From: a virus
Virus record (IMG/VR): IMGVR_UViG_3300046692_000064
Span: 1 to 47,531 of that record
Reading direction: 5' to 3' (one strand)
DNA: 47,531 bases
Part shown: positions 1-47,531 of the stretch, piece after piece
Numbering within the stretch: position 1 is the stretch's first letter
How the letters are laid out: each line of letters starts with the position of its first letter
Made by a program: the position numbers and the translations under genes
The notes under the pieces: generated by a model
The model's database searches: none
Told to the model about the DNA's origin: nothing
Seen by the model: only the letters and a program-made list of their open reading frames with translations

Positions 1-127
1 CATTATCCAGGGCCTAAAAAGAACCGATGGATCGAAACATGAAGGGCTTACTTCCGCGCTTGCTTTTGCACTCAGCGCCGGCATTGTGATCTTCTCAGCG
101 TCGAACCTGATTGACGGATCTGATAAA
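1..127. repeat. Terminal direct repeat, left copy (assembly overlap)
   Basis: These 127 bases are identical to positions 47405-47531. An exact 127-base end overlap is what a de Bruijn assembler run with k=127 leaves on a circular contig, so I read it as an artefact of circular or circularly permuted DNA rather than a true packaged terminal repeat. It falls inside a coding sequence that reads through the join without interruption, which supports circularity. Confidence 0.95.
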
Positions 128-160
128 AGCGCGCCGGCCCACTTCCGCTACAAACACTAA
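1..160 (+). CDS. Small membrane protein, 3' part (gene continues from 47301)
   Basis: This is the 3' part of an 87-residue protein whose ATG is at 47301; the reading frame enters here with the first codon boundary at base 2 and stops with TAA at 158-160. The full protein has two hydrophobic segments (about residues 9-36 and 54-70) and a short basic tail ending in RYKH. It is the first gene after a promoter and ahead of two holin-like genes, so a lysis role such as small holin or antiholin is possible. No family recognised. The split is only due to where the circle was cut. Confidence 0.75.
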   Translation, partial: IIQGLKRTDGSKHEGLTSALAFALSAGIVIFSASNLIDGSDKSAPAHFRYKH

Positions 161-170
161 AGGACTGAAT

Positions 171-551
171 ATGGCCGATGTCGCCACCCCGGCAGCCTGT
201 ACCATTGTCGGATTCGCTGGGGTTGCCGTTGCAAGCTGTATGCCTCAGATCGACCTGAACGCGGTCGTGTGCTCATTCGTGGGCGCGCTAATCTTTGTCT
301 TGTGGGCCAAGGAACTGAGTACGCCGCAGCGGGTCGGATACTTGCTAGCTGGATGGGTTGGTGGGTACTACGCCGCCGCCGAAGTGCTTGCCCAGGCTTG
401 GACCAAGACCAGCGGCATCGCCGCGTTTGGATGCAGCCTCATCACCGTATTGGTTAGCATCAGCGTCCTTGAAACTTTCAGCACCGGGAAACTCCCGAAG
501 TGGCTCACAGAATTACCCGCCGCTATCGGAAAACTCCGGAGAGGTGAATGA
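171..551 (+). CDS. Holin-like membrane protein
   Basis: The 126-residue protein shows about three hydrophobic segments (roughly residues 8-30, 35-52 and 78-100), a central WVGGYYAAAE stretch and a charged tail ending in KLRRGE, a layout like the Phage_holin_8 type. An upstream in-frame ATG at 111 is rejected because it overlaps the previous gene; ATG 171 follows AGGA (161-164) closely. It would sit in the inner membrane and help time lysis. Its stop overlaps the start of the next holin-like gene, so the two are translated together; one may be the holin and the other an antiholin. The family call is by resemblance only. Confidence 0.65.
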   Translation: MADVATPAACTIVGFAGVAVASCMPQIDLNAVVCSFVGALIFVLWAKELSTPQRVGYLLAGWVGGYYAAAEVLAQAWTKTSGIAAFGCSLITVLVSISVLETFSTGKLPKWLTELPAAIGKLRRGE

Positions 552-865
552 TGAGTCTTTCTCATGCCCATACGCTGCTGTACGCCATGTTGTGCGGCAG
601 CCTTTGCTTTGTTGTGGCGTTCATGTACCAACGCAATGGCGCCAAGTACAAGCTGTTCCCGAGCATCACAGCCTTCTGCATTGCCGCAGTAGCTGGCTCC
701 GAGTGGATCGAGGTCATGGGCTCAATAATCCTGTACAAGCACTGGCCCTCAATCTCCCCGGTCGTCACCATCTTTTTATCCCTGTTGCTTATCCTGGCGG
801 TCAAAGAGCGCGGCAATGTCGCCCGCATCATTGACCGCCTACTGTTCGTGCGCGCCACAAATTGA
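551..865 (+). CDS. Holin, Phage_holin_3-like
   Basis: The 104-residue protein has three hydrophobic segments (about residues 8-25, 38-58 and 70-86) and a basic C-terminus (VKERGNVARIIDRLLFVRATN). The opening SHAHTLLYAMLCG and the MYQRNGAKYK loop look like the 3-TM phage holins found in many Pseudomonas phages. ATG 551 is chosen over ATG 548 because GAGG at 541-544 then lies 6 bases upstream. It probably forms the membrane lesion that frees the endolysin at 24216, although the endolysin lies some 24 kb away rather than next door. Confidence 0.7.
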   Translation: MSLSHAHTLLYAMLCGSLCFVVAFMYQRNGAKYKLFPSITAFCIAAVAGSEWIEVMGSIILYKHWPSISPVVTIFLSLLLILAVKERGNVARIIDRLLFVRATN

Positions 866-916
866 GATGATTCAGTTTTGTGGTGCGAAAAACCAACCCT
901 TGGCGGAGTTATGTTT

Positions 917-1249
917 ATGAAAAGTTTTGCAGTAGCAGCATTGATCGCAGTATCCCTGTGTCAGCCGGTAATGGCCGACTCAAAGATCCCTAACGACATC
1001 CACCAAAAGCCGGCACTGTTTTGCTTGGTCGCTGGAGCGATGTCCAACATCGTCATGAAGCGCATCAACCTCGGCGAGCCCATCGAGTACCTGTACGAGG
1101 AAGCTGCAGCGCTCGAAAACCCGCAGCTTCGCGCCTACATGCTTCAAACCGTCACCATGGCCAGCTGGGCTCCTCTTCAGACCCCCGGCGGTCAGTTCTC
1201 TGAGTGGAACTATCAACGGTGCCTGGTAGTGATGAACAGTCGCCAATAA
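917..1249 (+). CDS. Exported small protein with signal peptide
   Basis: The 110-residue product begins MKSFAVAALIAVSLCQPVMADS, a clear Sec signal peptide with cleavage expected after PVMA. The mature part is about 90 residues with two cysteines (in ALFCLVAG and YQRCLVV) that could form a disulphide in the periplasm. ATG 917 is preferred because GGAG at 904-907 is then well spaced; ATG 911 is too close. It lies between the holins and the terminase. No family recognised. A periplasmic protein here could act in lysis control or superinfection exclusion, but that is only a guess from position and export. Confidence 0.7.
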   Translation: MKSFAVAALIAVSLCQPVMADSKIPNDIHQKPALFCLVAGAMSNIVMKRINLGEPIEYLYEEAAALENPQLRAYMLQTVTMASWAPLQTPGGQFSEWNYQRCLVVMNSRQ

Positions 1250-1259
1250 GGAACGCAGT

Positions 1260-1826
1260 ATGGCGTTGACCCCCAAACAAGAAAGCTTCTGCCTTGCGTA
1301 CCTGGAGACGGGTAACGCAAGCGAGGCTTATCGACTTGCATACGCTGCCGGCAAGATGAAGCCGGAGACGATAAACCGTACTGCGAAAGAGTTACTTGAT
1401 AACCCCAAGATTGCCGCAAGGCTTGAAGAATTGACGAAGGCTGCCACTTCCAAGGCTGTAATGACCCGTCAGCGAGCCCTTGAGCGCCTAAGCTTGATAG
1501 CCGAGACATCCATCACGGATATCCTTGAGTTCGACCAGCAAGAGCTTGATGGGCCTGATGGGCCTGTTCGCGAAACCATCTGGAGAATGAAGGATAGCGC
1601 CGAGATCCCTGATATCGCGGCGGCCACTATCAAGTCTGTGACCATGACCAAGTTCGGCCCGAAGATTGAGATGTACGATCGATTGTCGGCCATTCAGCAG
1701 TTGGCCAAGATGCAGGGCTGGGAGTCGGCGCATAAAGTGGACCACATCAGCAGTGACGGCAGCATGGCGCAGGGTCCGACACGGATTGAAATCGTTGCTC
1801 CGTCCATGGTTAGTGATGGCGAGTAA
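1260..1826 (+). CDS. terS: Terminase small subunit (Terminase_2-like)
   Basis: The 188-residue protein opens MALTPKQESFCLAYLETGNASEAYRLAYA, the usual N-terminal helix-turn-helix of Terminase_2 small subunits, followed by the typical NPKIAARLEEL segment near residue 48. It binds the phage packaging site and hands DNA to the large subunit. The large subunit follows at 2601, but the pair is split by a methyltransferase gene and a structured leader, which is unusual since terS and terL are normally adjacent. Length fits the family. Confidence 0.9.
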   Translation: MALTPKQESFCLAYLETGNASEAYRLAYAAGKMKPETINRTAKELLDNPKIAARLEELTKAATSKAVMTRQRALERLSLIAETSITDILEFDQQELDGPDGPVRETIWRMKDSAEIPDIAAATIKSVTMTKFGPKIEMYDRLSAIQQLAKMQGWESAHKVDHISSDGSMAQGPTRIEIVAPSMVSDGE

Positions 1827-1829
1827 CGG

Positions 1830-1835
1830 TATAAT
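1830..1835 (+). promoter_or_regulatory. Promoter -10 box upstream of methyltransferase
   Basis: GGTATAAT occurs just after the terS stop; TATAAT (1830-1835) is a perfect -10 hexamer. No good -35 is seen at 17 bases (TGGTTA at 1807-1812 is weak), so the promoter may need an activator. It is close in form to GTATGAT boxes at 41768 and 43556 and GTATTAT at 32902-32896 on the other strand, each of which precedes a structured leader. Confidence 0.45.
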
Positions 1836-1841
1836 TTCAGG

Positions 1842-1889
1842 GTGGCAGCGGTTTGCAAGCCGCGGCAGAGATAAGCGCCTGCCGGCCAC
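1842..1889 (+). ncRNA. Three-way-junction leader before the methyltransferase
   Basis: Hand folding gives a compact three-way junction: closing stem GTGGC (1842-1846) with GCCAC (1885-1889), hairpin GCGG (1848-1851) with CCGC (1860-1863), and hairpin GGCAG (1864-1868) with CTGCC (1879-1883). The second and third helices abut with no linker. It begins 6 bases after a TATAAT box and ends 34 bases before the methyltransferase ATG. There is no U-tract, so it does not look like a terminator; a leader controlling translation or mRNA stability of the methyltransferase fits better. Confidence 0.5.
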
Positions 1890-1923
1890 TCTATTTAATG
1901 CTTACCTGGCTTAAAGGGATAAA

Positions 1924-2598
1924 ATGGAAAACTTCAAAAACGGAAAGGTCAGCCTGCTAAACGGCGACTGCATGGACTATCTAAGATCGCTGCCTGATGA
2001 CGCGTTTGATTTGGCTATTGTCGATCCGCCCTATGGAATAGGTGAAAGCGGCGACAGGAACAAATCTCGCGGCAAGCTGGCGACTGCAAAAGACTACAAG
2101 GCATTTTCAGGTGGGGACAAGAGCGCTCCAGATCCGGAGTACTTTGTCGAGCTATCGCGAGTATCCAAAAACCAAATAATCTGGGGCGCAAATCATTTTG
2201 CTGACCGCTTAGTAAGCCCATCCAGCCCATGCTGGATTGTATGGGATAAGCAAACCGGAGAAAGTGATTTCGCTGACTGCGAACTGGCTTATGCCAGTTT
2301 TAAAACTGCAGTCCGTAAATTTACGTTCAGGTGGTCAGGGATGCTGCAGGGATGCATGAAGAACAAAGAGGTTCGCATCCATCCTACCCAAAAGCCGGTA
2401 AAGCTTTACGAATGGTTGCTGTCGAACTACGCAAAAGAAGGCGACCGCATCCTAGATACGCATCTCGGTAGCGGGTCTAGCGCAATTGCTGCGCACTACG
2501 CTGGATATGAGTTTGTCGGGATAGAAATGCATCCTGATTATTATGCGTCGGCTATTGATCGATTCCAGCGAGAGACATCGCAAATGTCTTTTCTGTAA
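1924..2598 (+). CDS. DNA methyltransferase, N6-adenine/N4-cytosine beta class
   Basis: The 224-residue enzyme carries the catalytic motif DPPYG at residues 34-38 and, later, the AdoMet-binding motif DTHLGSGSSA from residue 178; this order is that of beta-class methyltransferases, and DPPY favours adenine N6 methylation. HPTQKPVKLYEWLL is the typical helix before the AdoMet site. It would methylate phage DNA in the cytoplasm. No restriction enzyme is nearby, so it is an orphan enzyme, possibly protecting phage DNA from host restriction or marking DNA for packaging. It is preceded by its own -10 box and a structured leader, and its AT content is somewhat higher than the terminase genes around it, suggesting later insertion. 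Confidence 0.9.
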   Translation: MENFKNGKVSLLNGDCMDYLRSLPDDAFDLAIVDPPYGIGESGDRNKSRGKLATAKDYKAFSGGDKSAPDPEYFVELSRVSKNQIIWGANHFADRLVSPSSPCWIVWDKQTGESDFADCELAYASFKTAVRKFTFRWSGMLQGCMKNKEVRIHPTQKPVKLYEWLLSNYAKEGDRILDTHLGSGSSAIAAHYAGYEFVGIEMHPDYYASAIDRFQRETSQMSFL

Positions 2599-2600
2599 AG

Positions 2601-4016
2601 ATGACAACTCTCCGCATTGAAATGCCCCCTGTGATGATTCCAAGCTTTGCCCCGGCGCGAGGCAGCTTGCGTTACAGGGCGTGGCGAGGCGGTCGCGGAT
2701 CGGGCAAGTCGTTCAACGCGGCCAAGATGGCGGCGGTATGGGGGGCTGTAGAGTCGATCCGAATCGTTTGCGCACGGGAGCTTCAGAACTCGATCAAGGA
2801 GTCATTCCACGCCGAGCTGAAGAACGCTATTGAGTCGTGCGCCTGGCTGAAGACCCAATACGACGTCGGCACCGACTTTCTTCGACACAAGAGCAACGGC
2901 ACCGAGTTCATCTTCAAGGGGCTGAGGCACAACATCGAGGCCGTCAAGTCGATGGCCCAGATCGCCCTGCTGATCGTCGAGGAAGCCGAGACGGTCCCTC
3001 ACTCGAGTTGGATTGACCTGCTGCCCACCATCCGGGCGCCGAAGTCTGAGATATGGCTGATCTGGAACCCGAAGCGGCCGAACAGCTGGGTGGCCGAGAA
3101 CTTCGACGGCAAGCCGCCGCCGCGCTCCCTGGTGACAAACGTCAATCACTCGGATAACCCGTGGTTCAGCAAGGAGCTTGAAGAGTCGCGAGTGCACGAT
3201 AAGGCGACGATGCCGATCAACCTCTACAACCACATCTGGGAGGGCGCCTATCTGCTCGACGATGACACGTCTGTCATCAAGTCGGCTTGGGTCGAATCGG
3301 CGATTGATGCTCACAAGCTGATTCCTGGGATGGATGAGGGTCGCGCATCGCTAGGTTTTGATGTCGCCGATGATGGAAAAGACTTGTGCGCGACGATCCT
3401 CCGCAAGGGATCGATTGCCCGCTCCGCCAATGAATGGCATGGGCGCGAAGATGAGCTGCTGAAGTCCTGTACGCGGGCCTATCACGAAGCACAGGGTGCG
3501 CGGGCTCACATCATCTACGACAGCATCGGCGTAGGTGCCGGTTCAGGCTCCAAGTTCAATGAGCTGAACAAGGAGCATCCGAACAACCGGGTCACGCACG
3601 ACGGTTTCAACGCGGGCGGCAAGGTGCTACGCCCCGAGGCGATCTATGGGCAGACCAAGATCAAGAACAAGGACTTTTTCAGCAACATCAAGGCGCAGAT
3701 GTGGTGGGATGTTGCCGACCGCTTCCTGCTGACTCACCTGGTGGTTGAGTCGATCAAGAACGGAACCGTGCCGCCTAAGTTCAAGATAGAGGACCTAATT
3801 AGCATCGACAGCGCCATCAGCCACCTGTCCAAGCTGAAGATGGAGCTGTGCACGCCGCTGCGCGACTTCGACAATAACGGGCGCGTAAAGGTAGAATCTA
3901 AAAAGGACATGAAAAAGCGCGAAGTGGCTTCCCCCAACCTTGGCGATGGCTTCATCATGGCCTACGCTCCGATTCGCCGGGGTTTGAATATCAACCCAGA
4001 GAACCATCGACCATGA
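2601..4016 (+). CDS. terL: Terminase large subunit
   Basis: The 471-residue protein has a Walker A motif GGRGSGKS at residues 30-37, a Walker B with catalytic glutamates in LLIVEEAE (about 123-130), the coupling-motif-like LIWNPKRP, and an RNase H-like nuclease with FDVADDGKD (first Asp about 254) and a second acidic strand IIYDSIG (about 310). This is the packaging motor and headful or site-specific nuclease of the PBSX/Terminase_3 kind. Length is normal. Its stop overlaps the portal start by 4 bases, so the two are translationally coupled. Confidence 0.95.
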   Translation: MTTLRIEMPPVMIPSFAPARGSLRYRAWRGGRGSGKSFNAAKMAAVWGAVESIRIVCARELQNSIKESFHAELKNAIESCAWLKTQYDVGTDFLRHKSNGTEFIFKGLRHNIEAVKSMAQIALLIVEEAETVPHSSWIDLLPTIRAPKSEIWLIWNPKRPNSWVAENFDGKPPPRSLVTNVNHSDNPWFSKELEESRVHDKATMPINLYNHIWEGAYLLDDDTSVIKSAWVESAIDAHKLIPGMDEGRASLGFDVADDGKDLCATILRKGSIARSANEWHGREDELLKSCTRAYHEAQGARAHIIYDSIGVGAGSGSKFNELNKEHPNNRVTHDGFNAGGKVLRPEAIYGQTKIKNKDFFSNIKAQMWWDVADRFLLTHLVVESIKNGTVPPKFKIEDLISIDSAISHLSKLKMELCTPLRDFDNNGRVKVESKKDMKKREVASPNLGDGFIMAYAPIRRGLNINPENHRP

Positions 4017-5626
4017 TCGACCTACTTGGCCGCAAGCGCCGCAAAGAAGCAGAGCTGAAAGAGCGCGAGCTTGAGTTGGCCGAGAAGACTGCCGACATTG
4101 AAGACCGCAGGCTCAAGCAGCAGCGCACGATTATCCGCATGATGCAGGACGAGCAGGTCCGCACGGCGCGGAATGACGCGCCGGTGATGCTGGCCGCTCC
4201 CGCGCTGATGCCTTCCGTGGTTCCGGCTGACCAGAAGCCCGCCGTGGCCATGGACAGCTGCCAGTCGATCTACGAATACGCCTCCATCGGCATTCCGAAC
4301 TTCTACGGCACCTTCCCCGGCTATCCTGTCCTGGCCGCCATGAGCCAGTCGAGCGACTATCGCGCCGTGGCCGAGACGACCGCCACCGAGATGACCCGCG
4401 AGTGGGGCCGCTTCAAGATTGACGACCCGGACGCCGACAGCGGCTCAGACCTGACCGACGCCCAGCTTGAAGCCTTCAAGATGCGCGAGGAAGAACAAGC
4501 CTCTGTGCGTCAGAAGAAAATCAACCAGATCAATGACGCCTTTGAGCAGCATGGCGTGCGTGAGCTGGTGCGCCGCGCCATTGAGGTCGAGCTAGGCATG
4601 GGCCGCGCCCAGATCTACATCAAGCTGGACCACGCTGACGACGGCCTGCCATTCGTGACCGATCCGCGCGGCGTCAAGAAAGGGGCTCTAAAAGGGTTCC
4701 GCCTCATCGAACCGATGTGGTCCACCCCGAGCGCCTACAACGCCTACGACCCGACCGAGGCTGACTTCTATGTCCCGAACAAGTGGTTCGTGCTGGGCAA
4801 GCAGGTGCATGCCGACCGACTGATGACACTGGTTATGCGTCCAGTGCCTGACATCCTGAAGCCGGCCTACAACTTCGGCGGCATCTCGATGTTCCAGCTG
4901 ATGAAACCCTACGTTGAGCGATACCAGCGAACCGCTGACAGCATTGCCCAGATCGTCCAGGCGTTCAGCCTGACCGTACTGTCTACGGACATGAGCGGAA
5001 TCCTGTCGAGCGGCGAGAGTGACGCCAACCTGTGGCTACGCGCCGGGATCTTCAACCGCTTCCGCGAGAACAGCGGCATGATGCTGCTGGACAAGGAAAG
5101 CGAAGAGCTCGACCAGATCAATACGCCGCTGACCAGTCTTCCCGAGCTGCTGACCAGGGCTCAAGAGCAGATGGCGGGGCCTAGCCATATTCCACTGGTG
5201 AAGCTGCTGGGTATCACTCCTGGCGGTATCGGCAATAGCACTGATGGAGAGATTCGCGTCTATTACGACTACATCATGGCGCAAAACGAAGCCCATGTAG
5301 GGCCGATGATCAAGACGTTCTCCGACCTGATCCAGTTGAGCCTGTTCGGCGAGATCGACCCGGCCATTAAGTGGGAATTCAACCCGCTGTACCAGCTCAA
5401 TGAGCTGGAGCTGGCCCAGGTGCAAGAGGCCAAAGGCCGGAACGCCAAGCAGCTGGTCGAGGCTGCCATTGTGTCCCCTCAGGAGGCGCGCATGACGCTC
5501 TCGAAGGACGAGCAGAGCCCGTTCAACGGGATTGACGTAGACGACGTGCCGGAGGGCCAGGGCCTGAATAGTGCCTACGATGATTCCGATTTCAACGAAC
5601 CGAACACCAATAAATCAGAGGAATGA
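4013..5626 (+). CDS. Portal protein (DUF1073 family)
   Basis: The 537-residue protein begins with a charged coiled coil (about residues 5-45), then the DUF1073 signature GIPNFYGTFPGYPVLAAMSQ and SDYRAVAETTATEMTREW. It forms the dodecameric vertex ring through which DNA is packaged. Position directly after terL supports the call. Databases sometimes name this family after the anti-CBASS protein Acb1; here size and position say portal. The tail end is acidic and Asn-rich, without a recognised domain. Confidence 0.9.
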   Translation: MIDLLGRKRRKEAELKERELELAEKTADIEDRRLKQQRTIIRMMQDEQVRTARNDAPVMLAAPALMPSVVPADQKPAVAMDSCQSIYEYASIGIPNFYGTFPGYPVLAAMSQSSDYRAVAETTATEMTREWGRFKIDDPDADSGSDLTDAQLEAFKMREEEQASVRQKKINQINDAFEQHGVRELVRRAIEVELGMGRAQIYIKLDHADDGLPFVTDPRGVKKGALKGFRLIEPMWSTPSAYNAYDPTEADFYVPNKWFVLGKQVHADRLMTLVMRPVPDILKPAYNFGGISMFQLMKPYVERYQRTADSIAQIVQAFSLTVLSTDMSGILSSGESDANLWLRAGIFNRFRENSGMMLLDKESEELDQINTPLTSLPELLTRAQEQMAGPSHIPLVKLLGITPGGIGNSTDGEIRVYYDYIMAQNEAHVGPMIKTFSDLIQLSLFGEIDPAIKWEFNPLYQLNELELAQVQEAKGRNAKQLVEAAIVSPQEARMTLSKDEQSPFNGIDVDDVPEGQGLNSAYDDSDFNEPNTNKSEE

Positions 5627-5628
5627 TG

Positions 5629-5913
5629 ATGATCGATATCAAGGCTGGCGATGTAGTTGAAATCAAGTCAGGAGGCCCGCGCATGGTTGTTGTGTCTGAT
5701 GTTGATGATTGCGCCAGCGTACCAAAAGTGTGGGTTCAGTGGTTTTCTGAAGGCGCTGGCGAGTTCATGTCTGACAATGTGGCTGTGATCTGCCTGAAAA
5801 AGCATGGCGATCAAGCAGCTCATTGCGGAATCTGCGGGCAGATCCCTGATGGTCAGCAGGGTGAATATCCATGTGTAGGATGTGGCCTTCCAACCGTCCA
5901 TGATGGCGAATAA
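5629..5913 (+). CDS. DUF2158/YodC-like small protein with zinc-finger-like tail
   Basis: The 94-residue product opens IDIKAGDVVEIKSGGPRMVV, the YodC/DUF2158 beta-barrel signature, then ends with two Cys pairs (CGICGQ and PCVGCGLP) that could bind zinc. Three ATGs lie in a row (5623, 5626, 5629); the third is spaced correctly from GAGG at 5618-5621. It sits between the portal and the MuF-like gene, an odd place for a non-structural gene, and has lower GC than both, so it looks like an inserted extra gene. Function unknown. Confidence 0.75.
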   Translation: MIDIKAGDVVEIKSGGPRMVVVSDVDDCASVPKVWVQWFSEGAGEFMSDNVAVICLKKHGDQAAHCGICGQIPDGQQGEYPCVGCGLPTVHDGE

Positions 5914-6685
5914 GGTAAAGCGTAAGCGCGTAGTGCTGCCCGACTTCCGGCCTAACGTCGGGGTTCGGGCGTCCTACCGCGCCGAGCTGAATAGCCTTCT
6001 GCGCAGTGCGCGCAACGAGGTGATGCAGGCGGTCGCCCATAACTGGCAAGCTCCTCAGCCTGTCGCCATGGACGCGGCGCGGGACATCCTCGGTCGCGTG
6101 ATCGATGCCATCATTGCCAAGTGGATGACCAGCCTCAACGACCTGCCGCAGAAGATGGCGCGGCGTTTCGTGGGTCAGACGGCCGGGGCGCTGGATCGCG
6201 GCTTGGGCGCTGCGCTCAAGAAGTCGGGCTTTGCCGTCAACCTGCAATTGACGCCTGTGACCAAGGAGGCCATGCGCGCCTCTATGGGCGTTAACGTAGG
6301 CCTGATTAAGTCGATCCCCGGCGAGTACCTCGGCGACGTGCAGAAATACGTGTGGGAGTCGGTAGAGGCTGGTTTCGACCTGAATACCCTGACCGACAAC
6401 CTGGAGCATGCCTATCACATTGGGCGCAACCGGGCCAAGCTGATCGCCCGCGACCAGTCAAACAAGGTCCACGCCGTCATGGAGCAGGCGCGCCGCCAAG
6501 AGCTGGGAATCAAGAAAGCCATATGGCGCCACTCTGCAGCAGCCAAAGAGTGGCGGCAATCTCACGTAAAGGCCAACGGCAAAGAGTTCGATATCGCAAA
6601 GGGCATGTATCTCGACGGCGAGTGGGTGCTTCCAGGTCAGGCCATCAACTGTGGATGCACCAGTAGTAGCGTGCTGGAATGGTAG
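5900..6685 (+). CDS. MuF-like head morphogenesis protein
   Basis: The 261-residue protein has a basic N-terminus and the C-terminal hallmark of the SPP1 gp7/Mu F family: RAKLIARDQSNKVHAVMEQARRQ-type helix, then IKKAIWRHS, a GKEFDI strand and INCGCTSSSVLEW at the end. Such proteins are minor capsid components that sit near the portal and may be injected. The start is uncertain: ATG 5900 and ATG 5903 are both possible, and a GTG at 5882 is less likely. The beginning overlaps the previous gene by 14 bases. Confidence 0.85.
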   Translation: MMANKVKRKRVVLPDFRPNVGVRASYRAELNSLLRSARNEVMQAVAHNWQAPQPVAMDAARDILGRVIDAIIAKWMTSLNDLPQKMARRFVGQTAGALDRGLGAALKKSGFAVNLQLTPVTKEAMRASMGVNVGLIKSIPGEYLGDVQKYVWESVEAGFDLNTLTDNLEHAYHIGRNRAKLIARDQSNKVHAVMEQARRQELGIKKAIWRHSAAAKEWRQSHVKANGKEFDIAKGMYLDGEWVLPGQAINCGCTSSSVLEW

Positions 6686-6699
6686 TGTATAGTTATACA
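6686..6699. promoter_or_regulatory. Palindrome between MuF-like gene and protease gene
   Basis: TGTATA-GT-TATACA is a perfect 6+6 bp inverted repeat just after the MuF-like stop. It contains a TATAGT -10-like hexamer (6688-6693) but no matching -35. It may be a promoter with overlapping operator, or a weak hairpin, ahead of the head protease gene. Confidence 0.3.
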
Positions 6700-6728
6700 G
6701 TGGCGCTCATGAACTACGAGGTTCTGCC

Positions 6729-7859
6729 GTGACAAGAAACATCGCCTTCGACTCTTCTGTTCGCTCTATCGATGAGAGCGGGCACTTGCGCATTGCGCGC
6801 ACGATCATCAGCAAGGCTCAGGTTGATCCTTACTTCGGGAGCGAGATCGTCGGCTATGAAAAGCTCGGTCTTGACCCGGCCCGTATCTATCAGATGCTGC
6901 GAGACCCTGCTGAACTCGAAAAGACTGCTGACACCGCCAAGGGGAAACAGATCCTCTTCAAGCACATCTACGTCGATTCCAAGAAGCCCGAAAAAGAACT
7001 TACCGTTGGCGCCATCGGCTCTGACGTTGAATACACGGACGGCAAGCTGTATGCCGACCTGACCTTCTGGGACGAAGAGGCTATCGCCCTCATCGAAGCG
7101 GAAAAAATGGAGGAGTTGTCATACTCCTACTACTACGACCCGGACATGACGCCCGGAGTGTTCGAAGGCAAGCCATATGATGGCGTCATGCGCAATCTCC
7201 ACGGCAACCATCTAGCATTGGTTGAGCGTGGTAGAATTGGGCGTGATGCGGTTATCAGTGATGCACTTCCCCTTGAAATGAGGTTAAACATGAAACTGAA
7301 AAAAGGCGCGGTGCAGCTGATTACTGCCCGCCTGCGAGCCACTGCGCAAGATGGTGTAACTCCTGAGTTTGAAAAGGCCCTTCGCGCCATTGTTGGTGAT
7401 GAAGAGATGGATAAGTTGGTCGGTGCTGATGGCGATCCTGATCTACTGACCGCCGAAGACGAATCCGACGACGACAAAAAAGACGACAAAGAACCTAAAA
7501 AGGATCTTGTCGCCAAAGACTCTGCCGACGACAAAAAGGACGATAAGGCAGACGACAAGTCCAAAGGCACCGCTATGGACGCTGACTCCATCGCTGCCGC
7601 TGTCGGCGCCAAGATCGAATCCAAGTACGCCGCCCGTGACGCTGTTGAAAGCATCGTCGGCCGTATCGCCTGCGACAGCTTCCCGGACGCCGCGGCGATC
7701 TACGCGTATGCGCTGAAGCAGAAAGGCATTGCCTGCGACGGCATCAACGAAGCCGGCCTCAAGGCTCTGGTCGCCATGCAGCGTGATGTCAAGCCGGTGC
7801 GCGAAACGGCACAAGACGCAGCGCCATCCACTCACACTACTCGCTTCAAGCAGGGGTAA
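6729..7859 (+). CDS. Prohead protease/scaffold protein (DUF2213)
   Basis: The 376-residue protein starts at GTG 6729 after GAGG. Its N-terminal half (residues 1-180) is DUF2213-like: ARTIISKAQVDPYFGSEI, then YSYYYDPDMTPGVFEGKPYDGVMRNLHGNHLALVERGRIG, in which the NLHGNHLALV segment is the conserved region of this protease-like fold. The C-terminal half is highly charged with many Asp and Lys (about residues 240-280), as expected of a scaffold. It would cut itself and other head proteins during capsid maturation. An internal start at 7290 may express the scaffold half alone. Confidence 0.85.
   Translation: MTRNIAFDSSVRSIDESGHLRIARTIISKAQVDPYFGSEIVGYEKLGLDPARIYQMLRDPAELEKTADTAKGKQILFKHIYVDSKKPEKELTVGAIGSDVEYTDGKLYADLTFWDEEAIALIEAEKMEELSYSYYYDPDMTPGVFEGKPYDGVMRNLHGNHLALVERGRIGRDAVISDALPLEMRLNMKLKKGAVQLITARLRATAQDGVTPEFEKALRAIVGDEEMDKLVGADGDPDLLTAEDESDDDKKDDKEPKKDLVAKDSADDKKDDKADDKSKGTAMDADSIAAAVGAKIESKYAARDAVESIVGRIACDSFPDAAAIYAYALKQKGIACDGINEAGLKALVAMQRDVKPVRETAQDAAPSTHTTRFKQG
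7290..7859 (+). CDS. Possible nested scaffold protein from internal start
   Basis: In-frame with the protease gene, ATG 7290 is preceded by ATGAGG (7279-7284 region) with about 6 bases of spacing, and opens MKLKKGAVQLITARLRATAQ, giving 189 residues that match the charged scaffold half. A -10-like TAGAAT (7232-7237) lies about 50 bases upstream. Nested scaffolds made from an internal start of the protease gene are known (lambda C/Nu3). The start lies just where the protease domain ends, which supports the idea, but there is no direct proof of translation. Confidence 0.5.
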   Translation: MKLKKGAVQLITARLRATAQDGVTPEFEKALRAIVGDEEMDKLVGADGDPDLLTAEDESDDDKKDDKEPKKDLVAKDSADDKKDDKADDKSKGTAMDADSIAAAVGAKIESKYAARDAVESIVGRIACDSFPDAAAIYAYALKQKGIACDGINEAGLKALVAMQRDVKPVRETAQDAAPSTHTTRFKQG

Positions 7860-7862
7860 GCC

Positions 7863-8330
7863 ATGACTTTTCAACGTTCTCTCAATCGTGATTTGCCTCG
7901 CGGCGTGGCGGGTGACTTCGCCTCGACCAATCCGCGCAAGTCCATGCTGGCCGGTGAAGGCTCGCTGGTTGCTGCCGAGGCCCTGACCGTTGGCCAATTC
8001 GCCTACGCAGACCTGGCTACTGGCAAGGTCTACACCGCGTTCGCTTCTGGTCGCCGCGTGGGCTTCGTGCATCGGAACAACCAAGCCATCGTTGCGCTTG
8101 GCGCCGCTGCAAGCATGGTCATCCCGGTAGGCAAGGAAGTGGCACTGTTCACCGATGGCGACTTCTACGTGGTAGCGCCAGCCGTGGTCACTGTGGGCGC
8201 TCCGGTTTACGCCGTCACCGCTACCGGTGCCGTCACCGACGTAGTGACCGCTAACCAGGTCACCAACTTCGTGTTTGCCGAGGCTGCCGCATCTGGCGCG
8301 CTCGTCAAAATCACTCGATTCTCGATCTAA
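7863..8330 (+). CDS. Capsid decoration/structural cement protein
   Basis: The 155-residue protein is rich in Ala, Val, Thr and Gly, with repeated beta strands (VGQFAYADLATGKVYTAF, VIPVGKEVALFTDGDFYVV) as in the Gp24-like structural cement proteins that sit between scaffold and capsid genes in many phages. It probably binds the outside of the shell and stabilises it. A start at ATG 7863 just 3 bases after the protease stop indicates coupling. Confidence 0.7.
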   Translation: MTFQRSLNRDLPRGVAGDFASTNPRKSMLAGEGSLVAAEALTVGQFAYADLATGKVYTAFASGRRVGFVHRNNQAIVALGAAASMVIPVGKEVALFTDGDFYVVAPAVVTVGAPVYAVTATGAVTDVVTANQVTNFVFAEAAASGALVKITRFSI

Positions 8331-8342
8331 GGGGGCAAGCAA

Positions 8343-9365
8343 ATGCCATTCTCTTTGCAAGACCTGCAACAAAATGCGGGCATTGTGTTTGCTACCGGCA
8401 TCGCGCCGAGCATGCTGACCGAAGCCGACAAGGCCCGCCTGAACCGCGAGATCCGTGGCACCGCGATGGACGCCGCGCCTCTGCTCACCGCTCCAAACGC
8501 CGGCATCCTGTCGCTGTTCACCACCTACGTGGACCCTCGCGTGGTCGAGTTCTTGGTTGAGCCAATGAAGGCTGGCCAGATTTTCGGCGAGACGAAAAAA
8601 GGTTCGTGGACTGACGACTTCCTGCAATTCCCAATCGCGGAATCGACCGGCGAAACCTCGTCCTACGACGACTTCTCCGAAAACGGCATGAGCGGCACTA
8701 ACGTCAACTGGGAAACTCGTGACACCTACTACTACCAGACCATCATCGAACTGGGTGAGCGGGAAGTGGAGCGTGCTGGTGCGGCCAAGCTGGACTGGGT
8801 TTCGCGCAAGCAGATTTCTGCCGCGCTGACCCTGAACAAGTTCCAGAACAAGACCTACTTCAACGGCGTGGCTGGTCTGCGTAACTGGGGCATCCTGAAC
8901 GATCCGTCGTTGCTGGCTGGCGTGACCCTGCCGACTTGGGTGGCCGCTGGCGGTGACGTGGTGTATGCCGGAATCGCCCAGATCTACGGCGAACTGGTTG
9001 CCCAAACTGGCGGCCTGATCGACCGTGAAACCCCGATGATCCTGCTCCTGTCGCCACAGGCAGAAGCGACCTTCACCCGTACCAACCAGTACAATGTGAA
9101 CGTCAGCGATCAGATCAAGAAGAACTTCCCGAACCTGGAAGTTCAGACCGCGCCGGAGATGTCTACCCAGGCTGGCGAGGCGATCAAGCTGATCGTGAAG
9201 AACTACGAAGGCGTGGATACCGTTGAGCCGACCTTCACCGAGAAGATGCGTGTTCATCCGATGGTGCTGGGTCTGTCGTCGTGGCGTCAGAAGCGTTCTC
9301 AGGGCACCGTGGGCACGATCATCTATCGCCCGATCATGGTAGCCAGCGCATTGGTGGCAATCTAA
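8343..9365 (+). CDS. Major capsid protein (DUF2184)
   Basis: The 340-residue protein follows protease and cement genes and has the DUF2184 style: an N-terminal arm, DPRVVEFLVEPMKAGQIFGETKKGSW, then YYYQTIIELGEREVERAGAAKLDW, and a C-terminal region with STQAGEAIKLIVKNYEGVDT. It is expected to take the HK97 fold and form the capsid lattice. GGGGGCAAGCAA before the ATG gives a reasonable ribosome site. A tetraloop hairpin follows the gene. Confidence 0.88.
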   Translation: MPFSLQDLQQNAGIVFATGIAPSMLTEADKARLNREIRGTAMDAAPLLTAPNAGILSLFTTYVDPRVVEFLVEPMKAGQIFGETKKGSWTDDFLQFPIAESTGETSSYDDFSENGMSGTNVNWETRDTYYYQTIIELGEREVERAGAAKLDWVSRKQISAALTLNKFQNKTYFNGVAGLRNWGILNDPSLLAGVTLPTWVAAGGDVVYAGIAQIYGELVAQTGGLIDRETPMILLLSPQAEATFTRTNQYNVNVSDQIKKNFPNLEVQTAPEMSTQAGEAIKLIVKNYEGVDTVEPTFTEKMRVHPMVLGLSSWRQKRSQGTVGTIIYRPIMVASALVAI

Positions 9366-9373
9366 ACTGTGCG

Positions 9374-9391
9374 GCGGGGCTTCGGCCCTGC
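9374..9391 (+). other. UUCG-tetraloop hairpin after the capsid gene
   Basis: GCGGGGC (9374-9380), loop TTCG, GCCCTGC (9385-9391) make a 7-bp stem with one G-U pair. No U-tract follows, so it is not a standard terminator. Such stable UUCG hairpins after capsid genes often protect the transcript 3' end or let capsid mRNA accumulate. Confidence 0.5.
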
Positions 9392-9412
9392 CCTACTTTG
9401 AAGGAGTTTTAA

Positions 9413-9748
9413 ATGTCCACTGTAACCATCGGCTGCAAACTTCCGAACGGCATCCACATGCAAGTGGGCGATTCGCCTCGCGTGCGCATTCTGGGCTGGA
9501 ACAACAACGAAATCGCAGGCCTGTCGCACGGCATCACCCGCGACGTGCCAGCGAGCCTGTGGGAGGCCTGGAGCAAAGAACACGCCGACTCCAAGCTGGT
9601 CAAGAATGGCTTCATCTTCGCCGAGGAATCGGAGAAGCGCGCGCAAGACAAGGCCAAGGACAAGAAAGAGCAGAAGTCCGGCTTTGAACAGTTGCCGCAA
9701 ATCAAGAAAACCGACAAGGCTGGCATCCTCGGCGAATCGGACGAATAA
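9413..9748 (+). CDS. Hypothetical head-region protein
   Basis: The 111-residue protein has a folded N-terminal half (VTIGCKLPNGIHMQVG, then VRILGWNNNEIAGLSHGITRDVPASLWEAW) and a very charged, Lys-rich tail (about residues 75-100). It lies between capsid and connector genes and starts after a strong GAAGGAG. Proteins of this size in this position are usually minor head or head-completion proteins. No family recognised with confidence. Confidence 0.65.
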   Translation: MSTVTIGCKLPNGIHMQVGDSPRVRILGWNNNEIAGLSHGITRDVPASLWEAWSKEHADSKLVKNGFIFAEESEKRAQDKAKDKKEQKSGFEQLPQIKKTDKAGILGESDE

Positions 9749-9750
9749 CC

Positions 9751-10170
9751 ATGGATGACGCCGTAGTCTTCGATCCGGCTGAATTCCGGGCGCTGTACCC
9801 TTCGGTCACTGCCACTGACGTGCAGCTTGAGGACTACTTCGCCATGGCGGAAACCTTCCTCGACAACACCCAGTGCAGCGTCGTCAAGGATCTGGGCGCA
9901 CGCAAGCGGATGCTCTATCTGCTGGTGGCCCACATTGCCACGCTGACCGGCATGGCCGAGAAAGGCAACCCGGTGGTGGGCCGTATCTCCAATGCCACCG
10001 AGGGCACCGTATCCGTGTCCTTGGACTACGGCACCATGGGCAACAACGAGCGCTGGTATCTGCAAACCCCGTGGGGCGCGATGTACTGGCAGCTCACCAA
10101 GCGCTATCGCTCGGCCGTCTACCGCCTGGGCATTGCGCCTATGCCTGTGCAGAGGACGTTCACCCAATGA
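9751..10170 (+). CDS. Head-tail connector (DUF4054-like)
   Basis: The 139-residue protein begins VVFDPAEFRALYPSVTATDVQLEDYFAMAETFLDN, a helical opening typical of DUF4054 head completion/adaptor proteins, followed by HIATLTGMAEKGNPVVGRISNATEGTVSVSLDYG and a WGAMYWQLTKRY helix. It would attach to the portal as an adaptor ring. The stop overlaps the next start by 4 bases. Confidence 0.78.
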   Translation: MDDAVVFDPAEFRALYPSVTATDVQLEDYFAMAETFLDNTQCSVVKDLGARKRMLYLLVAHIATLTGMAEKGNPVVGRISNATEGTVSVSLDYGTMGNNERWYLQTPWGAMYWQLTKRYRSAVYRLGIAPMPVQRTFTQ

Positions 10171-10727
10171 GCAAGCTGACCGACATGATCAATAAGATTC
10201 TCGGGCGGACTAAATCCGCCAAGAATCTTGCCTTGAAGGTCGGCATCATGGGCGACAAGACGTATCCCGACGGGCAGAAAGTTTCGTTCGTTGGATATGT
10301 CAATGAGTACGGCTACAAAGGGATTGTGCCAAGCCGATACGGCATGGTTTATCACAAGCTGGACAAGGACGGGAACATTGCCAATGGCGGCCGATTCGTG
10401 AAGGAGTCCAAGGCCAGCATAGAGCGACAGGTCGTCATCCCTGACTACGAGCTGAACATTCCGTCGAGGCCCTTCTTTCGGACCGCTGTTGCGAACAACA
10501 AGGAGGCCCTGAAAGAGGCCATTGCCAAAGCAATTAGGCATGGCGGCGTGGATTTCGGGGTGCGCATCGCCGGCGAGTTCATGGTTGACGCACTGAAAGA
10601 GTCGGTCATGACCTGGACTGATCCTCCGAACGCGCCGAGTACTGTGAAATCCAAGGGCTACCAAGCCCCCTTGCGCGCCAACGACAAGCTGCTGCGCAAC
10701 TCCTTCACCTACGAGATTGAGCAATGA
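10167..10727 (+). CDS. Head-tail joining/tail completion protein
   Basis: The 186-residue protein starts at ATG 10167 in an ATGA overlap. It has LALKVGIMGDKTYPDGQKVSFVGYVNEYG, IPSRPFFRTAVANNKE and a C-terminal APLRANDKLLRNSFTYEI, which resemble HK97 gp10-like/Mu gpG-like tail completion proteins with the conserved IPxRPFFR turn. It probably terminates the tail or joins head and tail. The earlier in-frame extension (from 9873) overlaps the previous gene and is rejected. Confidence 0.75.
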   Translation: MSKLTDMINKILGRTKSAKNLALKVGIMGDKTYPDGQKVSFVGYVNEYGYKGIVPSRYGMVYHKLDKDGNIANGGRFVKESKASIERQVVIPDYELNIPSRPFFRTAVANNKEALKEAIAKAIRHGGVDFGVRIAGEFMVDALKESVMTWTDPPNAPSTVKSKGYQAPLRANDKLLRNSFTYEIEQ

Positions 10728-11104
10728 TCAACGTGCGCGGGCTGGCCAACATGGCCACGCAGAACGTCAACCCGAATCAGGTCGTCACCCTCGAGGTGAA
10801 TACCGGCTTCACGGTGGACGATTACGGCCAGCAAGTGCCGTCGTTCCTGTCTGAGCAGATCGAGGTGCAAACCCAGTCGATGACCTCGACCGAGAAGTAC
10901 AACCTCGACTTGAACAACAAGCAGGGCCAGTTCATCTCGATCTACGCCTACGGCACCATTGACGGTATTCGTCGCTGGCTGCAAAAAGGTTCGTCGAAGT
11001 TCACCTTCCCGGCCTATGGCGAAGAAGATCCGGCTGTGTGGATGGTCGATCAGGTGGTTGAGTCCTATGCGACGTGGACGCGGGTGATCGCATGGCGAGC
11101 CTGA
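10724..11104 (+). CDS. Neck/collar protein, hypothetical
   Basis: The 126-residue protein lies in the connector block and overlaps both neighbours, so it is translated with them. It shows VTLEVNTGFTVDDYGQQVPSF and GTIDGIRRWLQKGSSKFTF, then a WMVDQVVESYATWTRVIAWR ending typical of small phage collar proteins. It is likely a structural component of the neck, but there is no catalytic motif to check. Confidence 0.6.
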   Translation: MINVRGLANMATQNVNPNQVVTLEVNTGFTVDDYGQQVPSFLSEQIEVQTQSMTSTEKYNLDLNNKQGQFISIYAYGTIDGIRRWLQKGSSKFTFPAYGEEDPAVWMVDQVVESYATWTRVIAWRA

Positions 11105-11592
11105 ACGTCACGCAGCAGGAGATTTACAAGGACGTGCGCACCTTCCTGCTCGGCCTGTTTCCTGGCTCCGAACTGCAGATCATCCAAGCGGCGCAGAACA
11201 ACAACCCACTGCCTAATCAGGCGGTGGTGATGCAGGTGCTGTTTTCCAAGAACCTGGACATTGCCGTCGTAACGAATCTGCCGCCGACCGAGGCCGCGAT
11301 TCAGAACTCTGTCGAAGTGCGGATGCAGATCGATTTCTACGGCGTGAATGCCGAGGCGCGCAGCCGGGTAGTGGCCAACCTCTGGCGCACTGGCTACACC
11401 TGCGACCTGCTCACCACTTGCCAGCCACTCTATGTGCAGTCGCATGACCGACACATTTACGTCAACGACTCAAATCAGTACGAAGACCGATGGATCATTG
11501 ATGTCGGCCTGCAATACAATCCACAAGTTACCGTCGTGCAGGATTTCACTGACCGCGCCGGTGTGACCATCATCCCAGTATCAGGAGTCTGA
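11092..11592 (+). CDS. Neck/tail terminator protein (LIC_12616/gp12-like)
   Basis: The 166-residue product starts at ATG 11092 within the end of the previous gene (13-base overlap). It has TQQEIYKDVRTFLLGLFPGSELQIIQAAQNNNPLP, VEVRMQIDFYGVNAEARSRVVANLWRT and an ending with EDRWIIDVGLQYNPQVTVVQDF, the pattern of neck or tail terminator proteins found just before DUF3383 sheaths. It would cap the tail tube at the head end. Confidence 0.72.
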   Translation: MASLNVTQQEIYKDVRTFLLGLFPGSELQIIQAAQNNNPLPNQAVVMQVLFSKNLDIAVVTNLPPTEAAIQNSVEVRMQIDFYGVNAEARSRVVANLWRTGYTCDLLTTCQPLYVQSHDRHIYVNDSNQYEDRWIIDVGLQYNPQVTVVQDFTDRAGVTIIPVSGV

Positions 11593-11593
11593 T

Positions 11594-13066
11594 ATGTCTA
11601 TCCCGGCAAGTCGCATTGTCACGATCAACCCGTCTGCCATCGGCACTGGCGGCAATCCGCTGGCAATGAACACCCTGCTCATTGTGAGCGGTCCTGAACG
11701 CACGATTGGCGTGCAAAAGTTTGGCAGCGCTGCCGAGGTTGGCGCCTTCTACGGCCTGACGTCGCCCGAATACACCTTTGCCGGCCGCTATTTCCTCGGC
11801 TATGACGGTGCCTTCAAGGTGCCTGGTGCGCTGAACGTCGTGCAGAACCCGTCTGCCGCACTGCCTGCCATCCTGCGCAGCGCCAGTGTGCGCAATATGA
11901 CGCTGACGCAGCTCAAGGCCATTGTCGGCGATCTGGTGGTAACGATTGACGGCTCGCCGATCACTGTGCCGGTCAACTTCTCGGCAGTCACCAGCTTCTC
12001 CGAAGCTGCCGCCCTGTTGACCGACGTGAGCAACTTCGTCGGCGACTACAACGAGCAGCAACAGTGTTTCGAGCTGACCACCGTTGACACTGGCGCCACC
12101 GCCAACATTAGCTTCGGTTCTGGCGTTGTCGGCCTGGCGATCAAGCTGGATCAAGCAGCCGGCGCGCAGAAAGAAAACGGCCGCGCTGTAATGACCGACG
12201 CCGAGTTGATGGCATACGTCCTAAATAGAACCCAGAACTTCGGCGTCATTACCCACGTCGCCGAGCAGATTCGCGCCAATAAAGAAGCCATGGCGGCATG
12301 GGTGACGCTGCAGAACAGCCGCTTCGCCTACATCGCTCAGGACACTGACGGCACGGCGCTGGTCACCAACAACGACGCCAGCTTCGGCGCATGGCTGGCT
12401 GAAACCGAGCAGAACGGCACGACCCCTTACTACGGCACCATCGAGCAAGTGGCGGCAGTCTGTGGCGGTATCGCGGCCATCGACTTCAAGCGCACCAACG
12501 GCCGTCGCAACATCATGTTCATGAAGCAGGCCGGCATTGCCGCGACCATCACCGAAGAAGGCGAATACACCGCGCTGATGAGCAACGGCTACACCTTCTA
12601 CGGCGAGTTCGCGACTGCCAACGATGAGTTCACCTTCAACGTCAACGGCGCCGTATCGGGTCAGTTCAAGTGGCTGGACAACTACGTCAACCAGATCTAC
12701 CTGAATGCGCAGTTCCAGTTAGCGATGGTGACCATGCTCGTCAGCTACGGCTTCATCCCGTACAACGAAGCGGGCAAGGCGATTCACCGCGCAGCAGCTT
12801 CCGCCCCGATCAGTGAAATGCTCAAATTCGGCGGCATCGTTGCGCTGATTGATCCTGCAGCGCTGACCGATCAACAGAAGTCGATCATCAACACTCAGGC
12901 CGGTTTCGACATTGTGCCTTCCCTGCTTTCCAAGGGCTGGGCCATCGACATCAAGACGCCGGATGCGCAGACGCGCGGCAACCGTGGCTCGTTCCCGTTC
13001 ACCTTCTGGTACACAGACGGCGGATCGGTTCAAGAAGTCAACATGGCCTCCATCAACGTTCAATAA
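11594..13066 (+). CDS. Tail sheath protein (DUF3383)
   Basis: The 490-residue protein opens MSIPASRIVTINPSAIGTGG, the DUF3383 start, and carries LAMNTLLIVSG, FYGLTSPEYTFAGRYFLG and a C-terminal NRGSFPFTFWYTDGGSVQEV. DUF3383 proteins form the contractile sheath around the tail tube, so this gene defines the phage as a myovirus. It is directly followed by the tube gene, the usual order. Confidence 0.9.
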   Translation: MSIPASRIVTINPSAIGTGGNPLAMNTLLIVSGPERTIGVQKFGSAAEVGAFYGLTSPEYTFAGRYFLGYDGAFKVPGALNVVQNPSAALPAILRSASVRNMTLTQLKAIVGDLVVTIDGSPITVPVNFSAVTSFSEAAALLTDVSNFVGDYNEQQQCFELTTVDTGATANISFGSGVVGLAIKLDQAAGAQKENGRAVMTDAELMAYVLNRTQNFGVITHVAEQIRANKEAMAAWVTLQNSRFAYIAQDTDGTALVTNNDASFGAWLAETEQNGTTPYYGTIEQVAAVCGGIAAIDFKRTNGRRNIMFMKQAGIAATITEEGEYTALMSNGYTFYGEFATANDEFTFNVNGAVSGQFKWLDNYVNQIYLNAQFQLAMVTMLVSYGFIPYNEAGKAIHRAAASAPISEMLKFGGIVALIDPAALTDQQKSIINTQAGFDIVPSLLSKGWAIDIKTPDAQTRGNRGSFPFTFWYTDGGSVQEVNMASINVQ

Positions 13067-13078
13067 GGGGAACGCATC

Positions 13079-13528
13079 ATGACAATGTCTCAGAACCCCC
13101 GCACGATCACGGCGGCCAACAGTGTCGTTATGTTCACCGCTGCGGGCTACTACGATCAGGCGATCAAGCTCCAGGGCTTCCAGGTCGATAACGCTTTCGG
13201 CTTCGGCGATGCCACCGTCGGCGAAACTCGCATCGGCGTGGACGGCAAGCAGTCGGGCGGCTGGGTCGCGCACGAAGTTCCGGTGACCGTGTTCTTCGAA
13301 GCGAACAGCGCCAGCCGTTTGCAGATGGAGCAGTACCGCGCCTGGTGCAACGCCAACCAAGAAACCAGTCTCTGCACGCTGGACATCACCATCCCGTCGA
13401 TTGGCCGTCGTATCCAGGCCAGCGGCTTCATGGTCAGCCAGGGTGGCGGGCCTTCCGCGCAGAAGCTCATCAACGGCACGCAGTACGTGTTCAACATGGT
13501 CATCAACAGCGAGGAATCCATCTCGTGA
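13079..13528 (+). CDS. Tail tube protein (DUF3277-like)
   Basis: The 149-residue protein follows the sheath gene, has RTITAANSVVMFTAAGYYDQAIKLQGFQVDNAFGF, GVDGKQSGGWVAHEVPVTVFFEANS and an ending with a NGTQYVFNMVINSEESIS strand. This matches DUF3277-type inner tube proteins paired with DUF3383 sheaths. Hexameric rings of it would make the tube through which DNA passes. Confidence 0.85.
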   Translation: MTMSQNPRTITAANSVVMFTAAGYYDQAIKLQGFQVDNAFGFGDATVGETRIGVDGKQSGGWVAHEVPVTVFFEANSASRLQMEQYRAWCNANQETSLCTLDITIPSIGRRIQASGFMVSQGGGPSAQKLINGTQYVFNMVINSEESIS

Positions 13529-13953
13529 TTACCACCAAGGACGTGACCATCGAGGACGGCACGGACGCCGGCAAGACGTTCATCGTGAAGAAGATGCCAT
13601 TGCTTCGCGGTGATCGTTGGGCCAACCGCGTGGCGCTGTCGCTGTGCAAGGGCGGCGTTGATATCTCTGGCCTGACCACGACCGACGAAAACGGCAAGTT
13701 AGTGTTCCGTGGTCTGCTGGACATGGCGGGCGTCGTTAACGTGGCACTGAAAGCCTTGGGCGGCGTCGATGACGTCACCGCTCAAGACCTGCTGGACGAG
13801 GTGCTGCAAGACATTCGCCTGCGCCTGCCCGGTGGATCGGAACGACCATTGATTATCGAAACCGACGTGACCAGTATTTCCACGCTCTGGAAACTGCGTA
13901 TCGAGTCAATCAAGGTCAATCTCGATTTTTTAACGGCCGGCGTTACCCAGTAA
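13525..13953 (+). CDS. Tail assembly chaperone, short form
   Basis: The 142-residue protein starts at GTG 13525 in a GTGA overlap with the tube stop and precedes the tape measure, the usual place of the G/GT-type chaperones. It contains VTIEDGTDAGKTFIVKKMPLLRGDRWANRVALSL and later QDLLDEVLQDIRLRLPGG, the pattern of tail assembly chaperones of this phage group. Near its end (13926-13932) it has a canonical slippery heptamer, so a fraction of ribosomes would make a longer fusion with the next frame. Confidence 0.85.
   Translation: MITTKDVTIEDGTDAGKTFIVKKMPLLRGDRWANRVALSLCKGGVDISGLTTTDENGKLVFRGLLDMAGVVNVALKALGGVDDVTAQDLLDEVLQDIRLRLPGGSERPLIIETDVTSISTLWKLRIESIKVNLDFLTAGVTQ
13926..13932 (+). other. 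Programmed -1 frameshift heptamer
   Basis: T TTT TTA stands in the correct phase (zero-frame codons GAT TTT TTA), matching X XXY YYZ. Twelve bases on, ACCC (13945-13948) and ATCG (13953-13956) can pair with CGAT (13961-13964) and GGGT (13965-13968), a plausible stimulatory hairpin with a 4-base bulge. The -1 frame is open from here to 14183 and fuses to the next small ORF. Confidence 0.85.
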
Positions 13954-14183
13954 TCGAAACCGATGGGTTGCAGATGCCTCTGAACACCGAGGCGTTTGCA
14001 AGGTGCGTAAACCTGAGCAGCCAGGCCTTCTATGTCCTCGACAACGGCCTGGCCACTTACGCTGATCTTGACGCGCACCTAACGCTTGAAGACGCCATCA
14101 CGATGATTGAATTTCATCAGGTGTCCGCGCACAACAAGGCACTGATCAAGGAATTACAGGATGAGCTCAGTAACGGTCGATGA
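13932..14183 (+). CDS. Tail assembly chaperone -1 frameshift extension
   Basis: Slippage at 13926-13932 joins residues 1-136 of the chaperone to 83 residues read in the -1 frame, giving a 219-residue fusion ending at 14183. The extension runs NGRRYPVIETDGLQ then MPLNTEAFARCVNLSSQAF and ends IKELQDELSNGR. ATG 13974 has no Shine-Dalgarno sequence, which favours the frameshift over independent translation. Short and long chaperones at a fixed ratio guide tape measure folding and tail length in many phages. The end overlaps the tape measure start by 23 bases. Confidence 0.8.
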   Translation, partial: NGRRYPVIETDGLQMPLNTEAFARCVNLSSQAFYVLDNGLATYADLDAHLTLEDAITMIEFHQVSAHNKALIKELQDELSNGR

Positions 14184-16425
14184 ACTGGTCATGCGCATCG
14201 AGATTGAACTGGATAAGTTCAAGACCGAGGCGGGCCAGGCTGAGGGCATCGAGAAAAAGCTGCGCGCCGCGATCAAGGGCACCGGAGAGGCATCGGACGA
14301 AGCCGGCAAGAAAGTCGATAACATGGCCTCCAAGCTGGGCGACTCCAGCAAGCAGCTCACCAAGAATCAACAGGCCTTCGTGGCTTTGACTGGTAAGGCC
14401 GTCGCCTTCCTTGGCGCGATAGCTGGGTCTAACGCGCTCGTCAAATTCACGACCGCCATTTCAAACGCCAATGACCAATTGGGTTTCATGTCCAAACGCC
14501 TTGGCGAGACTGCTCGTGACATCAAGGGCATGGACATCGCTGTCGCCGGTCTTGGCGGCGCGGGCGCCTCCGCAGAGAACACCATGAAAAGCCTGAACCA
14601 AGGGATTCAGGAAATGGTGCTTATGGGCAATGATTCGCTGATCCCGTTCTTCAGCGCGCTCGGCGTCGGCGTGGTCGATGCCTCGGGCAACGTGCGCAAG
14701 ATGAATGACGTGCTGCTCGATATGTCTGACTCGCTGTCGAAGATGGACCCGCAGCAGGCCTATGCGATCGCCTCGGCGATGGGCCTGGATGACGGCATGG
14801 CCAACGCCCTGATCCAGGGCCGTGACGCCATGCAAGAAATGCTCAGCATGCAGGAAAAGGCCTACGTCTCAAGCAAAGAGGATATTGCCGCCAGTCGCGA
14901 ACTGAGCAAGGCGCAAGCATTCCTGGCCGCGCAATGGGAAGGCCTGAAAACCATGCTGGCCAACGCGCTGATTCCCGTCCTGCTCAAGATCACGAAAGTG
15001 GTGTCGGGTTGGATGGATTACCTGGCGCGCAACGAGCGCACGGCGCGAAACTTCTTCGAGGGCATCGCCATTGCGGTGACGGTGCTGCTCATCCCGGCGC
15101 TGGTCAAGGCGGGTATCGCCATCTTGGCGCTGGTGGCGCCGATCCTTGGTACGGCTGTCGTGGTGGCTATCCTGGCTGCCGGCTTCGCTCTGCTGTACGA
15201 CGATTACAAAACCTGGTCCGAGGGCGGCAAGTCGCTGTTCGACTGGGAGAAATTCGACAAGTACATTCGAACCACTGACGTGTCGGTCAATAGCCTGGCC
15301 AAAGGCTTTTCCCGCCTGCTGACCGGCTACGACTCGCTTGATGAGGCGCAGAAAGCCTTTTCGAAGTGGCTGCATGAAAAAGGCATCATCGACGAAAATG
15401 GTGTGTCCGTCCGGGGCCTGGCGAACGCCTTCAAGCAGTTAGGCAAGGACATTTTCGACTCGGTCCCAGCCATGAAAACCATGCTCGATCTGATCGGCGC
15501 CGTGATGGAAGGTCGGTGGAGTGACGCCTTTGACCTGGCAAAGAAGATCCCCGGCCAGATGGCGGGAACCCTTCTGGATGTGGGACAGGCCACCTCTGGT
15601 CATGTCGTTGGCGCAATAGACACCATGCTTGGGCATGACCCCGAGCAGGAAGGCACCATCTCCAGCGCTCAGCGCGGCGCCTTCGACTGGATGAAAAACA
15701 AGCTCGCGGGCTGGGTAGGCTCTTCAGGCTCCGGCTCGTCTGGTGGCGGCGCTGTGGGCGGCGGCCTCTCTAATGACAACGCCAACTCTATCGCCAGGAT
15801 CGCCCAGCAACTCGGCCTAGATCCTAACGATCTTGCACAGATCATCTCCTTTGAGACGGGCGGCACGTTTGACCCTAACGCCCGCAATCCGAACTCGTCG
15901 GCCACCGGCCTGATTCAAAAGATGGCCGACCCTGACGGCAAGTATTACGGGAACACCCGCGACGAGCTGGGTGCCATGGGCTTCGATGAGCAAATGGAGA
16001 AGGTGGTCAAGCGCTACTTCCAAGAGCGCGGCTTCTCTGACGGTCGCACGCACACCGTCGGCGAGGCTTATGAGGCCGTGGCGGGATCTGGCTACAAGAA
16101 GGGCTCCAAGGCCTACGACTTGAACAAAGTGTGGGATACAAACGGGGACGGTACGATTGGCCGCCAAGAGGCGGTGGAGTCGCCACAGTTCAAGGCGCAC
16201 GGGCAGGACTGGATGGGCGCGCAAAGAGCCATCCAGATGACGGGCATTCCCGGCGCTCCAGGGGGCGGCACTTCTAACAATCAGGGTGGCGCGCAAGTTA
16301 CCATTGGCAGCGTCACCGTGCAGACCTCAGCGACTACCCTGCCGGAAGCCACTGCTGCAGGTGTAGCGGCGGGCGTATCGCGCAGCAGTCAGCTTATTAA
16401 CCAATTGGGAGGCGGCACGCTATGA
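14161..16425 (+). CDS. Tape measure protein with lytic transglycosylase domain
   Basis: The 754-residue protein has an N-terminal helical region, a strongly hydrophobic stretch at about residues 296-345 (membrane-active segment used during DNA entry), a Gly/Ser linker near residues 520-535, and a lysozyme-like domain from about 540 to 690 with FETGGTFDPNARN and SATGLIQ (likely catalytic Glu about 565). A DTNGDGTIG segment in that region looks like a calcium-binding loop. It sets tail length and opens peptidoglycan at infection. At 754 residues (about 0.15 nm per residue) a tail near 110 nm would be expected. Confidence 0.9.
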   Translation: MSSVTVDELVMRIEIELDKFKTEAGQAEGIEKKLRAAIKGTGEASDEAGKKVDNMASKLGDSSKQLTKNQQAFVALTGKAVAFLGAIAGSNALVKFTTAISNANDQLGFMSKRLGETARDIKGMDIAVAGLGGAGASAENTMKSLNQGIQEMVLMGNDSLIPFFSALGVGVVDASGNVRKMNDVLLDMSDSLSKMDPQQAYAIASAMGLDDGMANALIQGRDAMQEMLSMQEKAYVSSKEDIAASRELSKAQAFLAAQWEGLKTMLANALIPVLLKITKVVSGWMDYLARNERTARNFFEGIAIAVTVLLIPALVKAGIAILALVAPILGTAVVVAILAAGFALLYDDYKTWSEGGKSLFDWEKFDKYIRTTDVSVNSLAKGFSRLLTGYDSLDEAQKAFSKWLHEKGIIDENGVSVRGLANAFKQLGKDIFDSVPAMKTMLDLIGAVMEGRWSDAFDLAKKIPGQMAGTLLDVGQATSGHVVGAIDTMLGHDPEQEGTISSAQRGAFDWMKNKLAGWVGSSGSGSSGGGAVGGGLSNDNANSIARIAQQLGLDPNDLAQIISFETGGTFDPNARNPNSSATGLIQKMADPDGKYYGNTRDELGAMGFDEQMEKVVKRYFQERGFSDGRTHTVGEAYEAVAGSGYKKGSKAYDLNKVWDTNGDGTIGRQEAVESPQFKAHGQDWMGAQRAIQMTGIPGAPGGGTSNNQGGAQVTIGSVTVQTSATTLPEATAAGVAAGVSRSSQLINQLGGGTL

Positions 16426-17132
16426 CGATTCCAGGGCTGCCCAGCATCCCCGATTTTAAAGGGCTCGTATCGTCCGGAACGGGCGCGCTGATCAGCTTCG
16501 GCGGCGCGACACTGATCCGCAAGATCTTCGGCAATCAGTGGGGCATCTTCAACCAGTTCGGCATTCCGATCATGCTGGCGGACACCGTTTATTCGGTGAA
16601 GTACCAGAACAACAGCCAGGTGTCCCAGGCGCCGGTCGAGAAAGGCTCCTTCACCAGCTACAACAAAGTGGCGAACCCCTATCAGGCCACGGTGACCATG
16701 ATTCGCGGCGGCGGTGATGCCACCCTGCGCGGCCTGTTCATCGCCCAGCTTGAGCTGCTGTCAAAGTCCACGCTGCTGTTTCACGTCATTACGCCCGAGT
16801 ACGTCCACATCAATGCGGCGATCACCGGCTACGACTATGCGCGAATGCCGCAGGATGGCGCCCGCATGATCGCGGCGAACATCTACCTGGAAGAGATTCG
16901 CGAAGGTGAGGTGACCTATGAAACCAAGGAGCCCGCCAACCCGGAGGACAAGCCAGGGACCGACGCGGGGTGGAAGCAGCCGGCGCCGGTCAGCGATTCA
17001 ATCCTCTCAAGGGTGAATGGCGCGGTCGAAGATGCGGGCGGCATTCAGCAGGCCATCCAAACGGTCGGGGGCAAGGTGATGGAGATGTTCGACCGATTCG
17101 TAAACGGAACGCCGGGGGCGGTGACGCAATGA
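16422..17132 (+). CDS. Baseplate/distal tail protein (Dit-like)
   Basis: The 236-residue protein starts in a 4-base overlap with the tape measure. It contains WGIFNQFGIPIMLADTVYSVKY, a PVEKGSFTSYNKVANPY segment and MIAANIYLEEIREGEV, a pattern of Dit-like N-terminal domains (the PVExGSFxxYNK turn is characteristic). It would form the hub-proximal ring joining tube to baseplate. Confidence 0.75.
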   Translation: MTIPGLPSIPDFKGLVSSGTGALISFGGATLIRKIFGNQWGIFNQFGIPIMLADTVYSVKYQNNSQVSQAPVEKGSFTSYNKVANPYQATVTMIRGGGDATLRGLFIAQLELLSKSTLLFHVITPEYVHINAAITGYDYARMPQDGARMIAANIYLEEIREGEVTYETKEPANPEDKPGTDAGWKQPAPVSDSILSRVNGAVEDAGGIQQAIQTVGGKVMEMFDRFVNGTPGAVTQ

Positions 17133-17401
17133 CACTGATGAATATCCCGCTACAGCCGATCCCCAATCAGTCGGTTTCGTTCGTGCTGAATGACGAGTCG
17201 TACACTATTGACGTGGAGACCCGGCTCGAAAACATTTACATCTCGATATTTCGAGCGGGCGCATATGTGCTGCGCAATCGCGCCCTGCGCGCCTATGCTC
17301 CGGTCGGGTTCGACTTGCAGCTGGCCGACACGCTGGGCACGGATGACCCGGAATACACCGGCCTCGGTTCGCGCTGGCTGCTGATGGGATTGCAGGCATG
17401 A
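17129..17401 (+). CDS. Baseplate plug-like small protein
   Basis: The 90-residue protein begins MTLMNIPLQPIPNQSVSFVLNDESYTIDVETRLENIYISIF and ends DPEYTGLGSRWLLMGL, the pattern of the small beta-barrel baseplate plug family located between Dit-like and hub genes in myoviruses with this tail type. The start at 17129 overlaps the previous stop. It likely closes the tube end within the baseplate. Confidence 0.75.
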   Translation: MTLMNIPLQPIPNQSVSFVLNDESYTIDVETRLENIYISIFRAGAYVLRNRALRAYAPVGFDLQLADTLGTDDPEYTGLGSRWLLMGLQA

Positions 17402-18273
17402 ACAAGAAGATCATCAGGACCACCATCACCCTGGTCGGCGATACCTTCGCCCAGGGCAACCCGCTGGTCACTGAAAGCCTGCGCACGATCTGCAACATCA
17501 ACTTCGGAAACGGGTCAGTGGTGCCGACGGCCGAGGTCATCATCTACGGCCTCAACATGCCCGCCATGCTCAAGCTGATGCGCATCCGCTGGCGTGACAT
17601 TCGTAGCATGCAGAACATGATCAAGGTCGAGGCCGGCGAACAGGGCGGCGAACTGACGACGGTCTACGAGGGCAACATTACCTTCGGTTACGTGGACATG
17701 AGCAACGCGCCCGACGTGGCGTTTCGTATCACCAGCTCGACGTCGATCCTCGACATGTACACCGCCGCTACGCCGATCACGTTCAAGGGTGAAACTCCTG
17801 TGGTACAGGCGCTCAGCACCATCGCGGCGGAGATGGGTTACGAACTGGAAAACAACGGCGTCCCCGATTCGCTGACGATGAAAGACGTCACCCTGACCGA
17901 TACTAACCTGAACAAGATCCGCGCCCTGTGCAAGCGCTACCAGATCGACCTGTACGTCGAGCAGAAGAGAATCAGCATTGCGCCTCAAGGTGGGGCGAGA
18001 GACATCCCTATCGCCACGCTGCGGCCTGGCAGTGGCCTTATTGGATACCCAGCCCCGACGATGCAGGGGGTTGACGTTCGCTGCCTGTACAGTCCCGCAA
18101 TTCGCTTCGGCGGCGTCATCCGCATTGCTGATTCAATCATGGAGACATGCAATGGCGATTGGCGGGTGTTCGGGGTTACACTAAGCCTTGAGTCCGAAGT
18201 GCCAGGCGGTAACTGGTTCATGGACATTCGCGCCACTCACAACGAGCCCAACAATGCCGCCATCAGTCGCTAA
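17398..18273 (+). CDS. Baseplate hub protein
   Basis: The 291-residue protein follows the plug gene and has IRTTITLVGDTFAQGNPLVTESLRTICNINFGNG, then TAATPITFKGETPVVQALSTIAAEMGYELENNGVP and RALCKRYQIDLYVEQKRISIAPQ, the repeated small barrel layout of phage hub proteins (gp27/gpD-like). It would sit on the spike and under the tube. Gene order (Dit, plug, hub, spike, wedge, J) supports this call more than any single motif. Confidence 0.75.
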   Translation: MNKKIIRTTITLVGDTFAQGNPLVTESLRTICNINFGNGSVVPTAEVIIYGLNMPAMLKLMRIRWRDIRSMQNMIKVEAGEQGGELTTVYEGNITFGYVDMSNAPDVAFRITSSTSILDMYTAATPITFKGETPVVQALSTIAAEMGYELENNGVPDSLTMKDVTLTDTNLNKIRALCKRYQIDLYVEQKRISIAPQGGARDIPIATLRPGSGLIGYPAPTMQGVDVRCLYSPAIRFGGVIRIADSIMETCNGDWRVFGVTLSLESEVPGGNWFMDIRATHNEPNNAAISR

Positions 18274-18898
18274 GCCGTTTCGCGCCGAGGATTCATCGGG
18301 CGGACCACTGGAAACCGAGTTCATCCTTGAGCGGCTGATTGGTCGCGCCTACACCATCACGCTGGTCAAGGTTGGCGAAGTGCAGGCAGGCGGAACCGGC
18401 GCGGTTGGATTCCTGTCGGCGACTGACCTGATCCAGCAAATGGACGGCAACAACCAAGGCATTCCCAATGTGCCGATGGAAAACCTGCCCTACTTCCGCC
18501 TGCAGGGTGGCGCGAACGCGATCATCATGGACCCGAAGCCGGGTGACATCGGTCTGGCCGCGTTTGCTCGCCGCGACATCACCGTCACCAAGCAGAACAA
18601 AGCCGAAGGGCCGCCGCCCAGCCTGCGCACGCATGACGTGTCCGATGGTCTTTATTTGGGCGGCCTGCTGAATGGCGCGCCGTCGCAGTGGATTCAGTTC
18701 CTTGACAGCGGAATCAAAATCAAATCCACGGCAGCCGTGACCATCGACGCCACGATGCTTCAGGTGAACTGCCCAATCACCTCGACCGGCGATATCACCG
18801 ACCACACCAGCAGCATGCAAGTGATGCGCGAGCAGTACAACGCGCACATCGGACACACCCCAACTGGCGGCAGTACGCCGAGCGTGCCAATGGAATGA
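18254..18898 (+). CDS. Baseplate spike protein (Gp138/gpV-like)
   Basis: The 214-residue protein starts at ATG 18254 inside the end of the hub gene. The N-terminal OB-like part includes YTITLVKVGEVQAGG, IPNVPMENLPYFRLQGG and MDPKPGDIGLAAFARRDI, the Gp138 N-domain signature; the C-terminal part has GIKIKSTAAVTIDATMLQVN, a repeating beta prism, and ends with HIGHTPTGGSTPSVPME. It forms the central membrane-piercing spike. The final HIGHTPTGG segment may hold a metal-binding tip, since HxH is typical of spike tips. Confidence 0.82.
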   Translation: MPPSVAKPFRAEDSSGGPLETEFILERLIGRAYTITLVKVGEVQAGGTGAVGFLSATDLIQQMDGNNQGIPNVPMENLPYFRLQGGANAIIMDPKPGDIGLAAFARRDITVTKQNKAEGPPPSLRTHDVSDGLYLGGLLNGAPSQWIQFLDSGIKIKSTAAVTIDATMLQVNCPITSTGDITDHTSSMQVMREQYNAHIGHTPTGGSTPSVPME

Positions 18899-19245
18899 AC
18901 ACCCTATTTCTTCTTCCCGGTTCTTGGGACCTGGCGCTTGATTCTTCTGGCAACATTGCCGTGGCCAGCGATATCTATCAGCAGGCCCAGGACGTGGCCA
19001 GCGCCTGCCGCACCTTCTCGCGTGATCTGTATTACGATCAGGCGGCCGGCATCCCCTACTTCGAAAACGTGCTAGGGACGTTTGGCTTTCCGCTGTCGCT
19101 GTACAAGATGCACTTGGAAGAGGCGGCGAAGTCGGTCACGGGTATAGTGTCCGCCAACGCCCAGCTGCAACTTACCGGGCGCGTGGCCAGCGGCGCTATC
19201 CTGTTCACCAACGAAGACAATCAGACCGGGCAAATACAACTATGA
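18895..19245 (+). CDS. Baseplate wedge protein (gp25/gpW-like)
   Basis: The 116-residue protein starts in an ATGA overlap with the spike. It contains GSWDLALDSSGNIAVASDIYQQAQDVASACRTFSRDLYYDQAAGIPYF and ends in a strand pair, as in the gp25/W wedge proteins that start sheath polymerisation. It precedes baseplate J, the usual order. Confidence 0.78.
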   Translation: MNTLFLLPGSWDLALDSSGNIAVASDIYQQAQDVASACRTFSRDLYYDQAAGIPYFENVLGTFGFPLSLYKMHLEEAAKSVTGIVSANAQLQLTGRVASGAILFTNEDNQTGQIQL

Positions 19246-20426
19246 TTCCAGTCATCGAGATCACCGACATCGGCCTGGTCGCCCCAACACGCGAGGCGGT
19301 CACAGCCGGCCTGTGGGAGATCATGCGCGGCGCTTTCGGCTCGGACCTGAACGAAGATGCGCGCACGCCGCAGGGCCAGCTGGTCACGTCGCTGACGGCG
19401 GCTATCGACAACCAGAACAGCGCCATGATCGCGCTGGGTAACAACTTCGACCCACGCTACGCCATTGGCCAGTTTCAGGAGGCGTTGGGCGCTGTCTACT
19501 TCCTGACGCGAAAGCTCGCCACCCGCTCCATCGCCATGCTGGACTTTATCGGCATTGGCGGGACGGTCATTCCTCAAGGCTATCTGATCGTCGATGAGGC
19601 CGGTTTTGAGTGGGAAGTTGCCGCCGCGTCAACCGTTGGCGCTGGCTTGGTGGCTGCGCTCTGCGTCACTTCAGGCCCTATTCAGGCCGCACCTTTGACC
19701 ATCACCACCTTCAAGGAAACCATCGACGGCCTGGACCGCGTCGAAAACCCGGACGCCGCAGCAGCAGGTTCTAATCAGGAGTCCCGGTCTAACTTTGAGA
19801 CGCGCCGCTATGAGTCGGTCGCGGCCAACAGCAAGAACATGAACGCCTCGGTGCGCGGCGCAGTCGGCAACCTGGCCGGCGTCATTGACGTATTTGTAGC
19901 GGATAACCCCACTGACGCATCGATTGTCATTGGCGAGACGGATTACCCGATGATCCGCAACAGCCTGCTGGTGTCGGTGGTGGGCGGAGATGACCAGCAG
20001 CTGGCCGAGATGATCCTGATTAAAGGCGGCACCGGCTGCTCATTCGTGGGCAACACGTCGATCATCTGGCGAGACGAAGACAGCGGCAGCGCCTTCCCCC
20101 CGGAGTACATCGTCAAGCTTGAGCGGCCTGCTCACGTCACGGTTTCTCTGCGACTGACCGTTGTAGACGCCTCGGTCATTTCCTACGCCAACTCGCAAGC
20201 CGCCAAGGCGCAGATCGTCGCCGATTTCCAGTCCGGCGAGTATCGCGCCCGGATCGGCGGCCTGGTGGTCGGCGCCAACTACCTGCTGAATCTGGATAGC
20301 GCATTGCTTCGCCCGGTCAAGCTGGAGCTATCCACTGATGGCGTAGTGTGGGAAGAGTTCAAGCGCTTCGGCGCCGATCAGTACCCAACGACTTCGACCG
20401 CCAACGTCACGCTGGTGGGCATATGA
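19242..20426 (+). CDS. Baseplate J-like protein
   Basis: The 394-residue protein shows the gpJ pattern: an N-terminal IMRGAFGSDLNEDARTPQGQLVTSLTAAIDNQN, a GGTVIPQGYLIVDEAGFEWEV strand region near residues 105-130, and NFETRRYESVAANSKNMNASVRGAVGNLAGVIDVFVADN. It forms the wedge arms that transmit contraction in the baseplate. Confidence 0.9.
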   Translation: MIPVIEITDIGLVAPTREAVTAGLWEIMRGAFGSDLNEDARTPQGQLVTSLTAAIDNQNSAMIALGNNFDPRYAIGQFQEALGAVYFLTRKLATRSIAMLDFIGIGGTVIPQGYLIVDEAGFEWEVAAASTVGAGLVAALCVTSGPIQAAPLTITTFKETIDGLDRVENPDAAAAGSNQESRSNFETRRYESVAANSKNMNASVRGAVGNLAGVIDVFVADNPTDASIVIGETDYPMIRNSLLVSVVGGDDQQLAEMILIKGGTGCSFVGNTSIIWRDEDSGSAFPPEYIVKLERPAHVTVSLRLTVVDASVISYANSQAAKAQIVADFQSGEYRARIGGLVVGANYLLNLDSALLRPVKLELSTDGVVWEEFKRFGADQYPTTSTANVTLVGI

Positions 20427-21049
20427 TCGAAAAAACGATTATGAGCCAGTATGCCAACAGCCCTAGGCTGATGAGCATCATTACAGGGTTGTGGTCGGCG
20501 ATAGATCCCGCCAAGTTCACCGGTGATTTTTATCGTCTGGTGATGGACATCCCGAACGCCAACAGCTACGGCCTGGACATCTGGGGCCGGATTGTCGGCA
20601 TCGGCCGGACGGTGACGTTCGTTAACCCGTCCGGCGAGTACTTCGGGTTTGAGGATGGCTTCTATCCGTTTAACGAGCGCCCCTTTAGCGCGCCCGGAAG
20701 CAGTTCGGATTCTTGGGAGCTGACCAATGATGCCTACCGCGAACTGATCCTGCTGAAGGCCCTGTCAAACATCGCCTACGCAACCGCGCCCAACATCAAC
20801 GCACTGATGCGCGCCATGTTCGACAAGCCGTGCTATTGCCTGATCACCGGTCATATGCAGATGCGCTACGTGTTTGAGTTTGAGTTGTCGCCCTACCAGC
20901 ATCACCTTGTTTACGAAACCGACATTCTTCCGCGCCCGTGCGGCGTTGAAATCAGCATCATCATAAGCGCCGATCCGGCCGGTCTTTTCGGTTTTTACGG
21001 GTCTGGATTGCAGCCATTCGGCCAAGGAGTTTTCTACAATGCAGCCTGA
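20423..21049 (+). CDS. Baseplate/tail protein DUF2612 (gpI/YmfQ-like)
   Basis: The 208-residue protein starts at ATG 20423 in a 4-base overlap with gpJ. It has QYANSPRLMSIITGLWSAIDP, IPNANSYGLDIWGRIVGIGR and GFYGSGLQPFGQGVF; the LDIWGRIVG motif is the mark of DUF2612. Such proteins link the baseplate wedges with the fibres encoded next. Earlier in-frame codons (from 20348) are inside gpJ and rejected. Confidence 0.85.
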   Translation: MIEKTIMSQYANSPRLMSIITGLWSAIDPAKFTGDFYRLVMDIPNANSYGLDIWGRIVGIGRTVTFVNPSGEYFGFEDGFYPFNERPFSAPGSSSDSWELTNDAYRELILLKALSNIAYATAPNINALMRAMFDKPCYCLITGHMQMRYVFEFELSPYQHHLVYETDILPRPCGVEISIIISADPAGLFGFYGSGLQPFGQGVFYNAA

Positions 21050-22715
21050 TTTGATCCTGACCCCATTCGGCGAAAACGCCGCGCCGGGGACTATCGACCC
21101 GATTCCAGAAACGCGCGGCCCTGGCGATGACCCGCAACAGGCGACGTGGGACGAAGGCTTCCCTCTAGTCACCATGACCCCACTGGGGGCGGGCGGCATT
21201 CCTCCGAAAGGCCAAGACTTCAACGGCGTGCTCAACGCCATCAGCGAACATACCGTGTTCACTGGTCGCGGCGGCCAATACAAGTGGTCAACTGCATACG
21301 TTACGGCCAGTGGTGGCTACTCGATTGGCGACGTTATCCAAGCCGACGACGGCCTGAACTCCTACGTCAGCCTGGTGAACGCCAACACGGCCAACTTCAA
21401 TACCACGCCAGCGGCCATCGGGGTTAGCTGGGGCCTGTATGCTGGTCGAAATACTCAGGTTCAGTCGACCGAGACCGTTTCCGGCATCGCCGAAATTGCC
21501 ACGCAAGCCGAAGTCACGACCGGCGCCGATGACGCCCGGATCGTCACGCCGGCAAAACTGCGAGGCGCGCAGGCAACCCAGGCCGAAGCCGAGGCCGGGA
21601 CTGACAACACCACGCTGATGACGCCTCTTCGTGCGCGCCAGCAGCGTGACAAAGCTGGGTTTGCCATTGATACTGGCACGGCGAACACTTACGTCTGCGC
21701 ATTCACCCCGGCCATTACTGCGCGCCTAGAGGGGCAAGTTCTGAAGTTCAAGGTGAATGCCGCCAACACGGGCGCCTCCACCCTCAACGACGGTGCGGGT
21801 GTCGTGGCCTTGGTGGGCGGCGCTCAAACCGCGCTGCAGGGCGGAGAGCTGGTTGCCAACGGTGACGCATGGGTACAGTGGAATACGTCGGTTGGCGGCG
21901 GCTCGTACATCCTGCTGTTCTGCACCGGCGCACCGGAACAAGTCGCTCCGGCCACCAAAAGCCAGCACGCAGCTCAGCTTGGTCAGCTTGGGCACGGTCA
22001 ATGCCGCCTTTCGGTGGGCAGCACGACGACGCTCCTGTTAAAGCCGTACAACGGAAATAACGTCAACGTCAATGGCGTGCCGCTGCAGCTTCCCTCGGCT
22101 GGCATCACCTACACCCTCAGCGGGCTGGCCGCCTCGACGCTTTATTACGTCTACCTGTCTGGCACGACTGCTGTGCCAGTGCTGACCGTTTCTGCCACCG
22201 GTCATAGCCAGGCGCCGAACGGCGTGGAGACAAAGACCGGCGATGTAACGCAGACGCTGGTTGGCATGGTGTACACGAACGCATCCACGCAGTTTGTGGA
22301 CTCGCTGGCATCGCGCACCTGCCTGAACTGGTTCAACAGGCGAAACCTTCCGGGTGCCAACCTAAGTAGTTCGGCATTCACATTCACCAGCACGACGTCT
22401 GTTGAAGCTTCATCAACATTACGTGCCGTCTTTCTGACTTGGGCCGATGACGGTGTTGATATATCCGCTTCTGGGTATGTAACCTCCTCTGCGCTTTCTA
22501 TCATTGGTACGCAGTTATTTCTTGACGGTGCTCAAGCTGCTCCCGCTCAACAAACAACGATTCAATCCAACGCCCAATCAGCGATCTTCTCATCTCGGGC
22601 GGTCAACTTCTATACCGAAGGGGTTCACACCGCGAGTCTATTCGTGAGCGTGCCATCTGGCGGTGCAACCGGTACGCTTCAGACTATCCAAACCGATGTC
22701 ATCGTAAGGGGGTAA
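21039..22715 (+). CDS. Tail fibre protein
   Basis: The 558-residue protein overlaps the previous gene by 11 bases. Its N-terminal part (MTPLGAGGIPPKGQDFNGVLNAISEHTVFTGRGGQYKW) is the conserved particle-binding domain of Pseudomonas-type fibres; residues 150-210 contain SGIAEIATQAEV and DDARIVTPAKL, the repeat motif of trimeric fibre shafts. After about residue 430 (22340 onward) base composition becomes more AT-rich, consistent with an exchanged receptor-binding tip. The next gene encodes its likely chaperone. Confidence 0.85.
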   Translation: MQPDLILTPFGENAAPGTIDPIPETRGPGDDPQQATWDEGFPLVTMTPLGAGGIPPKGQDFNGVLNAISEHTVFTGRGGQYKWSTAYVTASGGYSIGDVIQADDGLNSYVSLVNANTANFNTTPAAIGVSWGLYAGRNTQVQSTETVSGIAEIATQAEVTTGADDARIVTPAKLRGAQATQAEAEAGTDNTTLMTPLRARQQRDKAGFAIDTGTANTYVCAFTPAITARLEGQVLKFKVNAANTGASTLNDGAGVVALVGGAQTALQGGELVANGDAWVQWNTSVGGGSYILLFCTGAPEQVAPATKSQHAAQLGQLGHGQCRLSVGSTTTLLLKPYNGNNVNVNGVPLQLPSAGITYTLSGLAASTLYYVYLSGTTAVPVLTVSATGHSQAPNGVETKTGDVTQTLVGMVYTNASTQFVDSLASRTCLNWFNRRNLPGANLSSSAFTFTSTTSVEASSTLRAVFLTWADDGVDISASGYVTSSALSIIGTQLFLDGAQAAPAQQTTIQSNAQSAIFSSRAVNFYTEGVHTASLFVSVPSGGATGTLQTIQTDVIVRG

Positions 22716-22720
22716 AGAAC

Positions 22721-23098
22721 ATGACTCAGAAAGCAATTGGTCCTTCGTTTTCGGACGAGCTGGCACTTCACGGCGGACTCGTCGGCGAACACTTTACGTG
22801 GAGTCCTGACGGAACTATTGAGTTTTTCGAGGACACCCCTGTGTCGGTCATATCTGGCGTTGAAGCGGTATACGCTGCACATGACCCAAAAAATCCGACA
22901 TGGGATAGCATAAGACATAGTGCACAGACTGAACTTAACAATTCAGACGTAACGGTCATCCGCTGTGTAGAGAGTGATATCCCTGTACCTGCTGATTGGG
23001 TCGCGTACAGAAAGTCGCTACGCGCAATAGTCGGAGCAGAGTCGGGAGACGCAACTAAGGAATTCCCGATCAAGCCACCCTACCCGGAAGGATCGTAA
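22721..23098 (+). CDS. Tail fibre assembly chaperone (XkdW-like)
   Basis: The 125-residue protein follows the fibre gene. It opens with GPSFSDELALHGGLVGEHFTWSPDGTIEFFED, then VEAVYAAHDPKNPTW, and has a C-terminal IPVPADWVAYRKSLRAIVG, a pattern seen in small fibre-associated chaperones of Pseudomonas phages. It would help the fibre tip fold or trimerise. Its composition is AT-richer than the baseplate genes, as expected for a gene exchanged together with the fibre tip. Confidence 0.7.
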   Translation: MTQKAIGPSFSDELALHGGLVGEHFTWSPDGTIEFFEDTPVSVISGVEAVYAAHDPKNPTWDSIRHSAQTELNNSDVTVIRCVESDIPVPADWVAYRKSLRAIVGAESGDATKEFPIKPPYPEGS

Positions 23099-23099
23099 A

Positions 23100-24203
23100 A
23101 TGGTTAATTCTTCAGACTACCCGACATTACAAGCGGCACTGGACGCATCCCTAAACGTATTGATCCCTGCGGGGGTGTACACGGACCAACCGTTGACGTT
23201 TAGGGCTGGGCACCGCGTCACGGGCGAGGGGCGAGGCACGGTGCTCAAGGCGACGAGTGGTGGCGGTATTTTCCTCAACTGCTCGCACGCCGATAACGTA
23301 GAGCTGAGTAACCTGGCGGTGGATATCGACCCGGCGTGCGTGTCATTGGTCGGGTTGCAAGTTCAAAGTTCTACTGGTAGTCATTTCTCAAATATTGTTT
23401 TCACCAACTCTGGTCAAAGTTTCGGGGTTTTTTCGCAGAGCTGCACCGATTGTGTGTTTGATTACATCGAAGTGCCGTCAGCCAAAATTGAATGTATCCG
23501 GCACGAATACGGCATCAGGACTAAAACTCGCTATCATAAATTGTCGTCGCCCGGCGCAGATCATTGCATTCAGATCTACAAAGGTTCAAACAACGACGTG
23601 CAGTTTGGGTACGTTGAAAACGCGCCATGCTTTGGGGTCAGCTATTACGAAACAGATGGCGGTGATTGTTCTGGAAATAAAGCCTACAACACGACACTTG
23701 AAGCGTATCAAATAACCAACAGCGGCAGCGTCAGGATTCACGATAACGATGCGCGGTGGGATACTGGCAAATCCGTAGACTTTGGAATATCAATCTCTGG
23801 CGAAACTGTGTACCCACCAAATGTGGCGCCTGTAAGGTCTTATGCAAACCTCAACCAAGTCTACAACAATACGGTTAATGGTTGCGGGAAGTCTGGCATC
23901 GCCGTTGCGGGCAATGCCGTGGATAATCATGTCCACCACAACTTCATTATTAACCCTTGCGGTCTGTCAGAGGCTTTCACGGCCGGCATTGTGCTGTACG
24001 GGACATATTGCAATAGCAACTATATTGAAGGAAATGTGATCGGGTACTATGCGGCACCCTCTAAGATGCTTTACGGCATTGCTGAATGGAATTACGAGAG
24101 AGGTTACGCATCCTCTAACAGGATCGGTTGCAATAAGATAACGGGCGCCAAGGTGTCGTCGCTGTCGATACAACCAAGCACTACCGCATATCTAAACAGT
24201 TAA
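23100..24203 (+). CDS. Right-handed beta-helix protein (tailspike/depolymerase-like)
   Basis: The 367-residue protein starts TLQAALDASLNVLIPAGVYTDQPLTF, the classic entry strand of pectate-lyase-like beta-helices, and continues with short repeats rich in Asn and Gly (NVELSNLAVDID, YNNTVNGCGKSGIAVAGNAV, NYIEGNVIGYY). It likely binds or cuts a host surface polysaccharide. It has no N-terminal particle-binding domain, so it must attach through another protein or act as a free enzyme. The AT-richer composition points to recent acquisition. ATG 23100 comes 1 base after the chaperone stop. Confidence 0.8.
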   Translation: MVNSSDYPTLQAALDASLNVLIPAGVYTDQPLTFRAGHRVTGEGRGTVLKATSGGGIFLNCSHADNVELSNLAVDIDPACVSLVGLQVQSSTGSHFSNIVFTNSGQSFGVFSQSCTDCVFDYIEVPSAKIECIRHEYGIRTKTRYHKLSSPGADHCIQIYKGSNNDVQFGYVENAPCFGVSYYETDGGDCSGNKAYNTTLEAYQITNSGSVRIHDNDARWDTGKSVDFGISISGETVYPPNVAPVRSYANLNQVYNNTVNGCGKSGIAVAGNAVDNHVHHNFIINPCGLSEAFTAGIVLYGTYCNSNYIEGNVIGYYAAPSKMLYGIAEWNYERGYASSNRIGCNKITGAKVSSLSIQPSTTAYLNS

Positions 24204-24215
24204 ATGGAGAAAGCC

Positions 24216-24767
24216 ATGCCAATCACCGCGCAGCAGCTGCTACAGATCCTCCCAAATGCCGGCAAGCAAGCAGGCGTTTTTGCGTCTGCGCTGAACTTGG
24301 CCATGGAGCAATACCAGATCAGCACGCCGAAGCGCATGGCGGCATTCATCGCTCAAGTCGGGCATGAGTCCGGCCAGTTCCGCTATGTGAAGGAGCTGGG
24401 CGGCGACCAGTACCTGAGCAAGTACGACACCGGGCCACTGGCCAAACGCTTGGGCAACACGCCAGAGGCCGACGGTGACGGGCAGAAATACCGAGGGCGC
24501 GGCCTGATTCAAATCACCGGGCGCGACAACTACCTGGCGTGCAGCAAGGCCTTGTTCGGGGATAACCGACTGCTGAGTACGCCCGAGCTTTTGGAGCAAG
24601 CCGAGTGGGCCTGCAAGTCGGCGGCGTGGTTCTGGAATTCGCGCAACCTGAATGCGCTGGCGGATGTCGGGGATGAAACCGGGATATGCAAAAGAATTAA
24701 CGGCGGACTGAACGGCCTGGCCGAGCGACAGGAATTCTATGCGCGAGCGCTGAAGGTGTTGGCGTGA
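24216..24767 (+). CDS. Endolysin, GH19 chitinase/lysozyme family
   Basis: The 183-residue protein is a GH19-type muramidase: MAAFIAQVGHESGQFRYVKE (with the likely catalytic Glu in GHESGQF near residue 50), YRGRGLIQITGRDNY and an ending KRINGGLNGLAERQEFYARAL. It cuts host peptidoglycan at the end of infection after holin-mediated release; there is no signal peptide. ATG 24216 is used since GGAG (24206-24209) is then well spaced; the ATG at 24204 is too early. Confidence 0.92.
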   Translation: MPITAQQLLQILPNAGKQAGVFASALNLAMEQYQISTPKRMAAFIAQVGHESGQFRYVKELGGDQYLSKYDTGPLAKRLGNTPEADGDGQKYRGRGLIQITGRDNYLACSKALFGDNRLLSTPELLEQAEWACKSAAWFWNSRNLNALADVGDETGICKRINGGLNGLAERQEFYARALKVLA

Positions 24768-25276
24768 TCTGGGGCAAAGTGGCCGGAGCGCTGGCGATTA
24801 TCGCAGTCGTCGTTGCCGCTCTGTTCGCTGCCTACAGCCATGGCCGAACAACCATGAATGCCGAGTGGCAAGCGCGCTGGTCTGGCCGTGACGCCGCCGA
24901 CAGCCAAGCGCTGGCCGCCACCGAGACTGCCGAACGAACCAAGGAACAAGCCCGTCAGCAATCTATCAACAAGGTGATCCAAGATGGTCAGAAAGCCATT
25001 GATTCTGCAACTGCTGATGCTGTCAGCGCTCGCGCTACTGCTGACGGCCTGCGCAACGACGTCGATAGAGTCGCCAGCCGTGCCGCAAGTCAAGCCAGCA
25101 GCCATTCCTGTACTGCCGCAGCAAGCCAAGCAGCAAGCCGCGCCGTCCTGGTGCTTGCCGAGCTGTTCAAGCGCGCTGATGAAAGAGCGGGAGATTTGGC
25201 GAGCTATGCTGATGAAGGCAGAATCCGTGGATTGAATTGCGAAGCGTCTTATCGAGGGATAGAAAATGGTAACTAG
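24764..25276 (+). CDS. Inner-membrane spanin (Rz-like)
   Basis: The 170-residue protein starts at GTG 24764, overlapping the endolysin stop. It has one N-terminal membrane segment (about residues 5-25: KVAGALAIIAVVVAALFAAY) followed by a long coiled coil rich in Ala, Gln and Glu, the i-spanin layout. It spans the periplasm with the o-spanin encoded inside it in another frame, fusing inner and outer membranes during lysis. Confidence 0.88.
   Translation: MIWGKVAGALAIIAVVVAALFAAYSHGRTTMNAEWQARWSGRDAADSQALAATETAERTKEQARQQSINKVIQDGQKAIDSATADAVSARATADGLRNDVDRVASRAASQASSHSCTAAASQAASRAVLVLAELFKRADERAGDLASYADEGRIRGLNCEASYRGIENGN
24984..25235 (+). CDS. Outer-membrane spanin (Rz1-like), nested
   Basis: This 83-residue lipoprotein is entirely inside the i-spanin gene in a different frame. 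It starts MVRKPLILQLLMLSALALLLTAC, a lipoprotein signal with lipobox LLTAC, and then a Pro-rich linker (SPAVPQVKPAAIPVLPQQ). That is the classical Rz/Rz1 nested arrangement. The mature peptide anchors in the outer membrane and meets the i-spanin C-terminus. Confidence 0.88.
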   Translation: MVRKPLILQLLMLSALALLLTACATTSIESPAVPQVKPAAIPVLPQQAKQQAAPSWCLPSCSSALMKEREIWRAMLMKAESVD

Positions 25277-26108
25277 CAAGGTTCTTTCGCCGTCCAACGG
25301 CGCGCAAGAGTTCGCGATTCTCGGCAGCACAATCGGCAGCTCGCAAATCACCGTCAACTTCGGCACAGCGCCGGGTGCTGGCACCGTCTCCATCGCCACC
25401 AGAGAGCCGGGCTCTACAAGCTGGGCTACCCTTAGCAAGGCGAGCGCTGTCAGTATTACGAGCGGACTTCTCCAGGTTCGCGCAGACGGTGTATTTGATG
25501 CGGTGCGAGTCACCTTTGCGGGGCTTGTCGGCGGTGCTAATCCGGTCGCATGGGTAAGCCAGAACGAAACGCCGGAAGGTCTTTATGATGGCCTGGCGGC
25601 GATGTGCACCGAAAGCTATGTAGGCTTCAACGTCAAGAATGGATTGCAGTTCTACATCCAGCATAACTTGCCCCAGCTTCCAGCCACGACCGGCACCTAC
25701 AAGCTGTTATTCACGACCGGATCCAAGAAGGCTCTAATCAAGGCGCGTGAAATGTACGGCAACGGCGAGCGATTTCAGATTCAGGTCTTCAAGCAGCCTT
25801 CAGCCGTAACGGGCGGCTCTCCGGTTATCCCTCAGAACTTCAACGACATATCCCCGGTGGCGACCACTGTAGCTGTGCAGGGAGGCGTGACAGCCGGAAA
25901 CAACGGTACGTCTTGGGGCGATCCGCAGCGGATATTCAGCCAGTCAGCAGCGGGTCAGCGCGCAGGTTCCGGCCTGGCCCCTGGCGGCGACAGGATTCTC
26001 AAGGCGAACAGCACCTACCTGGTGGAGTTCAAAAATACCGGAAGCGGAACCGCCGATATCGACTACTTCCTGTCGTGGTACGAGGGTGATACGGACGTTC
26101 CTTTGTGA
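25266..26108 (+). CDS. Hypothetical structural protein at end of late operon
   Basis: The 280-residue protein is rich in Gly, Ser, Thr and Val with many beta strands (ITVNFGTAPGAGTVSIATREPGS, VQGGVTAGNNGTSWGD) and ends HLVEFKN-like with TYLVEFKNTGSGTADIDYFLSW. It overlaps the i-spanin stop and lies before the late terminators. Composition is like a virion surface, head fibre or decoration protein, but no family was recognised. Confidence 0.65.
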   Translation: MVTSKVLSPSNGAQEFAILGSTIGSSQITVNFGTAPGAGTVSIATREPGSTSWATLSKASAVSITSGLLQVRADGVFDAVRVTFAGLVGGANPVAWVSQNETPEGLYDGLAAMCTESYVGFNVKNGLQFYIQHNLPQLPATTGTYKLLFTTGSKKALIKAREMYGNGERFQIQVFKQPSAVTGGSPVIPQNFNDISPVATTVAVQGGVTAGNNGTSWGDPQRIFSQSAAGQRAGSGLAPGGDRILKANSTYLVEFKNTGSGTADIDYFLSWYEGDTDVPL

Positions 26109-26140
26109 TGGTTTTAGCTTGTCCATAACGCCCGGGAGGC

Positions 26141-26165
26141 AACTACCTAGGAATCCTAGGTAGTT
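26141..26165. terminator. 11-bp perfect hairpin at the convergent junction
   Basis: AACTACCTAGG (26141-26151), AAT, CCTAGGTAGTT (26155-26165) form an 11-bp perfect inverted repeat with a 3-base loop, between the end of the rightward late operon and the end of the leftward operon. No U-tract follows on either strand. It may stop convergent polymerases, protect mRNA 3' ends, or be a protein site. Confidence 0.5.
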
Positions 26166-26173
26166 CAGAAGGG

Positions 26174-26196
26174 GCTCGCATTGCGCGGGCTTTTTT
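26174..26196 (+). terminator. Rho-independent terminator of the late operon
   Basis: GCTCGC (26174-26179), loop ATTGC, GCGGGC (26185-26190) and TTTTTT (26191-26196) make a standard intrinsic terminator (one G-U pair) for the rightward late transcript, about 65 bases after the last late gene. Confidence 0.8.
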
Positions 26197-26198
26197 GC

Positions 26199-26255
26199 TT
26201 ATCGATGCGGTCCGTTGTAGCAATACACGTAGGTAAACCAAGCAAGCGCAATCAT
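26199..26255 (-). CDS. Possible 18-residue membrane peptide
   Basis: MIALAWFTYVYCYNGPHR starts in an ATGA overlap with the stop of the 26252-26419 gene and stops just before the convergent terminator. It is hydrophobic in its first 12 residues. The coupling geometry is the same as in the genes upstream, but its size makes this weak. Confidence 0.25.
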   Translation of the reverse strand: MIALAWFTYVYCYNGPHR

Positions 26256-26419
26256 GACTGTCTCCCCGTTTGATATTTGGCCTGGCGCTTCTTCGAGCGG
26301 GCCGCGTGACTGCCGTGCGATCGGTGCCGACTGCAATACTCGCAAGTCGGGTTCAGCTCAAGGATTGGCGTCGGCGAACTGTTCCGGCGCACCTCGGCGG
26401 TTCGGTAGATCTTGCTCAT
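26252..26419 (-). CDS. Small basic protein, hypothetical
   Basis: This 55-residue protein overlaps the stop of the DUF3850-like gene by 4 bases. It starts MSKIYRTAEVRRNSS, contains a CEYCSRHRSHGSH cluster that could bind metal, and ends in a basic stretch. Function unknown. It is near the promoter-distal end of the leftward operon. Confidence 0.5.
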   Translation of the reverse strand: MSKIYRTAEVRRNSSPTPILELNPTCEYCSRHRSHGSHAARSKKRQAKYQTGRQS

Positions 26420-27276
26420 TGATTCAGATCCTTGACCTTGTCGATCAGCGCTACCATCTCTTCGTGAAATGCGGCGCGCTTGGTGTAGTGCTTGATATCG
26501 CTGTCGCGCAGGCCATCGTCATCGGCGTAGGACTTCAAGTTGCTGATGGCCTTGGCGTGGTACTCGCGGAGTGCGGACAGGTCCACCGATACCGGCGCGG
26601 GCTGCGAGGTGTAAACAGGGCGCCACTCGAATCGCTCGTCCGGCTCATCGCCGCCAGTATTTGAAATTACGACCTCTTGGTCCCAATCGACTTCGCCATT
26701 CTTGTGGAGGACATACGCCACCGGCTCACCCTGCCCACCCTTCAGCCGCTCGATCTCGGCAACAGCCGCCAGGTAGCGCTTGTCGGTCTTGTCAAGGTTG
26801 AGCTTGACCGATTCGTTCTCCGTCGTTAGCCGTGCGATGGTGGCTTGCAGTTCGGCGAGTTCGGGCGGAGCGGTGAACAGTTCAATAACCGTTACAGCCG
26901 CACCAATACCATCGTAGTGAGTAACAAAGTCCAGCATTTCACGGGGTGAAGTTGCAACACGGCTGTAGCGGCCATGCTCGCCATTGACACCCTTGAGCGC
27001 AAGGCATTCCCAGGCACGAGGCTGGCGCTCGACGACAGGGGCGGCGTAGCTAAGAACGCAGACGTCATCAGGCAGACCGTAGCCGCGCTGGATATGCGTG
27101 ATGGTGCGGACGATACTTTTGTTTGCCGGGTTTCCGGTTTCATCGATCAGGAACAATTCGACGTGGTCGCCTTCACGAAACTCGCGGTCAGCGCAGTTGC
27201 GAACCTCGCCAGTTTTCCGACCGCTTACAAGGTCTTCAAATGGCTGGCGCTGGATTTTCAAGTGATGGATGCTCAT
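26416..27276 (-). CDS. DUF3850-like protein with C-terminal helical region
   Basis: The 286-residue protein begins IHHLKIQRQPFEDLVSGRKTGEVRNCADREFREGDHVELFLID, the DUF3850/ASCH-like fold often linked with RNA binding, followed by RTITHIQRGYG. Residues 140-180 form a coiled coil (ELAELQATIARLTTENESVKLNL). The C-terminal third has WDQEVVISNTGGDEPDERFEWRPVYTSQ, a stretch seen in many phage small-gene clusters. It is probably a fusion of three modules. Role unknown; transcript or RNA handling is possible from the N-terminal fold. Confidence 0.7.
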   Translation of the reverse strand: MSIHHLKIQRQPFEDLVSGRKTGEVRNCADREFREGDHVELFLIDETGNPANKSIVRTITHIQRGYGLPDDVCVLSYAAPVVERQPRAWECLALKGVNGEHGRYSRVATSPREMLDFVTHYDGIGAAVTVIELFTAPPELAELQATIARLTTENESVKLNLDKTDKRYLAAVAEIERLKGGQGEPVAYVLHKNGEVDWDQEVVISNTGGDEPDERFEWRPVYTSQPAPVSVDLSALREYHAKAISNLKSYADDDGLRDSDIKHYTKRAAFHEEMVALIDKVKDLNQ

Positions 27277-27692
27277 TCGCTTGCTCCCGCTTCGGTGGGT
27301 TGTGCGTTACTCAAAAGACACGCGCGCTTGGCTTCCCAGTCAGAAGGAACCCATGCCATCAGAAGTTCTTTCGAAGACATGCTAACCGCATTAATCAGTA
27401 CGTCCCGAAATTCAATACCTTTGTTCTTATGATCAACTTGAGCTTCAAGCTCCGCATTCCGCTGCTCGGAGGCTGTCAGGCGCTTGCGTAACGATTTAAC
27501 TTCAGTCAGTAACTGGCCGCTGTCATTGCAGAATATGCAGCTTTGCTCTGCATGCTGATCATGGAGAGTGGCCAGCTCTTCCCGCAGCGCAGCCAGTTCA
27601 AACTGCGCCTCGTTATATAGGGCGGCGTAGTGCGCGCCGGCTTCAGGGCGCCCAGTGCTCATGTGCTCTACAGACTTCTTCACTTCACTCAT
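27273..27692 (-). CDS. Coiled-coil hypothetical protein
   Basis: The 139-residue protein has a long helical region (about residues 28-90: FELAALREELATLHDQHAEQ, LLTEVKSLRKRLTASEQRNAELEAQ) with one CxxC (SCIFCND) inside it, and ends in KRACLLSNAQ. A good ribosome site (CGGAGG) precedes it. It overlaps the next gene by 4 bases. No family recognised. Confidence 0.6.
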   Translation of the reverse strand: MSEVKKSVEHMSTGRPEAGAHYAALYNEAQFELAALREELATLHDQHAEQSCIFCNDSGQLLTEVKSLRKRLTASEQRNAELEAQVDHKNKGIEFRDVLINAVSMSSKELLMAWVPSDWEAKRACLLSNAQPTEAGASE

Positions 27693-27724
27693 TTTTCAAA
27701 CCTCCGATAGTCCGTTATGAAAAA

Positions 27725-28036
27725 TTACTCGTCGTGGCAAACCCGCAGCGCTTCACGCTGATAGGCCTGATCAAGTTTTCGCACCACAATCGGCGATACA
27801 GCGTATTCGTGGTGCGGCACTTCTAATAAGGGCCTGGCTTTGACTGAGCCAAGCGCATGCAGATGGTGAATCATCAGCGTCAGGGCCTCGCCCTGTTCGT
27901 CGATCCCCGCCCACTCCATCAGGTCAGCCAAGGCCTTTTTAGTACCTGGACGCACCTTTAGGCGCAGATCCTCTTCCTGAAGCCTGTCCGCCTTCTCGCG
28001 GCGTTTCTCGTCTCGCTGTTGCTGGGTCAAAGCCAT
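27725..28036 (-). CDS. Small DNA-binding-like protein, hypothetical
   Basis: The 103-residue protein starts after AAAGGAGG. Its N-terminus is strongly charged (QQQRDEKRREKADRLQEEDLRLKVRPGTKKAL), then LADLMEWAGIDEQGEALTLMIHHLHALG, which resembles ribbon-helix-helix or Arc-like proteins (a strand RLKVRPGTK followed by helices). It may be a transcriptional regulator of the early operon. That is an inference from fold resemblance only. Confidence 0.55.
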   Translation of the reverse strand: MALTQQQRDEKRREKADRLQEEDLRLKVRPGTKKALADLMEWAGIDEQGEALTLMIHHLHALGSVKARPLLEVPHHEYAVSPIVVRKLDQAYQREALRVCHDE

Positions 28037-28117
28037 GGACGGCCTCCTTTAGGCCGCTCGGCGGCAAATGAAATTGTTCGGCCCGCTTTCGGGTGCGGAC
28101 TGCTGTACTGATGCGTT

Positions 28118-28579
28118 TCATGCTGCTCTCTTGTTCGTCCAGGCGCCCATGGCTTTAAACACCTTGGCTGCCTGCTCTTCGGTTAGGTCAACGGCGTCAG
28201 GAACAGCAATCCAGCCCGACCCAATGACGTGGTTTCGGTTGGCGCTGGCGCACAGCTCGGCATGGTATTGCTCCATGTGCTCGGCCAGATTGATGACCAG
28301 ATGCACGCCGTCCGTGGTGAACTGAATCGACTTGCTGTACTGCTCGCCGGCCGGCGTTTCGCAAAACACGCTGATGTAGATCGTCCAGCGGTGCGCGATG
28401 TCGCAGAGTGCATTGGCTACCGGCTCGCTACGGATCTGCGTGCAGTTCTTCCAATGCATCATGATCTGACGGTCGGGCGGCTCGACGTTCGCCACGCAGG
28501 CGTAGTTGGTCTTTAGCAGCGCCCGTGCCGCTCGCTCCATCCGCGCCTTGAAGTTGTGCGGCTTTCTTTTGATGGCCAT
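28118..28579 (-). CDS. Hypothetical protein
   Basis: The 153-residue protein starts at ATG 28579 after a strong AAGGAG; an upstream extension to 28609 is rejected since it overlaps the previous gene. It has a basic N-terminus (AIKRKPHNFKARMERAARALL), a central WTIYISVFCETPAGEQYSKSIQFTTDGVHLV and a C-terminal helix. No family recognised. It lies in the early leftward operon next to a helix-turn-helix gene. Confidence 0.6.
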   Translation of the reverse strand: MAIKRKPHNFKARMERAARALLKTNYACVANVEPPDRQIMMHWKNCTQIRSEPVANALCDIAHRWTIYISVFCETPAGEQYSKSIQFTTDGVHLVINLAEHMEQYHAELCASANRNHVIGSGWIAVPDAVDLTEEQAAKVFKAMGAWTNKRAA

Positions 28580-28580
28580 G

Positions 28581-28793
28581 TCAGCTCCTTGGATCAGCCA
28601 GGCACTCAAGCGCGAACTGGACCGGGTAAGACGCCGGACGAAATGTTGCCGTGGTGGTGCTCAGGTAATAGCGCATCATCCGGGCACTCACACCGACAAG
28701 CTCTGCGCACTCTTCCTGTGTCTTGCCGGACTTGCTTACCAGTTCGCGCAGGTAGGCGGCATCCGGTTTGTGTTTGCTGGCGTTGGGTTTCAT
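28581..28793 (-). CDS. Small helix-turn-helix protein
   Basis: The 70-residue product, from ATG 28793, is KHKPDAAYLRELVSKSGKTQEECAELVGVSARMMRYYLS, a clear HTH (TQEECAELVGVSARMMRYYL) followed by a short tail with YPVQFALECLAD. The ORF reads further upstream to 28898, but a stable hairpin and no good ribosome site argue for the later ATG. It is probably a regulator acting on an operator in this phage. Confidence 0.7.
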   Translation of the reverse strand: MKPNASKHKPDAAYLRELVSKSGKTQEECAELVGVSARMMRYYLSTTTATFRPASYPVQFALECLADPRS

Positions 28794-28842
28794 TGTTGAA
28801 ATCCGTGTGTGATGGCAAGCCCCAGCGAAGGGCTTTAGTGGG

Positions 28843-29232
28843 TCAGCGCGTTTTTGCGAAATCAACAGATTCGCTGTAATAGCCGTTTGATTCACCAAGC
28901 CATCGGATCACGACGAAACCCTTAGATGTTGCGATCCGGTAAAACGTCCACGTATAAGACTCAACGTATTCTCCGGATGGCGCAGGGAAATCAGAGCTAT
29001 CAACGCTTTCTGCAACGACAACCGGCGATCCGACAAGGTCTAATGCATCGCCTTCTACATCACTGATTGAAACGGATTCGCAGCAGTCCTGATCATGGTA
29101 CATGGTGTATTCAGTGCCATCTTCACACTCGAAAACAACGCTATCGCTTCCCTGCTCAAGGTGTCGAACGCCGGTTATGATTTTTCCGATCATTGCGCTG
29201 ATATCACAGCGCTTTTCATAATCAATATACAT
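28843..29232 (-). CDS. DUF7448-like protein
   Basis: The 129-residue protein contains IGKIITGVRHLEQGSDSVVFECEDGTEYTMYHDQDCCESVSISDVEGDALDLVGSPVVVAE and ends VIRWLGESNGYYSESVDF; the pattern YHDQDCCESV plus GESNGYYSE is that of the DUF7448 phage/bacterial family, of unknown function. A GGAG ribosome site is 9 bases upstream. The region before it has 25-bp-period direct repeats likely to regulate it. Confidence 0.72.
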   Translation of the reverse strand: MYIDYEKRCDISAMIGKIITGVRHLEQGSDSVVFECEDGTEYTMYHDQDCCESVSISDVEGDALDLVGSPVVVAESVDSSDFPAPSGEYVESYTWTFYRIATSKGFVVIRWLGESNGYYSESVDFAKTR

Positions 29233-29285
29233 CTCGTTTTCTCCGTTGTTCGCCTAGCCTGAGTGGCTGGCATGGGTGGTACTTT

Positions 29286-29323
29286 AGGCAATTTATGTCT
29301 GCCTGTATATAGGCAATCTATGT
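29286..29323. promoter_or_regulatory. Direct-repeat operator upstream of the DUF7448 gene
   Basis: AGGCAATTTATGT (29286-29298) and AGGCAATCTATGT (29311-29323) are 13-bp direct repeats with one mismatch at a 25-bp period. Between them TGCCT (29300-29304) and AGGCA (29311-29315) form an inverted repeat around TATAT. On the minus strand this is 55-90 bases before the DUF7448 start. It looks like a regulator binding site with promoter elements. Confidence 0.5.
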
Positions 29324-29343
29324 ATTTTTGATTTATTTTCAGA

Positions 29344-29718
29344 TCAGGTTTTCGATTGCTCTATATCAAGCCCCTCTAGTATTGCTTGTTGCTTTCGCTC
29401 AGCCATCCCAAGCAGATGCCGTAATGATGTCGGATCGTCGAATCGTGATTCGCTTGCATATTCGGCGAGCTCTGCACGCAAGGCGCCAAACTCGATCCCT
29501 TCATCATCTGGCATACCATAAGGTCCGACACGAAGCGTCAGATCAAGCCAGTTGAATGCCAGGTGACATCCGGCGCACCTCTTAAAGCTATATCCCTGGC
29601 CATCTGTAGCCCCCGAAAGGATCATGTACCGATGCCCTTGCTTGATGGTCCCTCTACATTCGCTACAGATGTGATCCTTGCGCGCCCTCACTCCTTTTTG
29701 CGTACTGAAGTCGCTCAT
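29344..29718 (-). CDS. Zinc-finger-like protein, hypothetical
   Basis: The 124-residue protein has a GVRARKDHICSECRGTIKQGHRYMILSGATDGQGYSFKRCAGCHLAF segment, with Cys pairs CSEC and CAGC spaced to bind a zinc ion, an arrangement like small phage or PARP-type zinc proteins. The C-terminal half is helical (LRAELAEYASESRFDDP). It overlaps the start of the upstream gene's stop by 4 bases. Function unknown. Confidence 0.65.
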   Translation of the reverse strand: MSDFSTQKGVRARKDHICSECRGTIKQGHRYMILSGATDGQGYSFKRCAGCHLAFNWLDLTLRVGPYGMPDDEGIEFGALRAELAEYASESRFDDPTSLRHLLGMAERKQQAILEGLDIEQSKT

Positions 29719-30248
29719 AGTGCCTCGCTTGATTTCATGCGATTCCTGAATTTCGGAAAGTCTATGTCGTAGTCGTCGATGATCCGGCGCAAAGTCCCGC
29801 TCCCGATGCCCATCTGCTTCTCCACCTGGTGGCGCGTCAAGCCTACATCGCGCAGGGCAGTGATGCGCTCGATCAGCTTGGCGTCATCGGATCGCGCATT
29901 GGGCTTGCCCATGGTGTCGGGAAGGAACTTGAATTCCTCGCGCTGCGCCATGGTCCACAACGTGGTTTGCGCCATCCCTACGGCTGCCGACACTTCGCGG
30001 CACGTCATGGTCTTGGCCATCTCCGCGATGAGTGCTGAGCGCTGTTTGCTGCGCTCCAGTCGAGCCCCGCGCTGATGGATGCCCTTCGGCTTTTTCTCGC
30101 CAGGCTCTGGATGCTTGCGCGGCGGCTTCGGCCTGAATTCGAAGCCGGCCACTTCTTCGACCTTCCCGCCTGATTGGAAGAAAGCGGCTTGCGCCGCCTC
30201 CAGTCGTGCCTGCCGGTGGGTGCTAATTAGGATCTGATTATCGATCAT
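29715..30248 (-). CDS. Helix-turn-helix DNA-binding protein, hypothetical
   Basis: The 177-residue protein has two helix-turn-helix-like units: MTCREVSAAVGMAQTTLWTMAQREEFKF (about residues 80-108) and DVGLTRHQVEKQMGIGSGTLRRIIDDYDI (about 133-161), joined by a charged linker, plus a Pro/Lys-rich segment (RPKPPRKHPEPGEKKPKG). It overlaps the exonuclease stop by 4 bases. It may regulate replication or recombination genes in this operon. Confidence 0.65.
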   Translation of the reverse strand: MIDNQILISTHRQARLEAAQAAFFQSGGKVEEVAGFEFRPKPPRKHPEPGEKKPKGIHQRGARLERSKQRSALIAEMAKTMTCREVSAAVGMAQTTLWTMAQREEFKFLPDTMGKPNARSDDAKLIERITALRDVGLTRHQVEKQMGIGSGTLRRIIDDYDIDFPKFRNRMKSSEAL

Positions 30249-30868
30249 GCCTCGATCCCCAGAACGCGATTCATGCGGTCTTCAAGGAGTTCATAGAAGG
30301 TCTTGGCGCGCTCGGCCATCTTGCGGATCATCGCCTCGTCGCGGTGAAGGCGCTTCACGAACAGCGGCATGCCAGGCCAGTAGCTGATGAAGTCGATCCA
30401 CTCTCGGCCCGAAATCCAGAGTCCACCCTGGCACTGGGCCAGGTGCTCTTTAGGCACTTCGCCGGACAGGATCAGATCAACCTGGTACTTGGGCAGCTTG
30501 GTCTTTATTTCATTCAGGCCGTCCGCTCCCACTAATGAATCCGGGCTATAGCCGCACCCGTGGTTAAGGATGATCGCCACTTGCTCGCACGAATGGTCGG
30601 TCTGCATCTCGTACAGGGCTCTGGCTTTAGGCTCCAGCTCGTGGCCGCGCTCAGTGTGACGATTACCGGTAAACGGATCAGCAATCTCCTGGGTGATGCG
30701 CTCGCCGATCAACGTGTTCATATAGGTGAAGGCCTCGGCGCCGAAACCTTCCTCACCCTTGCCATTCACCAGCAGCGCGCTCATGTTCGACATGGTTACA
30801 ATGCCCATGCGGATCGCCAACCATTCTTCGCTGCCCTGCTCCAGATCTTTGATGATTTGCATGGTCAT
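30245..30868 (-). CDS. YqaJ-like exonuclease
   Basis: The 207-residue protein has the YqaJ/lambda-exonuclease nuclease pattern: EEWLAIRMGIVTMSNMSAL, then GNRHTERGHELEPKARALYEMQT (with Glu in RGHELEPKAR near residue 77), YSPDSLVGADGLNEIKT (acidic Asp plus ExK) and CQGGLWISGREWIDFISYWPG. These are the conserved metal and catalytic residues. Paired with ERF it makes the single-strand annealing recombination system, resecting double-strand ends. Confidence 0.92.
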   Translation of the reverse strand: MTMQIIKDLEQGSEEWLAIRMGIVTMSNMSALLVNGKGEEGFGAEAFTYMNTLIGERITQEIADPFTGNRHTERGHELEPKARALYEMQTDHSCEQVAIILNHGCGYSPDSLVGADGLNEIKTKLPKYQVDLILSGEVPKEHLAQCQGGLWISGREWIDFISYWPGMPLFVKRLHRDEAMIRKMAERAKTFYELLEDRMNRVLGIEA

Positions 30869-31620
30869 TGTGCTGCTTCCTGTTTTTTGGCTTTGGAGAT
30901 GGAGTTGTTGAGGCCGGCAATTACGCCGTCAAGCGCGGACTTCGCAATCTGTCCAGGGTCGCCGTACATCTTTTCAAAGTTGGCGTGCACTGCAGCGCTG
31001 CACTTATCGAGAAGCGATTGAACTTGGCGGGCTTGCGCAGGGGTGATTAACTGCTCGCCCTGGTCCTTATAGCCATCGTTGTCGTTGTCGTCGCCGCTGG
31101 TGATGTTCAGCAGGGCGCACATCACATAACGCTTGCCGTAGGTAGTGGTCGATCCAACTTCTTGCACAGCGCTGCGCTGGGCGCCCTTATCCAGCGGCAA
31201 AATCATTTCAGTTTCTTCGCGGTGCCCAGCTTTGTGCATCAGAATCCCGATGATCTTTACGGCGCCGTCGTTGTTTTTCACCTTGAACGAAACGCCAAAT
31301 CCGTATTTGGCCATGACCGGGCGAATGGCGTAGTTGATATCGTCCAAGTCTGCATACATCTTCTTCGTGTGCGTGTTCTGGGTGCGCTTCTCAACCGAAG
31401 GCATGGCGCACTGCATTTCGGCAAAGGCAGCGTTGAACGCTTCCAGGGCGGTCTTGGCTTCCATCCGCTCTTGAAGGGCCATTAGGCGTTCAAGTTTTTC
31501 CATATCGCAGCGCGGATCGAGGGCGAGCCGGCTGATGGTGGCGAGCATGCTGATTTCTTGGTCTTGGTGCAGGGCGACTGACTGGGTTCGCTCTGGCGGC
31601 ATGATGATTTCTTGTGACAT
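30865..31620 (-). CDS. ERF-family single-strand annealing protein
   Basis: The 251-residue protein has the ERF signature: ALEAFNAAFAEMQCAMPSVEKR, YADLDDINYAIRPVMAKYGFGVSF, EETEMILPLDKGAQRSAVQEVGSTTTYGKRYVMCALLNI and a Asp/Asn-rich DDNDNDGYKD. It anneals complementary single strands during phage recombination and genome circularisation. The 4-base overlap with the exonuclease and the upstream DUF1351-like gene form a recombination operon. Confidence 0.93.
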   Translation of the reverse strand: MSQEIIMPPERTQSVALHQDQEISMLATISRLALDPRCDMEKLERLMALQERMEAKTALEAFNAAFAEMQCAMPSVEKRTQNTHTKKMYADLDDINYAIRPVMAKYGFGVSFKVKNNDGAVKIIGILMHKAGHREETEMILPLDKGAQRSAVQEVGSTTTYGKRYVMCALLNITSGDDNDNDGYKDQGEQLITPAQARQVQSLLDKCSAAVHANFEKMYGDPGQIAKSALDGVIAGLNNSISKAKKQEAAQ

Positions 31621-31630
31621 TGAAAATTCC

Positions 31631-32731
31631 TCAGAAGTTGATAACGATATTCGGAACTTCGCCGCGAGCGATCTTCAGGACGATGGCCTTGGCCAGTTCC
31701 TCGGATATGTTCATCGACATGATTGCTTCCTTCGCGGCGCCCAAGATCTTTGACTTGTGCGCCATGTCGGCCTGTCTGGCTTTCTGCTGGCGGATGATTT
31801 CGTCCGCTGCTGCCTCTTGCCGGGCTTGCTCATCTAGTCGAGCCTGCTCAACCGCTTGCTTCTCGCGTTCGATGGCTGCAAGCCGGTCCTGCTCTGCCTT
31901 TTGCTCGGCTTCGAGCTTCTCGCGCTTTGCCTGCTCGGCGCGGCGATCTGATTCCGCAGCCTGCAGCTTCAGATCGGCTTCGCGCTTCTCGGCGGCTGCC
32001 TGGTCGTCACGGGCTTTCTGCTCTTGCGCTTCACGATCGCGCTGCGCCTTTTCCTCGGCCTCGCGGGTGGCTTTCTCCGCGGCTTCGCGGGCAATGCGGT
32101 CTTCGCTGTCCTTCTTGTCGCGGGCTTCTTTCTCTTCGCGCAGCTTGGCCAGTTCGGCCTGCTCGGCGTCGTATGCCTCACGCTTCGCCAGCGCCGCGCC
32201 AAGCGCTTCGATTGCCTTGGCCTTGGCTCGGTGCGCCTCGGCTTCGAACTCTTCCCACTGCTCGCCAACGGTGATGGCTTCGACCTTGGCGATGCGGTCA
32301 GCCAGATCCTCGGCGGTGATGCCTTCCAGCGCTTCGGCGGATAGTTTCAGGCGGGCGATGGCGTCATTGTGCTTATCAACCCGCGCATCCTCGGCGGCCT
32401 GCCAGTCGTCCAGCGGCTTGCGCACTTCATCCTTCCACGCGTCGAGCAGGTCGCGCATCCGCTTACGCTCGGCATCGATCTTCTTCGGCACATCCTTCAG
32501 CTCGGCGACCAGCTCCTTGCCGATGTTGTCCAGTGCCGTTTTCGAGCGGGCAACGCTGTGGGCGATAGAGGCGATTGCCTGACGACCCTTGACGGTGGTG
32601 ATATCTGGTACAAACCCATCGATCTCTTCGCGGATCTTCGCCAGGTACGGATCAAGGCCGCTGGCCGCACTGAACACTGACAAGGCGTTTTCTTTCGATG
32701 GAACAACTGCAATTTCTGTTGCTTCTGACAT
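31631..32731 (-). CDS. DUF1351-like coiled-coil protein
   Basis: The 366-residue protein starts at ATG 32731 after GAAGGGAA; the longer ORF to 32833 lies inside a structured leader and is rejected. The N-terminal part has GLDPYLAKIREEIDGFVPDITTVKGRQAIASIAHSVARSKTAL and DAWKDEVRKPLDDWQAAED, as in the DUF1351 family that accompanies ERF/RecT genes. Residues 180-330 are an extremely charged coiled coil (many Ala, Glu, Lys, Arg). It may act as a scaffold or regulator of the recombination machinery. It is the first gene of the recombination operon. Confidence 0.8.
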   Translation of the reverse strand: MSEATEIAVVPSKENALSVFSAASGLDPYLAKIREEIDGFVPDITTVKGRQAIASIAHSVARSKTALDNIGKELVAELKDVPKKIDAERKRMRDLLDAWKDEVRKPLDDWQAAEDARVDKHNDAIARLKLSAEALEGITAEDLADRIAKVEAITVGEQWEEFEAEAHRAKAKAIEALGAALAKREAYDAEQAELAKLREEKEARDKKDSEDRIAREAAEKATREAEEKAQRDREAQEQKARDDQAAAEKREADLKLQAAESDRRAEQAKREKLEAEQKAEQDRLAAIEREKQAVEQARLDEQARQEAAADEIIRQQKARQADMAHKSKILGAAKEAIMSMNISEELAKAIVLKIARGEVPNIVINF

Positions 32732-32746
32732 TTCCCTTCTCCCACG

Positions 32747-32924
32747 AAAAAGCGCTTTGGGGTTGCCCGGTGGAACTCTGTGAATAACCTGGATCGACGG
32801 CTTGTCGGTCAGACACAGAACGGGCAACTCCAAAACGCTTTGATAGCCGTCGATCCTGATAATTTGCTTTAGCGTTCCACGGCCTTGGCGAGCTGAATAA
32901 TACCCTAAAACTTAACCTCAACAA
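32747..32924 (-). promoter_or_regulatory. Attenuator-like leader with promoter (copy E)
   Basis: Reading leftward: TTGTTG (32924-32919) and TATTAT (32902-32897) with 16-base spacing; a segment GGATCGACGGC (32856-32846); after 4 bases the long hairpin 32841-32821 with 32769-32749 (21 pairs, one G-U, one A-C mismatch); inner stem TCTGTG (32819-32814) with CACAGA (32782-32777); the 20-plus-base loop contains GCCGTCGATCC (32801-32791), a perfect 11-bp complement of the upstream segment. The hairpin ends in 5 Ts and then GTGGG ... GGGAAATG into the DUF1351 start. The two pairings cannot coexist, so this looks like a terminator/antiterminator switch. Confidence 0.65.
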
Positions 32925-32933
32925 CCTGTTCGT

Positions 32934-33050
32934 TCATCCAGTGATATGCCCAGCCAGCGCACTGGCAAGCATGAATCCGGCACAGGCGAGAAGTGTGATT
33001 GCACTCCCTCGCCAGTAGGCGTAGCGCTTGGCGCGTTGGTAGCTGGTCAT
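32934..33050 (-). CDS. 38-residue membrane protein
   Basis: This small protein reads MTSYQRAKRYAYWRGSAI then TLLACAGFMLASALAGHITG and starts at ATG 33050 in an ATGA overlap with the DUF551-like gene. It has one hydrophobic C-terminal helix and a basic N-terminus, so it likely sits in the inner membrane. Function unknown. Confidence 0.5.
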   Translation of the reverse strand: MTSYQRAKRYAYWRGSAITLLACAGFMLASALAGHITG

Positions 33051-33247
33051 TCGGGCATGTCCGGGATTGGAAGCCAGTGAGTGATTCGCGTATGGCAAGT
33101 ATCGCCGTCCGTGTATTCCCACGGCTTGTACTCGCGATTCTTCCGGATCGCCATGAACGGCGGATGTCGAGTCTTTCCAACCCGGCAAACCAGTACCTTC
33201 TTGTTTGGTGCTGGAAGCGCATCCTCTACGCTGATCCAGCCGCTCAC
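33047..33247 (-). CDS. DUF551-like protein
   Basis: The 66-residue product, from a GTG at 33247 that overlaps the previous stop as GTGA, is SGWISVEDALPAPNKKVLVCRVGKTRHPPFMAIRKN and ends THWLPIPDMPE. The WISVEDxLPxxxxxVL opening and the THWxPxPxxP end are the marks of DUF551. Function is unknown but the family is common in early phage operons. A longer start at 33274 is possible. Confidence 0.75.
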   Translation of the reverse strand: MSGWISVEDALPAPNKKVLVCRVGKTRHPPFMAIRKNREYKPWEYTDGDTCHTRITHWLPIPDMPE

Positions 33248-33393
33248 GATTTCACCAAGTAGGTCACAGTCCACTCACCGCACAAACAGGCCCGCTGCGT
33301 CCAGGCGTGAACGTTTTCGATCCCCGCGTCATAGGCCAGCGACAGAGCGCCAAGCCATGACTTGTGGGTGAAGGCTAGGGTCATGGTGTTCAT
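33244..33393 (-). CDS. 49-residue hypothetical protein
   Basis: The product begins MNTMTLAFTHKSWLGALSLA and ends CLCGEWTVTYLVKS. It overlaps neighbours on both sides by 4 bases (ATGA upstream, GTGA downstream), which supports it as a real coupled gene. No family recognised. Confidence 0.55.
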   Translation of the reverse strand: MNTMTLAFTHKSWLGALSLAYDAGIENVHAWTQRACLCGEWTVTYLVKS

Positions 33394-33932
33394 TTGGCCT
33401 CCTGCTTGCGGTAGCCGTGGTCATGCAGGTAAGTCGAGAGCGATACCATCTTCTCGTTCGGCTCTCCCACGTCCTTGTAGCCGGCCATGTGTTCGGCCAT
33501 CTCGCCGATAGCATTCTGACGCGCCTCCTCAGCGATCTGTTCTGCTGTGCGGGCCGGACGAATTTCGGCAGCCATGAACTGACGAATATCGCCAAGCTCG
33601 TCACCTTCGATCAGCCGGCAAATTGCATCTCCTTCGTCATGGCACAAGACGCGCACCTTGGTTCCGTGATCGCGATACGGCGGTGATATCTCGCATACGA
33701 CCCCAATCGGCGGAAGCTCAGCGCCTGACCATGCTGGATGACGCGTTTCGACGAGCGTCCAGTCATGCGGATGAATCATGTCCGCGCTCGCATCGTTATC
33801 GACTTGTGAATAGCCTACCCGCTGGCGAGCGGAGATTCCGCCGAACTGCGAGACATAAAACGCCTGATCGTCCTTCGACTTGATTACTGCGTTCGCCCAT
33901 TCAGGCGCACTTCTCCAATTAATCTGACTCAT
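33390..33932 (-). CDS. Hypothetical early protein
   Basis: The 180-residue protein starts MSQINWRSAPEWANAVIKSKDDQAFYVSQFG, a WxxAPEWA motif shared with the small gene at 40859 (INAPSWAKYLAQDEGGEWYWYE), suggesting a shared domain type. The middle has LPPIGVVCEISPPYRDHGTKVRVLCHDEGDAICRLIEGDELGDI, an SH3-like strand pattern seen in phage small proteins, and the C-terminus LSTYLHDHGYRKQE. No function can be assigned. Confidence 0.6.
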   Translation of the reverse strand: MSQINWRSAPEWANAVIKSKDDQAFYVSQFGGISARQRVGYSQVDNDASADMIHPHDWTLVETRHPAWSGAELPPIGVVCEISPPYRDHGTKVRVLCHDEGDAICRLIEGDELGDIRQFMAAEIRPARTAEQIAEEARQNAIGEMAEHMAGYKDVGEPNEKMVSLSTYLHDHGYRKQEAK

Positions 33933-34153
33933 GCCTTCATCCCCATTTTCCGCATCAATTCGATTTGCTCGCGCTCAACGATCTTTCTGAGGCGTGCGAC
34001 GTAGTGCCGGTGCAGATGGATATCGATCGCCCCGAGCGTGTAGGCCATTTCGATGGCCATGGATGTTTCGCCGTGCAGCATTCCAGAACTGGAACTTGTC
34101 AGCGCTGTGAATCGAGCCTCTATGATGTCTACCGCCTGATCGTGCCTGTTCAC
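33929..34153 (-). CDS. 74-residue hypothetical protein
   Basis: Helical and charged (HDQAVDIIEARFTALTSSSSG, then HVARLRKIVEREQIELMRKMGMKA-like end), with 4-base overlaps on both sides. It looks like a small helical bundle. No family recognised. Confidence 0.55.
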   Translation of the reverse strand: MNRHDQAVDIIEARFTALTSSSSGMLHGETSMAIEMAYTLGAIDIHLHRHYVARLRKIVEREQIELMRKMGMKA

Positions 34154-34389
34154 AGCGGTTCTCCGAAATCGTTGTCTGGCGGATCAAAGTCGTCGAATGC
34201 TTTCTGTCGTCGCTCGGTATCAGTCATTACTACAAATCCTTCGCCCTTGCATTCTGGGCATTCCATTTCATCCCATCCGTCCATGGTCATGCGCGCCTTG
34301 ATACCTAGGCCGTTGCAGCATTCACATTCTTCCTGCTCGTGCTCTTCGTCCGGGTCAAGCTTCCGGTCGCCGATATAAATTCCATTCAT
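34150..34389 (-). CDS. DnaJ-type zinc-finger-like small protein
   Basis: The 79-residue protein has CECCNGLGIKARMTM and CPECKGEGFVVM, two CxxCxGxG motifs of the DnaJ cysteine-rich type, in an acidic background. It may bind zinc and act in protein or RNA contacts. The start follows GAGGAAAT. A stem CTAGCC/GGCTAG lies in the region just upstream. Confidence 0.65.
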   Translation of the reverse strand: MNGIYIGDRKLDPDEEHEQEECECCNGLGIKARMTMDGWDEMECPECKGEGFVVMTDTERRQKAFDDFDPPDNDFGEPL

Positions 34390-34446
34390 TCAGATTTCCT
34401 CTGTCGATTTCCCGTCTAGCCCTGTCGCCAAGGCTAGCCAGTGAAA

Positions 34447-34749
34447 TCAGATCACCGCTGTCATGGTCGCTGTGCCGTCGCCATGCTTGGTGGTGAACAT
34501 CATCGGCTCGGGTCGCCCTCGGCGTCGGATAAGATCATTCGCTTGCGTAAATACTGGGTTTGGCTCGTCGTCGCCATCAGGCAACAAGGTATTGCACACC
34601 AGTCCGGTGCAGTCTTCACCGTTAGGCCCTTCGCCGTCGTGACCGATAGCAAAGCTCGCCATCATCGCGATGCCATGCTCTTTGCTGATTTCAATGATCT
34701 GCTGCATTAGCGGGCTGATTTGCTCGTCGTAAATCTGTTCTTTGTTCAT
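34447..34749 (-). CDS. Hypothetical early protein
   Basis: The 100-residue protein has an N-terminal helix (MNKEQIYDEQISPLMQQIIEISKEHGIAMMASFAIGHDG), then CTGLVCNTLLPDGD and ends HGDGTATMTAVI. This layout is shared by small early proteins of many proteobacterial phages, but I know of no function. It lies in the leftward early operon. Confidence 0.6.
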   Translation of the reverse strand: MNKEQIYDEQISPLMQQIIEISKEHGIAMMASFAIGHDGEGPNGEDCTGLVCNTLLPDGDDEPNPVFTQANDLIRRRGRPEPMMFTTKHGDGTATMTAVI

Positions 34750-34819
34750 GTATTTATTCTCGGTTGGTATCAGATATTTCTCTCTCAGGCCCCGGTCGCT
34801 TGCCCGGCAGGCTTAAGGG

Positions 34820-34975
34820 TCATTGATCGCTACGGCGCCGCCCCTTGTTGTCGCGCTTCAGGTGCGTAGCGTCGAGTTCGTCGGCGCTGAAGTACCAGAC
34901 CAGCAGGCCGGTCCCGACAATGGCGAGGATGATTACCAGCGCCAGCAGTGATAGCGGGATTACATGGGCAAGCAT
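34820..34975 (-). CDS. 51-residue membrane protein
   Basis: The product begins MLAHVIPLSLLALVIILAIV and has one strong membrane helix (residues 6-28), then a charged cytoplasmic tail ending KGRRRSDQ. A good AAGGAGT ribosome site lies 8 bases before ATG 34975. A small phage membrane protein in the early operon may act in superinfection exclusion or host membrane modulation. Confidence 0.6.
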   Translation of the reverse strand: MLAHVIPLSLLALVIILAIVGTGLLVWYFSADELDATHLKRDNKGRRRSDQ

Positions 34976-34994
34976 GGCGGCGACTCCTTATGGG

Positions 34995-35171
34995 TTAAAT
35001 CGAGCGGGCTGCCTGCTCGTTCAGCAGATTGGCTTCGGCCTCACTTGGTTTGCGTGGCTTGCCGAGCAACTTAGGTATCAACACGCGCTGGGTGTAACTC
35101 TGGCCTGTGCCGATTTCGTACAGGCTGCCAAGCGTGTGAAGAAACAGAATCTTGGTGATGTGAAATCTCAT
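34995..35171 (-). CDS. 58-residue hypothetical protein
   Basis: The product starts MRFHITKILFLHTLGSLYEI, then RVLIPKLLGKPRKPSEAEANLLNE. The AAGGAGT ribosome site is 7 bases before ATG 35171 and the sequence codes cleanly. A short hydrophobic start and a basic centre are seen. No family recognised. Confidence 0.55.
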   Translation of the reverse strand: MRFHITKILFLHTLGSLYEIGTGQSYTQRVLIPKLLGKPRKPSEAEANLLNEQAARSI

Positions 35172-35238
35172 TGCGGTGACTCCTTGGGTGAGTTGCTTCC
35201 TTTGGTACTGGAGAGGCCCCAGTGAAGGGGCTTGATGG

Positions 35239-35409
35239 TTAGGTGTTCCGCTTGGCTCGGTCTTTTGCTTTTTTGCCTTGCTTCACTTCGATGTATTCGG
35301 CGGCGTCAGCGTAAGAAAGAAACATTGCAACAAGCTGGCCTCCGTCTACTACTCGAACCATACGGCTAGTGTTGCATCCTTGTTCGGCTGAAAGAATCTT
35401 GTATGCCAT
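35239..35409 (-). CDS. Small early protein, first gene of the leftward operon
   Basis: The 56-residue product starts AYKILSAEQGCNTSRMVRVVDGGQLVAMFLS and ends KQGKKAKDRAKRNT. ATG 35409 follows GGAG; the longer ORF to 35496 would extend over the promoter and is rejected. It is placed where a CI repressor gene would be in lambdoid phages but is far too short and has no helix-turn-helix. Function unknown. Confidence 0.6.
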   Translation of the reverse strand: MAYKILSAEQGCNTSRMVRVVDGGQLVAMFLSYADAAEYIEVKQGKKAKDRAKRNT

Positions 35410-35467
35410 CTCATCTTGCTCCGTTGGTTTGCAGGTTCTCGTAAGGTCCTGCGCTTCGATGGAGTGA

Positions 35468-35496
35468 AATTTACTTAACAAAAAAGAATCCGTCAA
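35468..35496 (-). promoter_or_regulatory. Leftward early promoter (PL-like)
   Basis: On the minus strand TTGACG (35496-35491) and TAAATT (35473-35468) with 17-base spacing. It drives the leftward operon beginning at 35409. Half-sites of the form GTTAA/TTAAC lie around it and around the rightward promoter, which may be operators for Cro. Confidence 0.65.
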
Positions 35497-35513
35497 CCGC
35501 TTTCAAAATTAAT

Positions 35514-35541
35514 TTGATTAACGCACAATGGCGGCTATACA
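35514..35541 (+). promoter_or_regulatory. Rightward early promoter (PR-like)
   Basis: TTGATT (35514-35519) and TATACA (35536-35541) with 16-base spacing, followed at once by AGAAGGAG and the Cro start at 35556. It stands back to back with the leftward promoter. TTAAC elements at 35475 and 35518 flank the two promoters. Confidence 0.65.
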
Positions 35542-35555
35542 GAAGGAGTGGCGAA

Positions 35556-35774
35556 ATGCTTAAAGAAGACGTGGTTGCCTTTTTCGGCAGCAAGAGAAAT
35601 ACGGCGATGGCGCTTGGCATTAGCAGGGCTGCAGTAACTCAGTGGGGCGATGTTGTGCCGGCCCCGCGCCAGGGGCACGTAAAACTGGCCATGGAGGCAG
35701 AATCAAAACGTCGCGCAGATGAGGCGACGAAAGAAACCAAGAAGGCCGCACGCAAAGCGCGACAGGCCGCATAG
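35556..35774 (+). CDS. cro: Cro-like repressor
   Basis: The 72-residue protein begins MLKEDVVAFFGSKRNTAMALGISRAAVTQWGDVVPAPRQ. NTAMALGISRAAVTQWG is a helix-turn-helix of Cro type, followed by a Lys/Arg/Ala-rich tail. ATG 35556 follows AGAAGGAG; the TTG at 35514 is inside the promoter and rejected. It is the first gene after the rightward promoter and is expected to bind operators between the divergent promoters. Its usual partner CI is not seen. Confidence 0.85.
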   Translation: MLKEDVVAFFGSKRNTAMALGISRAAVTQWGDVVPAPRQGHVKLAMEAESKRRADEATKETKKAARKARQAA

Positions 35775-35792
35775 ACAACCGAGGAACGAACC

Positions 35793-36077
35793 ATGTACGA
35801 CAACCCAAAACACCGCAAGCTGAGAGAAAGAACGCTGCGCTTTGATCCGTACCACGACGAGCGGCTATGTCAGGTCGCGGCATCGCTCGGGCTTCAGCCG
35901 GCTGTGCTGGGTAGAGAGTTGGTCGAGATGGGGGTGGAGCTGATGGGTAACAAAGACGTCACCTCGCTGGCGAAGAAACTGAAATGCTCCAAGGCCGCAC
36001 TGATCCAGCAACTGGTGGCACAGGGCGCGCTTGAATTGAAAGCAATGCTCGAAGACAAAGAACGCCTAAGGGCCTAA
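35793..36077 (+). CDS. Small early regulator-like protein
   Basis: The 94-residue protein has HRKLRERTLRFDPYHDERLCQVAASLGLQPAVLGRELVEMG and SLAKKLKCSKAALIQQLVAQGALELKAML. The LKCSKAALIQQLVAQG part may form a helix-turn-helix, and the first half resembles ribbon-helix-helix proteins. It could be a second regulator of the early region. Evidence is only by pattern. Confidence 0.55.
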   Translation: MYDNPKHRKLRERTLRFDPYHDERLCQVAASLGLQPAVLGRELVEMGVELMGNKDVTSLAKKLKCSKAALIQQLVAQGALELKAMLEDKERLRA

Positions 36078-36092
36078 ATAGGAGATGGTGGC

Positions 36093-36266
36093 ATGGCTAA
36101 CAATGCCGTAACGGGGCGCAAGCCGCAGGAAGTGGGCGAAGTCCCGGAATCACTGAAGGAAATGATCCAAGAGGCGGCGCGGCGCTCATCGTCAAAGGTG
36201 GTCGAAGCATTGTCGCAACAATCCGAAGGCCTGCTGTTCCGGCTACCCGAAAAGCTCAGGGCCTGA
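36093..36266 (+). CDS. 57-residue hypothetical protein
   Basis: The product starts MANNAVTGRKPQEVGEVPES and ends LLFRLPEKLRA. GGAG (36081-36084) is 8 bases before ATG 36093. It is mostly helical and charged. No family recognised. A hairpin with a leftward U-tract follows it. Confidence 0.55.
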   Translation: MANNAVTGRKPQEVGEVPESLKEMIQEAARRSSSKVVEALSQQSEGLLFRLPEKLRA

Positions 36267-36286
36267 ACCGGTTCTGAATTGCACGC

Positions 36287-36315
36287 AAAAAAAAGCCGCC
36301 TTGGGGATGGGCGGC
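36287..36315 (-). terminator. Intrinsic terminator facing left inside the rightward operon
   Basis: GCCGCC (36295-36300) pairs with GGCGGC (36310-36315); an 8-A tract (36287-36294) flanks it on the left, so on the minus strand it is a hairpin followed by 8 Us. On the plus strand it is just a hairpin without U-tract. No leftward gene ends here, so it may stop antisense transcripts. Confidence 0.6.
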
Positions 36316-36342
36316 TCAACTAACAACGGAGGAAGCACGACT

Positions 36343-36690
36343 ATGAGTGATTCAAAAGAATTTGGCAAGCACACGCAGGGGCCTTGGTCTATTCCGCACT
36401 TTGCTGATGATAAATCAGCTTGTGGATGCGCATATATTTTTTCTGAGTCTCAGTCTGGTTTTGGCGCAATTGCGACAGTCCAGTTTGGCGGAGAAGATGA
36501 AGGCTATAAGACCGCAAAAGCCAATGCGCTCCTAATCTCCGCCGCGCCGGATTTGCTTGAGGCGCTGGAGTGGGCAATGAAAAACGGCCGACTTGATTAC
36601 AACAAAAGAAATGAAATCAACAAAGCCTACTGCGACGGGGTTGATAAAGCCAAATCCGCCATCGACCGCGCCCGAGGCCTATCCCAATGA
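36343..36690 (+). CDS. Hypothetical phage protein (HTxGPW...AAPDLLEAL type)
   Basis: The 115-residue protein starts at ATG 36343 after GGAGGAAG. It has HTQGPWSIPHFADDKSACGCAYIFSES and ANALLISAAPDLLEALEWA, a pattern shared by many small phage proteins of proteobacteria (HTPGPW at the start, ANARLIAAAPDLLEAL at the end). Function unknown. The next gene begins in a 4-base overlap. Confidence 0.7.
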   Translation: MSDSKEFGKHTQGPWSIPHFADDKSACGCAYIFSESQSGFGAIATVQFGGEDEGYKTAKANALLISAAPDLLEALEWAMKNGRLDYNKRNEINKAYCDGVDKAKSAIDRARGLSQ

Positions 36691-36959
36691 CCGCGCCAAA
36701 TCTCGCGCCACGAAATGCGAAGTGTGAGGTTTGTGGCGCTGAAACTCTAGCGATAGAACCAAGAACACCGATCAAAGGTTCAAACGGTTGGCATGCCCGC
36801 CATGGTGAGCGCTGGCGAGAAGCTATGAGCTGGCCTTGCTGGCACTTCATGCCGCACGGCTGCGAGCGAGATCCAAAGGTGATTCTCAGACAAAAGACGT
36901 TTGGCATTGTGTTCCACGACCGAGCGCTTAAACGACTGACACAGGACTATGACGCATGA
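36687..36959 (+). CDS. 90-residue cysteine-containing hypothetical protein
   Basis: It has AKCEVCGAETLAIEPRTP and later MSWPCWHFMPHGCERDP, four Cys that could bind zinc. It overlaps both neighbours by 4 bases. No family recognised. Confidence 0.6.
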   Translation: MTAPNLAPRNAKCEVCGAETLAIEPRTPIKGSNGWHARHGERWREAMSWPCWHFMPHGCERDPKVILRQKTFGIVFHDRALKRLTQDYDA

Positions 36960-37561
36960 CCATTGATAAAACCGCACTGAAGGCGCTGGCTGAGGCTGCG
37001 CCCGAAGGCCCATGGTTTGGCCCGGAATACGCGCCGGGAACCAGCTACGTGTTCGACGTTGACCTTGGCACCCTACTGGAATACCAAAGCATCGATACCG
37101 AAAAGGACGCATGCCTTCGGTACGTAGCCGCCGCCAACCCCGCCGCGGTCCTAGCTCTGCTCGCTGAGAATGACCAACTTCGCATCGGCATGAAGGGCGA
37201 CTACGACCTCGACGCATGGCTGGAATGGTCGGCAGATCGCGACCAGCTCAACCATGACCATGACAAGTGGGAATCGCTCTACCGCAACGAGCACGCGGCC
37301 GGCACGCGACTGCTCGACACGCTGACAGGGTTTCGCACTGAGCGCGACCAGCACCGCGCCGAAGTCGCCCGCTCAACCGAGCGCGAGCTTCTGCAACTGG
37401 CTGAGATTGAGGCGCTGCGAAAGGACGCCGATCGCAACAACCGCATGCTTGTGTCCGCAGCCATCACCATTGGCGAGATCTGCGAAGCCCTGGGCATCGA
37501 CAACCACAGCGAGCCGGACATGATCGTTGAGGCGGTTCGTGAGCTGAAGGGGCGACCATGA
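36956..37561 (+). CDS. Hypothetical Ead/Ea22-like protein
   Basis: The 201-residue protein has a conserved-looking start (ALKALAEAAPEGPWFGPEYAPG), then CLRYVAAANPAAVLALLAENDQLR, which is the signature of Ead/Ea22-like early proteins, and a long coiled coil (residues 110-175) before a helical end. Members of this group are not essential and have unknown function. Confidence 0.65.
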   Translation: MTIDKTALKALAEAAPEGPWFGPEYAPGTSYVFDVDLGTLLEYQSIDTEKDACLRYVAAANPAAVLALLAENDQLRIGMKGDYDLDAWLEWSADRDQLNHDHDKWESLYRNEHAAGTRLLDTLTGFRTERDQHRAEVARSTERELLQLAEIEALRKDADRNNRMLVSAAITIGEICEALGIDNHSEPDMIVEAVRELKGRP

Positions 37562-37812
37562 CTGACCTGAACAAGCTTTCACCGGCTGCGCGCTCTGCTG
37601 CAATGCGAGGCGGCATCTCTGGATGGGGCCAGGTTGGTGGTGTTGCTGGCCAAATCAGGTATATGGAGCCTCGGCCAAAACGACCGGGTCGCAAACCGAA
37701 ATGCGGCTGTGGGTGCGGCACTCCGAAAACACACACGGGGTTTGCCAATGGCGTCTGCTTAACGAGTGGCTGTGAACTGTACGTTCGTCGCTGGGTGAAA
37801 GCTGCGACCTAA
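37558..37812 (+). CDS. 84-residue hypothetical protein
   Basis: It begins TDLNKLSPAARSAAMRGGISGWGQ and has RPKRPGRKPKCGCGCGTPKTHTGFANGVCLTSGC, a basic Cys-rich stretch that could bind metal. It is followed by a terminator. No family recognised. Confidence 0.55.
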   Translation: MTDLNKLSPAARSAAMRGGISGWGQVGGVAGQIRYMEPRPKRPGRKPKCGCGCGTPKTHTGFANGVCLTSGCELYVRRWVKAAT

Positions 37813-37829
37813 TCACATCGATAACCCCC

Positions 37830-37872
37830 AAGGCGCCCAGCCCGCATAGCGGATGCTCGGCGCCTTTTCTTT
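37830..37872 (+). terminator. Intrinsic terminator after the first rightward gene group
   Basis: AAGGCGCC (37830-37837) pairs with GGCGCCTT (37859-37866); an inner GCAT/ATGC stem stacks on top, and TTTTCTTTT follows. It ends the Cro transcript group, so the downstream replication genes need readthrough or the promoter at 37898. Confidence 0.7.
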
Positions 37873-37883
37873 TGCTTGGCAAA

Positions 37884-37926
37884 TTAACCATTTAGGTTTG
37901 ACTGAACTGATTTTAATGGTTAACAT
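37884..37926 (+). promoter_or_regulatory. Promoter with inverted-repeat operator for the XRE regulator
   Basis: TTGACT (37898-37903) and TAACAT (37921-37926) with 17-base spacing. A 9-bp inverted repeat TTAACCATT (37884-37892) and AATGGTTAA (37915-37923), 22 bases apart, flanks the -35 and overlaps the -10. This is the layout of an autoregulated promoter, presumably bound by the XRE protein made 35 bases downstream. Confidence 0.6.
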
Positions 37927-37957
37927 CTGAATCTTGAAAAAGGTCAGGAGGTTTGAA

Positions 37958-38158
37958 GTGAACGTAGGGAAAAGCCTAAAGATCGCTATGGCGATGCGTG
38001 AGATCAAGCAAGTCGAGATGGCCAGGGACATGAAGGTTTCTCAGGTCTACATCAGCAGGCTGGCAAACTCGCAGCATGCCGGGATAGGCACCGTTTCAAA
38101 GCTTGCGAAGGCGGTTGGCATGAGCGTAAGTGAATTCATAGCCCTCGGCGAAGATTGA
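37958..38158 (+). CDS. XRE-family helix-turn-helix regulator
   Basis: The 66-residue protein starts at GTG 37958, 6 bases after a perfect AGGAGG (37946-37951). NVGKSLKIAMAMREIKQVEMARDMKVSQVYISRLANSQ is the XRE HTH (QVEMARDMKVSQVYISRLAN); the rest is GTVSKLAKAVGMSVSEFIALGE. It is a compact DNA-binding protein without a dimer domain. It stands just upstream of the replication genes, in the place of a CII-like protein, and may activate or repress them. Confidence 0.85.
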   Translation: MNVGKSLKIAMAMREIKQVEMARDMKVSQVYISRLANSQHAGIGTVSKLAKAVGMSVSEFIALGED

Positions 38159-38167
38159 GGTGGTGGA

Positions 38168-38920
38168 ATGCACTACTACCAGCACCACATAGGGGACTTC
38201 CTGAAGGACACAGCCAATCTGGATGACCATCAGATGGCGACGTATCTCAGGATGATTTGGTCGTACTACGGGTCAGAAAAACCATTCGATGATGATTGCG
38301 AAGGCATTGCGTTCGCAGTGCGTTCGGATGAAAAAACGGTGCGATTGATCCTCAAGCATTACTTCGAATTGACCGAAAATGAATGGCATCACAATCGATG
38401 TGATCGAGAAATAGCGCAGTACCACTCGAAGGCTGGAAAGGCGCGAGATTCTGCGAACGCACGCTGGAAGAATGCGAAGGCAATGCGAACGCATAGCGAG
38501 CGCAATGCGGACGAACCTAAAAACGATGCTAACCAAGAACCAATAACCAATAACCAAGATAAAGATCAAAAGCCTTCTCGCCAAACCAAGGTTTTAGCGT
38601 CCGAGTCGTTCGATTCGTTCTGGAAGCTTTATCCGAAAAAAGCGAGCAAGAAAGACGCCATCAAAGCTTGGTCAAAAATAGAACCTGATAAGCACCCCGA
38701 GATAATGCGGGGGCTTGCCAGCCATAGAACCTGTGACCAGTGGGTCAAGGACGAAGGCCAGTTCATACCCAACGCGGCCACATGGCTGAATGCTGAGCGA
38801 TGGGAGGATGAGGTAAAGCCGGCAAGACCGGTTGGCGTTAGTAAGCACAGCGGTTTCAGTGGGCAGCGTGATTACGAGGTAGGACTGCATGACAACGGGG
38901 ACGGAACATATGGATTCTAA
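38168..38920 (+). CDS. Replication initiator (DUF1376 family)
   Basis: The 250-residue protein begins HYYQHHIGDFLKDTANLDDHQMATYLRMIWSYYGSEKPF, the DUF1376 opening, a winged-helix-like domain of phage replication proteins. The centre (about residues 97-130) is low-complexity and is encoded by the iterons and AT repeats described separately. The end has SFDSFWKLYPKKASKKDAIKAWSKIEPD and FIPNAATWLNAERWEDE, the lambda-O-like C-terminal pattern. It binds the origin and recruits the helicase loader encoded next. Confidence 0.85.
   Translation: MHYYQHHIGDFLKDTANLDDHQMATYLRMIWSYYGSEKPFDDDCEGIAFAVRSDEKTVRLILKHYFELTENEWHHNRCDREIAQYHSKAGKARDSANARWKNAKAMRTHSERNADEPKNDANQEPITNNQDKDQKPSRQTKVLASESFDSFWKLYPKKASKKDAIKAWSKIEPDKHPEIMRGLASHRTCDQWVKDEGQFIPNAATWLNAERWEDEVKPARPVGVSKHSGFSGQRDYEVGLHDNGDGTYGF
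38297..38558. other. Putative replication origin: iterons plus AT-rich repeat
   Basis: TGCGAACGCA-like 10-mers repeat at an exact 11-bp step: 38297, 38308 and 38319 in one group (the last two in inverse orientation), and 38473, 38484, 38495 and 38506 in the other, with one more at 38452. They are followed by AACCAAG, AACCAAT, AACCAAT, AACCAAG (38531-38558), a perfect 4 x 7-bp AT-rich tandem repeat. Neither 11 nor 7 is a multiple of 3, so the repeats are not a protein-level feature. The layout, inside an initiator gene, matches the lambda origin. Confidence 0.75.
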
Positions 38921-39731
38921 TCAACTTGACCTTTCGATAAGCGATATCGAGCGGAGGGTCATGAAGGTGACTAGCAAGCAGGCCGCCGAGTGCCAAGAGC
39001 ATGGAGCATATGCCTCTTACATCACCCCCAACATTCCTGGCGGCAGCAAGTGCCCTGTGTGCGCCCTCAGGGCTCGAGATCAGGAAGACCGCATACAGGC
39101 AGAAGAAGACCACAAAAAGGTCATGGCGACGATCCTGGAGCGCCGGCTGGGTAGCGCAATGATCCCTCCACGGTTTCAGGGAAAGAACTTTGACAGCTAT
39201 CGAGCAGAGGATGACAAGCAGCGCAAGGTTCTTGGTGTCTGCATCTCTTACGCCGAGCAGTTCAATAAACACTACGCCGATGGCCGCTCGCTTTTGCTTC
39301 TCGGGAACGTCGGGACTGGTAAAACGCACCTGGCTGCGGCGATTGCGCAGCATGTCATTCAAAACGGCTTTACGGCTGTCTACAGGACAGTCTACGGCAT
39401 CCTCCAGCACGTCAAAGGAAGCTTTGACCGTGATGCCGAATACAACGAGTCGGAGGCCTTCAAGGCCTTCATAGATCCGCACTTGCTGGTCATTGACGAG
39501 GTTGGAGCGACGAAAAGCAGTGAGTTCGAGCAACAGACCCTGTTCAACATCATCAACGGCCGATACGAGCAGAAAATCCCGACGATTGTGATTTCTAACC
39601 TGATGCCTGAAGAGCTGGTGAGCGCGCTTGGAGAGCGATGCGTTGACCGGCTGCGAGAAGGCGGCGGCATTGCCCAAGTGTTCACATGGGGAAGCGCCCG
39701 CAAATCAATCAAGATTGGCGACGACGACTGA
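38889..39731 (+). CDS. DnaC-like helicase loader ATPase
   Basis: The 280-residue protein has an N-terminal zinc-binding-like part (CQEHGAYAS ... CPVCALR), then AAA+ motifs: Walker A GNVGTGKT at residues 139-146, Walker B LLVIDE near 199-204, and ISNLMPEEL plus DRLREG in the sensor region. It would load the host DnaB helicase on the origin together with the DUF1376 initiator. It overlaps the initiator gene by 32 bases, so they are coupled. No phage DnaB is seen, so the host enzyme is needed. Confidence 0.92.
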   Translation: MTTGTEHMDSNQLDLSISDIERRVMKVTSKQAAECQEHGAYASYITPNIPGGSKCPVCALRARDQEDRIQAEEDHKKVMATILERRLGSAMIPPRFQGKNFDSYRAEDDKQRKVLGVCISYAEQFNKHYADGRSLLLLGNVGTGKTHLAAAIAQHVIQNGFTAVYRTVYGILQHVKGSFDRDAEYNESEAFKAFIDPHLLVIDEVGATKSSEFEQQTLFNIINGRYEQKIPTIVISNLMPEELVSALGERCVDRLREGGGIAQVFTWGSARKSIKIGDDD

Positions 39732-39777
39732 TTTCGATTTTGAATTTCGACTAACAACGTGGAAAGGAGTGTTTCGT

Positions 39778-40122
39778 ATGAGCAAGAATGACACTGAGGA
39801 CTTCCCCGAAGAGGTGGGTGGCATCAAAGTTCTGCCCGTGCTTGAGCAGATAGATAAAAACCGCAAACTTTGGGAATCAACCGATAGCCGTGAAGGCGCG
39901 TATTGGGGCACGTGGTTTCGCGGGGATTATTGCAATTCCGTTCTGCATGCGATGCCTGAAGGAACTAGCGATCTGCGGGCCAGGGCCTTCATGAAGATCA
40001 TTGGCCTTAAGCATGGTCTGATAACCGGCTGTCATTGCGGGTGTCGCGGTGACTATGTGCTGACCTATGCAGGTCAGGCGTATTTGGCTATTGAGTCAGC
40101 ACTGAAAGGAGAATCGAAATGA
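39778..40122 (+). CDS. Hypothetical protein
   Basis: The 114-residue protein starts at ATG 39778 after AAAGGAG. It has EVGGIKVLPVLEQIDKNRKLWES, WGTWFRGDYCNSVLHAMPEGTSDLRARAFMK and a CHCGCRGDYVL Cys cluster. Function unknown. It is the first gene of a long array of tiny overlapping genes. Confidence 0.6.
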   Translation: MSKNDTEDFPEEVGGIKVLPVLEQIDKNRKLWESTDSREGAYWGTWFRGDYCNSVLHAMPEGTSDLRARAFMKIIGLKHGLITGCHCGCRGDYVLTYAGQAYLAIESALKGESK

Positions 40123-40352
40123 GCAAGAATGATGGTGGTCCGGCGTTTCCGAAAATTGAAACCAAAAAACAATATACGACCGATATCGATGTCCATTCGG
40201 TCGGCGGCATGTCCATCCGCGATTACTTCGCGGCGAAGATATTCGCTGCCATGATCGCCGGTGGCCATTGGCCTATTGATGCAACTAGCGAAGATCAAGC
40301 GCGCATGGCTTACAAGCATGCTGACGCAATGCTGCTGGAGCGTGCGAAATGA
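40119..40352 (+). CDS. Hypothetical phage protein (GGMSxRDYFA type)
   Basis: The 77-residue protein has NDGGPAFPKIE and VGGMSIRDYFAAKIFAAMI, a pattern shared by small proteins in many Gram-negative phages. Length fits. It overlaps both neighbours by 4 bases. Function unknown. Confidence 0.7.
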   Translation: MSKNDGGPAFPKIETKKQYTTDIDVHSVGGMSIRDYFAAKIFAAMIAGGHWPIDATSEDQARMAYKHADAMLLERAK

Positions 40353-40675
40353 GCAATCACACCAAAGAAGAGTGGCTGGTGGATCGCGAGGACTACTCGA
40401 TTTGCGTGATGCGCGACGATGAGCCGCTGGCTGTCGCCAACCTCGGAGCGATGGACCACAACGGCGTAAAGTACGTGATCGGCGATGAGACATGGTCGAA
40501 CGCCTATCTGATTCGCACGGCGCCGCAGATGCTGGCGATGCTTGAAGAGGTGGTGGCCAAGGCTTACAAGCTGAACTGGAACGATCCGTACACGGATGTA
40601 CTGGCAAGGGCCGAGAAGGTATTGGCGCTGGCCACGGCTGGAACCCCGGCATATGACGACGAAGGTGAATTATGA
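40349..40675 (+). CDS. Hypothetical phage protein
   Basis: The 108-residue protein has EEWLVDREDYSICVMRDDEPLAVANLG and NAYLIRTAPQMLAMLEEVVAKAY, the RTAPQMLAMLE segment being a variant of the AAPDLLEALE pattern found in the 36343 gene. It is probably a paralogous small early protein. Function unknown. Confidence 0.65.
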   Translation: MSNHTKEEWLVDREDYSICVMRDDEPLAVANLGAMDHNGVKYVIGDETWSNAYLIRTAPQMLAMLEEVVAKAYKLNWNDPYTDVLARAEKVLALATAGTPAYDDEGEL

Positions 40676-40872
40676 GCAGGCGCAAGGACTTTGAAGAATT
40701 CTGCCGGCGTACGCGGCCGCCAATGAGCACTGCTCGCGAGCTTCAGCTAAGCGGATGGGGTGAGTACGCGAACAATTCGACTCAAGCCGCCTGGCGCGCG
40801 TGGCAGTACCTGGATAAGCAATACAACCCATGGCCGAAGGGCTGCAAGGCGGTGAAGCATGAGCAAGCCTAA
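40672..40872 (+). CDS. 66-residue hypothetical protein
   Basis: It starts SRRKDFEEFCRRTRPPMSTARELQLSGWGEYANNST then QAAWRAWQYLDKQY, a W-rich pattern shared with the 41062 and 42260 genes. It overlaps the previous gene by 4 bases and the next by 14. Function unknown. Confidence 0.55.
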   Translation: MSRRKDFEEFCRRTRPPMSTARELQLSGWGEYANNSTQAAWRAWQYLDKQYNPWPKGCKAVKHEQA

Positions 40873-41065
40873 CTGGATCAATGCGCCCTCCTGGGCAAAG
40901 TACCTGGCCCAAGACGAAGGCGGCGAATGGTACTGGTACGAACACAAGCCGATAGCCATGCATGCGCGGCATGAGATTGATTATTCTGAAGGCAAGAGCA
41001 GCAGTCGTGCCATGCGGGCGCGCATCCACGATCAGTGGCGGGAAACGATGGAGGCTAGGCCATGA
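40859..41065 (+). CDS. 68-residue hypothetical protein
   Basis: The product has INAPSWAKYLAQDEGGEWYWYEHKPIAMH and ends RIHDQWRETMEARP. Its NAPSWAKY start resembles the SAPEWANA start of the 33390 gene. It overlaps both neighbours. Function unknown. Confidence 0.55.
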   Translation: MSKPNWINAPSWAKYLAQDEGGEWYWYEHKPIAMHARHEIDYSEGKSSSRAMRARIHDQWRETMEARP

Positions 41066-41268
41066 GGCCCGAACAGCAACAACTGGCCGAATGCCGCGCC
41101 CATTGGGAGGCCACAAAGCCCGACGCGGTGTTCCCGGATTACTGGCTGGGCTGGAAGGCGGCACGGGAGAGTCTGCTGATTGAATTGCCTAAGGTAATTG
41201 GGTCTTTGATGTATTCCAGCGATGTCTATGAGGCCATTGAAGCGGCAGGCGTAAAGGTGAAATCATGA
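41062..41268 (+). CDS. 68-residue hypothetical protein
   Basis: It reads QLAECRAHWEATKPDAVFPDYWLGWKAARESLLIELP and ends YEAIEAAGVKVKS. The AHWEATKP and WLGWKAARE segments are shared in style with the 40672 and 42260 proteins. Function unknown. Confidence 0.55.
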   Translation: MRPEQQQLAECRAHWEATKPDAVFPDYWLGWKAARESLLIELPKVIGSLMYSSDVYEAIEAAGVKVKS

Positions 41269-41609
41269 GTGGATTCGTAAAGGTTAAAACGCGGGACTTG
41301 TCGGGCGCCGCGCTGGATTGGGCTGTGGGGAAGGCTGAGGGCATCCTGGTCGCTGACACGACAGGTCTTAATCGCGGGATGTGCAAGCCGTATCGTTATT
41401 CGCCATCGGCTGACTGGAGTCAGGGCGGCCCGCTGATCGAAAAATACATGATCGGATTCGGCCTCTACGAGAGTTCATTGCTGGCCATTATCGGACATAA
41501 CGATTTTGCCGGGTGCGAACATGGCAAAACCCACTTGATCGCCGCATGCCGCGCCATCGTCTCCGCCAAGCTCGGCGATGAGGTTGATGTGCCGGAGGGG
41601 CTGGTATGA
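41265..41609 (+). CDS. DUF2591-like protein
   Basis: The 114-residue protein has VKTRDLSGAALDWAVGKAEG, YSPSADWSQGGPLIEKYMIGF and CRAIVSAKLGDEVDVPEGLV; the LSGAALDWAVAKAEG opening and the WSQGGPLIE segment are the marks of DUF2591, a common phage family of unknown function. Confidence 0.8.
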   Translation: MSGFVKVKTRDLSGAALDWAVGKAEGILVADTTGLNRGMCKPYRYSPSADWSQGGPLIEKYMIGFGLYESSLLAIIGHNDFAGCEHGKTHLIAACRAIVSAKLGDEVDVPEGLV

Positions 41610-41737
41610 GCAAGCGAAACTGGACCGTGCGCGCATCCGGCAAGTCGTTTCAGATGGTCGTTCTGGAGGCCGCCATCGATCACGCCGAGGCTCTACGCTC
41701 TGCCAGATTGATTTGGCCACATGCAGAGGTTTCGTGA
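41606..41737 (+). CDS. 43-residue hypothetical protein
   Basis: The product begins MSKRNWTVRASGKSFQMVVL and ends RLIWPHAEVS. ATG 41606 overlaps the previous stop. It is a small coupled gene. No family recognised. Confidence 0.5.
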   Translation: MSKRNWTVRASGKSFQMVVLEAAIDHAEALRSARLIWPHAEVS

Positions 41738-41740
41738 AAA

Positions 41741-41901
41741 ACCACTAGCCAAGCAAGTTAACCGCCAGTATGATTTGCGAACAGCCTTGGCGGGCTTTCA
41801 ATTCAGTAAGGCTAGAGCGATGCAGTGCATGTACTGAACATGTCCGCCGATTCCAGAAATGGAAACTGCATCGCTCTAGCCTTTTTTGTGGGGCAATAGA
41901 A
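41741..41901 (+). promoter_or_regulatory. Attenuator-like leader with promoter (copy A)
   Basis: CTAGCC (41745-41750) and TATGAT (41769-41774) lie 18 bases apart, followed by TTGCGAAC. The hairpin 41808-41826 with 41865-41883 is a perfect 19-bp stem ending in six Ts (41882-41887). Inside are CATGT (41828-41832) with ACATG (41838-41842) and TTCCA (41851-41855), loop GAAA, TGGAA (41860-41864). The segment TCCGCCGA (41843-41850) between them can pair with TTGGCGGG (41787-41794) upstream of the hairpin (8 pairs, two G-U). Then GTGGGGCAATAGAAATG leads into the 41902 gene. Confidence 0.65.
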
Positions 41902-42078
41902 ATGGATAAGAAAACGATACGCGAGGCTGTTGCTGGGGCGATCTGGAGCGTTCGCCGCGAGAGCGAAGATCGATGCGACATGGATCTTGAGGATATGGGG
42001 CTCGATCATTCAGTATGGGATGAGGCGGACGCTGTGATTGACGCGCTAGACCTGATTGGTGTTGAGGTGAAGCCATGA
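41902..42078 (+). CDS. 58-residue acidic hypothetical protein
   Basis: The product starts MDKKTIREAVAGAIWSVRR and has an acidic centre with CDMDLEDMGLDHSVWDEADAVIDALD. ATG 41902 is chosen because the longer ORF runs through the structured leader. It is the first gene after copy A of the leader family, so its expression is likely controlled by it. Function unknown. Confidence 0.6.
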   Translation: MDKKTIREAVAGAIWSVRRESEDRCDMDLEDMGLDHSVWDEADAVIDALDLIGVEVKP

Positions 42079-42263
42079 ACCGCGCCAGCCCGGTACAACT
42101 CAGGAAATCCCTTGAAGTCGCCCACGCCTTCGCCAAGGCTGGCATCAGTTTCGTCGTCATGCCGGTAGTTGATGAGGCCGACCATGCGAATCTGGCGGGG
42201 CAGGCCATAGAGCGATTGGAGCGGATCGCGGCCATAGTTGAATCGAAGGAGCGGATGGCATGA
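42075..42263 (+). CDS. 62-residue hypothetical protein
   Basis: It reads NRASPVQLRKSLEVAHAFAKAGISFVVMPVVDEAD and ends RIAAIVESKERMA. It overlaps both neighbours. A short helix-strand-helix pattern is seen but no family. Confidence 0.55.
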   Translation: MNRASPVQLRKSLEVAHAFAKAGISFVVMPVVDEADHANLAGQAIERLERIAAIVESKERMA

Positions 42264-42520
42264 GCGACAAATCGCGTAAGGATTTTGAGGCGTGGGCGAT
42301 GACTACAGGGTTTGAGGACCACCACTTTGCATTGCGCGATGATGGTGAATACGCAAATTACGATGTCCGCCGCCTCTTTGCGCCGTGGCAAGCAAGCCGC
42401 GCCGCTATCGAGGTGGAGATGCCGAAAAGCACAGAGTTCAGTCGTGACGATTATCCAGGCTACGTCATTGACCGATGCGGGAGAATGATCGCCGCACAAG
42501 GCCTGAAGGTGAAAGCATGA
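42260..42520 (+). CDS. 86-residue hypothetical protein
   Basis: The product has KSRKDFEAWAMTTGFEDHHFALRDDGEYANYDVRRLFAPWQASRAAIE, a FExW...Y...W.A pattern shared with the 40672 and 41062 genes, and an IDRCGRMIAAQGLKVKA end. Such small FEAW proteins are common in early operons of Pseudomonas phages. Function unknown. Confidence 0.65.
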   Translation: MSDKSRKDFEAWAMTTGFEDHHFALRDDGEYANYDVRRLFAPWQASRAAIEVEMPKSTEFSRDDYPGYVIDRCGRMIAAQGLKVKA

Positions 42521-43155
42521 ACGATATGATCTGCCGTAAATCTATGACCCGCTGCCTTACGCCGGGAATGTGCTCCCCGCATGGCGGATGCAAAGATCCA
42601 GCTACAGACAGATTGCGTGAAGTGGTCGAGCAGCAGAAAGCCCTGATCGCCTCCCTGCGCAACGACCTGCAGGAAGCCATAGCGATTGACTGCGACGACG
42701 ACGCCAAAGACGCCTGCGCCGAAGTTGAGCGCACTGGCACGCCGGGTAGCGTGATCCGCGAAATGAACGATGAGCTGGCGGATCTGCGCGCCAGGCTAGC
42801 GGAGCGGGATGATCTGCTGCGCGATATCAAGGATGCGCCAGGCGGAAGTTCGTTCAAGCGCCATATTGAAGCCGCCCTATCAGCCAGCGCAGAGCCGAGC
42901 GCGCCGGTTGAGTGCGACTGGGAGCCGCTTACTTCGCCGGGGCAAGTCCAGCTAGGTGACTGGTTGAGCTTTAGGGTTTCTGGCTCGCATATCTGTGCTA
43001 GAGCAAGCCTGATAATTGACCCTGGAACTGATCGCGAAGAGATCGTCTACAACGTCAAGAAGAACCACTATTTCATCACGTCGATGGCGATTGATGGCAC
43101 AAGCACGCACAAAGGCGTATTGGTGTCAAAGTCAACGCAGGAGCCAACCCAATGA
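42517..43155 (+). CDS. Hypothetical protein with coiled coil
   Basis: The 212-residue protein starts at ATG 42517 in an ATGA overlap. It has a Cys-rich N-terminus (MICRKSMTRCLTPGMCSPHGGCKDP), a coiled coil (residues 30-110: REVVEQQKALIASLRNDLQEA, ELADLRARLAERDDLLRDI) and a C-terminal strand domain (WEPLTSPGQVQLGDWLSFRVSGSHICARASLII). No family recognised. Confidence 0.6.
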   Translation: MNDMICRKSMTRCLTPGMCSPHGGCKDPATDRLREVVEQQKALIASLRNDLQEAIAIDCDDDAKDACAEVERTGTPGSVIREMNDELADLRARLAERDDLLRDIKDAPGGSSFKRHIEAALSASAEPSAPVECDWEPLTSPGQVQLGDWLSFRVSGSHICARASLIIDPGTDREEIVYNVKKNHYFITSMAIDGTSTHKGVLVSKSTQEPTQ

Positions 43156-43553
43156 GCCAATCATGCGAAAAGCACGCCGCCCTTCCAGTAGTCGGTCATT
43201 CCCCGTGCGCAGGGTTCGAGATAGAAAGACTGAAGGCCGAGGTTGAGCGCTATCGAAAGTACGGCTGCGATACCTGCGACGGTTCAGGCCACTTGCACCG
43301 GGCCGATGGTGAGTATTTCGGAGCATGCACGTCTTGCGGCGCGTATGAGCTGGAGCAGGCCAAGCGCGAATCTGAAGGTCTGCGGAAGGATGCTGAGCGT
43401 TATCGTCATCTGAGAGCATGCAACGGCGGATCACTGGTCATCACTCAGCTGTCATTTGACAAGGATGAGGAGCGAGAACTGGTCGAGGAAGAAGCAGATC
43501 AGGTAATCGACGCCGCCATGAGCAAAGACCCATTGGCCAATCCAGGCCAGTAG
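43152..43553 (+). CDS. Hypothetical protein with Cys clusters and coiled coil
   Basis: The 133-residue protein has SPCAGFEIERLKAEVERYRKYGCDTCDGSGHLH and FGACTSCGAYELEQAKRE; CDTCDGSG and CTSCG resemble the DnaJ-like zinc knuckle. The middle is a coiled coil. It ends VIDAAMSKDPLANPGQ. The last bases overlap the -35 region of copy B of the leader family. Confidence 0.6.
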   Translation: MSQSCEKHAALPVVGHSPCAGFEIERLKAEVERYRKYGCDTCDGSGHLHRADGEYFGACTSCGAYELEQAKRESEGLRKDAERYRHLRACNGGSLVITQLSFDKDEERELVEEEADQVIDAAMSKDPLANPGQ

Positions 43554-43715
43554 CGGTATGATGTGCGAACGGGAGTCGAAACCCGGCTGTAATGGATCGA
43601 GGGTTAACAAAGGTTTTGATTTGCACTGTTCCTGTTGGGTTGAGTTCCCCCTCGATCCAGACCCATCAGGATTTCGACCAGTGCAAATCAAAGCCTTTTT
43701 TTGTGGGCGTGAGAA
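43529..43715 (+). promoter_or_regulatory. Attenuator-like leader with promoter (copy B)
   Basis: TTGGCC (43533-43538) and TATGAT (43557-43562) lie 18 bases apart, followed by GTGCGAAC and a small hairpin. GGATCGAGGG (43594-43603) precedes a 20-bp hairpin, 43609-43628 with 43679-43698 (one G-U), which runs into seven Ts. Inside, CCTG and TGGGT (43631-43640) pair with ACCCA and CAGG (43661-43670), and the loop contains CCCTCGATCC (43649-43658), a perfect 10-bp complement to the upstream segment. With only 5 linker bases the two pairings exclude each other. GTGGGCGTGAGAAATG then leads into the antirepressor. Confidence 0.7.
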
Positions 43716-44474
43716 ATGAATTTATTGGTTGAAAGATCGGCAAGCATGACAAGTCTTGAGCTGGTCATGCTTATCAACAATCACAGAAAGGCTGAGGCTC
43801 GCAAGGTTGCGCGTCTTTTCCCGTCGAAGGGTTTTGCTCAGCTTGAGCACTCCGACTTTATGAAAAAAGTTGTCGAGGTTCTCGGGGAGAGTGCCGGAAA
43901 TTTTTCCGACACCTACATCCACCAGCAGAACGGACAAACTTACCCGTCCTATCGCTTCCCGAAGCGTGAAGCCTGCCTGATGGCAATGTCGTACAGCTAC
44001 GATCTGCAGGCGGCAGTATTTGACAGAATGACCGAGCTTGAAGAGGTGAAGGCGCCCGCACTGCCTAGGTCATTCGCCGACGCACTGCGCCTTGCTGCAG
44101 ATCAGGCTGAGCAGATCGAGCAGCAATCCCAGCAATTGGCTATCGCTGCGCCAAAGGTTGAATTCGTAGACCGTTACGTCGAATCGTCCGGCCTCAAGGG
44201 CTTCCGCCAAGTCGCCAAGCTGCTGGGCATCAAAGAGAACCTATTCCGGGCCTTCCTGGTCGAAAACAAGATTCAATACCAGATCAGTGGCGAGTGGGTT
44301 CCCTACGCCAACCACATCGACGCCGGCCGGTTTGAGGTGAAGACCGGGACTGCCGAGCACAACGATCACGCATTTACATCTGCCAAGTTTACCCCGCGAG
44401 GCATTGAATACGTCGCCCGCCTGCTGCGCGACTCAAAGAAAATAGAACCTGAAAAGGCCCTGAGTCATGGCTAA
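43716..44474 (+). CDS. Rha/KilAC antirepressor
   Basis: The 252-residue protein has an N-terminal Rha domain (LELVMLINNHRKAEARKVA, FMKKVVEVLGE, DTYIHQQNGQTYPSYRFPKREACLMAMSYSYDLQAAVFDRM), a helical linker, and a KilAC domain (KVEFVDRYVESSGLKGFRQVAKLLGIKENLFRAFLVENK, then FTPRGIEYVARLL). Such proteins bind DNA or a repressor and control the lytic switch. ATG 43716 has a weak ribosome site; ATG 43746 is possible. It follows copy B of the leader family, so its synthesis may be set by transcription attenuation. Confidence 0.88.
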   Translation: MNLLVERSASMTSLELVMLINNHRKAEARKVARLFPSKGFAQLEHSDFMKKVVEVLGESAGNFSDTYIHQQNGQTYPSYRFPKREACLMAMSYSYDLQAAVFDRMTELEEVKAPALPRSFADALRLAADQAEQIEQQSQQLAIAAPKVEFVDRYVESSGLKGFRQVAKLLGIKENLFRAFLVENKIQYQISGEWVPYANHIDAGRFEVKTGTAEHNDHAFTSAKFTPRGIEYVARLLRDSKKIEPEKALSHG

Positions 44475-44982
44475 GCCAGCCAAGCCGAGGCCAATGCCCG
44501 TGTATCTTGTGCTGCGCCGCCTCGTTGACCCGGCCACCGGCAAGGAGGTCGCTGCATTCGTGCCAGCCTCCGAGGCCGACAAGTCGATACTCCGTGAGCG
44601 TGAATTCAAGATCAACACCAAGATCCGCGCCGACCTCAAGCAGCCGCGAAATCCCCGGTTCAATGGGCTTGTGCATGGGCTTGGCCGGGTACTGAGCCAG
44701 AACATTGACCGATTCACCGGCAAGCAGTCCCACGACGCCATAAAGGCGTTACAGCTTGAGTCTGGCGTGTACTGCGACGAAGAGATGTTCGACATCCCAG
44801 GACTTGGCCAGTTAACCCGCAAGACGCCGCGCAGCCTGTCCTACGACTCAATGGGCGAAGAGGTGTTCCAAGACTTCTGGCGCCAGTGCTGCGCATACCT
44901 GGTGCTGCATGACTGGCCGACGCTGACTGAAGAGCGTCTGACGGAAATGGCAGAGTTCGAAGCATTCAAGGAGGCTGTATGA
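44467..44982 (+). CDS. DUF1367 family protein
   Basis: The 171-residue protein has REFKINTKIRADLKQPRNPRFNGLVHGLGRVLSQNIDRF, then DAIKALQLESGVYCDEEMFDIPGLGQLTRKTPRSLSYDSMGEEVFQDFWRQCCAYLV, the DUF1367 signature. These genes are found with NinG in phage nin-type regions and are thought to act in recombination or replication, but the reaction is unknown. It overlaps the antirepressor stop by 8 bases. Confidence 0.85.
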   Translation: MAKPAKPRPMPVYLVLRRLVDPATGKEVAAFVPASEADKSILREREFKINTKIRADLKQPRNPRFNGLVHGLGRVLSQNIDRFTGKQSHDAIKALQLESGVYCDEEMFDIPGLGQLTRKTPRSLSYDSMGEEVFQDFWRQCCAYLVLHDWPTLTEERLTEMAEFEAFKEAV

Positions 44983-45251
44983 ACAATCAATTCAAGCCTG
45001 GGGATCTGGCGCTTGTGATTGCTGGGGGGCATGTAGGCGAAACAGCATCGCTCATTAGGTTCGTCGAGCCTGGCGAAGTGTTGGTATCACCTACCACGGG
45101 GAAGGAATATCAATTTAGACCTACGCTGGGTGTCGGCGGATGGTTGTGCAAATTCCGTGACTTTCATGCGATAAAGCACGAAAAGAACCTTATGCCTCTG
45201 CGTGGAGATTTCCAACCAGAACACCAGAAGTCACAGGAACTGGTCCATTGA
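44979..45251 (+). CDS. 90-residue hypothetical protein (KOW-like)
   Basis: It begins NQFKPGDLALVIAGGHVGETASLIRFVEPGEV, a small barrel opening like KOW or SH3-type domains, and ends RGDFQPEHQKSQELVH. It lies between DUF1367 and NinG and overlaps both. Function unknown; a nucleic-acid-binding role is possible from the fold. Confidence 0.6.
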   Translation: MNNQFKPGDLALVIAGGHVGETASLIRFVEPGEVLVSPTTGKEYQFRPTLGVGGWLCKFRDFHAIKHEKNLMPLRGDFQPEHQKSQELVH

Positions 45252-45832
45252 GCCTGCAAGCCAAGAAGCCGCGCCCGAAGAAATGCCGGGTCGAATCCTG
45301 CAGAACCTTATTCGTCCCTGCTCGCATGGGTCAGGCGGTTTGCAGTCCGAAGTGCGCGATCATTGATGCGCCGAAGAATCAGGATAGGGCGCGCAAGGCG
45401 ATTCAGCAGGAATACCGCAAGAGCCTGAGAGCGGCCAAGGAGCGCGTTAAGACCAAAGGTCAGTACATGCGCGAGGCGCAGACCGCTTTCAATGCTTGGG
45501 TGCGCGCCAGGGACTCCGGACTGCCGTGCATCTCATGTGGGACTACGGCAGATATCCAATACGCAGCCGGCCACTTCAGGTCGGCCGGTGGGCACCCCGA
45601 GCTGCGCTTTGAGCCGCTGAACGTCCACCTTCAATGCAACCGCAACTGCAACATGGCCAAGTCCGGCAACCTCGGGCCTTATCGGTTCGAGCTGATAAAG
45701 CGCATCGGCCAGGAAAAGGTGGATTGGCTGGAAGGCCCGCATGAGCCAAAGCGCTACACCGTTGACGAATTGAAAGCCATAACCGCCCAATACCGGGCCA
45801 AGACTCGAGAACTAAAAAGGACTGCATCATGA
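45248..45832 (+). CDS. ninG: NinG/Rap recombination protein
   Basis: The 194-residue protein has an N-terminal zinc-binding motif (CRVESCRTLFVPARMGQAVCSPKCA), a coiled basic middle and the NinG nuclease region GLPCISCGTTADIQYAAGHFRSAGGHPELRFEPLNVHLQCNRNCN. The Cys and His pattern AGHFRSAG ... NxHLQCNRCN is the HNH-like core of lambda NinG (Rap), a Holliday-junction/branched DNA endonuclease. TTG 45248 is the start; AGGAA is 8 bases upstream. It supports the ERF/YqaJ system. Confidence 0.9.
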   Translation: MSLQAKKPRPKKCRVESCRTLFVPARMGQAVCSPKCAIIDAPKNQDRARKAIQQEYRKSLRAAKERVKTKGQYMREAQTAFNAWVRARDSGLPCISCGTTADIQYAAGHFRSAGGHPELRFEPLNVHLQCNRNCNMAKSGNLGPYRFELIKRIGQEKVDWLEGPHEPKRYTVDELKAITAQYRAKTRELKRTAS

Positions 45833-46050
45833 ACGATATTGCTCAATGGCTTGGCTACGGTGTGATGGTCGCTGGTGGCGCCATCATCATCGCAGCGGCA
45901 TTGTTCTTTGCTGCGCTGGCATGCGTGACCTTTAGCAACAAGATGGCCAAAGCTCTTCGCGCTGGCTGGGATTTGAAGACCCTGCGCGATCATATGCGCC
46001 ACCTAGAGGCAGAAGGCAAAGTCAGAAAGACGACAGGGGTGAAGCTATGA
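45829..46050 (+). CDS. 73-residue membrane protein
   Basis: It reads WLGYGVMVAGGAIIIAAALFFAALACVTF, a single strong membrane helix or hairpin, then a charged cytoplasmic helix LRDHMRHLEAEGKVRKT. It overlaps both neighbours by 4 bases. Function unknown. Confidence 0.6.
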   Translation: MNDIAQWLGYGVMVAGGAIIIAAALFFAALACVTFSNKMAKALRAGWDLKTLRDHMRHLEAEGKVRKTTGVKL

Positions 46051-46157
46051 TCATTCACTTGTACGTCGGATTCATGCTGGTTCTGGCCGGGGGATGCCTT
46101 GAAGGTTGCCGCCGCCTGATTCGCCGGGACCGTATTGCGCGAGGGATTCGGCCATGA
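46047..46157 (+). CDS. 36-residue membrane peptide
   Basis: The product starts MIIHLYVGFMLVLAGGCLEG and ends in an Arg-rich tail (RRLIRRDRIARGIRP). One short helix with a basic tail. Both ends overlap neighbours (ATGA). Confidence 0.5.
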   Translation: MIIHLYVGFMLVLAGGCLEGCRRLIRRDRIARGIRP

Positions 46158-46339
46158 AGCACGAAACCATGTCGCAGATTGTTCGCGAAAAGCTTGATGG
46201 TCGGGCATTTACCGGAACGGAACGATTTCTTTGGATGGCATGGGTTCGTAAGGATGAGAGCTACCGGATAGTCAGGACGATTGCCCTTCTCGGGTGGGCT
46301 CTGGCGCTGACTGGTCCGCTAGTTATTATTTTCGGTTAA
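46154..46339 (+). CDS. 61-residue membrane protein
   Basis: The product starts at ATG 46154 in an ATGA overlap: HETMSQIVREKLDGRAFTGTERFLWMAWVRKDESYRIVR, then TIALLGWALALTGPLVIIFG, a C-terminal membrane helix. The first half looks soluble and charged. It is a tail-anchored type of protein. No family recognised. Confidence 0.55.
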   Translation: MKHETMSQIVREKLDGRAFTGTERFLWMAWVRKDESYRIVRTIALLGWALALTGPLVIIFG

Positions 46340-46375
46340 AGGTTCTGAATAGGCCTTAAAAATTAGGATGCCATC

Positions 46376-46951
46376 GTGCCTAAACTTGTATACGGAGTAG
46401 GAATCAACGACGTTCCCGGCTCGACAAGGAAGCGGAACCCGATCTATATCGCGTGGTATGGGATGCTCACGCGGTGCTTTTCTGAAGGGTACAAAGAAAA
46501 ATATCCTACTTATCGGGGCTGCACTATTGACCCTGAATGGCTTAGGTATTCTACGTTTTCAGAGTGGGCAGCGCCTAGAATTGGCGAGGGAATGTGCCTA
46601 GACAAGGACATTCTGCTGTCTGGAAATAAACATTACTCCCCTGAGCTTTGCGCGTTCGTGCCAAAGTGGCTTAACTCCTTCATATCAAACATGAAGCAAA
46701 AGGATCGCGGCGGACTGCCTATGGGCGTCCAGCAATACGGGAATCGGTTTATTGCGAGATTCGGATGTCGAGGAACAGAAATATATCTCGGGTCTTTCAA
46801 GGATGCGCAGTCAGCGCATGTTGAGTACATGGCGACGCGCAAGGTTGAAGTGGCCAAGCGGATAGATACCTACAGCAAGATGCCTGGCGCCATTGCCGAG
46901 ATTGCTGCCGCCCTTGTACAATTGTTCGAAGCAGATGAATGCCAAGGCTGA
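46376..46951 (+). CDS. AP2/HNH-associated DNA-binding protein
   Basis: The 191-residue protein starts at GTG 46376 after AGGA. Its N-terminal half has IAWYGMLTRCFSEGYKEKYPTYRGCTIDPEWLRYSTFSEWA, and the C-terminal part PMGVQQYGNRFIARFGCRGTEIYLGSFKDAQSAHVEYMATRKVEV is an AP2-like DNA-binding domain. This pair is typical of phage proteins related to HNH homing endonucleases but I see no HNH residues, so it may only bind DNA. It is a mobile-type gene, and its AT-richer composition fits late entry. Confidence 0.75.
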   Translation: MPKLVYGVGINDVPGSTRKRNPIYIAWYGMLTRCFSEGYKEKYPTYRGCTIDPEWLRYSTFSEWAAPRIGEGMCLDKDILLSGNKHYSPELCAFVPKWLNSFISNMKQKDRGGLPMGVQQYGNRFIARFGCRGTEIYLGSFKDAQSAHVEYMATRKVEVAKRIDTYSKMPGAIAEIAAALVQLFEADECQG

Positions 46952-47176
46952 TTGGCAGATTGCGGCGCTCGCACCCACTAGGCCCGCTGAAATAGAACGA
47001 GAGAGTGCAAGCCGGAGATCAGCGCCGGCCATCTGTATCAACCATCAGCGACAATGCCAGCGCAGGACCTGAAATCCTGTTAGCTTCTGGTGGCAAGGAT
47101 TGGGAGTTTCCCGGTCGAGCGTTCGGTGCTATTAACCGACGGCGCGGGATGCGTCGATAACTCAGTCCTGATGTGC
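46952..47176 (+). ncRNA. Possible structured RNA before the terminator
   Basis: No ORF covers these 225 bases, but many short stems can be drawn: GCCGG/CCGGC (about 47011-47030), CAGGA/TCCTG around a 7-base loop (about 47063-47079, like an anticodon arm with TGA), GGGA/TCCC, TCGGT/ACCGA and CGACG/CGTCG, with CATCAG and CTGATG able to close the set. The anticodon-like loop has C where a tRNA has U33, and no acceptor stem is found, so it is not a tRNA. It is read into a terminator. It could be a phage small RNA or a long untranslated end. Confidence 0.4.
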
Positions 47177-47177
47177 C

Positions 47178-47208
47178 AAAAGCCCCGACCTAAAAAACGG
47201 GGCTTTTT
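47178..47208 (+). terminator. Rho-independent terminator at the end of the rightward region
   Basis: AAAAGCCCCG (47178-47187), a 10-base loop and CGGGGCTTTTT (47198-47208) form a standard terminator of 10 bp with T run. It ends the rightward middle transcript before the late promoter. Confidence 0.85.
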
Positions 47209-47230
47209 CATGTCCGCCAATCCGCTAAGT

Positions 47231-47270
47231 GTCATATTGACATGACGAACGAATCCAGAGCGCATACAAT
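47231..47270 (+). promoter_or_regulatory. Late promoter with overlapping inverted repeat
   Basis: ATGACG (47242-47247) and TACAAT (47265-47270) with 17-base spacing precede the holin gene group and terS. GTCAT (47231-47235) and ATGAC (47242-47246), 6 bases apart, form an inverted repeat that overlaps the -35, so a regulator probably acts here. A TTGACA at 47237-47242 lies 22 bases from the -10, too far to serve as its -35. Confidence 0.55.
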
Positions 47271-47300
47271 CAACCAATACAAAATTCCGCAGGGTCGAGA

Positions 47301-47531
47301 ATGAAACCGTCTACCGCTTGGAGCTGTCTGGCTTTCTCGCTGGCCCTGGCCAGTTACTCGATGAATCGTGACATCAGCGCTAACGTGTTCCTGGCTTGCG
47401 TTTTCATTATCCAGGGCCTAAAAAGAACCGATGGATCGAAACATGAAGGGCTTACTTCCGCGCTTGCTTTTGCACTCAGCGCCGGCATTGTGATCTTCTC
47501 AGCGTCGAACCTGATTGACGGATCTGATAAA
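47301..47531 (+). CDS. Small membrane protein, 5' part (continues at base 1)
   Basis: ATG 47301 opens MKPSTAWSCLAFSLALASYS; the frame runs through the end of the contig without a stop and continues at base 128 to the TAA at 158-160. AGGG at 47291-47294 serves as ribosome site. Two hydrophobic segments in an 87-residue protein just before two holin-like genes suggest a lysis-related membrane protein. It is the first gene of the late region. Confidence 0.75.
   Translation, partial: MKPSTAWSCLAFSLALASYSMNRDISANVFLACVFIIQGLKRTDGSKHEGLTSALAFALSAGIVIFSASNLIDGSDK
47405..47531. repeat. Terminal direct repeat, right copy (assembly overlap)
   Basis: Identical to bases 1-127. See the left copy. The unique circle is 47,404 bases. 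Confidence 0.95.

Follow-up and report, generated by a model that had tools for sequence, protein, structure and literature searches.

In the window, the 47,531-nucleotide stretch of DNA analysed here (IMGVR_UViG_3300046692_000064, positions 1 to 47,531; a virus record without an isolate), a tail assembly chaperone ORF overlaps a second, smaller ORF between the tail tube and tape measure genes. This is the layout of gpG/gpGT-type systems. It raises the question of whether the two ORFs are also translated as one protein through a -1 ribosomal frameshift, as the original prediction from the sequence proposed. The sequence evidence makes it very probable that programmed -1 ribosomal frameshifting operates in this gpG/gpGT-type tail assembly chaperone gene.

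Reading frames and genome setting

The structural module of the window is of the myovirus type, with terminase, portal, sheath, probable tube, chaperone pair, tape measure, Dit-like and hub proteins (Table 1). The match of the sheath ORF to PF11863 bears out the earlier assignment to a myovirus with a DUF3383 sheath. The ORF at 13079-13528 is labelled "Tail fiber protein gp32" in Pfam and "head and packaging" in PHROGs. Its position between the sheath and the chaperone points to a tail tube role, against both of these names. Outside the structural module, genes for a RecE-like exonuclease, an Erf-like annealing protein and an Ant anti-repressor are found at 29715-31620 (minus strand) and 43716-44474 (plus strand). 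Such genes are common in temperate phages.

Table 1. Features of the chaperone locus and its neighbours, in coordinates of the window.
Feature	Position	Strand	Evidence or description
Tail sheath (DUF3383)	11594..13066	+	PF11863 E 1.4e-87; PHROG 205
Probable tail tube protein (E217 gp32-like)	13079..13528	+	PF22764 E 2.4e-10
TAC-N (gpG-like tail assembly chaperone)	13525..13953	+	142 aa; GTG start; PHROG 1932 E 1.7e-25
Dual-coding stretch, depressed synonymous divergence	13924..13953	+	0.055 vs 0.387 upstream
Slip site T TTT TTA	13926..13932	+	Shift phase of the chaperone ORF
-1 frame extension (gpT-like C-terminal domain)	13926..14183	+	83 codons past the slip, then TGA; PHROG 3976 E 3.6e-14
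Candidate stimulatory hairpin, 6-nt spacer	13939..13979	+	GGCGUUACCCA / UGGGU(UGCA)GAUGCC; position matches the family-wide hairpin
Second hairpin, 13 bp	13968..14002	+	UUGCAGAUGCCUC/GAGGCGUUUGCAA; -19.8 kcal/mol; stronger than the 13939-13979 stem
Tape measure protein	14161..16425	+	PHROG 2276 E 5.2e-65; start codon overlaps the end of the -1 extension

The TAC-N frame begins with the GTG at 13525, which overlaps the stop codon of the tube gene (GTGA), and ends with the TAA at 13951-13953. This GTG is taken as the start, based on the GTGA overlap, in place of a mechanical ORF start at 13345. Around the slip site, the zero-frame codons are GAT (13924), TTT (13927), TTA (13930), ACG, GCC, GGC, GTT, ACC, CAG and TAA (13951). 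The -1 frame reads TTT TTT AAC GGC CGG CGT TAC CCA GTA ATC and continues to the TGA at 14181-14183. The heptamer TTTTTTA therefore lies in the phase originally predicted, the -1 frame is open into the next small ORF as far as 14183, and the fusion has the expected 219 residues (136 + 83). The predicted distance of 21 bases to the chaperone stop is correct when counted from the start of the TTA codon; the heptamer itself ends 18 bases before the stop.

The 14 structural genes contain no second T6N heptamer in shift phase, and the total of X XXY YYZ sites, whatever their type, is five in approximately 5,000 codons. The codon triple GAT-TTT-TTA for Asp-Phe-Leu has a joint probability of approximately 0.0009 in the codon usage of the phage (GAT 0.32, TTT 0.15, TTA 0.018), where TTA makes up seven of 385 leucine codons. 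A Shine-Dalgarno-like AAGG upstream of the slip site appears conserved in the close clade. Distant relatives lack it, and its letters belong to adjacent codons for Lys and Val; it was rejected as a signal.

The AlphaFold model of TAC-N has a pLDDT of 78. When it is compared with the PDB using VIA-align, the three best matches are 5IR0 (Z 9.1), HK97 gp13 (2OB9, Z 6.1, a level that alone is not decisive) and YqbN (3KLU, Z 5.5), and the next match falls to 3.5. The alignment with HK97 gp13 covers 83 residues with an rmsd of 3.9; the two proteins differ in that they are only 11% identical and HK97 is a siphovirus. Foldseek matches of TAC-N in the PDB are all weak, and those in BFVD comprise Acinetobacter AB1gp01 and entries that carry the name tail assembly chaperone. 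The best match, 5IR0, is ORF19 of a Vibrio cholerae PICI-like element, deposited as a "protein of unknown function". Because HK97 gp13 and YqbN rank next after it, the predicted fold suggests that ORF19 is a relative of tail assembly chaperones.

The model of the C-terminal domain has a pLDDT of 81 and no fold match in BFVD. Sequence-profile searches of the PDB with both domains returned no relative, and neither absence is evidence in itself. Neither part of the window's protein has a Pfam family, and the C-terminal domains of relatives have no convincing one. NCBIfam, searched with TAC-N alone, likewise returned no family.

Slip site and fusion frame in homologous loci

Homologous loci came from viral contigs and bacterial genomes searched with a profile, and from 12 annotated phage records. 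The resulting set contains 113 loci, including the window, with protein identities down to approximately 25%; 112 of these have complete sites. A DNA-level search of phage records gave no match.

A tandem heptamer is present in 103 of the 112 complete loci, as T TTT TTN in 92 and as G GGT TTT in 11 (including L089). Within the close clade, where chaperones are down to 74% identical to that of the window, all 17 loci (window included) contain exactly T TTT TTA. Eight loci have T TTT only, followed by C or G (seven of the TTTTTC type and one TTTTG), and one, L088, has GAT TTC TTA AAG (site class TTC TTA AAG) with both frames kept. Both frames are also kept in the distant loci L082, L091, L095, L099, L110, L117 and L122, which have the T TTT slip only (GATTTTTC type).

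The original prediction named loss of the heptamer in homologues that keep both ORFs as an observation that would count against it. Taken literally, this combination is found in nine of the 112 loci, all of them distant, and eight of the nine keep T TTT. These loci weaken the view that a heptamer is always required, not the case for frameshifting itself.

The open frame is more uniform than the slip site. The -1 frame passes the zero-frame stop in all 112 loci, by at least 62 bases, and leads in the direction of one shared domain, PHROG 3976. The distance from the slip to the zero-frame stop ranges from 22 to more than 100 nt, and the fusion stays in frame throughout. In several lineages (L013/L014/L033, L027, L032 and L037-L047) the heptamer marks the exact opening of the -1 frame, with a stop codon of that frame immediately before it. 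This arrangement places the frame switch at or after the heptamer and before the zero-frame stop. The residues FF..R, which exist only in the fusion, lead into PHROG 3976 in every aligned member. All 38 aligned members match PHROG 3976 and all 38 match PHROG 1932. Many members additionally match PHROGs 4625, 4774 and 18181, which may represent the same domain as PHROG 3976.

Synonymous pair divergence, measured in 14 distinct close relatives, is 0.387 before the slip site, 0.055 from the slip site to the stop, approximately 0.20 from there to 14003, and 0.333 beyond. The drop between slip and stop is approximately sevenfold. Such a low value is expected where two coding frames overlap.

Stems downstream of the slip site

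Hairpins were scanned in 46 divergent representatives that are less than 80% identical to one another, with d as the number of nucleotides from the heptamer to the 5' arm. The mean energy of the best hairpin is -14 to -16.5 kcal/mol at d of 0-7 and approximately -10 kcal/mol at d of 11 or more. In 38 of the 46 representatives the strongest hairpin lies at d of 7 or less. Stimulatory RNA structures of this kind are common in gpG/gpGT-type systems but are not present in all of them. The stems GGCAAUCCC/GGGAUUGCC and GGCAGUUCC/GGGGCUGCC in relatives both start at d = 6.

In the Snodgrassella-type clade and its allies (19 sequences), 100% of the cells in the stem alignment are paired, compared with 22-53% in slid-register controls. 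One pair is changed on both sides, being A-U in ten sequences and G-C in nine; it joins the third base of a Gln codon (CAA/CAG) to the first base of a Leu codon (TTG/CTG). Because the 19 sequences are related, this change counts as one or a few events. A pair changed on both sides is also present in the Xenorhabdus-type clade, in a different register.

The window's own candidate stem at 13939-13979 occupies the position of the family-wide hairpin, and the fold of 13938-13990 has an energy of -14.6 kcal/mol (z -1.60). The second hairpin, at 13968-14002, shares the element GAUGCC with this stem: the element belongs to the 3' arm of the first and to the 5' arm of the second, and the second hairpin and the base of the first stem are mutually exclusive. 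Free-energy minimisation favours the second over the family-type stem. In the close clade, 11 of the 13 pairs of the second hairpin never vary, and third codon positions are invariant in Watson-Crick pairs and variable in the loop. This hairpin covers both possible start codons of the downstream ORF, TTG 13968 and ATG 13974. Neither stem has covariation in the window's clade, and no compensated pair emerged when the close clade was analysed with RNAalifold.

The hairpin originally proposed, ACCC..ATCG with CGAT..GGGT, is retained in part. ACCC (13945) and GGGT are sited as described, with 12 bases between the heptamer and ACCC, but the ATCG/CGAT upper part is not conserved. Seven of 14 relatives cannot form the pair G57-C62, and 13933-13973 folded by itself does not surpass shuffled sequence (z = -0.02). 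Many relatives lack at least one pair of the inner helix, and this hairpin was rejected as the sole stimulator. ACCC/GGGT is the upper part of the 13939-13979 candidate stem, and the named hairpin is probably not the stimulator. A more elaborate arrangement, in which the signal of the window's clade consists of the two mutually exclusive stems, with the switch between them setting the frameshift rate and the second stem hiding the early starts of the downstream ORF, is a speculative and rather unlikely reading.

Alternative readings, mechanism and related systems

The downstream ORF could be a separate gene that starts at TTG 13968 or ATG 13974 and is coupled to the chaperone stop, with the T6 run incidental. 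It is called as its own short CDS in many public records, and ATG 13974 is kept in the close clade. However, family members share no conserved start codon: counted from the slip site, the earliest candidate falls between codon 3 and codon 57, and a single member offers no start at all. The conserved FF..R residues are upstream of any start, and the first ATG is inside a stable hairpin. We consider a separate gene very unlikely. Slippage of RNA polymerase on the T6 run, in place of ribosome slippage, is slightly less probable again. There are six consecutive T, and the products predicted are nearly identical to those of ribosomal frameshifting. Against this, six T is short for slippage by bacterial RNA polymerase, relatives swap in G GGT TTT, which has fewer T in a row yet follows the tandem-codon logic, and the stem lies at ribosomal spacing.

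As no isolate stands behind this virus record, the two frames might reflect an error in sequencing or a gene broken within the metagenomic contig, with one ORF as the true gene. The same two-frame layout is present in more than 100 loci, including the isolates AP22, AbP2, Acjo_20, Orisa01 and PA-1. This refutes the explanation for the family and leaves it a negligible probability for the window.

Programmed -1 ribosomal frameshifting is therefore preferred over these alternatives. The slip site, its phase, the open frame, their conservation, selection on the fusion frame and the predicted fold of TAC-N are sequence-based, and we infer the occurrence and rate of frameshifting, the stem that stimulates it and the roles of both proteins. 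The earlier G/GT-type reading is strongly supported by the PHROG 1932 match (1.7e-25), the HK97 gp13-like fold, the conserved frame, the slip site and the hairpin spacing. Most ribosomes would read TAC-N and terminate at 13951, and a small fraction would slip. At U UUU UUA, the P-site tRNA-Phe (on UUU) and the A-site tRNA-Leu (on UUA) would move back by one base and pair with UUU UUU, a step promoted by a stem in the mRNA that begins approximately 6-7 nt downstream. The slipped ribosome would then stay in the -1 frame and produce the 219-residue TAC-NC. By analogy with lambda, TAC-N may form a coat on the tape measure protein, and TAC-NC, the rarer form, may recruit tube subunits through its C-terminal domain.

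The HIV U_UUU_UUA site has the same sequence, and the reported products of frameshifting there carry Leu at the shift codon in 70-80% and Phe in 20-30% (Atkins et al., PMC5009743). The A-site residue on this sequence is mostly read before the slip, which would make the junction mostly Leu with a minority of Phe. The junction here should therefore be mainly VNLDFLNGR. The originally expected ..LDFFNGR is kept as the minor form and gives way to ..LDFLNGR as the main one, in proportions that may differ in the phage's host from those at the HIV site. The fusion peptide YPVIETDGLQMPLNTEAFAR starts upstream of both possible start codons of the downstream ORF.

PMC5009743, which refers to Xu, Hendrix and Duda (2004), describes broad conservation of -1 frameshifting in the tail chaperone genes of phages with long tails. 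The locus resembles lambda gpG/gpGT; it differs in that the slip site is T TTT TTN or G GGT TTT and the phage is a myovirus with a DUF3383 sheath. In the Pakpunavirus / Vandenendeviridae, poly-T frameshifting in a myovirus TAC-N/TAC-NC (phage Adele) has been argued on comparative grounds, according to the available text of PMC12846349. As presented there, Adele shares with the window a myovirus chaperone locus, a poly-T slip motif and a downstream ORF that is usually annotated apart. Unlike the window, it belongs to another phage family and has the motif GTTTTT, and no stimulatory stem appears in that portion of the account (PMC12846349).

Closer relatives are the Acinetobacter Obolenskvirus phages AP22 and AbP2, which have a homologous TAC-N, T TTT TTA and a small downstream ORF, with the -1 frame opening exactly at the heptamer. 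They differ from the window in being approximately 27% identical and in their annotation as two separate genes. The two ORFs are joined in none of the 12 annotated related records examined. A full-text search of openly accessible papers found none on this frameshift in Obolenskvirus-like phages.

The system is ordinary and mechanistically expected, and the gain is in family-level annotation. The comparison extends the case for -1 frameshifting to a large family of DUF3383-type myoviruses and prophages from Acinetobacter, Aeromonas, Pseudomonas, Pantoea, Xenorhabdus, Snodgrassella and others. PHROG 3976, labelled "unknown function", gains a probable role as the C-terminal half of the long chaperone. 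Together with the clear spacing of the stem, the members that naturally have G GGT TTT or T TTT in place of T TTT TTN would provide a graded series of slip sites.

Follow-up and report, generated by a model that had tools for sequence, protein, structure and literature searches.

What does a structured leader do when it stands ahead of unrelated genes on opposite strands of one phage genome? The question arises from a 47,531 nt viral sequence (all of IMG/VR virus record IMGVR_UViG_3300046692_000064, referred to here as the window), in which a sequence-only reading had proposed that a minus-strand leader, our element E, is a second copy of a plus-strand leader, our element B. The parts of E are as follows.

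32897–32924, minus strand: sigma70-like promoter, TTGTTG-N16-TATTAT (consensus only); the end of the -10 box is 12 nt upstream of P0
32737–32884, minus strand: element E, a class I knotted leader (146.7 bits with covariance model R1 and 171.3 bits with R2; E is in the training set of both)
32871–32884, minus strand: P0 hairpin, GGC[CGTGGAAC]GCT, with c (GTGGAAC) at 32880–32874
32846–32856, minus strand: a, GGATCGACGGC, read in the sequence
32821–32841, minus strand: 5' arm of b, the terminator hairpin (hairpin scan and folding)
32814–32818, minus strand: 5' arm of d, CTGTG
32791–32801, minus strand: a', GCCGTCGATCC, in the apical loop, perfect complement of a
32778–32782, minus strand: 3' arm of d, CACAG
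32770–32776, minus strand: c', GTTCCAC, touching the 3' arm of b
32747–32769, minus strand: 3' arm of b and U-tract
31631–32731, minus strand: gene behind E, phrog_1376, function unknown (PHROGs)

The promoter boxes TTGTTG (32924–32919) and TATTAT (32902–32897) lie ahead of the leader on the minus strand as had been noted, and agree with the consensus at 8/12 bases. The segments GGATCGACGGC (32856–32846) and GCCGTCGATCC (32801–32791), described earlier as an 11-base perfect complement, are both present and pair perfectly, and the helix is 12 bp long when the next pair is included. The hairpin does end in Ts, but its 21-nt arms (32841–32821 and 32769–32749) form 20 pairs, one of them U-G, and one A-C mismatch, so that the earlier count of 21 pairs was one too many. 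It is followed by TTTTT (32751–32747), GTGGGAGAAGGGAAATG and the ATG at 32731. Assignment of the downstream gene to DUF1351 could not be reproduced; Pfam gives nothing at E<=0.001, and the PHROGs match is phrog_1376. A simple scan reported neither a promoter nor a terminator at E, the promoter falling under its cut and the terminator rule taking loops of 3–8 only. The sequence GGATCGA occurs 20 times in the window against 8.4 ± 3.0 expected from shuffles, and E and B hold only four of these.

Element B is built from the same parts on the plus strand.

43533–43562, plus strand: promoter-like TTGGCC-N18-TATGAT; the end of the -10 box is 8 nt upstream of P0
43571–43711, plus strand: element B, class I (in the training set of R1 and R2)
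43571–43584, plus strand: P0, with c (GTCGAAA) at 43575–43581
43594–43603, plus strand: a
43609–43628, plus strand: 5' arm of b
43649–43658, plus strand: a'
43672–43678, plus strand: c'
43679–43698, plus strand: 3' arm of b
43696–43702, plus strand: U-tract
43716–44474, plus strand: gene behind B, antirepressor with KilAC/ANT domain PF03374 (Pfam E 5e-27)

The local alignment score between B and E is 40, compared with 15.7 ± 2.4 (maximum 27) in 1000 dinucleotide shuffles, and this similarity together with the shared plan of helices bears out the proposal that E is a second copy of B's leader on the opposite strand. The single G-U pair noticed at the same step in both is also real, and is UG in 22/27 and CG in 5/27 distinct copies. 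From 5' to 3' the class I RNA runs P0, with c in its loop, then a, b, d, a', d', c', b' and Ts. The small hairpin P0 closes a loop of 8 nt, xGTNNNNN, and c is the last 7 of these; a is GGATCGANGG, b is 20–21 nt long, and c' touches b'. Of the helices, P0, b and d are nested and make up the terminator hairpin, with d stacked atop b, and a/a' and c/c' cross it, with c and a lying 5' of b and a' inside the loop of d. The P0 hairpin, the c/c' pairing and helix d were absent from the sequence-only reading and are added here, as is a third element at 41.8 kb.

41746–41774, plus strand: promoter-like TAGCCA-N17-TATGAT
41783–41893, plus strand: third element, class II (interleaved-helix scan)
41783–41796, plus strand: P0, AGCC[TTGGCG]GGCT
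41808–41826 and 41865–41883, plus strand: arms of b
41844–41850, plus strand: P0 partner CCGCCGA, between two small hairpins within the terminator loop
41882–41887, plus strand: U-tract, with GTGGG
41902–42078, plus strand: 58-aa ORF behind the third element, no family match

The P0 loop TTGGCG(G) of this element pairs with CCGCCGA, and the element is similar in plan to E and B and unrelated in sequence; neither covariance model detected it when the window was searched with both. The interleaved-helix scan scored the window's three elements at 70.5, 67.0 and 57.6, and the best of 60 dinucleotide-shuffled windows at 53.1.

A BLAST search with E (E<=1e-5; 50,697 phage records) found only the Pseudomonas syringae phages Orisa01–03, and further loci came from pattern scans of IMG/VR and a protein-neighbour scan. 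Model R1, trained on 12 copies (alignment A2), gave 33 class I matches plus Iodobacter phage PhiPLPE (E 3e-4) among 83 preselected sources. A model made from B and E had been suggested as a way to find further copies, and R2, trained on these two alone, returned the same 33 class I matches from 88 sources, of which 31, each with E<=2e-17, are additional to the two training copies; since the sources are the window plus loci preselected by pattern, similarity or gene neighbourhood, this is no survey of whole collections. Beyond class I, R2 matched PhiPLPE (7e-5) and L139 (1.6e-3), which are related in a different arrangement, and ten more of the 45 matches it made fall on the complementary strand of genuine copies. 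Loci L136 and L502 are one place, so the 33 matches are 32 places and the 31 beyond training are 30; they fall in 26 records including the window (25 besides it) and give 27 distinct rows. Loci L207/L225, L210/L136/L502 and L493/L501 were each merged as one contig.

Elsewhere the models returned little. R1 had no match at E<=1 in 66 other loci (1.01 Mb) and found nothing in L125, L195, L160, L131, L156 or L353; R2 scored L195 (E 0.63) and L160 (E 0.29) weakly, and neither Marinomonas phage P12026 nor L125 was among its matches. Searching 78 loci picked by the 15-base end motif CTTTTTTGTGGGTGA alone, R2 gave one weak match, in phage 1N2-2 (E 0.019). This motif occurs at 86 places, of which an ungapped-hairpin script kept two, one being 1N2-2 with a P0 partner; the script was too strict, having passed over the bulged class I copy L517, but it is clear that the motif cannot by itself identify the element. 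A covariance search of the best eight candidates per genome in 390 genomes of one order gave no match and says little, and an exact pattern in 390 genomes of the same order hit one palindromic place, which we took as chance. The plasmids searched yielded no element. The pattern of the first IMG/VR scan was too loose and matched mostly by chance, and from a bacterial genome scan, also with too loose a pattern, none of the matches listed was used as an element. Among the matches listed by a class II pattern scan, 14 distinct candidates were inspected and only L139/L443 and PhiPLPE fit. Vibrio phages QD01/VS1 have just 27 bases in common with PhiPLPE, and the intergenic gap in QD01 is too short for an element; the VS1 record carries no annotation.

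To what extent the helices are maintained was counted in alignments A2 (12 rows) and A3 (28 distinct rows including PhiPLPE), with identical rows counted once; A3 was fitted to P0, b and d, and its model left a/a' and c/c' unpaired. The counts leave out L132, L078:11920, 1N2-2, P12026 and the class II alignment A5, which is poor; MAFFT misregistered P0 between types in A1, A4 and A6, and A2 is correct. In A2, 98.5% of 523 cells are paired, with 91 both-side changes compared with 30.8 ± 4.1 when shuffled and at most 15 when slid, and in A3 97.8% of 1275 cells are paired, with 221 both-side changes compared with 68.1 ± 7.7 shuffled and at most 40 slid; because the rows are related, these figures are not probabilities. 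Among the 27 class I rows without PhiPLPE, pairing is seen in 189/189 cells of c/c', 287/290 of a/a', 620/628 of P0 and b, and 126/135 of d. The c/c' helix is perfect in all 27 rows across seven c types (GTGAGAC, GTGGAAC, GTAGTAG, GTGAGAA, GTCGTAA, GTTAGAC and GTCGAAA). There are 62 G-U cells and 8 A-C cells, an excess suggesting that it is the leader strand that folds; one column supplies 22 of the 62 and another 7 of the 8. The sequence of a is nearly invariant (divergence 0–0.03 within types and 0.1 between, 12 rows), and b, c and d diverge by about 0.1–0.4 within types (12 rows). Near-invariance leaves a/a' with little covariation support in class I, where 1/11 pairs changed on both sides, and a may be conserved for a reason other than pairing.

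The surroundings are equally regular. TTTTT stands at the 3' end of 27/27 distinct class I copies and is followed by GTGGG in 23/27, and a stable hairpin with a U-tract lies between the promoter (by consensus) and the gene. A TATNNT -10 box is found 8–13 nt upstream of P0 in 10/13 class I copies examined (consensus only), the exceptions being Orisa, with GATACT, and L078 and L216:6019, with nothing convincing. The start codon, as chosen by script, is 3–5 nt past the aligned end in 28/33 class I matches; in B and E it is 13–15 nt from the end of the U-tract, and the class I ribosome site follows the U-tract, outside the hairpin. We are close to certain that the E/B class is a real, conserved, structured RNA; that it is a leader is suggested by the promoter-like boxes, the U-tract and the start-codon positions.

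The plan extends beyond class I. Idiomarinaceae phage 1N2-2 (L608/L633), found via the 15-base end motif, has P0 CGG[CGTGAGAA]CCG, c' TTCTCAC and the same part order as class I, with a/a' (TTAGAGAA/TTCTCTAA) quite unlike that of class I. P12026 has P0 loop CGTGATAA, c' TTATCAC, d, b and the U-tract; a/a' is absent there, the longest complement being 3 nt. Covarying loops in the class II arrangement are seen in PhiPLPE and L139, and L195 and L160 are alike by eye and script. Class II and P12026 tie to class I by plan, the P0 loop pairing into the terminator loop; further ties are given by the models for PhiPLPE and L139 and by BLAST to 1N2-2 for P12026. Since a/a' is missing in P12026 and class II, the P0-c' pairing and terminator b are the common core and a an addition. 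When 480 loci, some of them chosen for the element and with duplicates among them, were scanned with a descriptor, 38/98 large terminator-like hairpins had a P0 partner of at least 7 bases, compared with 6.3% after shuffling the upstream and loop sequences. In L132 (1700–1835, ahead of a Rha + ANT gene by Pfam) and L078 (11920–12060) P0 pairs through GTCAGAT and GTCAGAG, and the long hairpin, which lacks a U-tract, runs up to a GGAG ribosome site; this suggests that control in these two is translational. An HDV-like ribozyme reading, prompted by a similar strand order in class II, was dropped, as was a leader peptide, a short ATG frame at a occurring in B-type copies only (by eye).

Other candidate phage RNA structures were seen among these loci. 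L131 (9570–9700) and L156 (16540–16660) carry another pseudoknot with a terminator-like end and common arms GCCCTTACTCATGCGTTC/GAACGCAGTAGTAAGGGC, the upstream pairing being wholly different in each. In L353 (Aeromonas phage 51, 1029–1180), before a gene that precedes a Roi-like antirepressor, an upstream loop GTAGAG complements the terminator-like hairpin loop CTCTAC. A terminator-like hairpin at L202 5711 (plus strand) has an upstream complement of about 13 bases with one bulge, CAGGTTTGGCCGCC/GGCGGCCAACCTG, and is maybe another family.

That the copies precede unrelated genes on opposite strands was rightly recognized in the sequence-only reading, and the gene types are more numerous than first noticed. 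Behind class I copies we find phrog_1376 (E and its kin by sequence similarity), the ANT antirepressor (B), HNH_3 (Orisa03), HNH phrog_953 (L504, with homologues in L508, L512, L517, L521, L528 and L538), ERF (L078), NinX (L493), DUF551 (L206) and proteins without a family match. HNH-type genes follow the leader in Orisa03, L504 and the six of its homologues tested, P12026 and 1N2-2, whereas the genes behind E, B and others are not of this type. Between Orisa03, P12026 and 1N2-2 the HNH proteins share about 32–34% identity, and the compared flanks of the three contain no other protein matches. In 1N2-2 the element and its HNH gene are inverted among head genes, and in L518 and L216 an element with its gene is inserted between a phrog_1376-type gene and the next gene. 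That next gene is ERF-type in L518, as is the one adjoining the phrog_1376-type gene in the window, and L216 shows its recognisable start. The inserted-unit protein of L518 has no Pfam match, and no convincing promoter was found ahead of the inserted copy in L216. From these arrangements, the leader either travels with single genes or serves as an anchor when they are exchanged. The window also contains an HNH endonuclease (46376–46951, phrog_953), a family found behind several class I copies, with no element directly upstream.

The reading we prefer, and hold to be reasonably likely, is that E is a cis-acting leader RNA working as a transcription attenuator for swappable gene cassettes, and that it probably limits when downstream genes are switched on. 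Its basis in the sequence is the helices, the covariation, the U-tract and the cassette contexts, and from these we infer promoter use, termination, competition and the direction of control. RNA polymerase would start just upstream, placing P0 at or near the RNA 5' end, and as the RNA emerges c would pair with c' and a with a'. When b' emerges it would zip with b, d helping, to form an intrinsic terminator. The two helix sets share no bases but interleave, so b should be hard to zip while a/a' closes the loop that holds it, an obstacle that would be greatest while the 3' end remains in the polymerase, and the winning set would determine the transcription frequency of the gene. Gene cassettes, often of HNH endonucleases, would reuse it as a common leader. 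Because the sets use different bases, they could either be present together in one knotted fold or form one before the other. In a geometric reading, the 7-bp c/c' helix would continue the b helix and could coexist with it, whereas a/a', 3–5 nt from the base of b, would conflict with d and with full zipping of b; a/a' would then brake termination and the P0-c' pairing guide it. The threading conflict between a/a' and b is a geometric argument, and a/a', being absent from P12026 and class II, cannot be a universal antiterminator. The input sensed could be an RNA-binding protein that recognizes the conserved a, an RNA acting in trans, or the speed of the polymerase.

In all 12 rows folded, transcripts cut off at the end of c' reach -34 to -42 kcal/mol. 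In the four early structures viewed, B, E and Orisa hold c/c' and a/a' and L216 holds a/a' only, and the full-length fold of all four is b+d. The full-length minimum free energy is 9–26 kcal/mol below that of the early fold in 12 rows (the lengths differ), so the terminator should win at equilibrium. Full-length folding z is -5.4 for E and -4.4 for B.

Several of these features can be read in other ways. The regular position of the start codon would suit translational control, in which the long hairpin would restrict initiation at the adjacent ribosome site when transcripts are long or arise by read-through, as with the homing endonucleases of T4-like phages; leader hairpins control T4 I-TevI, segB and Aeh1 mobE (PMC2988022, as far as accessible), and L132 and L078:11920 end at the ribosome site. 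We think this unlikely, as the U-tract is retained in every distinct class I copy and the class I ribosome site is outside the hairpin. Rather improbable also is a small RNA of about 145 nt, constitutively expressed from the prophage and base pairing in trans like the c4 antisense RNA of phages P1 and P7, for copy-specific immunity or copy coordination. Promoter-like boxes and a terminator-like end are what it would have, B lies ahead of an antirepressor, and the variable c and nearly fixed a resemble the variable a' and less variable b' loops of c4 (accessible part of PMC5320573). Moreover, c differs between co-resident elements in the eight contigs, some of them partial, with at least two elements (the window, L212, L216, L207/L225, L210/L136, L493/L501, L078 and L130), and between E-type and B-type copies it diverges beyond b (0.62 compared with 0.38). 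However, both partners are present in each RNA and cis pairing should beat trans; the divergence of c is about that of b within types and that of d between types, giving no clear sign of selection for new specificities; the c4 family model RF01695 has no match at the elements of the window and related loci; and the identified downstream genes are mostly not immunity genes. A hypervariable immunity code as the main reading was dropped on the same divergence pattern.

An inverted-repeat site for homing or recombination of endonuclease cassettes, acting as DNA, might account for the gain and loss of element-gene units and for the HNH genes behind many copies, but hardly for the excess of G-U over A-C cells, for promoter-like boxes, U-tract and start codon all oriented alike, or for the many copies ahead of genes not known as endonucleases, and we give it next to no weight. 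The HK022 put RNA is a cis-acting RNA of two simple stem-loops that stands at the start of both early operons, left and right, in a temperate phage, and to our knowledge it has no terminator or pseudoknot. A put-like processive antitermination RNA, a folded leader that modifies RNA polymerase to pass later terminators, would fit the window, where copies stand at the head of a leftward and a rightward operon, and L212, where they occupy opposite strands; the elements themselves end in a U-tract and precede single inserted genes, and this too is very improbable. More speculative than the attenuator reading, and doubtful, is a mobile riboregulator cassette, in which the leader would accompany free-standing endonuclease genes and other cargo across unrelated phages (those of Pseudomonas, Iodobacter, Idiomarinaceae and Marinomonas). 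Its seven-base P0-c' lock would be re-coded per copy for independent control of co-resident cassettes, possibly also in trans against incoming copies, and topological control, through interleaved helices that share no strand, would delay the terminator.

For the cis-acting attenuator that we favor, comparison with known systems gives partial likenesses. Rfam 15 has no family at the elements when the window is searched at gathering score; at E<=1 (32700–32960) and E<=5 (41700–43740) two matches appear, both outside the elements. In six related loci the matches were to tRNAs and int-alpA, with low scores for rimP and CRISPR repeats, and all lay away from the elements. Titles and abstract beginnings of mostly open-access literature contain no description of this element, and the accessible text of a dwarf myovirus paper naming PhiPLPE does not contain the words terminator, hairpin, leader, promoter, stem-loop or attenuat. 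With no match in Rfam 15, we consider the element a new RNA family of the known terminator-leader kind.

Classical terminator attenuators and riboswitches place a leader terminator before a gene and exchange a shared strand between it and an alternative fold. The element has the terminator leader, and perhaps an alternative fold, in common with these, whereas its helix sets share no base and conflict by interleaving only, and no ligand pocket is evident. The c4 phage RNA acts on an antirepressor operon. It is a processed 77-nt RNA of three stem-loops that targets a ribosome site (PMC5320573 and PMC2864571, both accessible in part); like it, the element has one variable and one conserved complementary segment, and B also lies ahead of an antirepressor, but its architecture differs and it is unmatched by RF01695. 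The int-alpA RNA (RF02996) occurs in L188 at 6216–6280 and 9913–9978, right before two antirepressor-looking genes (by eye), which suggests a role in antirepressor control; it shares this position with the element and differs in its fold, its shortness and its want of a U-tract. In the T4-type leaders (I-TevI, segB, Aeh1 mobE and seg43 of phage 25), a hairpin before an endonuclease gene limits its expression, in most cases by hiding the ribosome site on long transcripts, which a late promoter relieves, and segD is an inverted free-standing cassette (PMC2988022, in the part accessible). These resemble those of our elements that precede HNH genes in having a phage-borne hairpin right before endonuclease genes, beside the ribosome site, and an inverted cassette; they are single hairpins, whereas here there are an intrinsic-terminator-like end, a 5' hairpin that pairs back, interleaved helices and many other genes behind. 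We regard the T4-type endonuclease leaders as nearest in biology and c4 RNA as nearest in logic.

The element adds a clearly covarying structured RNA family to phage gene control, and offers a test case for whether termination in the course of transcription can be decided by RNA topology alone, with no exchange of strands. Its re-coded seven-base pairings could serve as natural orthogonal parts, and its contexts suggest a way in which phages may hold selfish endonuclease genes and antirepressor genes in check.

Follow-up and report, generated by a model that had tools for sequence, protein, structure and literature searches.

What is encoded directly upstream of the open reading frame at 41902-42078, where a long hairpin ending in a run of Ts encloses two smaller hairpins, and does this arrangement recur elsewhere as an element with a role of its own? 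The window, meaning the whole stretch of DNA analyzed, was a virus record of 47,531 bases, and all evidence on the leader RNA was sequence-based. Three copies of the element were found in it, designated A, B, and E, the last on the minus strand.

In copy A (plus strand), the long stem k was the perfect 19-bp hairpin of the original prediction (5' arm 41808-41826, 3' arm 41865-41883), and its last two bases are also the first two of the six Ts at 41882-41887. The 3' arm together with the U-run (41865-41887) resembles an intrinsic terminator. Both expected inner hairpins were present: l (41828-41842, CATG-TACTGAA-CATG) and m (41851-41864, TTCCA-GAAA-TGGAA), the latter capped by a GNRA loop. Upstream lies a 5' hairpin, hp1 (41783-41796, AGC-CTTGGCGG-GCT). 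The proposed pairing of TCCGCCGA (41843-41850) with TTGGCGGG (41787-41794) was recovered with all eight pairs, six Watson-Crick and two G-U; it comprises the loop segment i of hp1 (TTGGCGG, 41787-41793) and the tail segment i' (CCGCCGA, 41844-41850), which are joined by one G-U pair in the window. A second pairing had gone unnoticed, between the linker segment j (TTCAGTA, 41802-41808) and the loop of hairpin l, designated j' (TACTGAA, 41832-41838). The last A of j also belongs to stem k. A spacer with GTGGGG (41888-41902) leads up to the start of the open reading frame, which encodes 58 aa, has its ATG 14 nt after the U-run, and belongs to no Pfam or PHROG family.

The 161-nt RNA of copy A folded at -63.7 kcal/mol (z -4.79), and none of 200 shuffled sequences was equally good. 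Shuffling that left hp1 and k unchanged produced the two pairings together in a fraction of 0.0003 of 20,000 cases. A terminator scan, restricted to loops of 3-8, raised no flag at the site of copy A. A sigma-70-like promoter was recognized at 41746-41774 (TAGCCA-17 nt-TATGAT, the latter hexamer at 41769-41774), with 9 of 12 matches and a score reached by none of 254 control positions. Because this promoter-like sequence is placed directly upstream, the RNA of copy A would start near 41781 and end at 41887, giving about 107 nt; these ends are inferred without transcript data, and 41781-41887 was taken as the family member.

The same promoter accounts for a 15-nt box that had been described as shared by copies A and B. 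The box exists, with two exact occurrences, and it is the promoter-like -10 region, probably outside the RNA. A search allowing up to three mismatches found 2 occurrences against 3.9 expected by chance, so the loose box alone means little. The motif CCA.T.GCCAA, also reported as common to both copies, was confirmed at the same 26-nt distance from the box in A and B.

All copies were built from the same parts in the same order: hp1 with an 8-nt loop containing i, linker j, the 5' arm of k, hairpin l with j' in its loop, tail i', the 3' arm of k, and a U-run. The two pairings are reciprocal, in that the loop of hp1 pairs with the tail inside the stem and the loop of l pairs with the linker, and both cross the terminator stem. 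Copy B occupies 43533-43707 (+), upstream of an antirepressor open reading frame at 43716-44474 with a KilAC domain (PF03374). It has a promoter-like sequence TTGGCC/TGGCCA-18/17-TATGAT (43533/34-43562), hp1 at 43571-43584 with i (GTCGAAA) at 43575-43581, j at 43593-43603, j' at 43649-43659, k at 43609-43628 and 43679-43698, and i' at 43672-43678, followed by the U-run. Copy E lies at 32742-32893 (-), with i GTGGAAC, i' GTTCCAC, and j GGATCGACGGCT, upstream of an open reading frame whose ATG is at 32731 (-).

Three further types, C, D, and F, were recognized in other phages. The extra hairpin m, between i' and k', occurs in A and C. In A, B, C, E, and F, stem k measured about 19-21 bp, and in several of these it contained mismatches; a U-run was present in every family seen except D. 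With hp1 and k fixed, both pairings arose by chance at a frequency of 0.00025 for C and 0 for B in 20,000 shuffles; for D the linker boundary used left j out, and i/i' alone gave 0.015. No bases are shared between helices in B and E, one or two are shared at the j/k boundary in A and C (a single A in copy A of the window and in L132), and about six, judged by eye, in D. In the contig carrying copy D (L067, 12177-12295, minus strand), the fold is kept without a U-run and leads directly into GGAG and ATG; the gene behind it looks, by eye, like a Rha/Ant-type regulator, and the case is perhaps a natural loss of the terminator.

The distribution of the element was examined with sequence patterns, models, and a structure descriptor. 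The pattern CTTGGCGG-N-GTCCGCCAA-N-CTTTTT was found in at least 120 stretches of viral contigs, where well under one would be expected by chance (a rough estimate, not a tool output). At least 119 A-type matches were found again by script in newly fetched loci, near-identical contigs included. The A-type set was chosen by its exact core among the matches listed, and from these 70 representatives under 92% identity were taken. The three pairs of hp1, not demanded by the search, formed in all 70, each of them realized by four or five of the standard pair types. As the placement of k and l was optimized for pairing in this set, only the hp1 count is unbiased.

Two models without pseudoknots, R1 and R2, linked the types to each other. 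The A-type model R2 detected copy C, absent from its build, at 43 bits (E 3e-8), and did not report B, D, E, or F. R1 detected D (28 bits) and F (33 bits), neither of which it contained. In 12 further records, R2 found only the copy that had brought each record in. The structure descriptor gave 27 matches in six phages, of which 18 were kept and 9 without a U-run were set aside; one of the latter was the opposite strand of copy E. At a stricter setting it gave 2 matches in 203,661 shuffled bases, and some matches in real loci were also taken for chance. By eye, 5 of 22 stretches were dropped for lack of hp1, i', or a U-run (L069, L077, L079, L083, L084), and 8 of 17 for lack of the downstream element (L009-L013, L016, L018, L019).

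Searches farther afield yielded little. A scan of contigs with the promoter pattern returned 26 stretches from scattered hosts, none of them Pseudomonas, which were judged chance from their titles without individual inspection. Among 369 Gammaproteobacteria genomes, the B-type promoter pattern occurred in none and the A-type core pattern in two, both judged chance from the letters. RsmY, sought as a marker of a Pseudomonas genome, scored above the cut-off in none of 21 genomes.

Covariation was evaluated in three alignments: 15 distinct B/E-type RNAs; five A-type sequences, including those of phages AH02 and Lbo240-yong2; and 40 A-type rows, consisting of 37 of the 70 representatives plus the window, AH02, and Lbo240-yong2, with 33 representatives left out for size. 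In the B/E-type alignment, with both crossing helices, 94.5% of 780 cells were paired and 29 of 52 pairs had changed on both sides. The covariation score was 0.511 compared to 0.179 after shuffling, and slid controls reached at most 48.1% paired. One of five measures, the number of further pair types, was not above chance (51 vs. 48.5 in shuffled alignments, 115 of 500 as high). Helix l was paired in 85.5% of cells. Helix i/i' was paired throughout (100%), with four of its seven pairs changed on both sides and i taking the forms GTCGAAA, GTCGTAA, GTAGTAG, GTGGAAC, GTTAGAC, GTGAGAC, and GTGAGAA.

In the five A-type sequences, 93.9% of 214 cells were paired and 20 of 44 pairs showed double changes. 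For stem k alone, the values were 97.8% of cells and 12 of 19 pairs changed on both sides; arm changes without compensation, which would have refuted the original prediction, were absent. The 40-row alignment gave 92.0% of 1734 cells paired, double changes in 35 of 44 pairs, and a covariation score of 0.558 vs. 0.160 shuffled, with 0 of 500 shuffles as high. Hairpin m was paired in 93.9% of its cells, and all five of its pairs were doubly changed. Helix j, as aligned, falls out of register where the loop is shifted or shorter, and was paired in 69.0% of cells (five sequences) and 65.4% (40 rows). When j/j' was anchored at its constant end in the 40 rows, 208 of 240 cells paired, compared to a shuffled mean of 149 and a maximum of 164; seven of the 40 rows still paired at four or fewer of the six positions.

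Compensatory changes thus support the predicted helices hp1, j, l, m, and k in the 40 A-type sequences and hp1, i, l, and k in the 15 B/E-type RNAs. The covariation evidence for i/i' comes from the B/E-type alignment only, because the search fixes i/i' in the A-type set, and that for j comes from the 40 A-type rows, because the search nearly fixes j in the B/E-type set. It had been proposed that structure and not sequence is kept, and this was borne out on two levels: the stems of A, B, and E differ while pairing stays, as do those of copy A and its homologues in AH02 and Lbo240-yong2. Copies A, B, and E are accordingly regarded as one RNA class with a shared, predicted double pseudoknot, found well beyond the phage of the window.

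Promoter-like sequences accompanied the fold. Within the window type and its relatives, each of 15 elements had one 7-13 nt upstream of hp1 (sought at 5-16 nt); 14 of them outscored every control position, and for the remaining one 2.8% of control positions scored as high. Promoters of the A-type were weaker, in that for 44 of the 70 representatives from the matches listed no more than 5% of control positions scored as high, the median over all 70 being 2.6%. Among the 69 of these representatives that have an open reading frame, the start codon lay 8-15 nt after the U-run in 57. For the window type the distance was mostly 12-15 nt, with exceptions of 20 nt (L070) and 39 nt (L081). Some script-called reading frames start at a codon earlier than the likely one, and their spacing was read from the printed DNA.

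The genes behind the RNA were diverse, including antirepressor (PF03374), DUF1376, NUMOD4-HNH, Lin1244_N, and YqaJ; ten were checked, of which four met the curated cut-off, one fell below it, and five had no match. Others resembled GIY-YIG or DUF551 proteins by eye. Two copies, L078 5881-6027 (-) and L073 4522-4675 (-), are immediately followed by genes judged by eye to resemble those of HNH-type endonucleases; genes of this sort, recurrent behind the leader, may ride on it. A window open reading frame without a Pfam match, at 46376-46951 (+), looks by eye like the one behind the leader in L073 and L182.

Comparison of related phages showed different modules at corresponding positions. Copy A is almost unchanged in these phages, while the adjoining genes differ, as judged from viral contigs searched for exact matches to promoter and core. 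The sole recurrent stem-loop difference was TCCGCCGA, present in the window and L007, vs. TCCGCCAA in the other six relatives, which converts the G-U into an A-U pair with TTGGCGG. Accordingly, six of the seven relatives carry CCGCCAA, with seven Watson-Crick pairs to TTGGCGG, and L007 carries CCGCCGA, as does the window. A promoter of this kind was present in 9 of 9 records (the window and eight others). Behind the second promoter, the copy varied among phages between B and C, with D in a single case. All five relatives fetched in full carried A plus another copy on the right, either B or C. Four of these five had a left-operon copy, which was E in three cases and F in one; on the left side of the fifth, G007, none was detected, and G001 had a further left copy at 8350. 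The left operon is headed by E in the window and by F in G005, two different sequences of one architecture, and both precede the same gene family, as judged by eye from N-terminal sequences. Related phages therefore have similar sets of copies, and in some of them the same promoter is followed, or the same gene preceded, by an unrelated sequence.

The early genes of the window include those for an antirepressor, NinB, NinG, NinX, a DUF1376 protein, and a DnaC-type protein, and 17 of 20 records similar to short stretches of its second half were Pseudomonas phages. Named carriers were AH02 (a P. koreensis phage), Lbo240-yong2, and Orisa03 from Pseudomonas syringae 7C, detected by R1 at 111 bits; Orisa01 and Orisa02, of the same host, were identified by identical sequence. 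The A-type copies of AH02 (29520-29626) and Lbo240-yong2 (24166-24269, +) are both divergent. BLAST returned no significant match for window copies A and B among named phages, or for B among plasmids; F had no match in phages, and L081 had only a 31-nt match (E 0.06). Queries with other relatives did reach named phages.

Some observations concern these carriers themselves. In AH02 (L108, MZ501271), a left copy at 22545-22710 (-), scoring 34 bits with R1, overlaps the annotated 42-aa CDS AH02_28 and is followed by an HNH homing endonuclease gene; because of this overlap, AH02_28 is probably not a gene. Lbo240-yong2 (L109, OP828577), deposited as a Leptolyngbya phage, has an A-type copy before its recombination operon, where the window has E, and this copy together with the similarity of the early region makes the deposited host worth checking. 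In Orimi01 (P. syringae 7C), an F-like copy was read from the letters; neither the structure descriptor nor R1 reported it.

The reading favored here, with a probability of roughly 0.5, is that of a self-contained cis-acting leader module of the attenuator type that controls early phage genes. Fold, promoter-like and terminator-like sequence, start-codon position, and the presence of different modules at corresponding positions of related phages can be read from the DNA itself; transcription, termination, and their regulation are inferred, without transcript, termination, or read-through data. A sigma-70-type promoter would start an RNA of about 105-135 nt at the base of hp1. The loop of hp1 would pair with the tail of the second hairpin, and the loop of the second hairpin with the tail of the first, giving the double pseudoknot. 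The stem of about 19-21 bp with its U-run would act as an intrinsic terminator, mostly 8-15 nt before the start codon. Most transcripts would therefore end there as a compact small RNA, leaving expression of the gene to read-through. In contrast to classical attenuators, few bases are contested between the helices; as an inferred step, however, j/j' and i/i' might form before the 3' arm emerges, enclosing the 5' arm of k, so that a stem of nearly two turns then closes slowly, as a geometric switch.

A cis role is favored because different alleles stand before the same gene and the distance to the start codon is narrow. No single signal is implied, since the downstream genes differ widely, and termination may not be the core function, since D keeps the fold without a U-run. 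These data suggest that phages control early genes through an unrecognized folded-RNA means. The further proposal, of a new class of regulatory RNA in which loop-tail pairings lock the 5' arm, RNA topology decides early-gene read-through, and modules are traded while the fold is held, is put forward only tentatively and is unlikely to hold in full.

The best surviving alternative is a free-standing gene for a trans-acting small RNA, with host or phage targets or proteins and with the following gene incidental. A trans role is favored by two points, because copy A is near-invariant among relatives of the window while the gene behind it varies, and because the sequence has all the parts of a transcription unit, from promoter through folded RNA to terminator. 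In B and E, moreover, the helices can coexist without shared bases, unlike in a classical switch. However, the short and narrow distance from U-run to start codon, kept in most members with unrelated genes, would be needless for an independent gene; D lacks the U-run, and no target was found, although none was sought. This explanation is possible and rather doubtful.

An immunity or incompatibility device comparable to P4 CI RNA or P1 c4, in which the loops of a resident RNA would pair with an incoming nascent leader and stop its early operons, was considered quite improbable. It would fit the differing sequences behind one promoter (B, C, and D) or before one gene (E and F) with conserved architecture, and the position of copies before antirepressor, recombination, and replication genes. 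Ten distinct i segments occurred among 18 hand-picked elements, and in 0 of 280 cross comparisons did one pair fully with the i' of another type. On the other hand, the A-type set shows no variation in i/i' and the B/E set hardly any in j/j', both partly by design of the search, which would leave specificity to one helix. Intramolecular pairing should also beat pairing in trans, and there are no superinfection data.

RNase III shows a preference for about two turns of helix, and the stem might be a cleavage site of about 20 bp, with the U-run and purine-rich spacer as a ribosome landing site in a translation leader and termination of minor importance. The nearly constant stem length of A, B, C, E, and F (about 19-21 bp), the start codon immediately downstream, and the long stem retained by D without a U-run agree with this. 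The pseudoknot pairing and the common U-run directly after the stem would remain unexplained, and the proposal was given very little credence. A type III toxin-antitoxin system, with a pseudoknotted antitoxin RNA, a leaky terminator, and a toxin gene, shares the order of parts as far as described in the accessible part of PMC12373285, but is barely conceivable here, as no one gene consistently follows the RNA (antirepressor, DUF1376, NUMOD4-HNH, YqaJ, and others) and each element has a single fold, with no tandem antitoxin repeats visible in the alignments (no repeat program was run). A self-cleaving ribozyme was dropped solely for lack of an Rfam match, a riboswitch for one metabolite because the downstream genes are unrelated, and a put-like antitermination RNA was considered and also dropped.

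Nearest in anatomy to the favored leader module are IsrK, P4 CI RNA, c4, and the type III antitoxin RNAs, and where testable no defining feature of these is fully met. In the Gifsy-1 isrK-orf45-anrP locus, a phage promoter yields a terminated short RNA with partial read-through to an antirepressor operon, according to the accessible part of PMC4825925. By sequence the anatomy of the leader is similar, with promoter-like and terminator-like sequence and a start codon, from which transcription and read-through are only inferred; copy B too precedes an antirepressor gene. In contrast, the leader RNA has no Rfam match where it was compared and varied genes behind it, and the word pseudoknot does not appear in the main text of PMC4825925 as available. 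The same source, as far as accessible, describes P4 CI RNA with seqA/seqC as leader-derived, with complementary leader segments and premature termination before replication genes. That RNA is processed and antisense, whereas the leader RNA has an intrinsic-terminator-like end and intramolecular pairings covarying as one fold. The c4 antisense RNA of P1/P7 (RF01695) is a small phage RNA near an antirepressor gene (accessible parts of PMC2864571 and PMC12197685), whereas the leader RNA precedes many other genes; pairing with a ribosome site was neither found nor sought. Type III antitoxin RNAs and AbiF RCd22 likewise combine structured RNA, terminator, and gene in what is available of PMC12373285; the leader RNA differs in having no conserved toxin gene. 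Finally, the ESAS of cluster K mycobacteriophages are inverted repeats just before the start codons of varied genes. Each is an imperfect repeat of 17 bp with a short, variable spacer, and its sequence is conserved, as far as the available part of PMC3203893 states, whereas the leader RNA conserves the fold instead.

No recognizable description of the class was found in the literature, judged from titles and the starts of abstracts, with subscription papers mostly out of reach, which is no proof of unpublished status. The class is common in viral contigs, with at least 120 A-type stretches, and sits at early control points. It is invisible in the annotation seen, in which one copy in AH02 is spanned by a predicted 42-aa CDS. 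If early genes are indeed gated by RNA folding, this would add an RNA layer to phage timing, perhaps to immunity, and would provide small, naturally diversified pseudoknots for work on structure and co-transcriptional folding.

Rfam 15 gave 0 matches at the gathering threshold over the whole window, and in 41700-43760, searched up to E 5, two weak matches, neither over an element. Ten A-type loci gave 0 matches, the remaining A-type loci being outside the scope, and the c4 model (RF01695) had no match over elements in the Rfam-scanned sequences. Seven loci with other members gave only tRNA and int-alpA, both away from the elements. The int-alpA RNA (RF02996) lies at 1886-1952 (-) of L081, a contig in which the leader RNA is found as well, and scored just above the gathering score.

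Follow-up and report, generated by a model that had tools for sequence, protein, structure and literature searches.

Organization of the locus

The window analyzed here, i.e. the whole stretch of 47,531 nucleotides from the IMG/VR virus record IMGVR_UViG_3300046692_000064, encodes an antirepressor with a KilAC/ANT domain. The region before this gene, between the replication and nin genes, carries the parts of a short structured RNA (copy 1), and a second copy lies on the opposite strand of the same genome (Table 1).

Table 1. Coordinates of the two RNA copies and of genes discussed in the text
Feature	Position	Strand	Description
Promoter-like pair, copy 1	43533-43562	+	TTGGCC (43533-43538) and TATGAT (43557-43562), 18-nt spacer; sequence, promoter scan
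5′ hairpin H1, copy 1	43570-43585	+	CGGG[AGTCGAAA]CCCG; loop presents segment a
Target segment a, copy 1	43575-43581	+	GTCGAAA
Target segment b, copy 1	43593-43603	+	TGGATCGAGGG; core GGATCGAGGG at 43594-43603
Terminator-like stem H2, 5′ arm, copy 1	43609-43628	+	
Inner stem, 5′ arm, copy 1	43631-43640	+	Folding, alignment
Antisense segment b′, copy 1	43649-43659	+	CCCTCGATCCA, apical loop; core CCCTCGATCC at 43649-43658
Inner stem, 3′ arm, copy 1	43661-43670	+	Folding, alignment
Antisense segment a′, copy 1	43672-43678	+	TTTCGAC
Terminator-like stem H2, 3′ arm, copy 1	43679-43698	+	
Seven-T run, copy 1	43696-43702	+	Likely RNA 3′ end; conserved in homologues
Antirepressor gene, behind copy 1	43716-44474	+	PF03374, phrog_63
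P22 Cro-like protein	35514-35774		
Promoter-like pair, copy 2	32897-32924	-	TTGTTG and TATTAT, 16-nt spacer
Full RNA, copy 2	32741-32881	-	Covariance model R1, E=3e-13; z = -4.9
Segment a, copy 2	32874-32880	-	Descriptor, alignment
Segment b, copy 2	32845-32856	-	Descriptor, alignment
Stem, copy 2	32821-32841/32749-32769	-	Descriptor, alignment
Segment b′, copy 2	32791-32802	-	Descriptor, alignment
Segment a′, copy 2	32770-32776	-	Descriptor, alignment
phrog_1376 protein of unknown function, behind copy 2	31631-32731	-	Profile match
ERF recombination gene, after phrog_1376 gene	30865-31620	leftward	
YqaJ gene, after phrog_1376 gene	30245-30868	leftward	

In copy 1, the promoter-like pair is followed by a, b, the 5′ arm of the stem, the inner stem holding b′ between its arms, a′, the 3′ arm of the stem and the T run. 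The 20-bp stem H2, which contains one G.U pair, its seven Ts and the 5-nt linker that separates it from b are as an earlier note on this DNA had described them, and the complementarity between b and the loop segment b′ proved to extend to 11 bp. That note had missed a second pairing, in which a is the exact complement of a′ in the 3′ half of the long hairpin, as well as the 5′ hairpin presenting a and the parallel with C4/CI antisense RNAs. The a:a′ pairing encloses b:b′ in a nested manner, and both long-range pairings cross the terminator stem. Folding of copy 1 gave z = -3.8, with none of 200 shuffles equally stable, and a structural descriptor had zero matches in control sequences. The arrangement is not due to chance.

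The two hexamers of the putative promoter are present as claimed, and the scan count is ordinary by itself (two overlapping sites versus 1.3 expected). A -10-like hexamer occurs 11-21 nt upstream of a in all members of the family described below, except the doubtful one in L144, and the sequences upstream that bear this recurring hexamer are of several unrelated kinds. Overlapping the promoter is the tail of the preceding ORF (43510-43553, ...MSKDPLANPGQ*), which relatives share even where the rest of their upstream genes are different; this suggests that modules have been exchanged here. A small upstream ORF overlapping the hairpin (43592-43732) was rejected, its version in the relative L009 stopping after four codons. 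Within the start of the antirepressor gene, an inverted repeat of 11 of 12 bp with a 7-nt spacer was observed at 43742-43772. The only other exact match of GGATCGAGGG in the window, at 31514 inside the ERF gene, is probably a chance occurrence.

Genes behind the RNA

A structure-only descriptor returned exactly two sites in the whole window, copy 1 and copy 2. The latter was found with the covariance model R1, which also revealed a further copy in L082. Copy 2 and L082 have GGATCGACGG/CCGTCGATCC as b:b′, differing from copy 1 by a compensated change, and their a:a′ reads GTGGAAC/GTTCCAC or GTTAGAC/GTCTAAC. According to short-duplex energies, a separates the two copies of the window more than b does.

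The RNA had been attributed to the antirepressor, the gene expected to decide lytic escape. This attribution is not supported: copy 2 precedes recombination genes, and in relatives the same leader stands before completely different genes. A scan of about 45 proteins recognised the antirepressor and the P22 Cro-like protein, but neither a CI-type repressor nor an integrase; a small unrecognised repressor may exist in this phage. The lysis-lysogeny reading is thus weak, because the downstream genes vary and neither a CI repressor nor an integrase was recognised.

Conservation by compensatory changes

The leader of L009, a relative found via its antirepressor, is 84% identical to copy 1, with stem changes that keep the pairing. 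Further homologues were collected by scanning IMG/VR for promoter and b-motif patterns, and eight leaders were aligned (alignment A2). In this alignment, 98.3% of the pair cells were standard pairs, versus at most 51% when the pairing was slid, and two-sided changes affected 9 of the 20 stem pairs, 2 of the 10 inner pairs and 3 of the 7 a:a′ pairs. The b:b′ pairing is invariant within A2, which is uninformative by itself because the set was partly chosen by its b motif; in copy 2 and other classes, b and b′ change together. The covariation in homologues that had been proposed as a check was therefore found, in the stem as well as in a:a′. These data support a conserved structured RNA, with a hairpin resembling an intrinsic terminator and a predicted alternative early fold.

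Regarding distribution, a search of 84,980 bacterial and archaeal genomes for the exact b..b′ motif gave 49 matches in taxa unrelated to Pseudomonas, with a T run nearby in only three, and these were read as chance inverted repeats. Comparison of copy 1 by blastn with isolated phages and plasmids returned nothing relevant. Three isolated phages that infect Pseudomonas syringae 7C, Orisa01-03, carry unannotated homologues of copy 2 with 80.7% identity. Their structure was confirmed for 01 and 03, and the Orisa01 homologue lies on the minus strand at about 36.57-36.72 kb of PP179329. Judging from these homologues, Pseudomonas is the likely host genus.

A family recovered by structure alone

The descriptor combined a T run, a preceding long stem, an exact 7-nt a:a′ match and b:b′ of at least 6 bp, plus either an H1 stem or a long b:b′. 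Applied to 2.03 Mb of phage DNA, it identified 22 sites, one or two of them doubtful, and no site in the reversed sequence or in five block shuffles. A version relaxed to 6 nt also recovered L005 and L072/L075. The wider set of 42 instances contains 15 different a strings and 16 different b strings; these correspond to about a dozen distinct a:a′/b:b′ classes, a count lowered because L144 and L153 minus are probably fortuitous and because certain b strings represent one sequence at different lengths. Together with these two, the weak matches in L044 and L180 were treated as chance, and an apparent exchange of b between L137 and L140 turned out to be the same b with one bulge. Among twelve named-phage loci (11 with antirepressor homologues and one with NinB), the strict descriptor found no member.

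The largest number of copies per phage was observed in the relative G005, with four, every a being different, and no examined record repeats an a among its copies. Of the 16 listed hairpin loops that display segment a, 15 have a UNR motif; these loops are not independent. In L004 (~2620-2700), a 10-nt complement GCATCCGGCA/TGCCGGATGC flanks a terminator-like hairpin before an antirepressor and is perhaps a further variant lacking b.

Two competing folds

Folding of nascent RNAs of increasing length revealed that, in most classes, the enforced a:a′ plus b:b′ fold is the best or near-best structure until ~8-15 nt of the 3′ arm are present. Once this arm is long enough, H2 wins by 12-20 kcal/mol in many classes. 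The computed energies are -37.8 kcal/mol for a:a′ plus b:b′ versus -55.0 kcal/mol for the terminator hairpin in copy 1, and -44.1 versus -58.7 kcal/mol in copy 2; early cis folding was weaker in L063 and L012.

The 5-nt linker does not prove that the crossing pairings exclude each other, because a pseudoknot is topologically possible. The energies do show two competing states, but the model ignores pseudoknots, so both pairings might coexist. When target and antisense were folded jointly there was no gain, loop-loop pairing being beyond what the program can score. In this energy model, the leader has the structural make-up of an attenuator, a predicted terminator with a competing earlier-forming fold, which agrees with the attenuator logic first suggested for this locus.

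Comparison with known regulatory RNAs

The C4/CI immunity RNAs are known from a few phages and have target, terminator and antisense as separate parts. Like C4 of P1/P7 and CI of P4 (RF01695) with the target c4-a1b1 (RF03163), the RNA described here has an upstream a1-b1 target with a in a hairpin loop, followed by a second hairpin loop that contains b′ and, further 3′ within the closing stem, by a′, and it is placed before an antirepressor or early operons. The seqA hairpin of P4, CGGG[CGTGAGAA]CCCG, has almost the same form as H1 of copy 1; it is followed by b1 (TTCACAGG), a terminator and the CI/C4 RNA with CCTGTGAA and TTCTCAC. The CI RNA of P4 has been reported to cause termination in trans, by pairing with seqA and seqC (PMC4825925). 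The pair GTGAGAA/TTCTCAC in L141 (5140) and L152 (3328) is identical to the seqA/CI RNA pair of P4 (L314), through ancestry or coincidence.

Several features nevertheless set the present RNA apart. No match to the Rfam C4 or c4-a1b1 models was obtained for copy 1 up to E 10, its matches at a relaxed cut-off being chance only, or for nine loci with other members up to E 2, whereas the P4 control scored 74.9 bits with the C4 model. Unlike in C4/CI, the antisense hairpin is itself the terminator-like hairpin, and the extra hairpin that the C4 model and P4 have between the 5′ arm of the closing stem and the b′ hairpin is absent. The RNA is not tied to one kind of gene, and several copies occur per genome. 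Pairing with a downstream a2-b2 target was no better than with swapped antisense segments across the 42 instances. In this window only, GTTGAAA then GATCGG in the first antirepressor codons (43728-43740) would be able to form 7 bp with a′, one of them G.U, and to pair with some of b′; this possible a2-b2 candidate is weak and does not rise above the control family-wide. Given the lack of an Rfam match, of a family-wide a2-b2 and of the extra hairpin, and an antisense hairpin that doubles as terminator, the family is not filed as a C4 member; it is a variant of the C4/CI-plus-a1-b1 design.

As in IsrK (RF01394), the leader would stop ahead of a phage regulatory operon, at an intrinsic terminator that it carries itself, and would have the readthrough mRNA as partner (PMC4825925). 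The IsrK covariance model matched neither copy 1 nor the nine loci with other members; it did match the P4 control (E=7e-12), in which the IsrK-like part is the seqA-terminator half only, apart from the antisense, whereas here both halves form one RNA. The pT181 attenuator is likewise a two-state leader with a 5′ sensing hairpin, which an antisense RNA biases towards the terminator (PMC4878617). In pT181, however, the anti-terminator works by sequestering the 5′ segment of the terminator stem, while the competing pairing here involves loop segments, and the proposed antisense here would be the terminated leader itself. In L029 (2450-2700), sRNA-Xcc1 (RF02221) occupies the same place before an antirepressor as the copy 1 RNA. 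It is flanked on both sides by CTGATAAC, complementary to the internal GTTATCAG; unlike in the window RNA, to which it has no sequence match, target and antisense are separate and a downstream target is present. In L018 (2450-2700), an Rfam C4 RNA likewise occupies this place before an antirepressor, with matching target hairpins (TTGACGT) upstream and downstream.

Proposed mechanism and alternatives

The close C4/CI parallel suggests that regulation may be exerted in trans by the product of the RNA itself, rather than by cis folding alone. We propose that each copy is an autonomous unit with a promoter, an RNA of ~130 nt and a terminator. The 5′ part, with a in the H1 loop and then b, would be the target, and the 3′ part, the H2 hairpin carrying b′ in the loop at its apex and a′ further on, would serve as both antisense and intrinsic terminator. 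As long as a nascent RNA on its own has yet to gain the 3′ arm of H2, its a and b would bind a′ and b′ in cis, delaying the terminator and allowing some polymerases to read into the gene behind. As the terminated RNA accumulates with b′ and a′ exposed, it could capture a and b of later nascent transcripts, freeing their H2 to fold and enforcing termination, so that the product would shut its own operon. The basis for the trans step is the analogy with P4, namely the same order of parts and the termination reportedly caused in trans by its CI RNA. Computation shows the structure, the two long-range pairings, the two-state energetics and the recurrence, and from these we infer, beyond the trans step, promoter activity, termination and the direction of regulation. 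We give this self-targeting, C4/CI-like attenuator a probability of about 0.5.

A purely cis-acting attenuator is rather unlikely, although the two-state energetics and the covariation are both explicable without a second molecule: competition between a/b and b′/a′ would set a readthrough that is fixed or depends on signals such as polymerase speed, a phage antiterminator or another protein, the terminated RNA having no role in trans. It leaves aside that a is displayed in a hairpin loop like seqA of P4, the target of a trans-acting RNA, and that a differs between copies of the same genome, a difference not needed for cis pairing. With C4 and CI RNAs as precedents, both of which work in trans on targets of their operon, H2 might also be a plain terminator releasing an antisense directed mainly at another transcript or a superinfecting phage, with the 5′ a/b segments only tuning its level or activity. 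This is improbable given that no second a/b target rose above control downstream and that the sole other exact match of b in the window is the probably fortuitous one in the ERF gene.

Similarly improbable is a stable pseudoknot, in which a:a′ and b:b′ would coexist with H2 and protect the transcript or bind a protein, without any switch. The topology permits it, with loops of ~20 nt between the arms, but a and b vary freely as long as they match, there is no conserved core, and the energetics describe two states. IsrK offers another precedent: this terminated leader RNA, from a prophage operon, has the mRNA produced by its own readthrough as its target (PMC4825925). This raises the question of whether the short RNA activates or represses translation of the readthrough mRNA instead of acting on termination; since no downstream pairing site close to the start codon exceeded the control and the IsrK model did not match, we regard this as very unlikely. 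Finally, short inverted repeats are common and the promoter scan does not by itself exceed chance, yet an ordinary terminator with chance complementarity is refuted by the covariation, and the zero control matches and about a dozen sequence classes of one architecture reduce its probability to almost nothing.

Implications

The RNA probably acts as an RNA-only on/off switch controlling sets of phage genes. More tentatively, and at somewhat less than even odds, some phages without recognised lysogeny genes may carry up to four mutually distinct self-targeting C4-like attenuators acting as RNA-only feedback timers, each for one early gene module and kept separate by their a:a′ loops. Since isolated phages with a copy are on record (Orisa01-03), the self-targeting model can be tested. 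If it is true, one short RNA would be target, antisense and terminator at once, showing how C4/CI-type RNAs multiply and diversify, and the phages with up to four copies bearing different loops would provide a naturally occurring collection of RNA-only attenuators that differ in their pairing loops.
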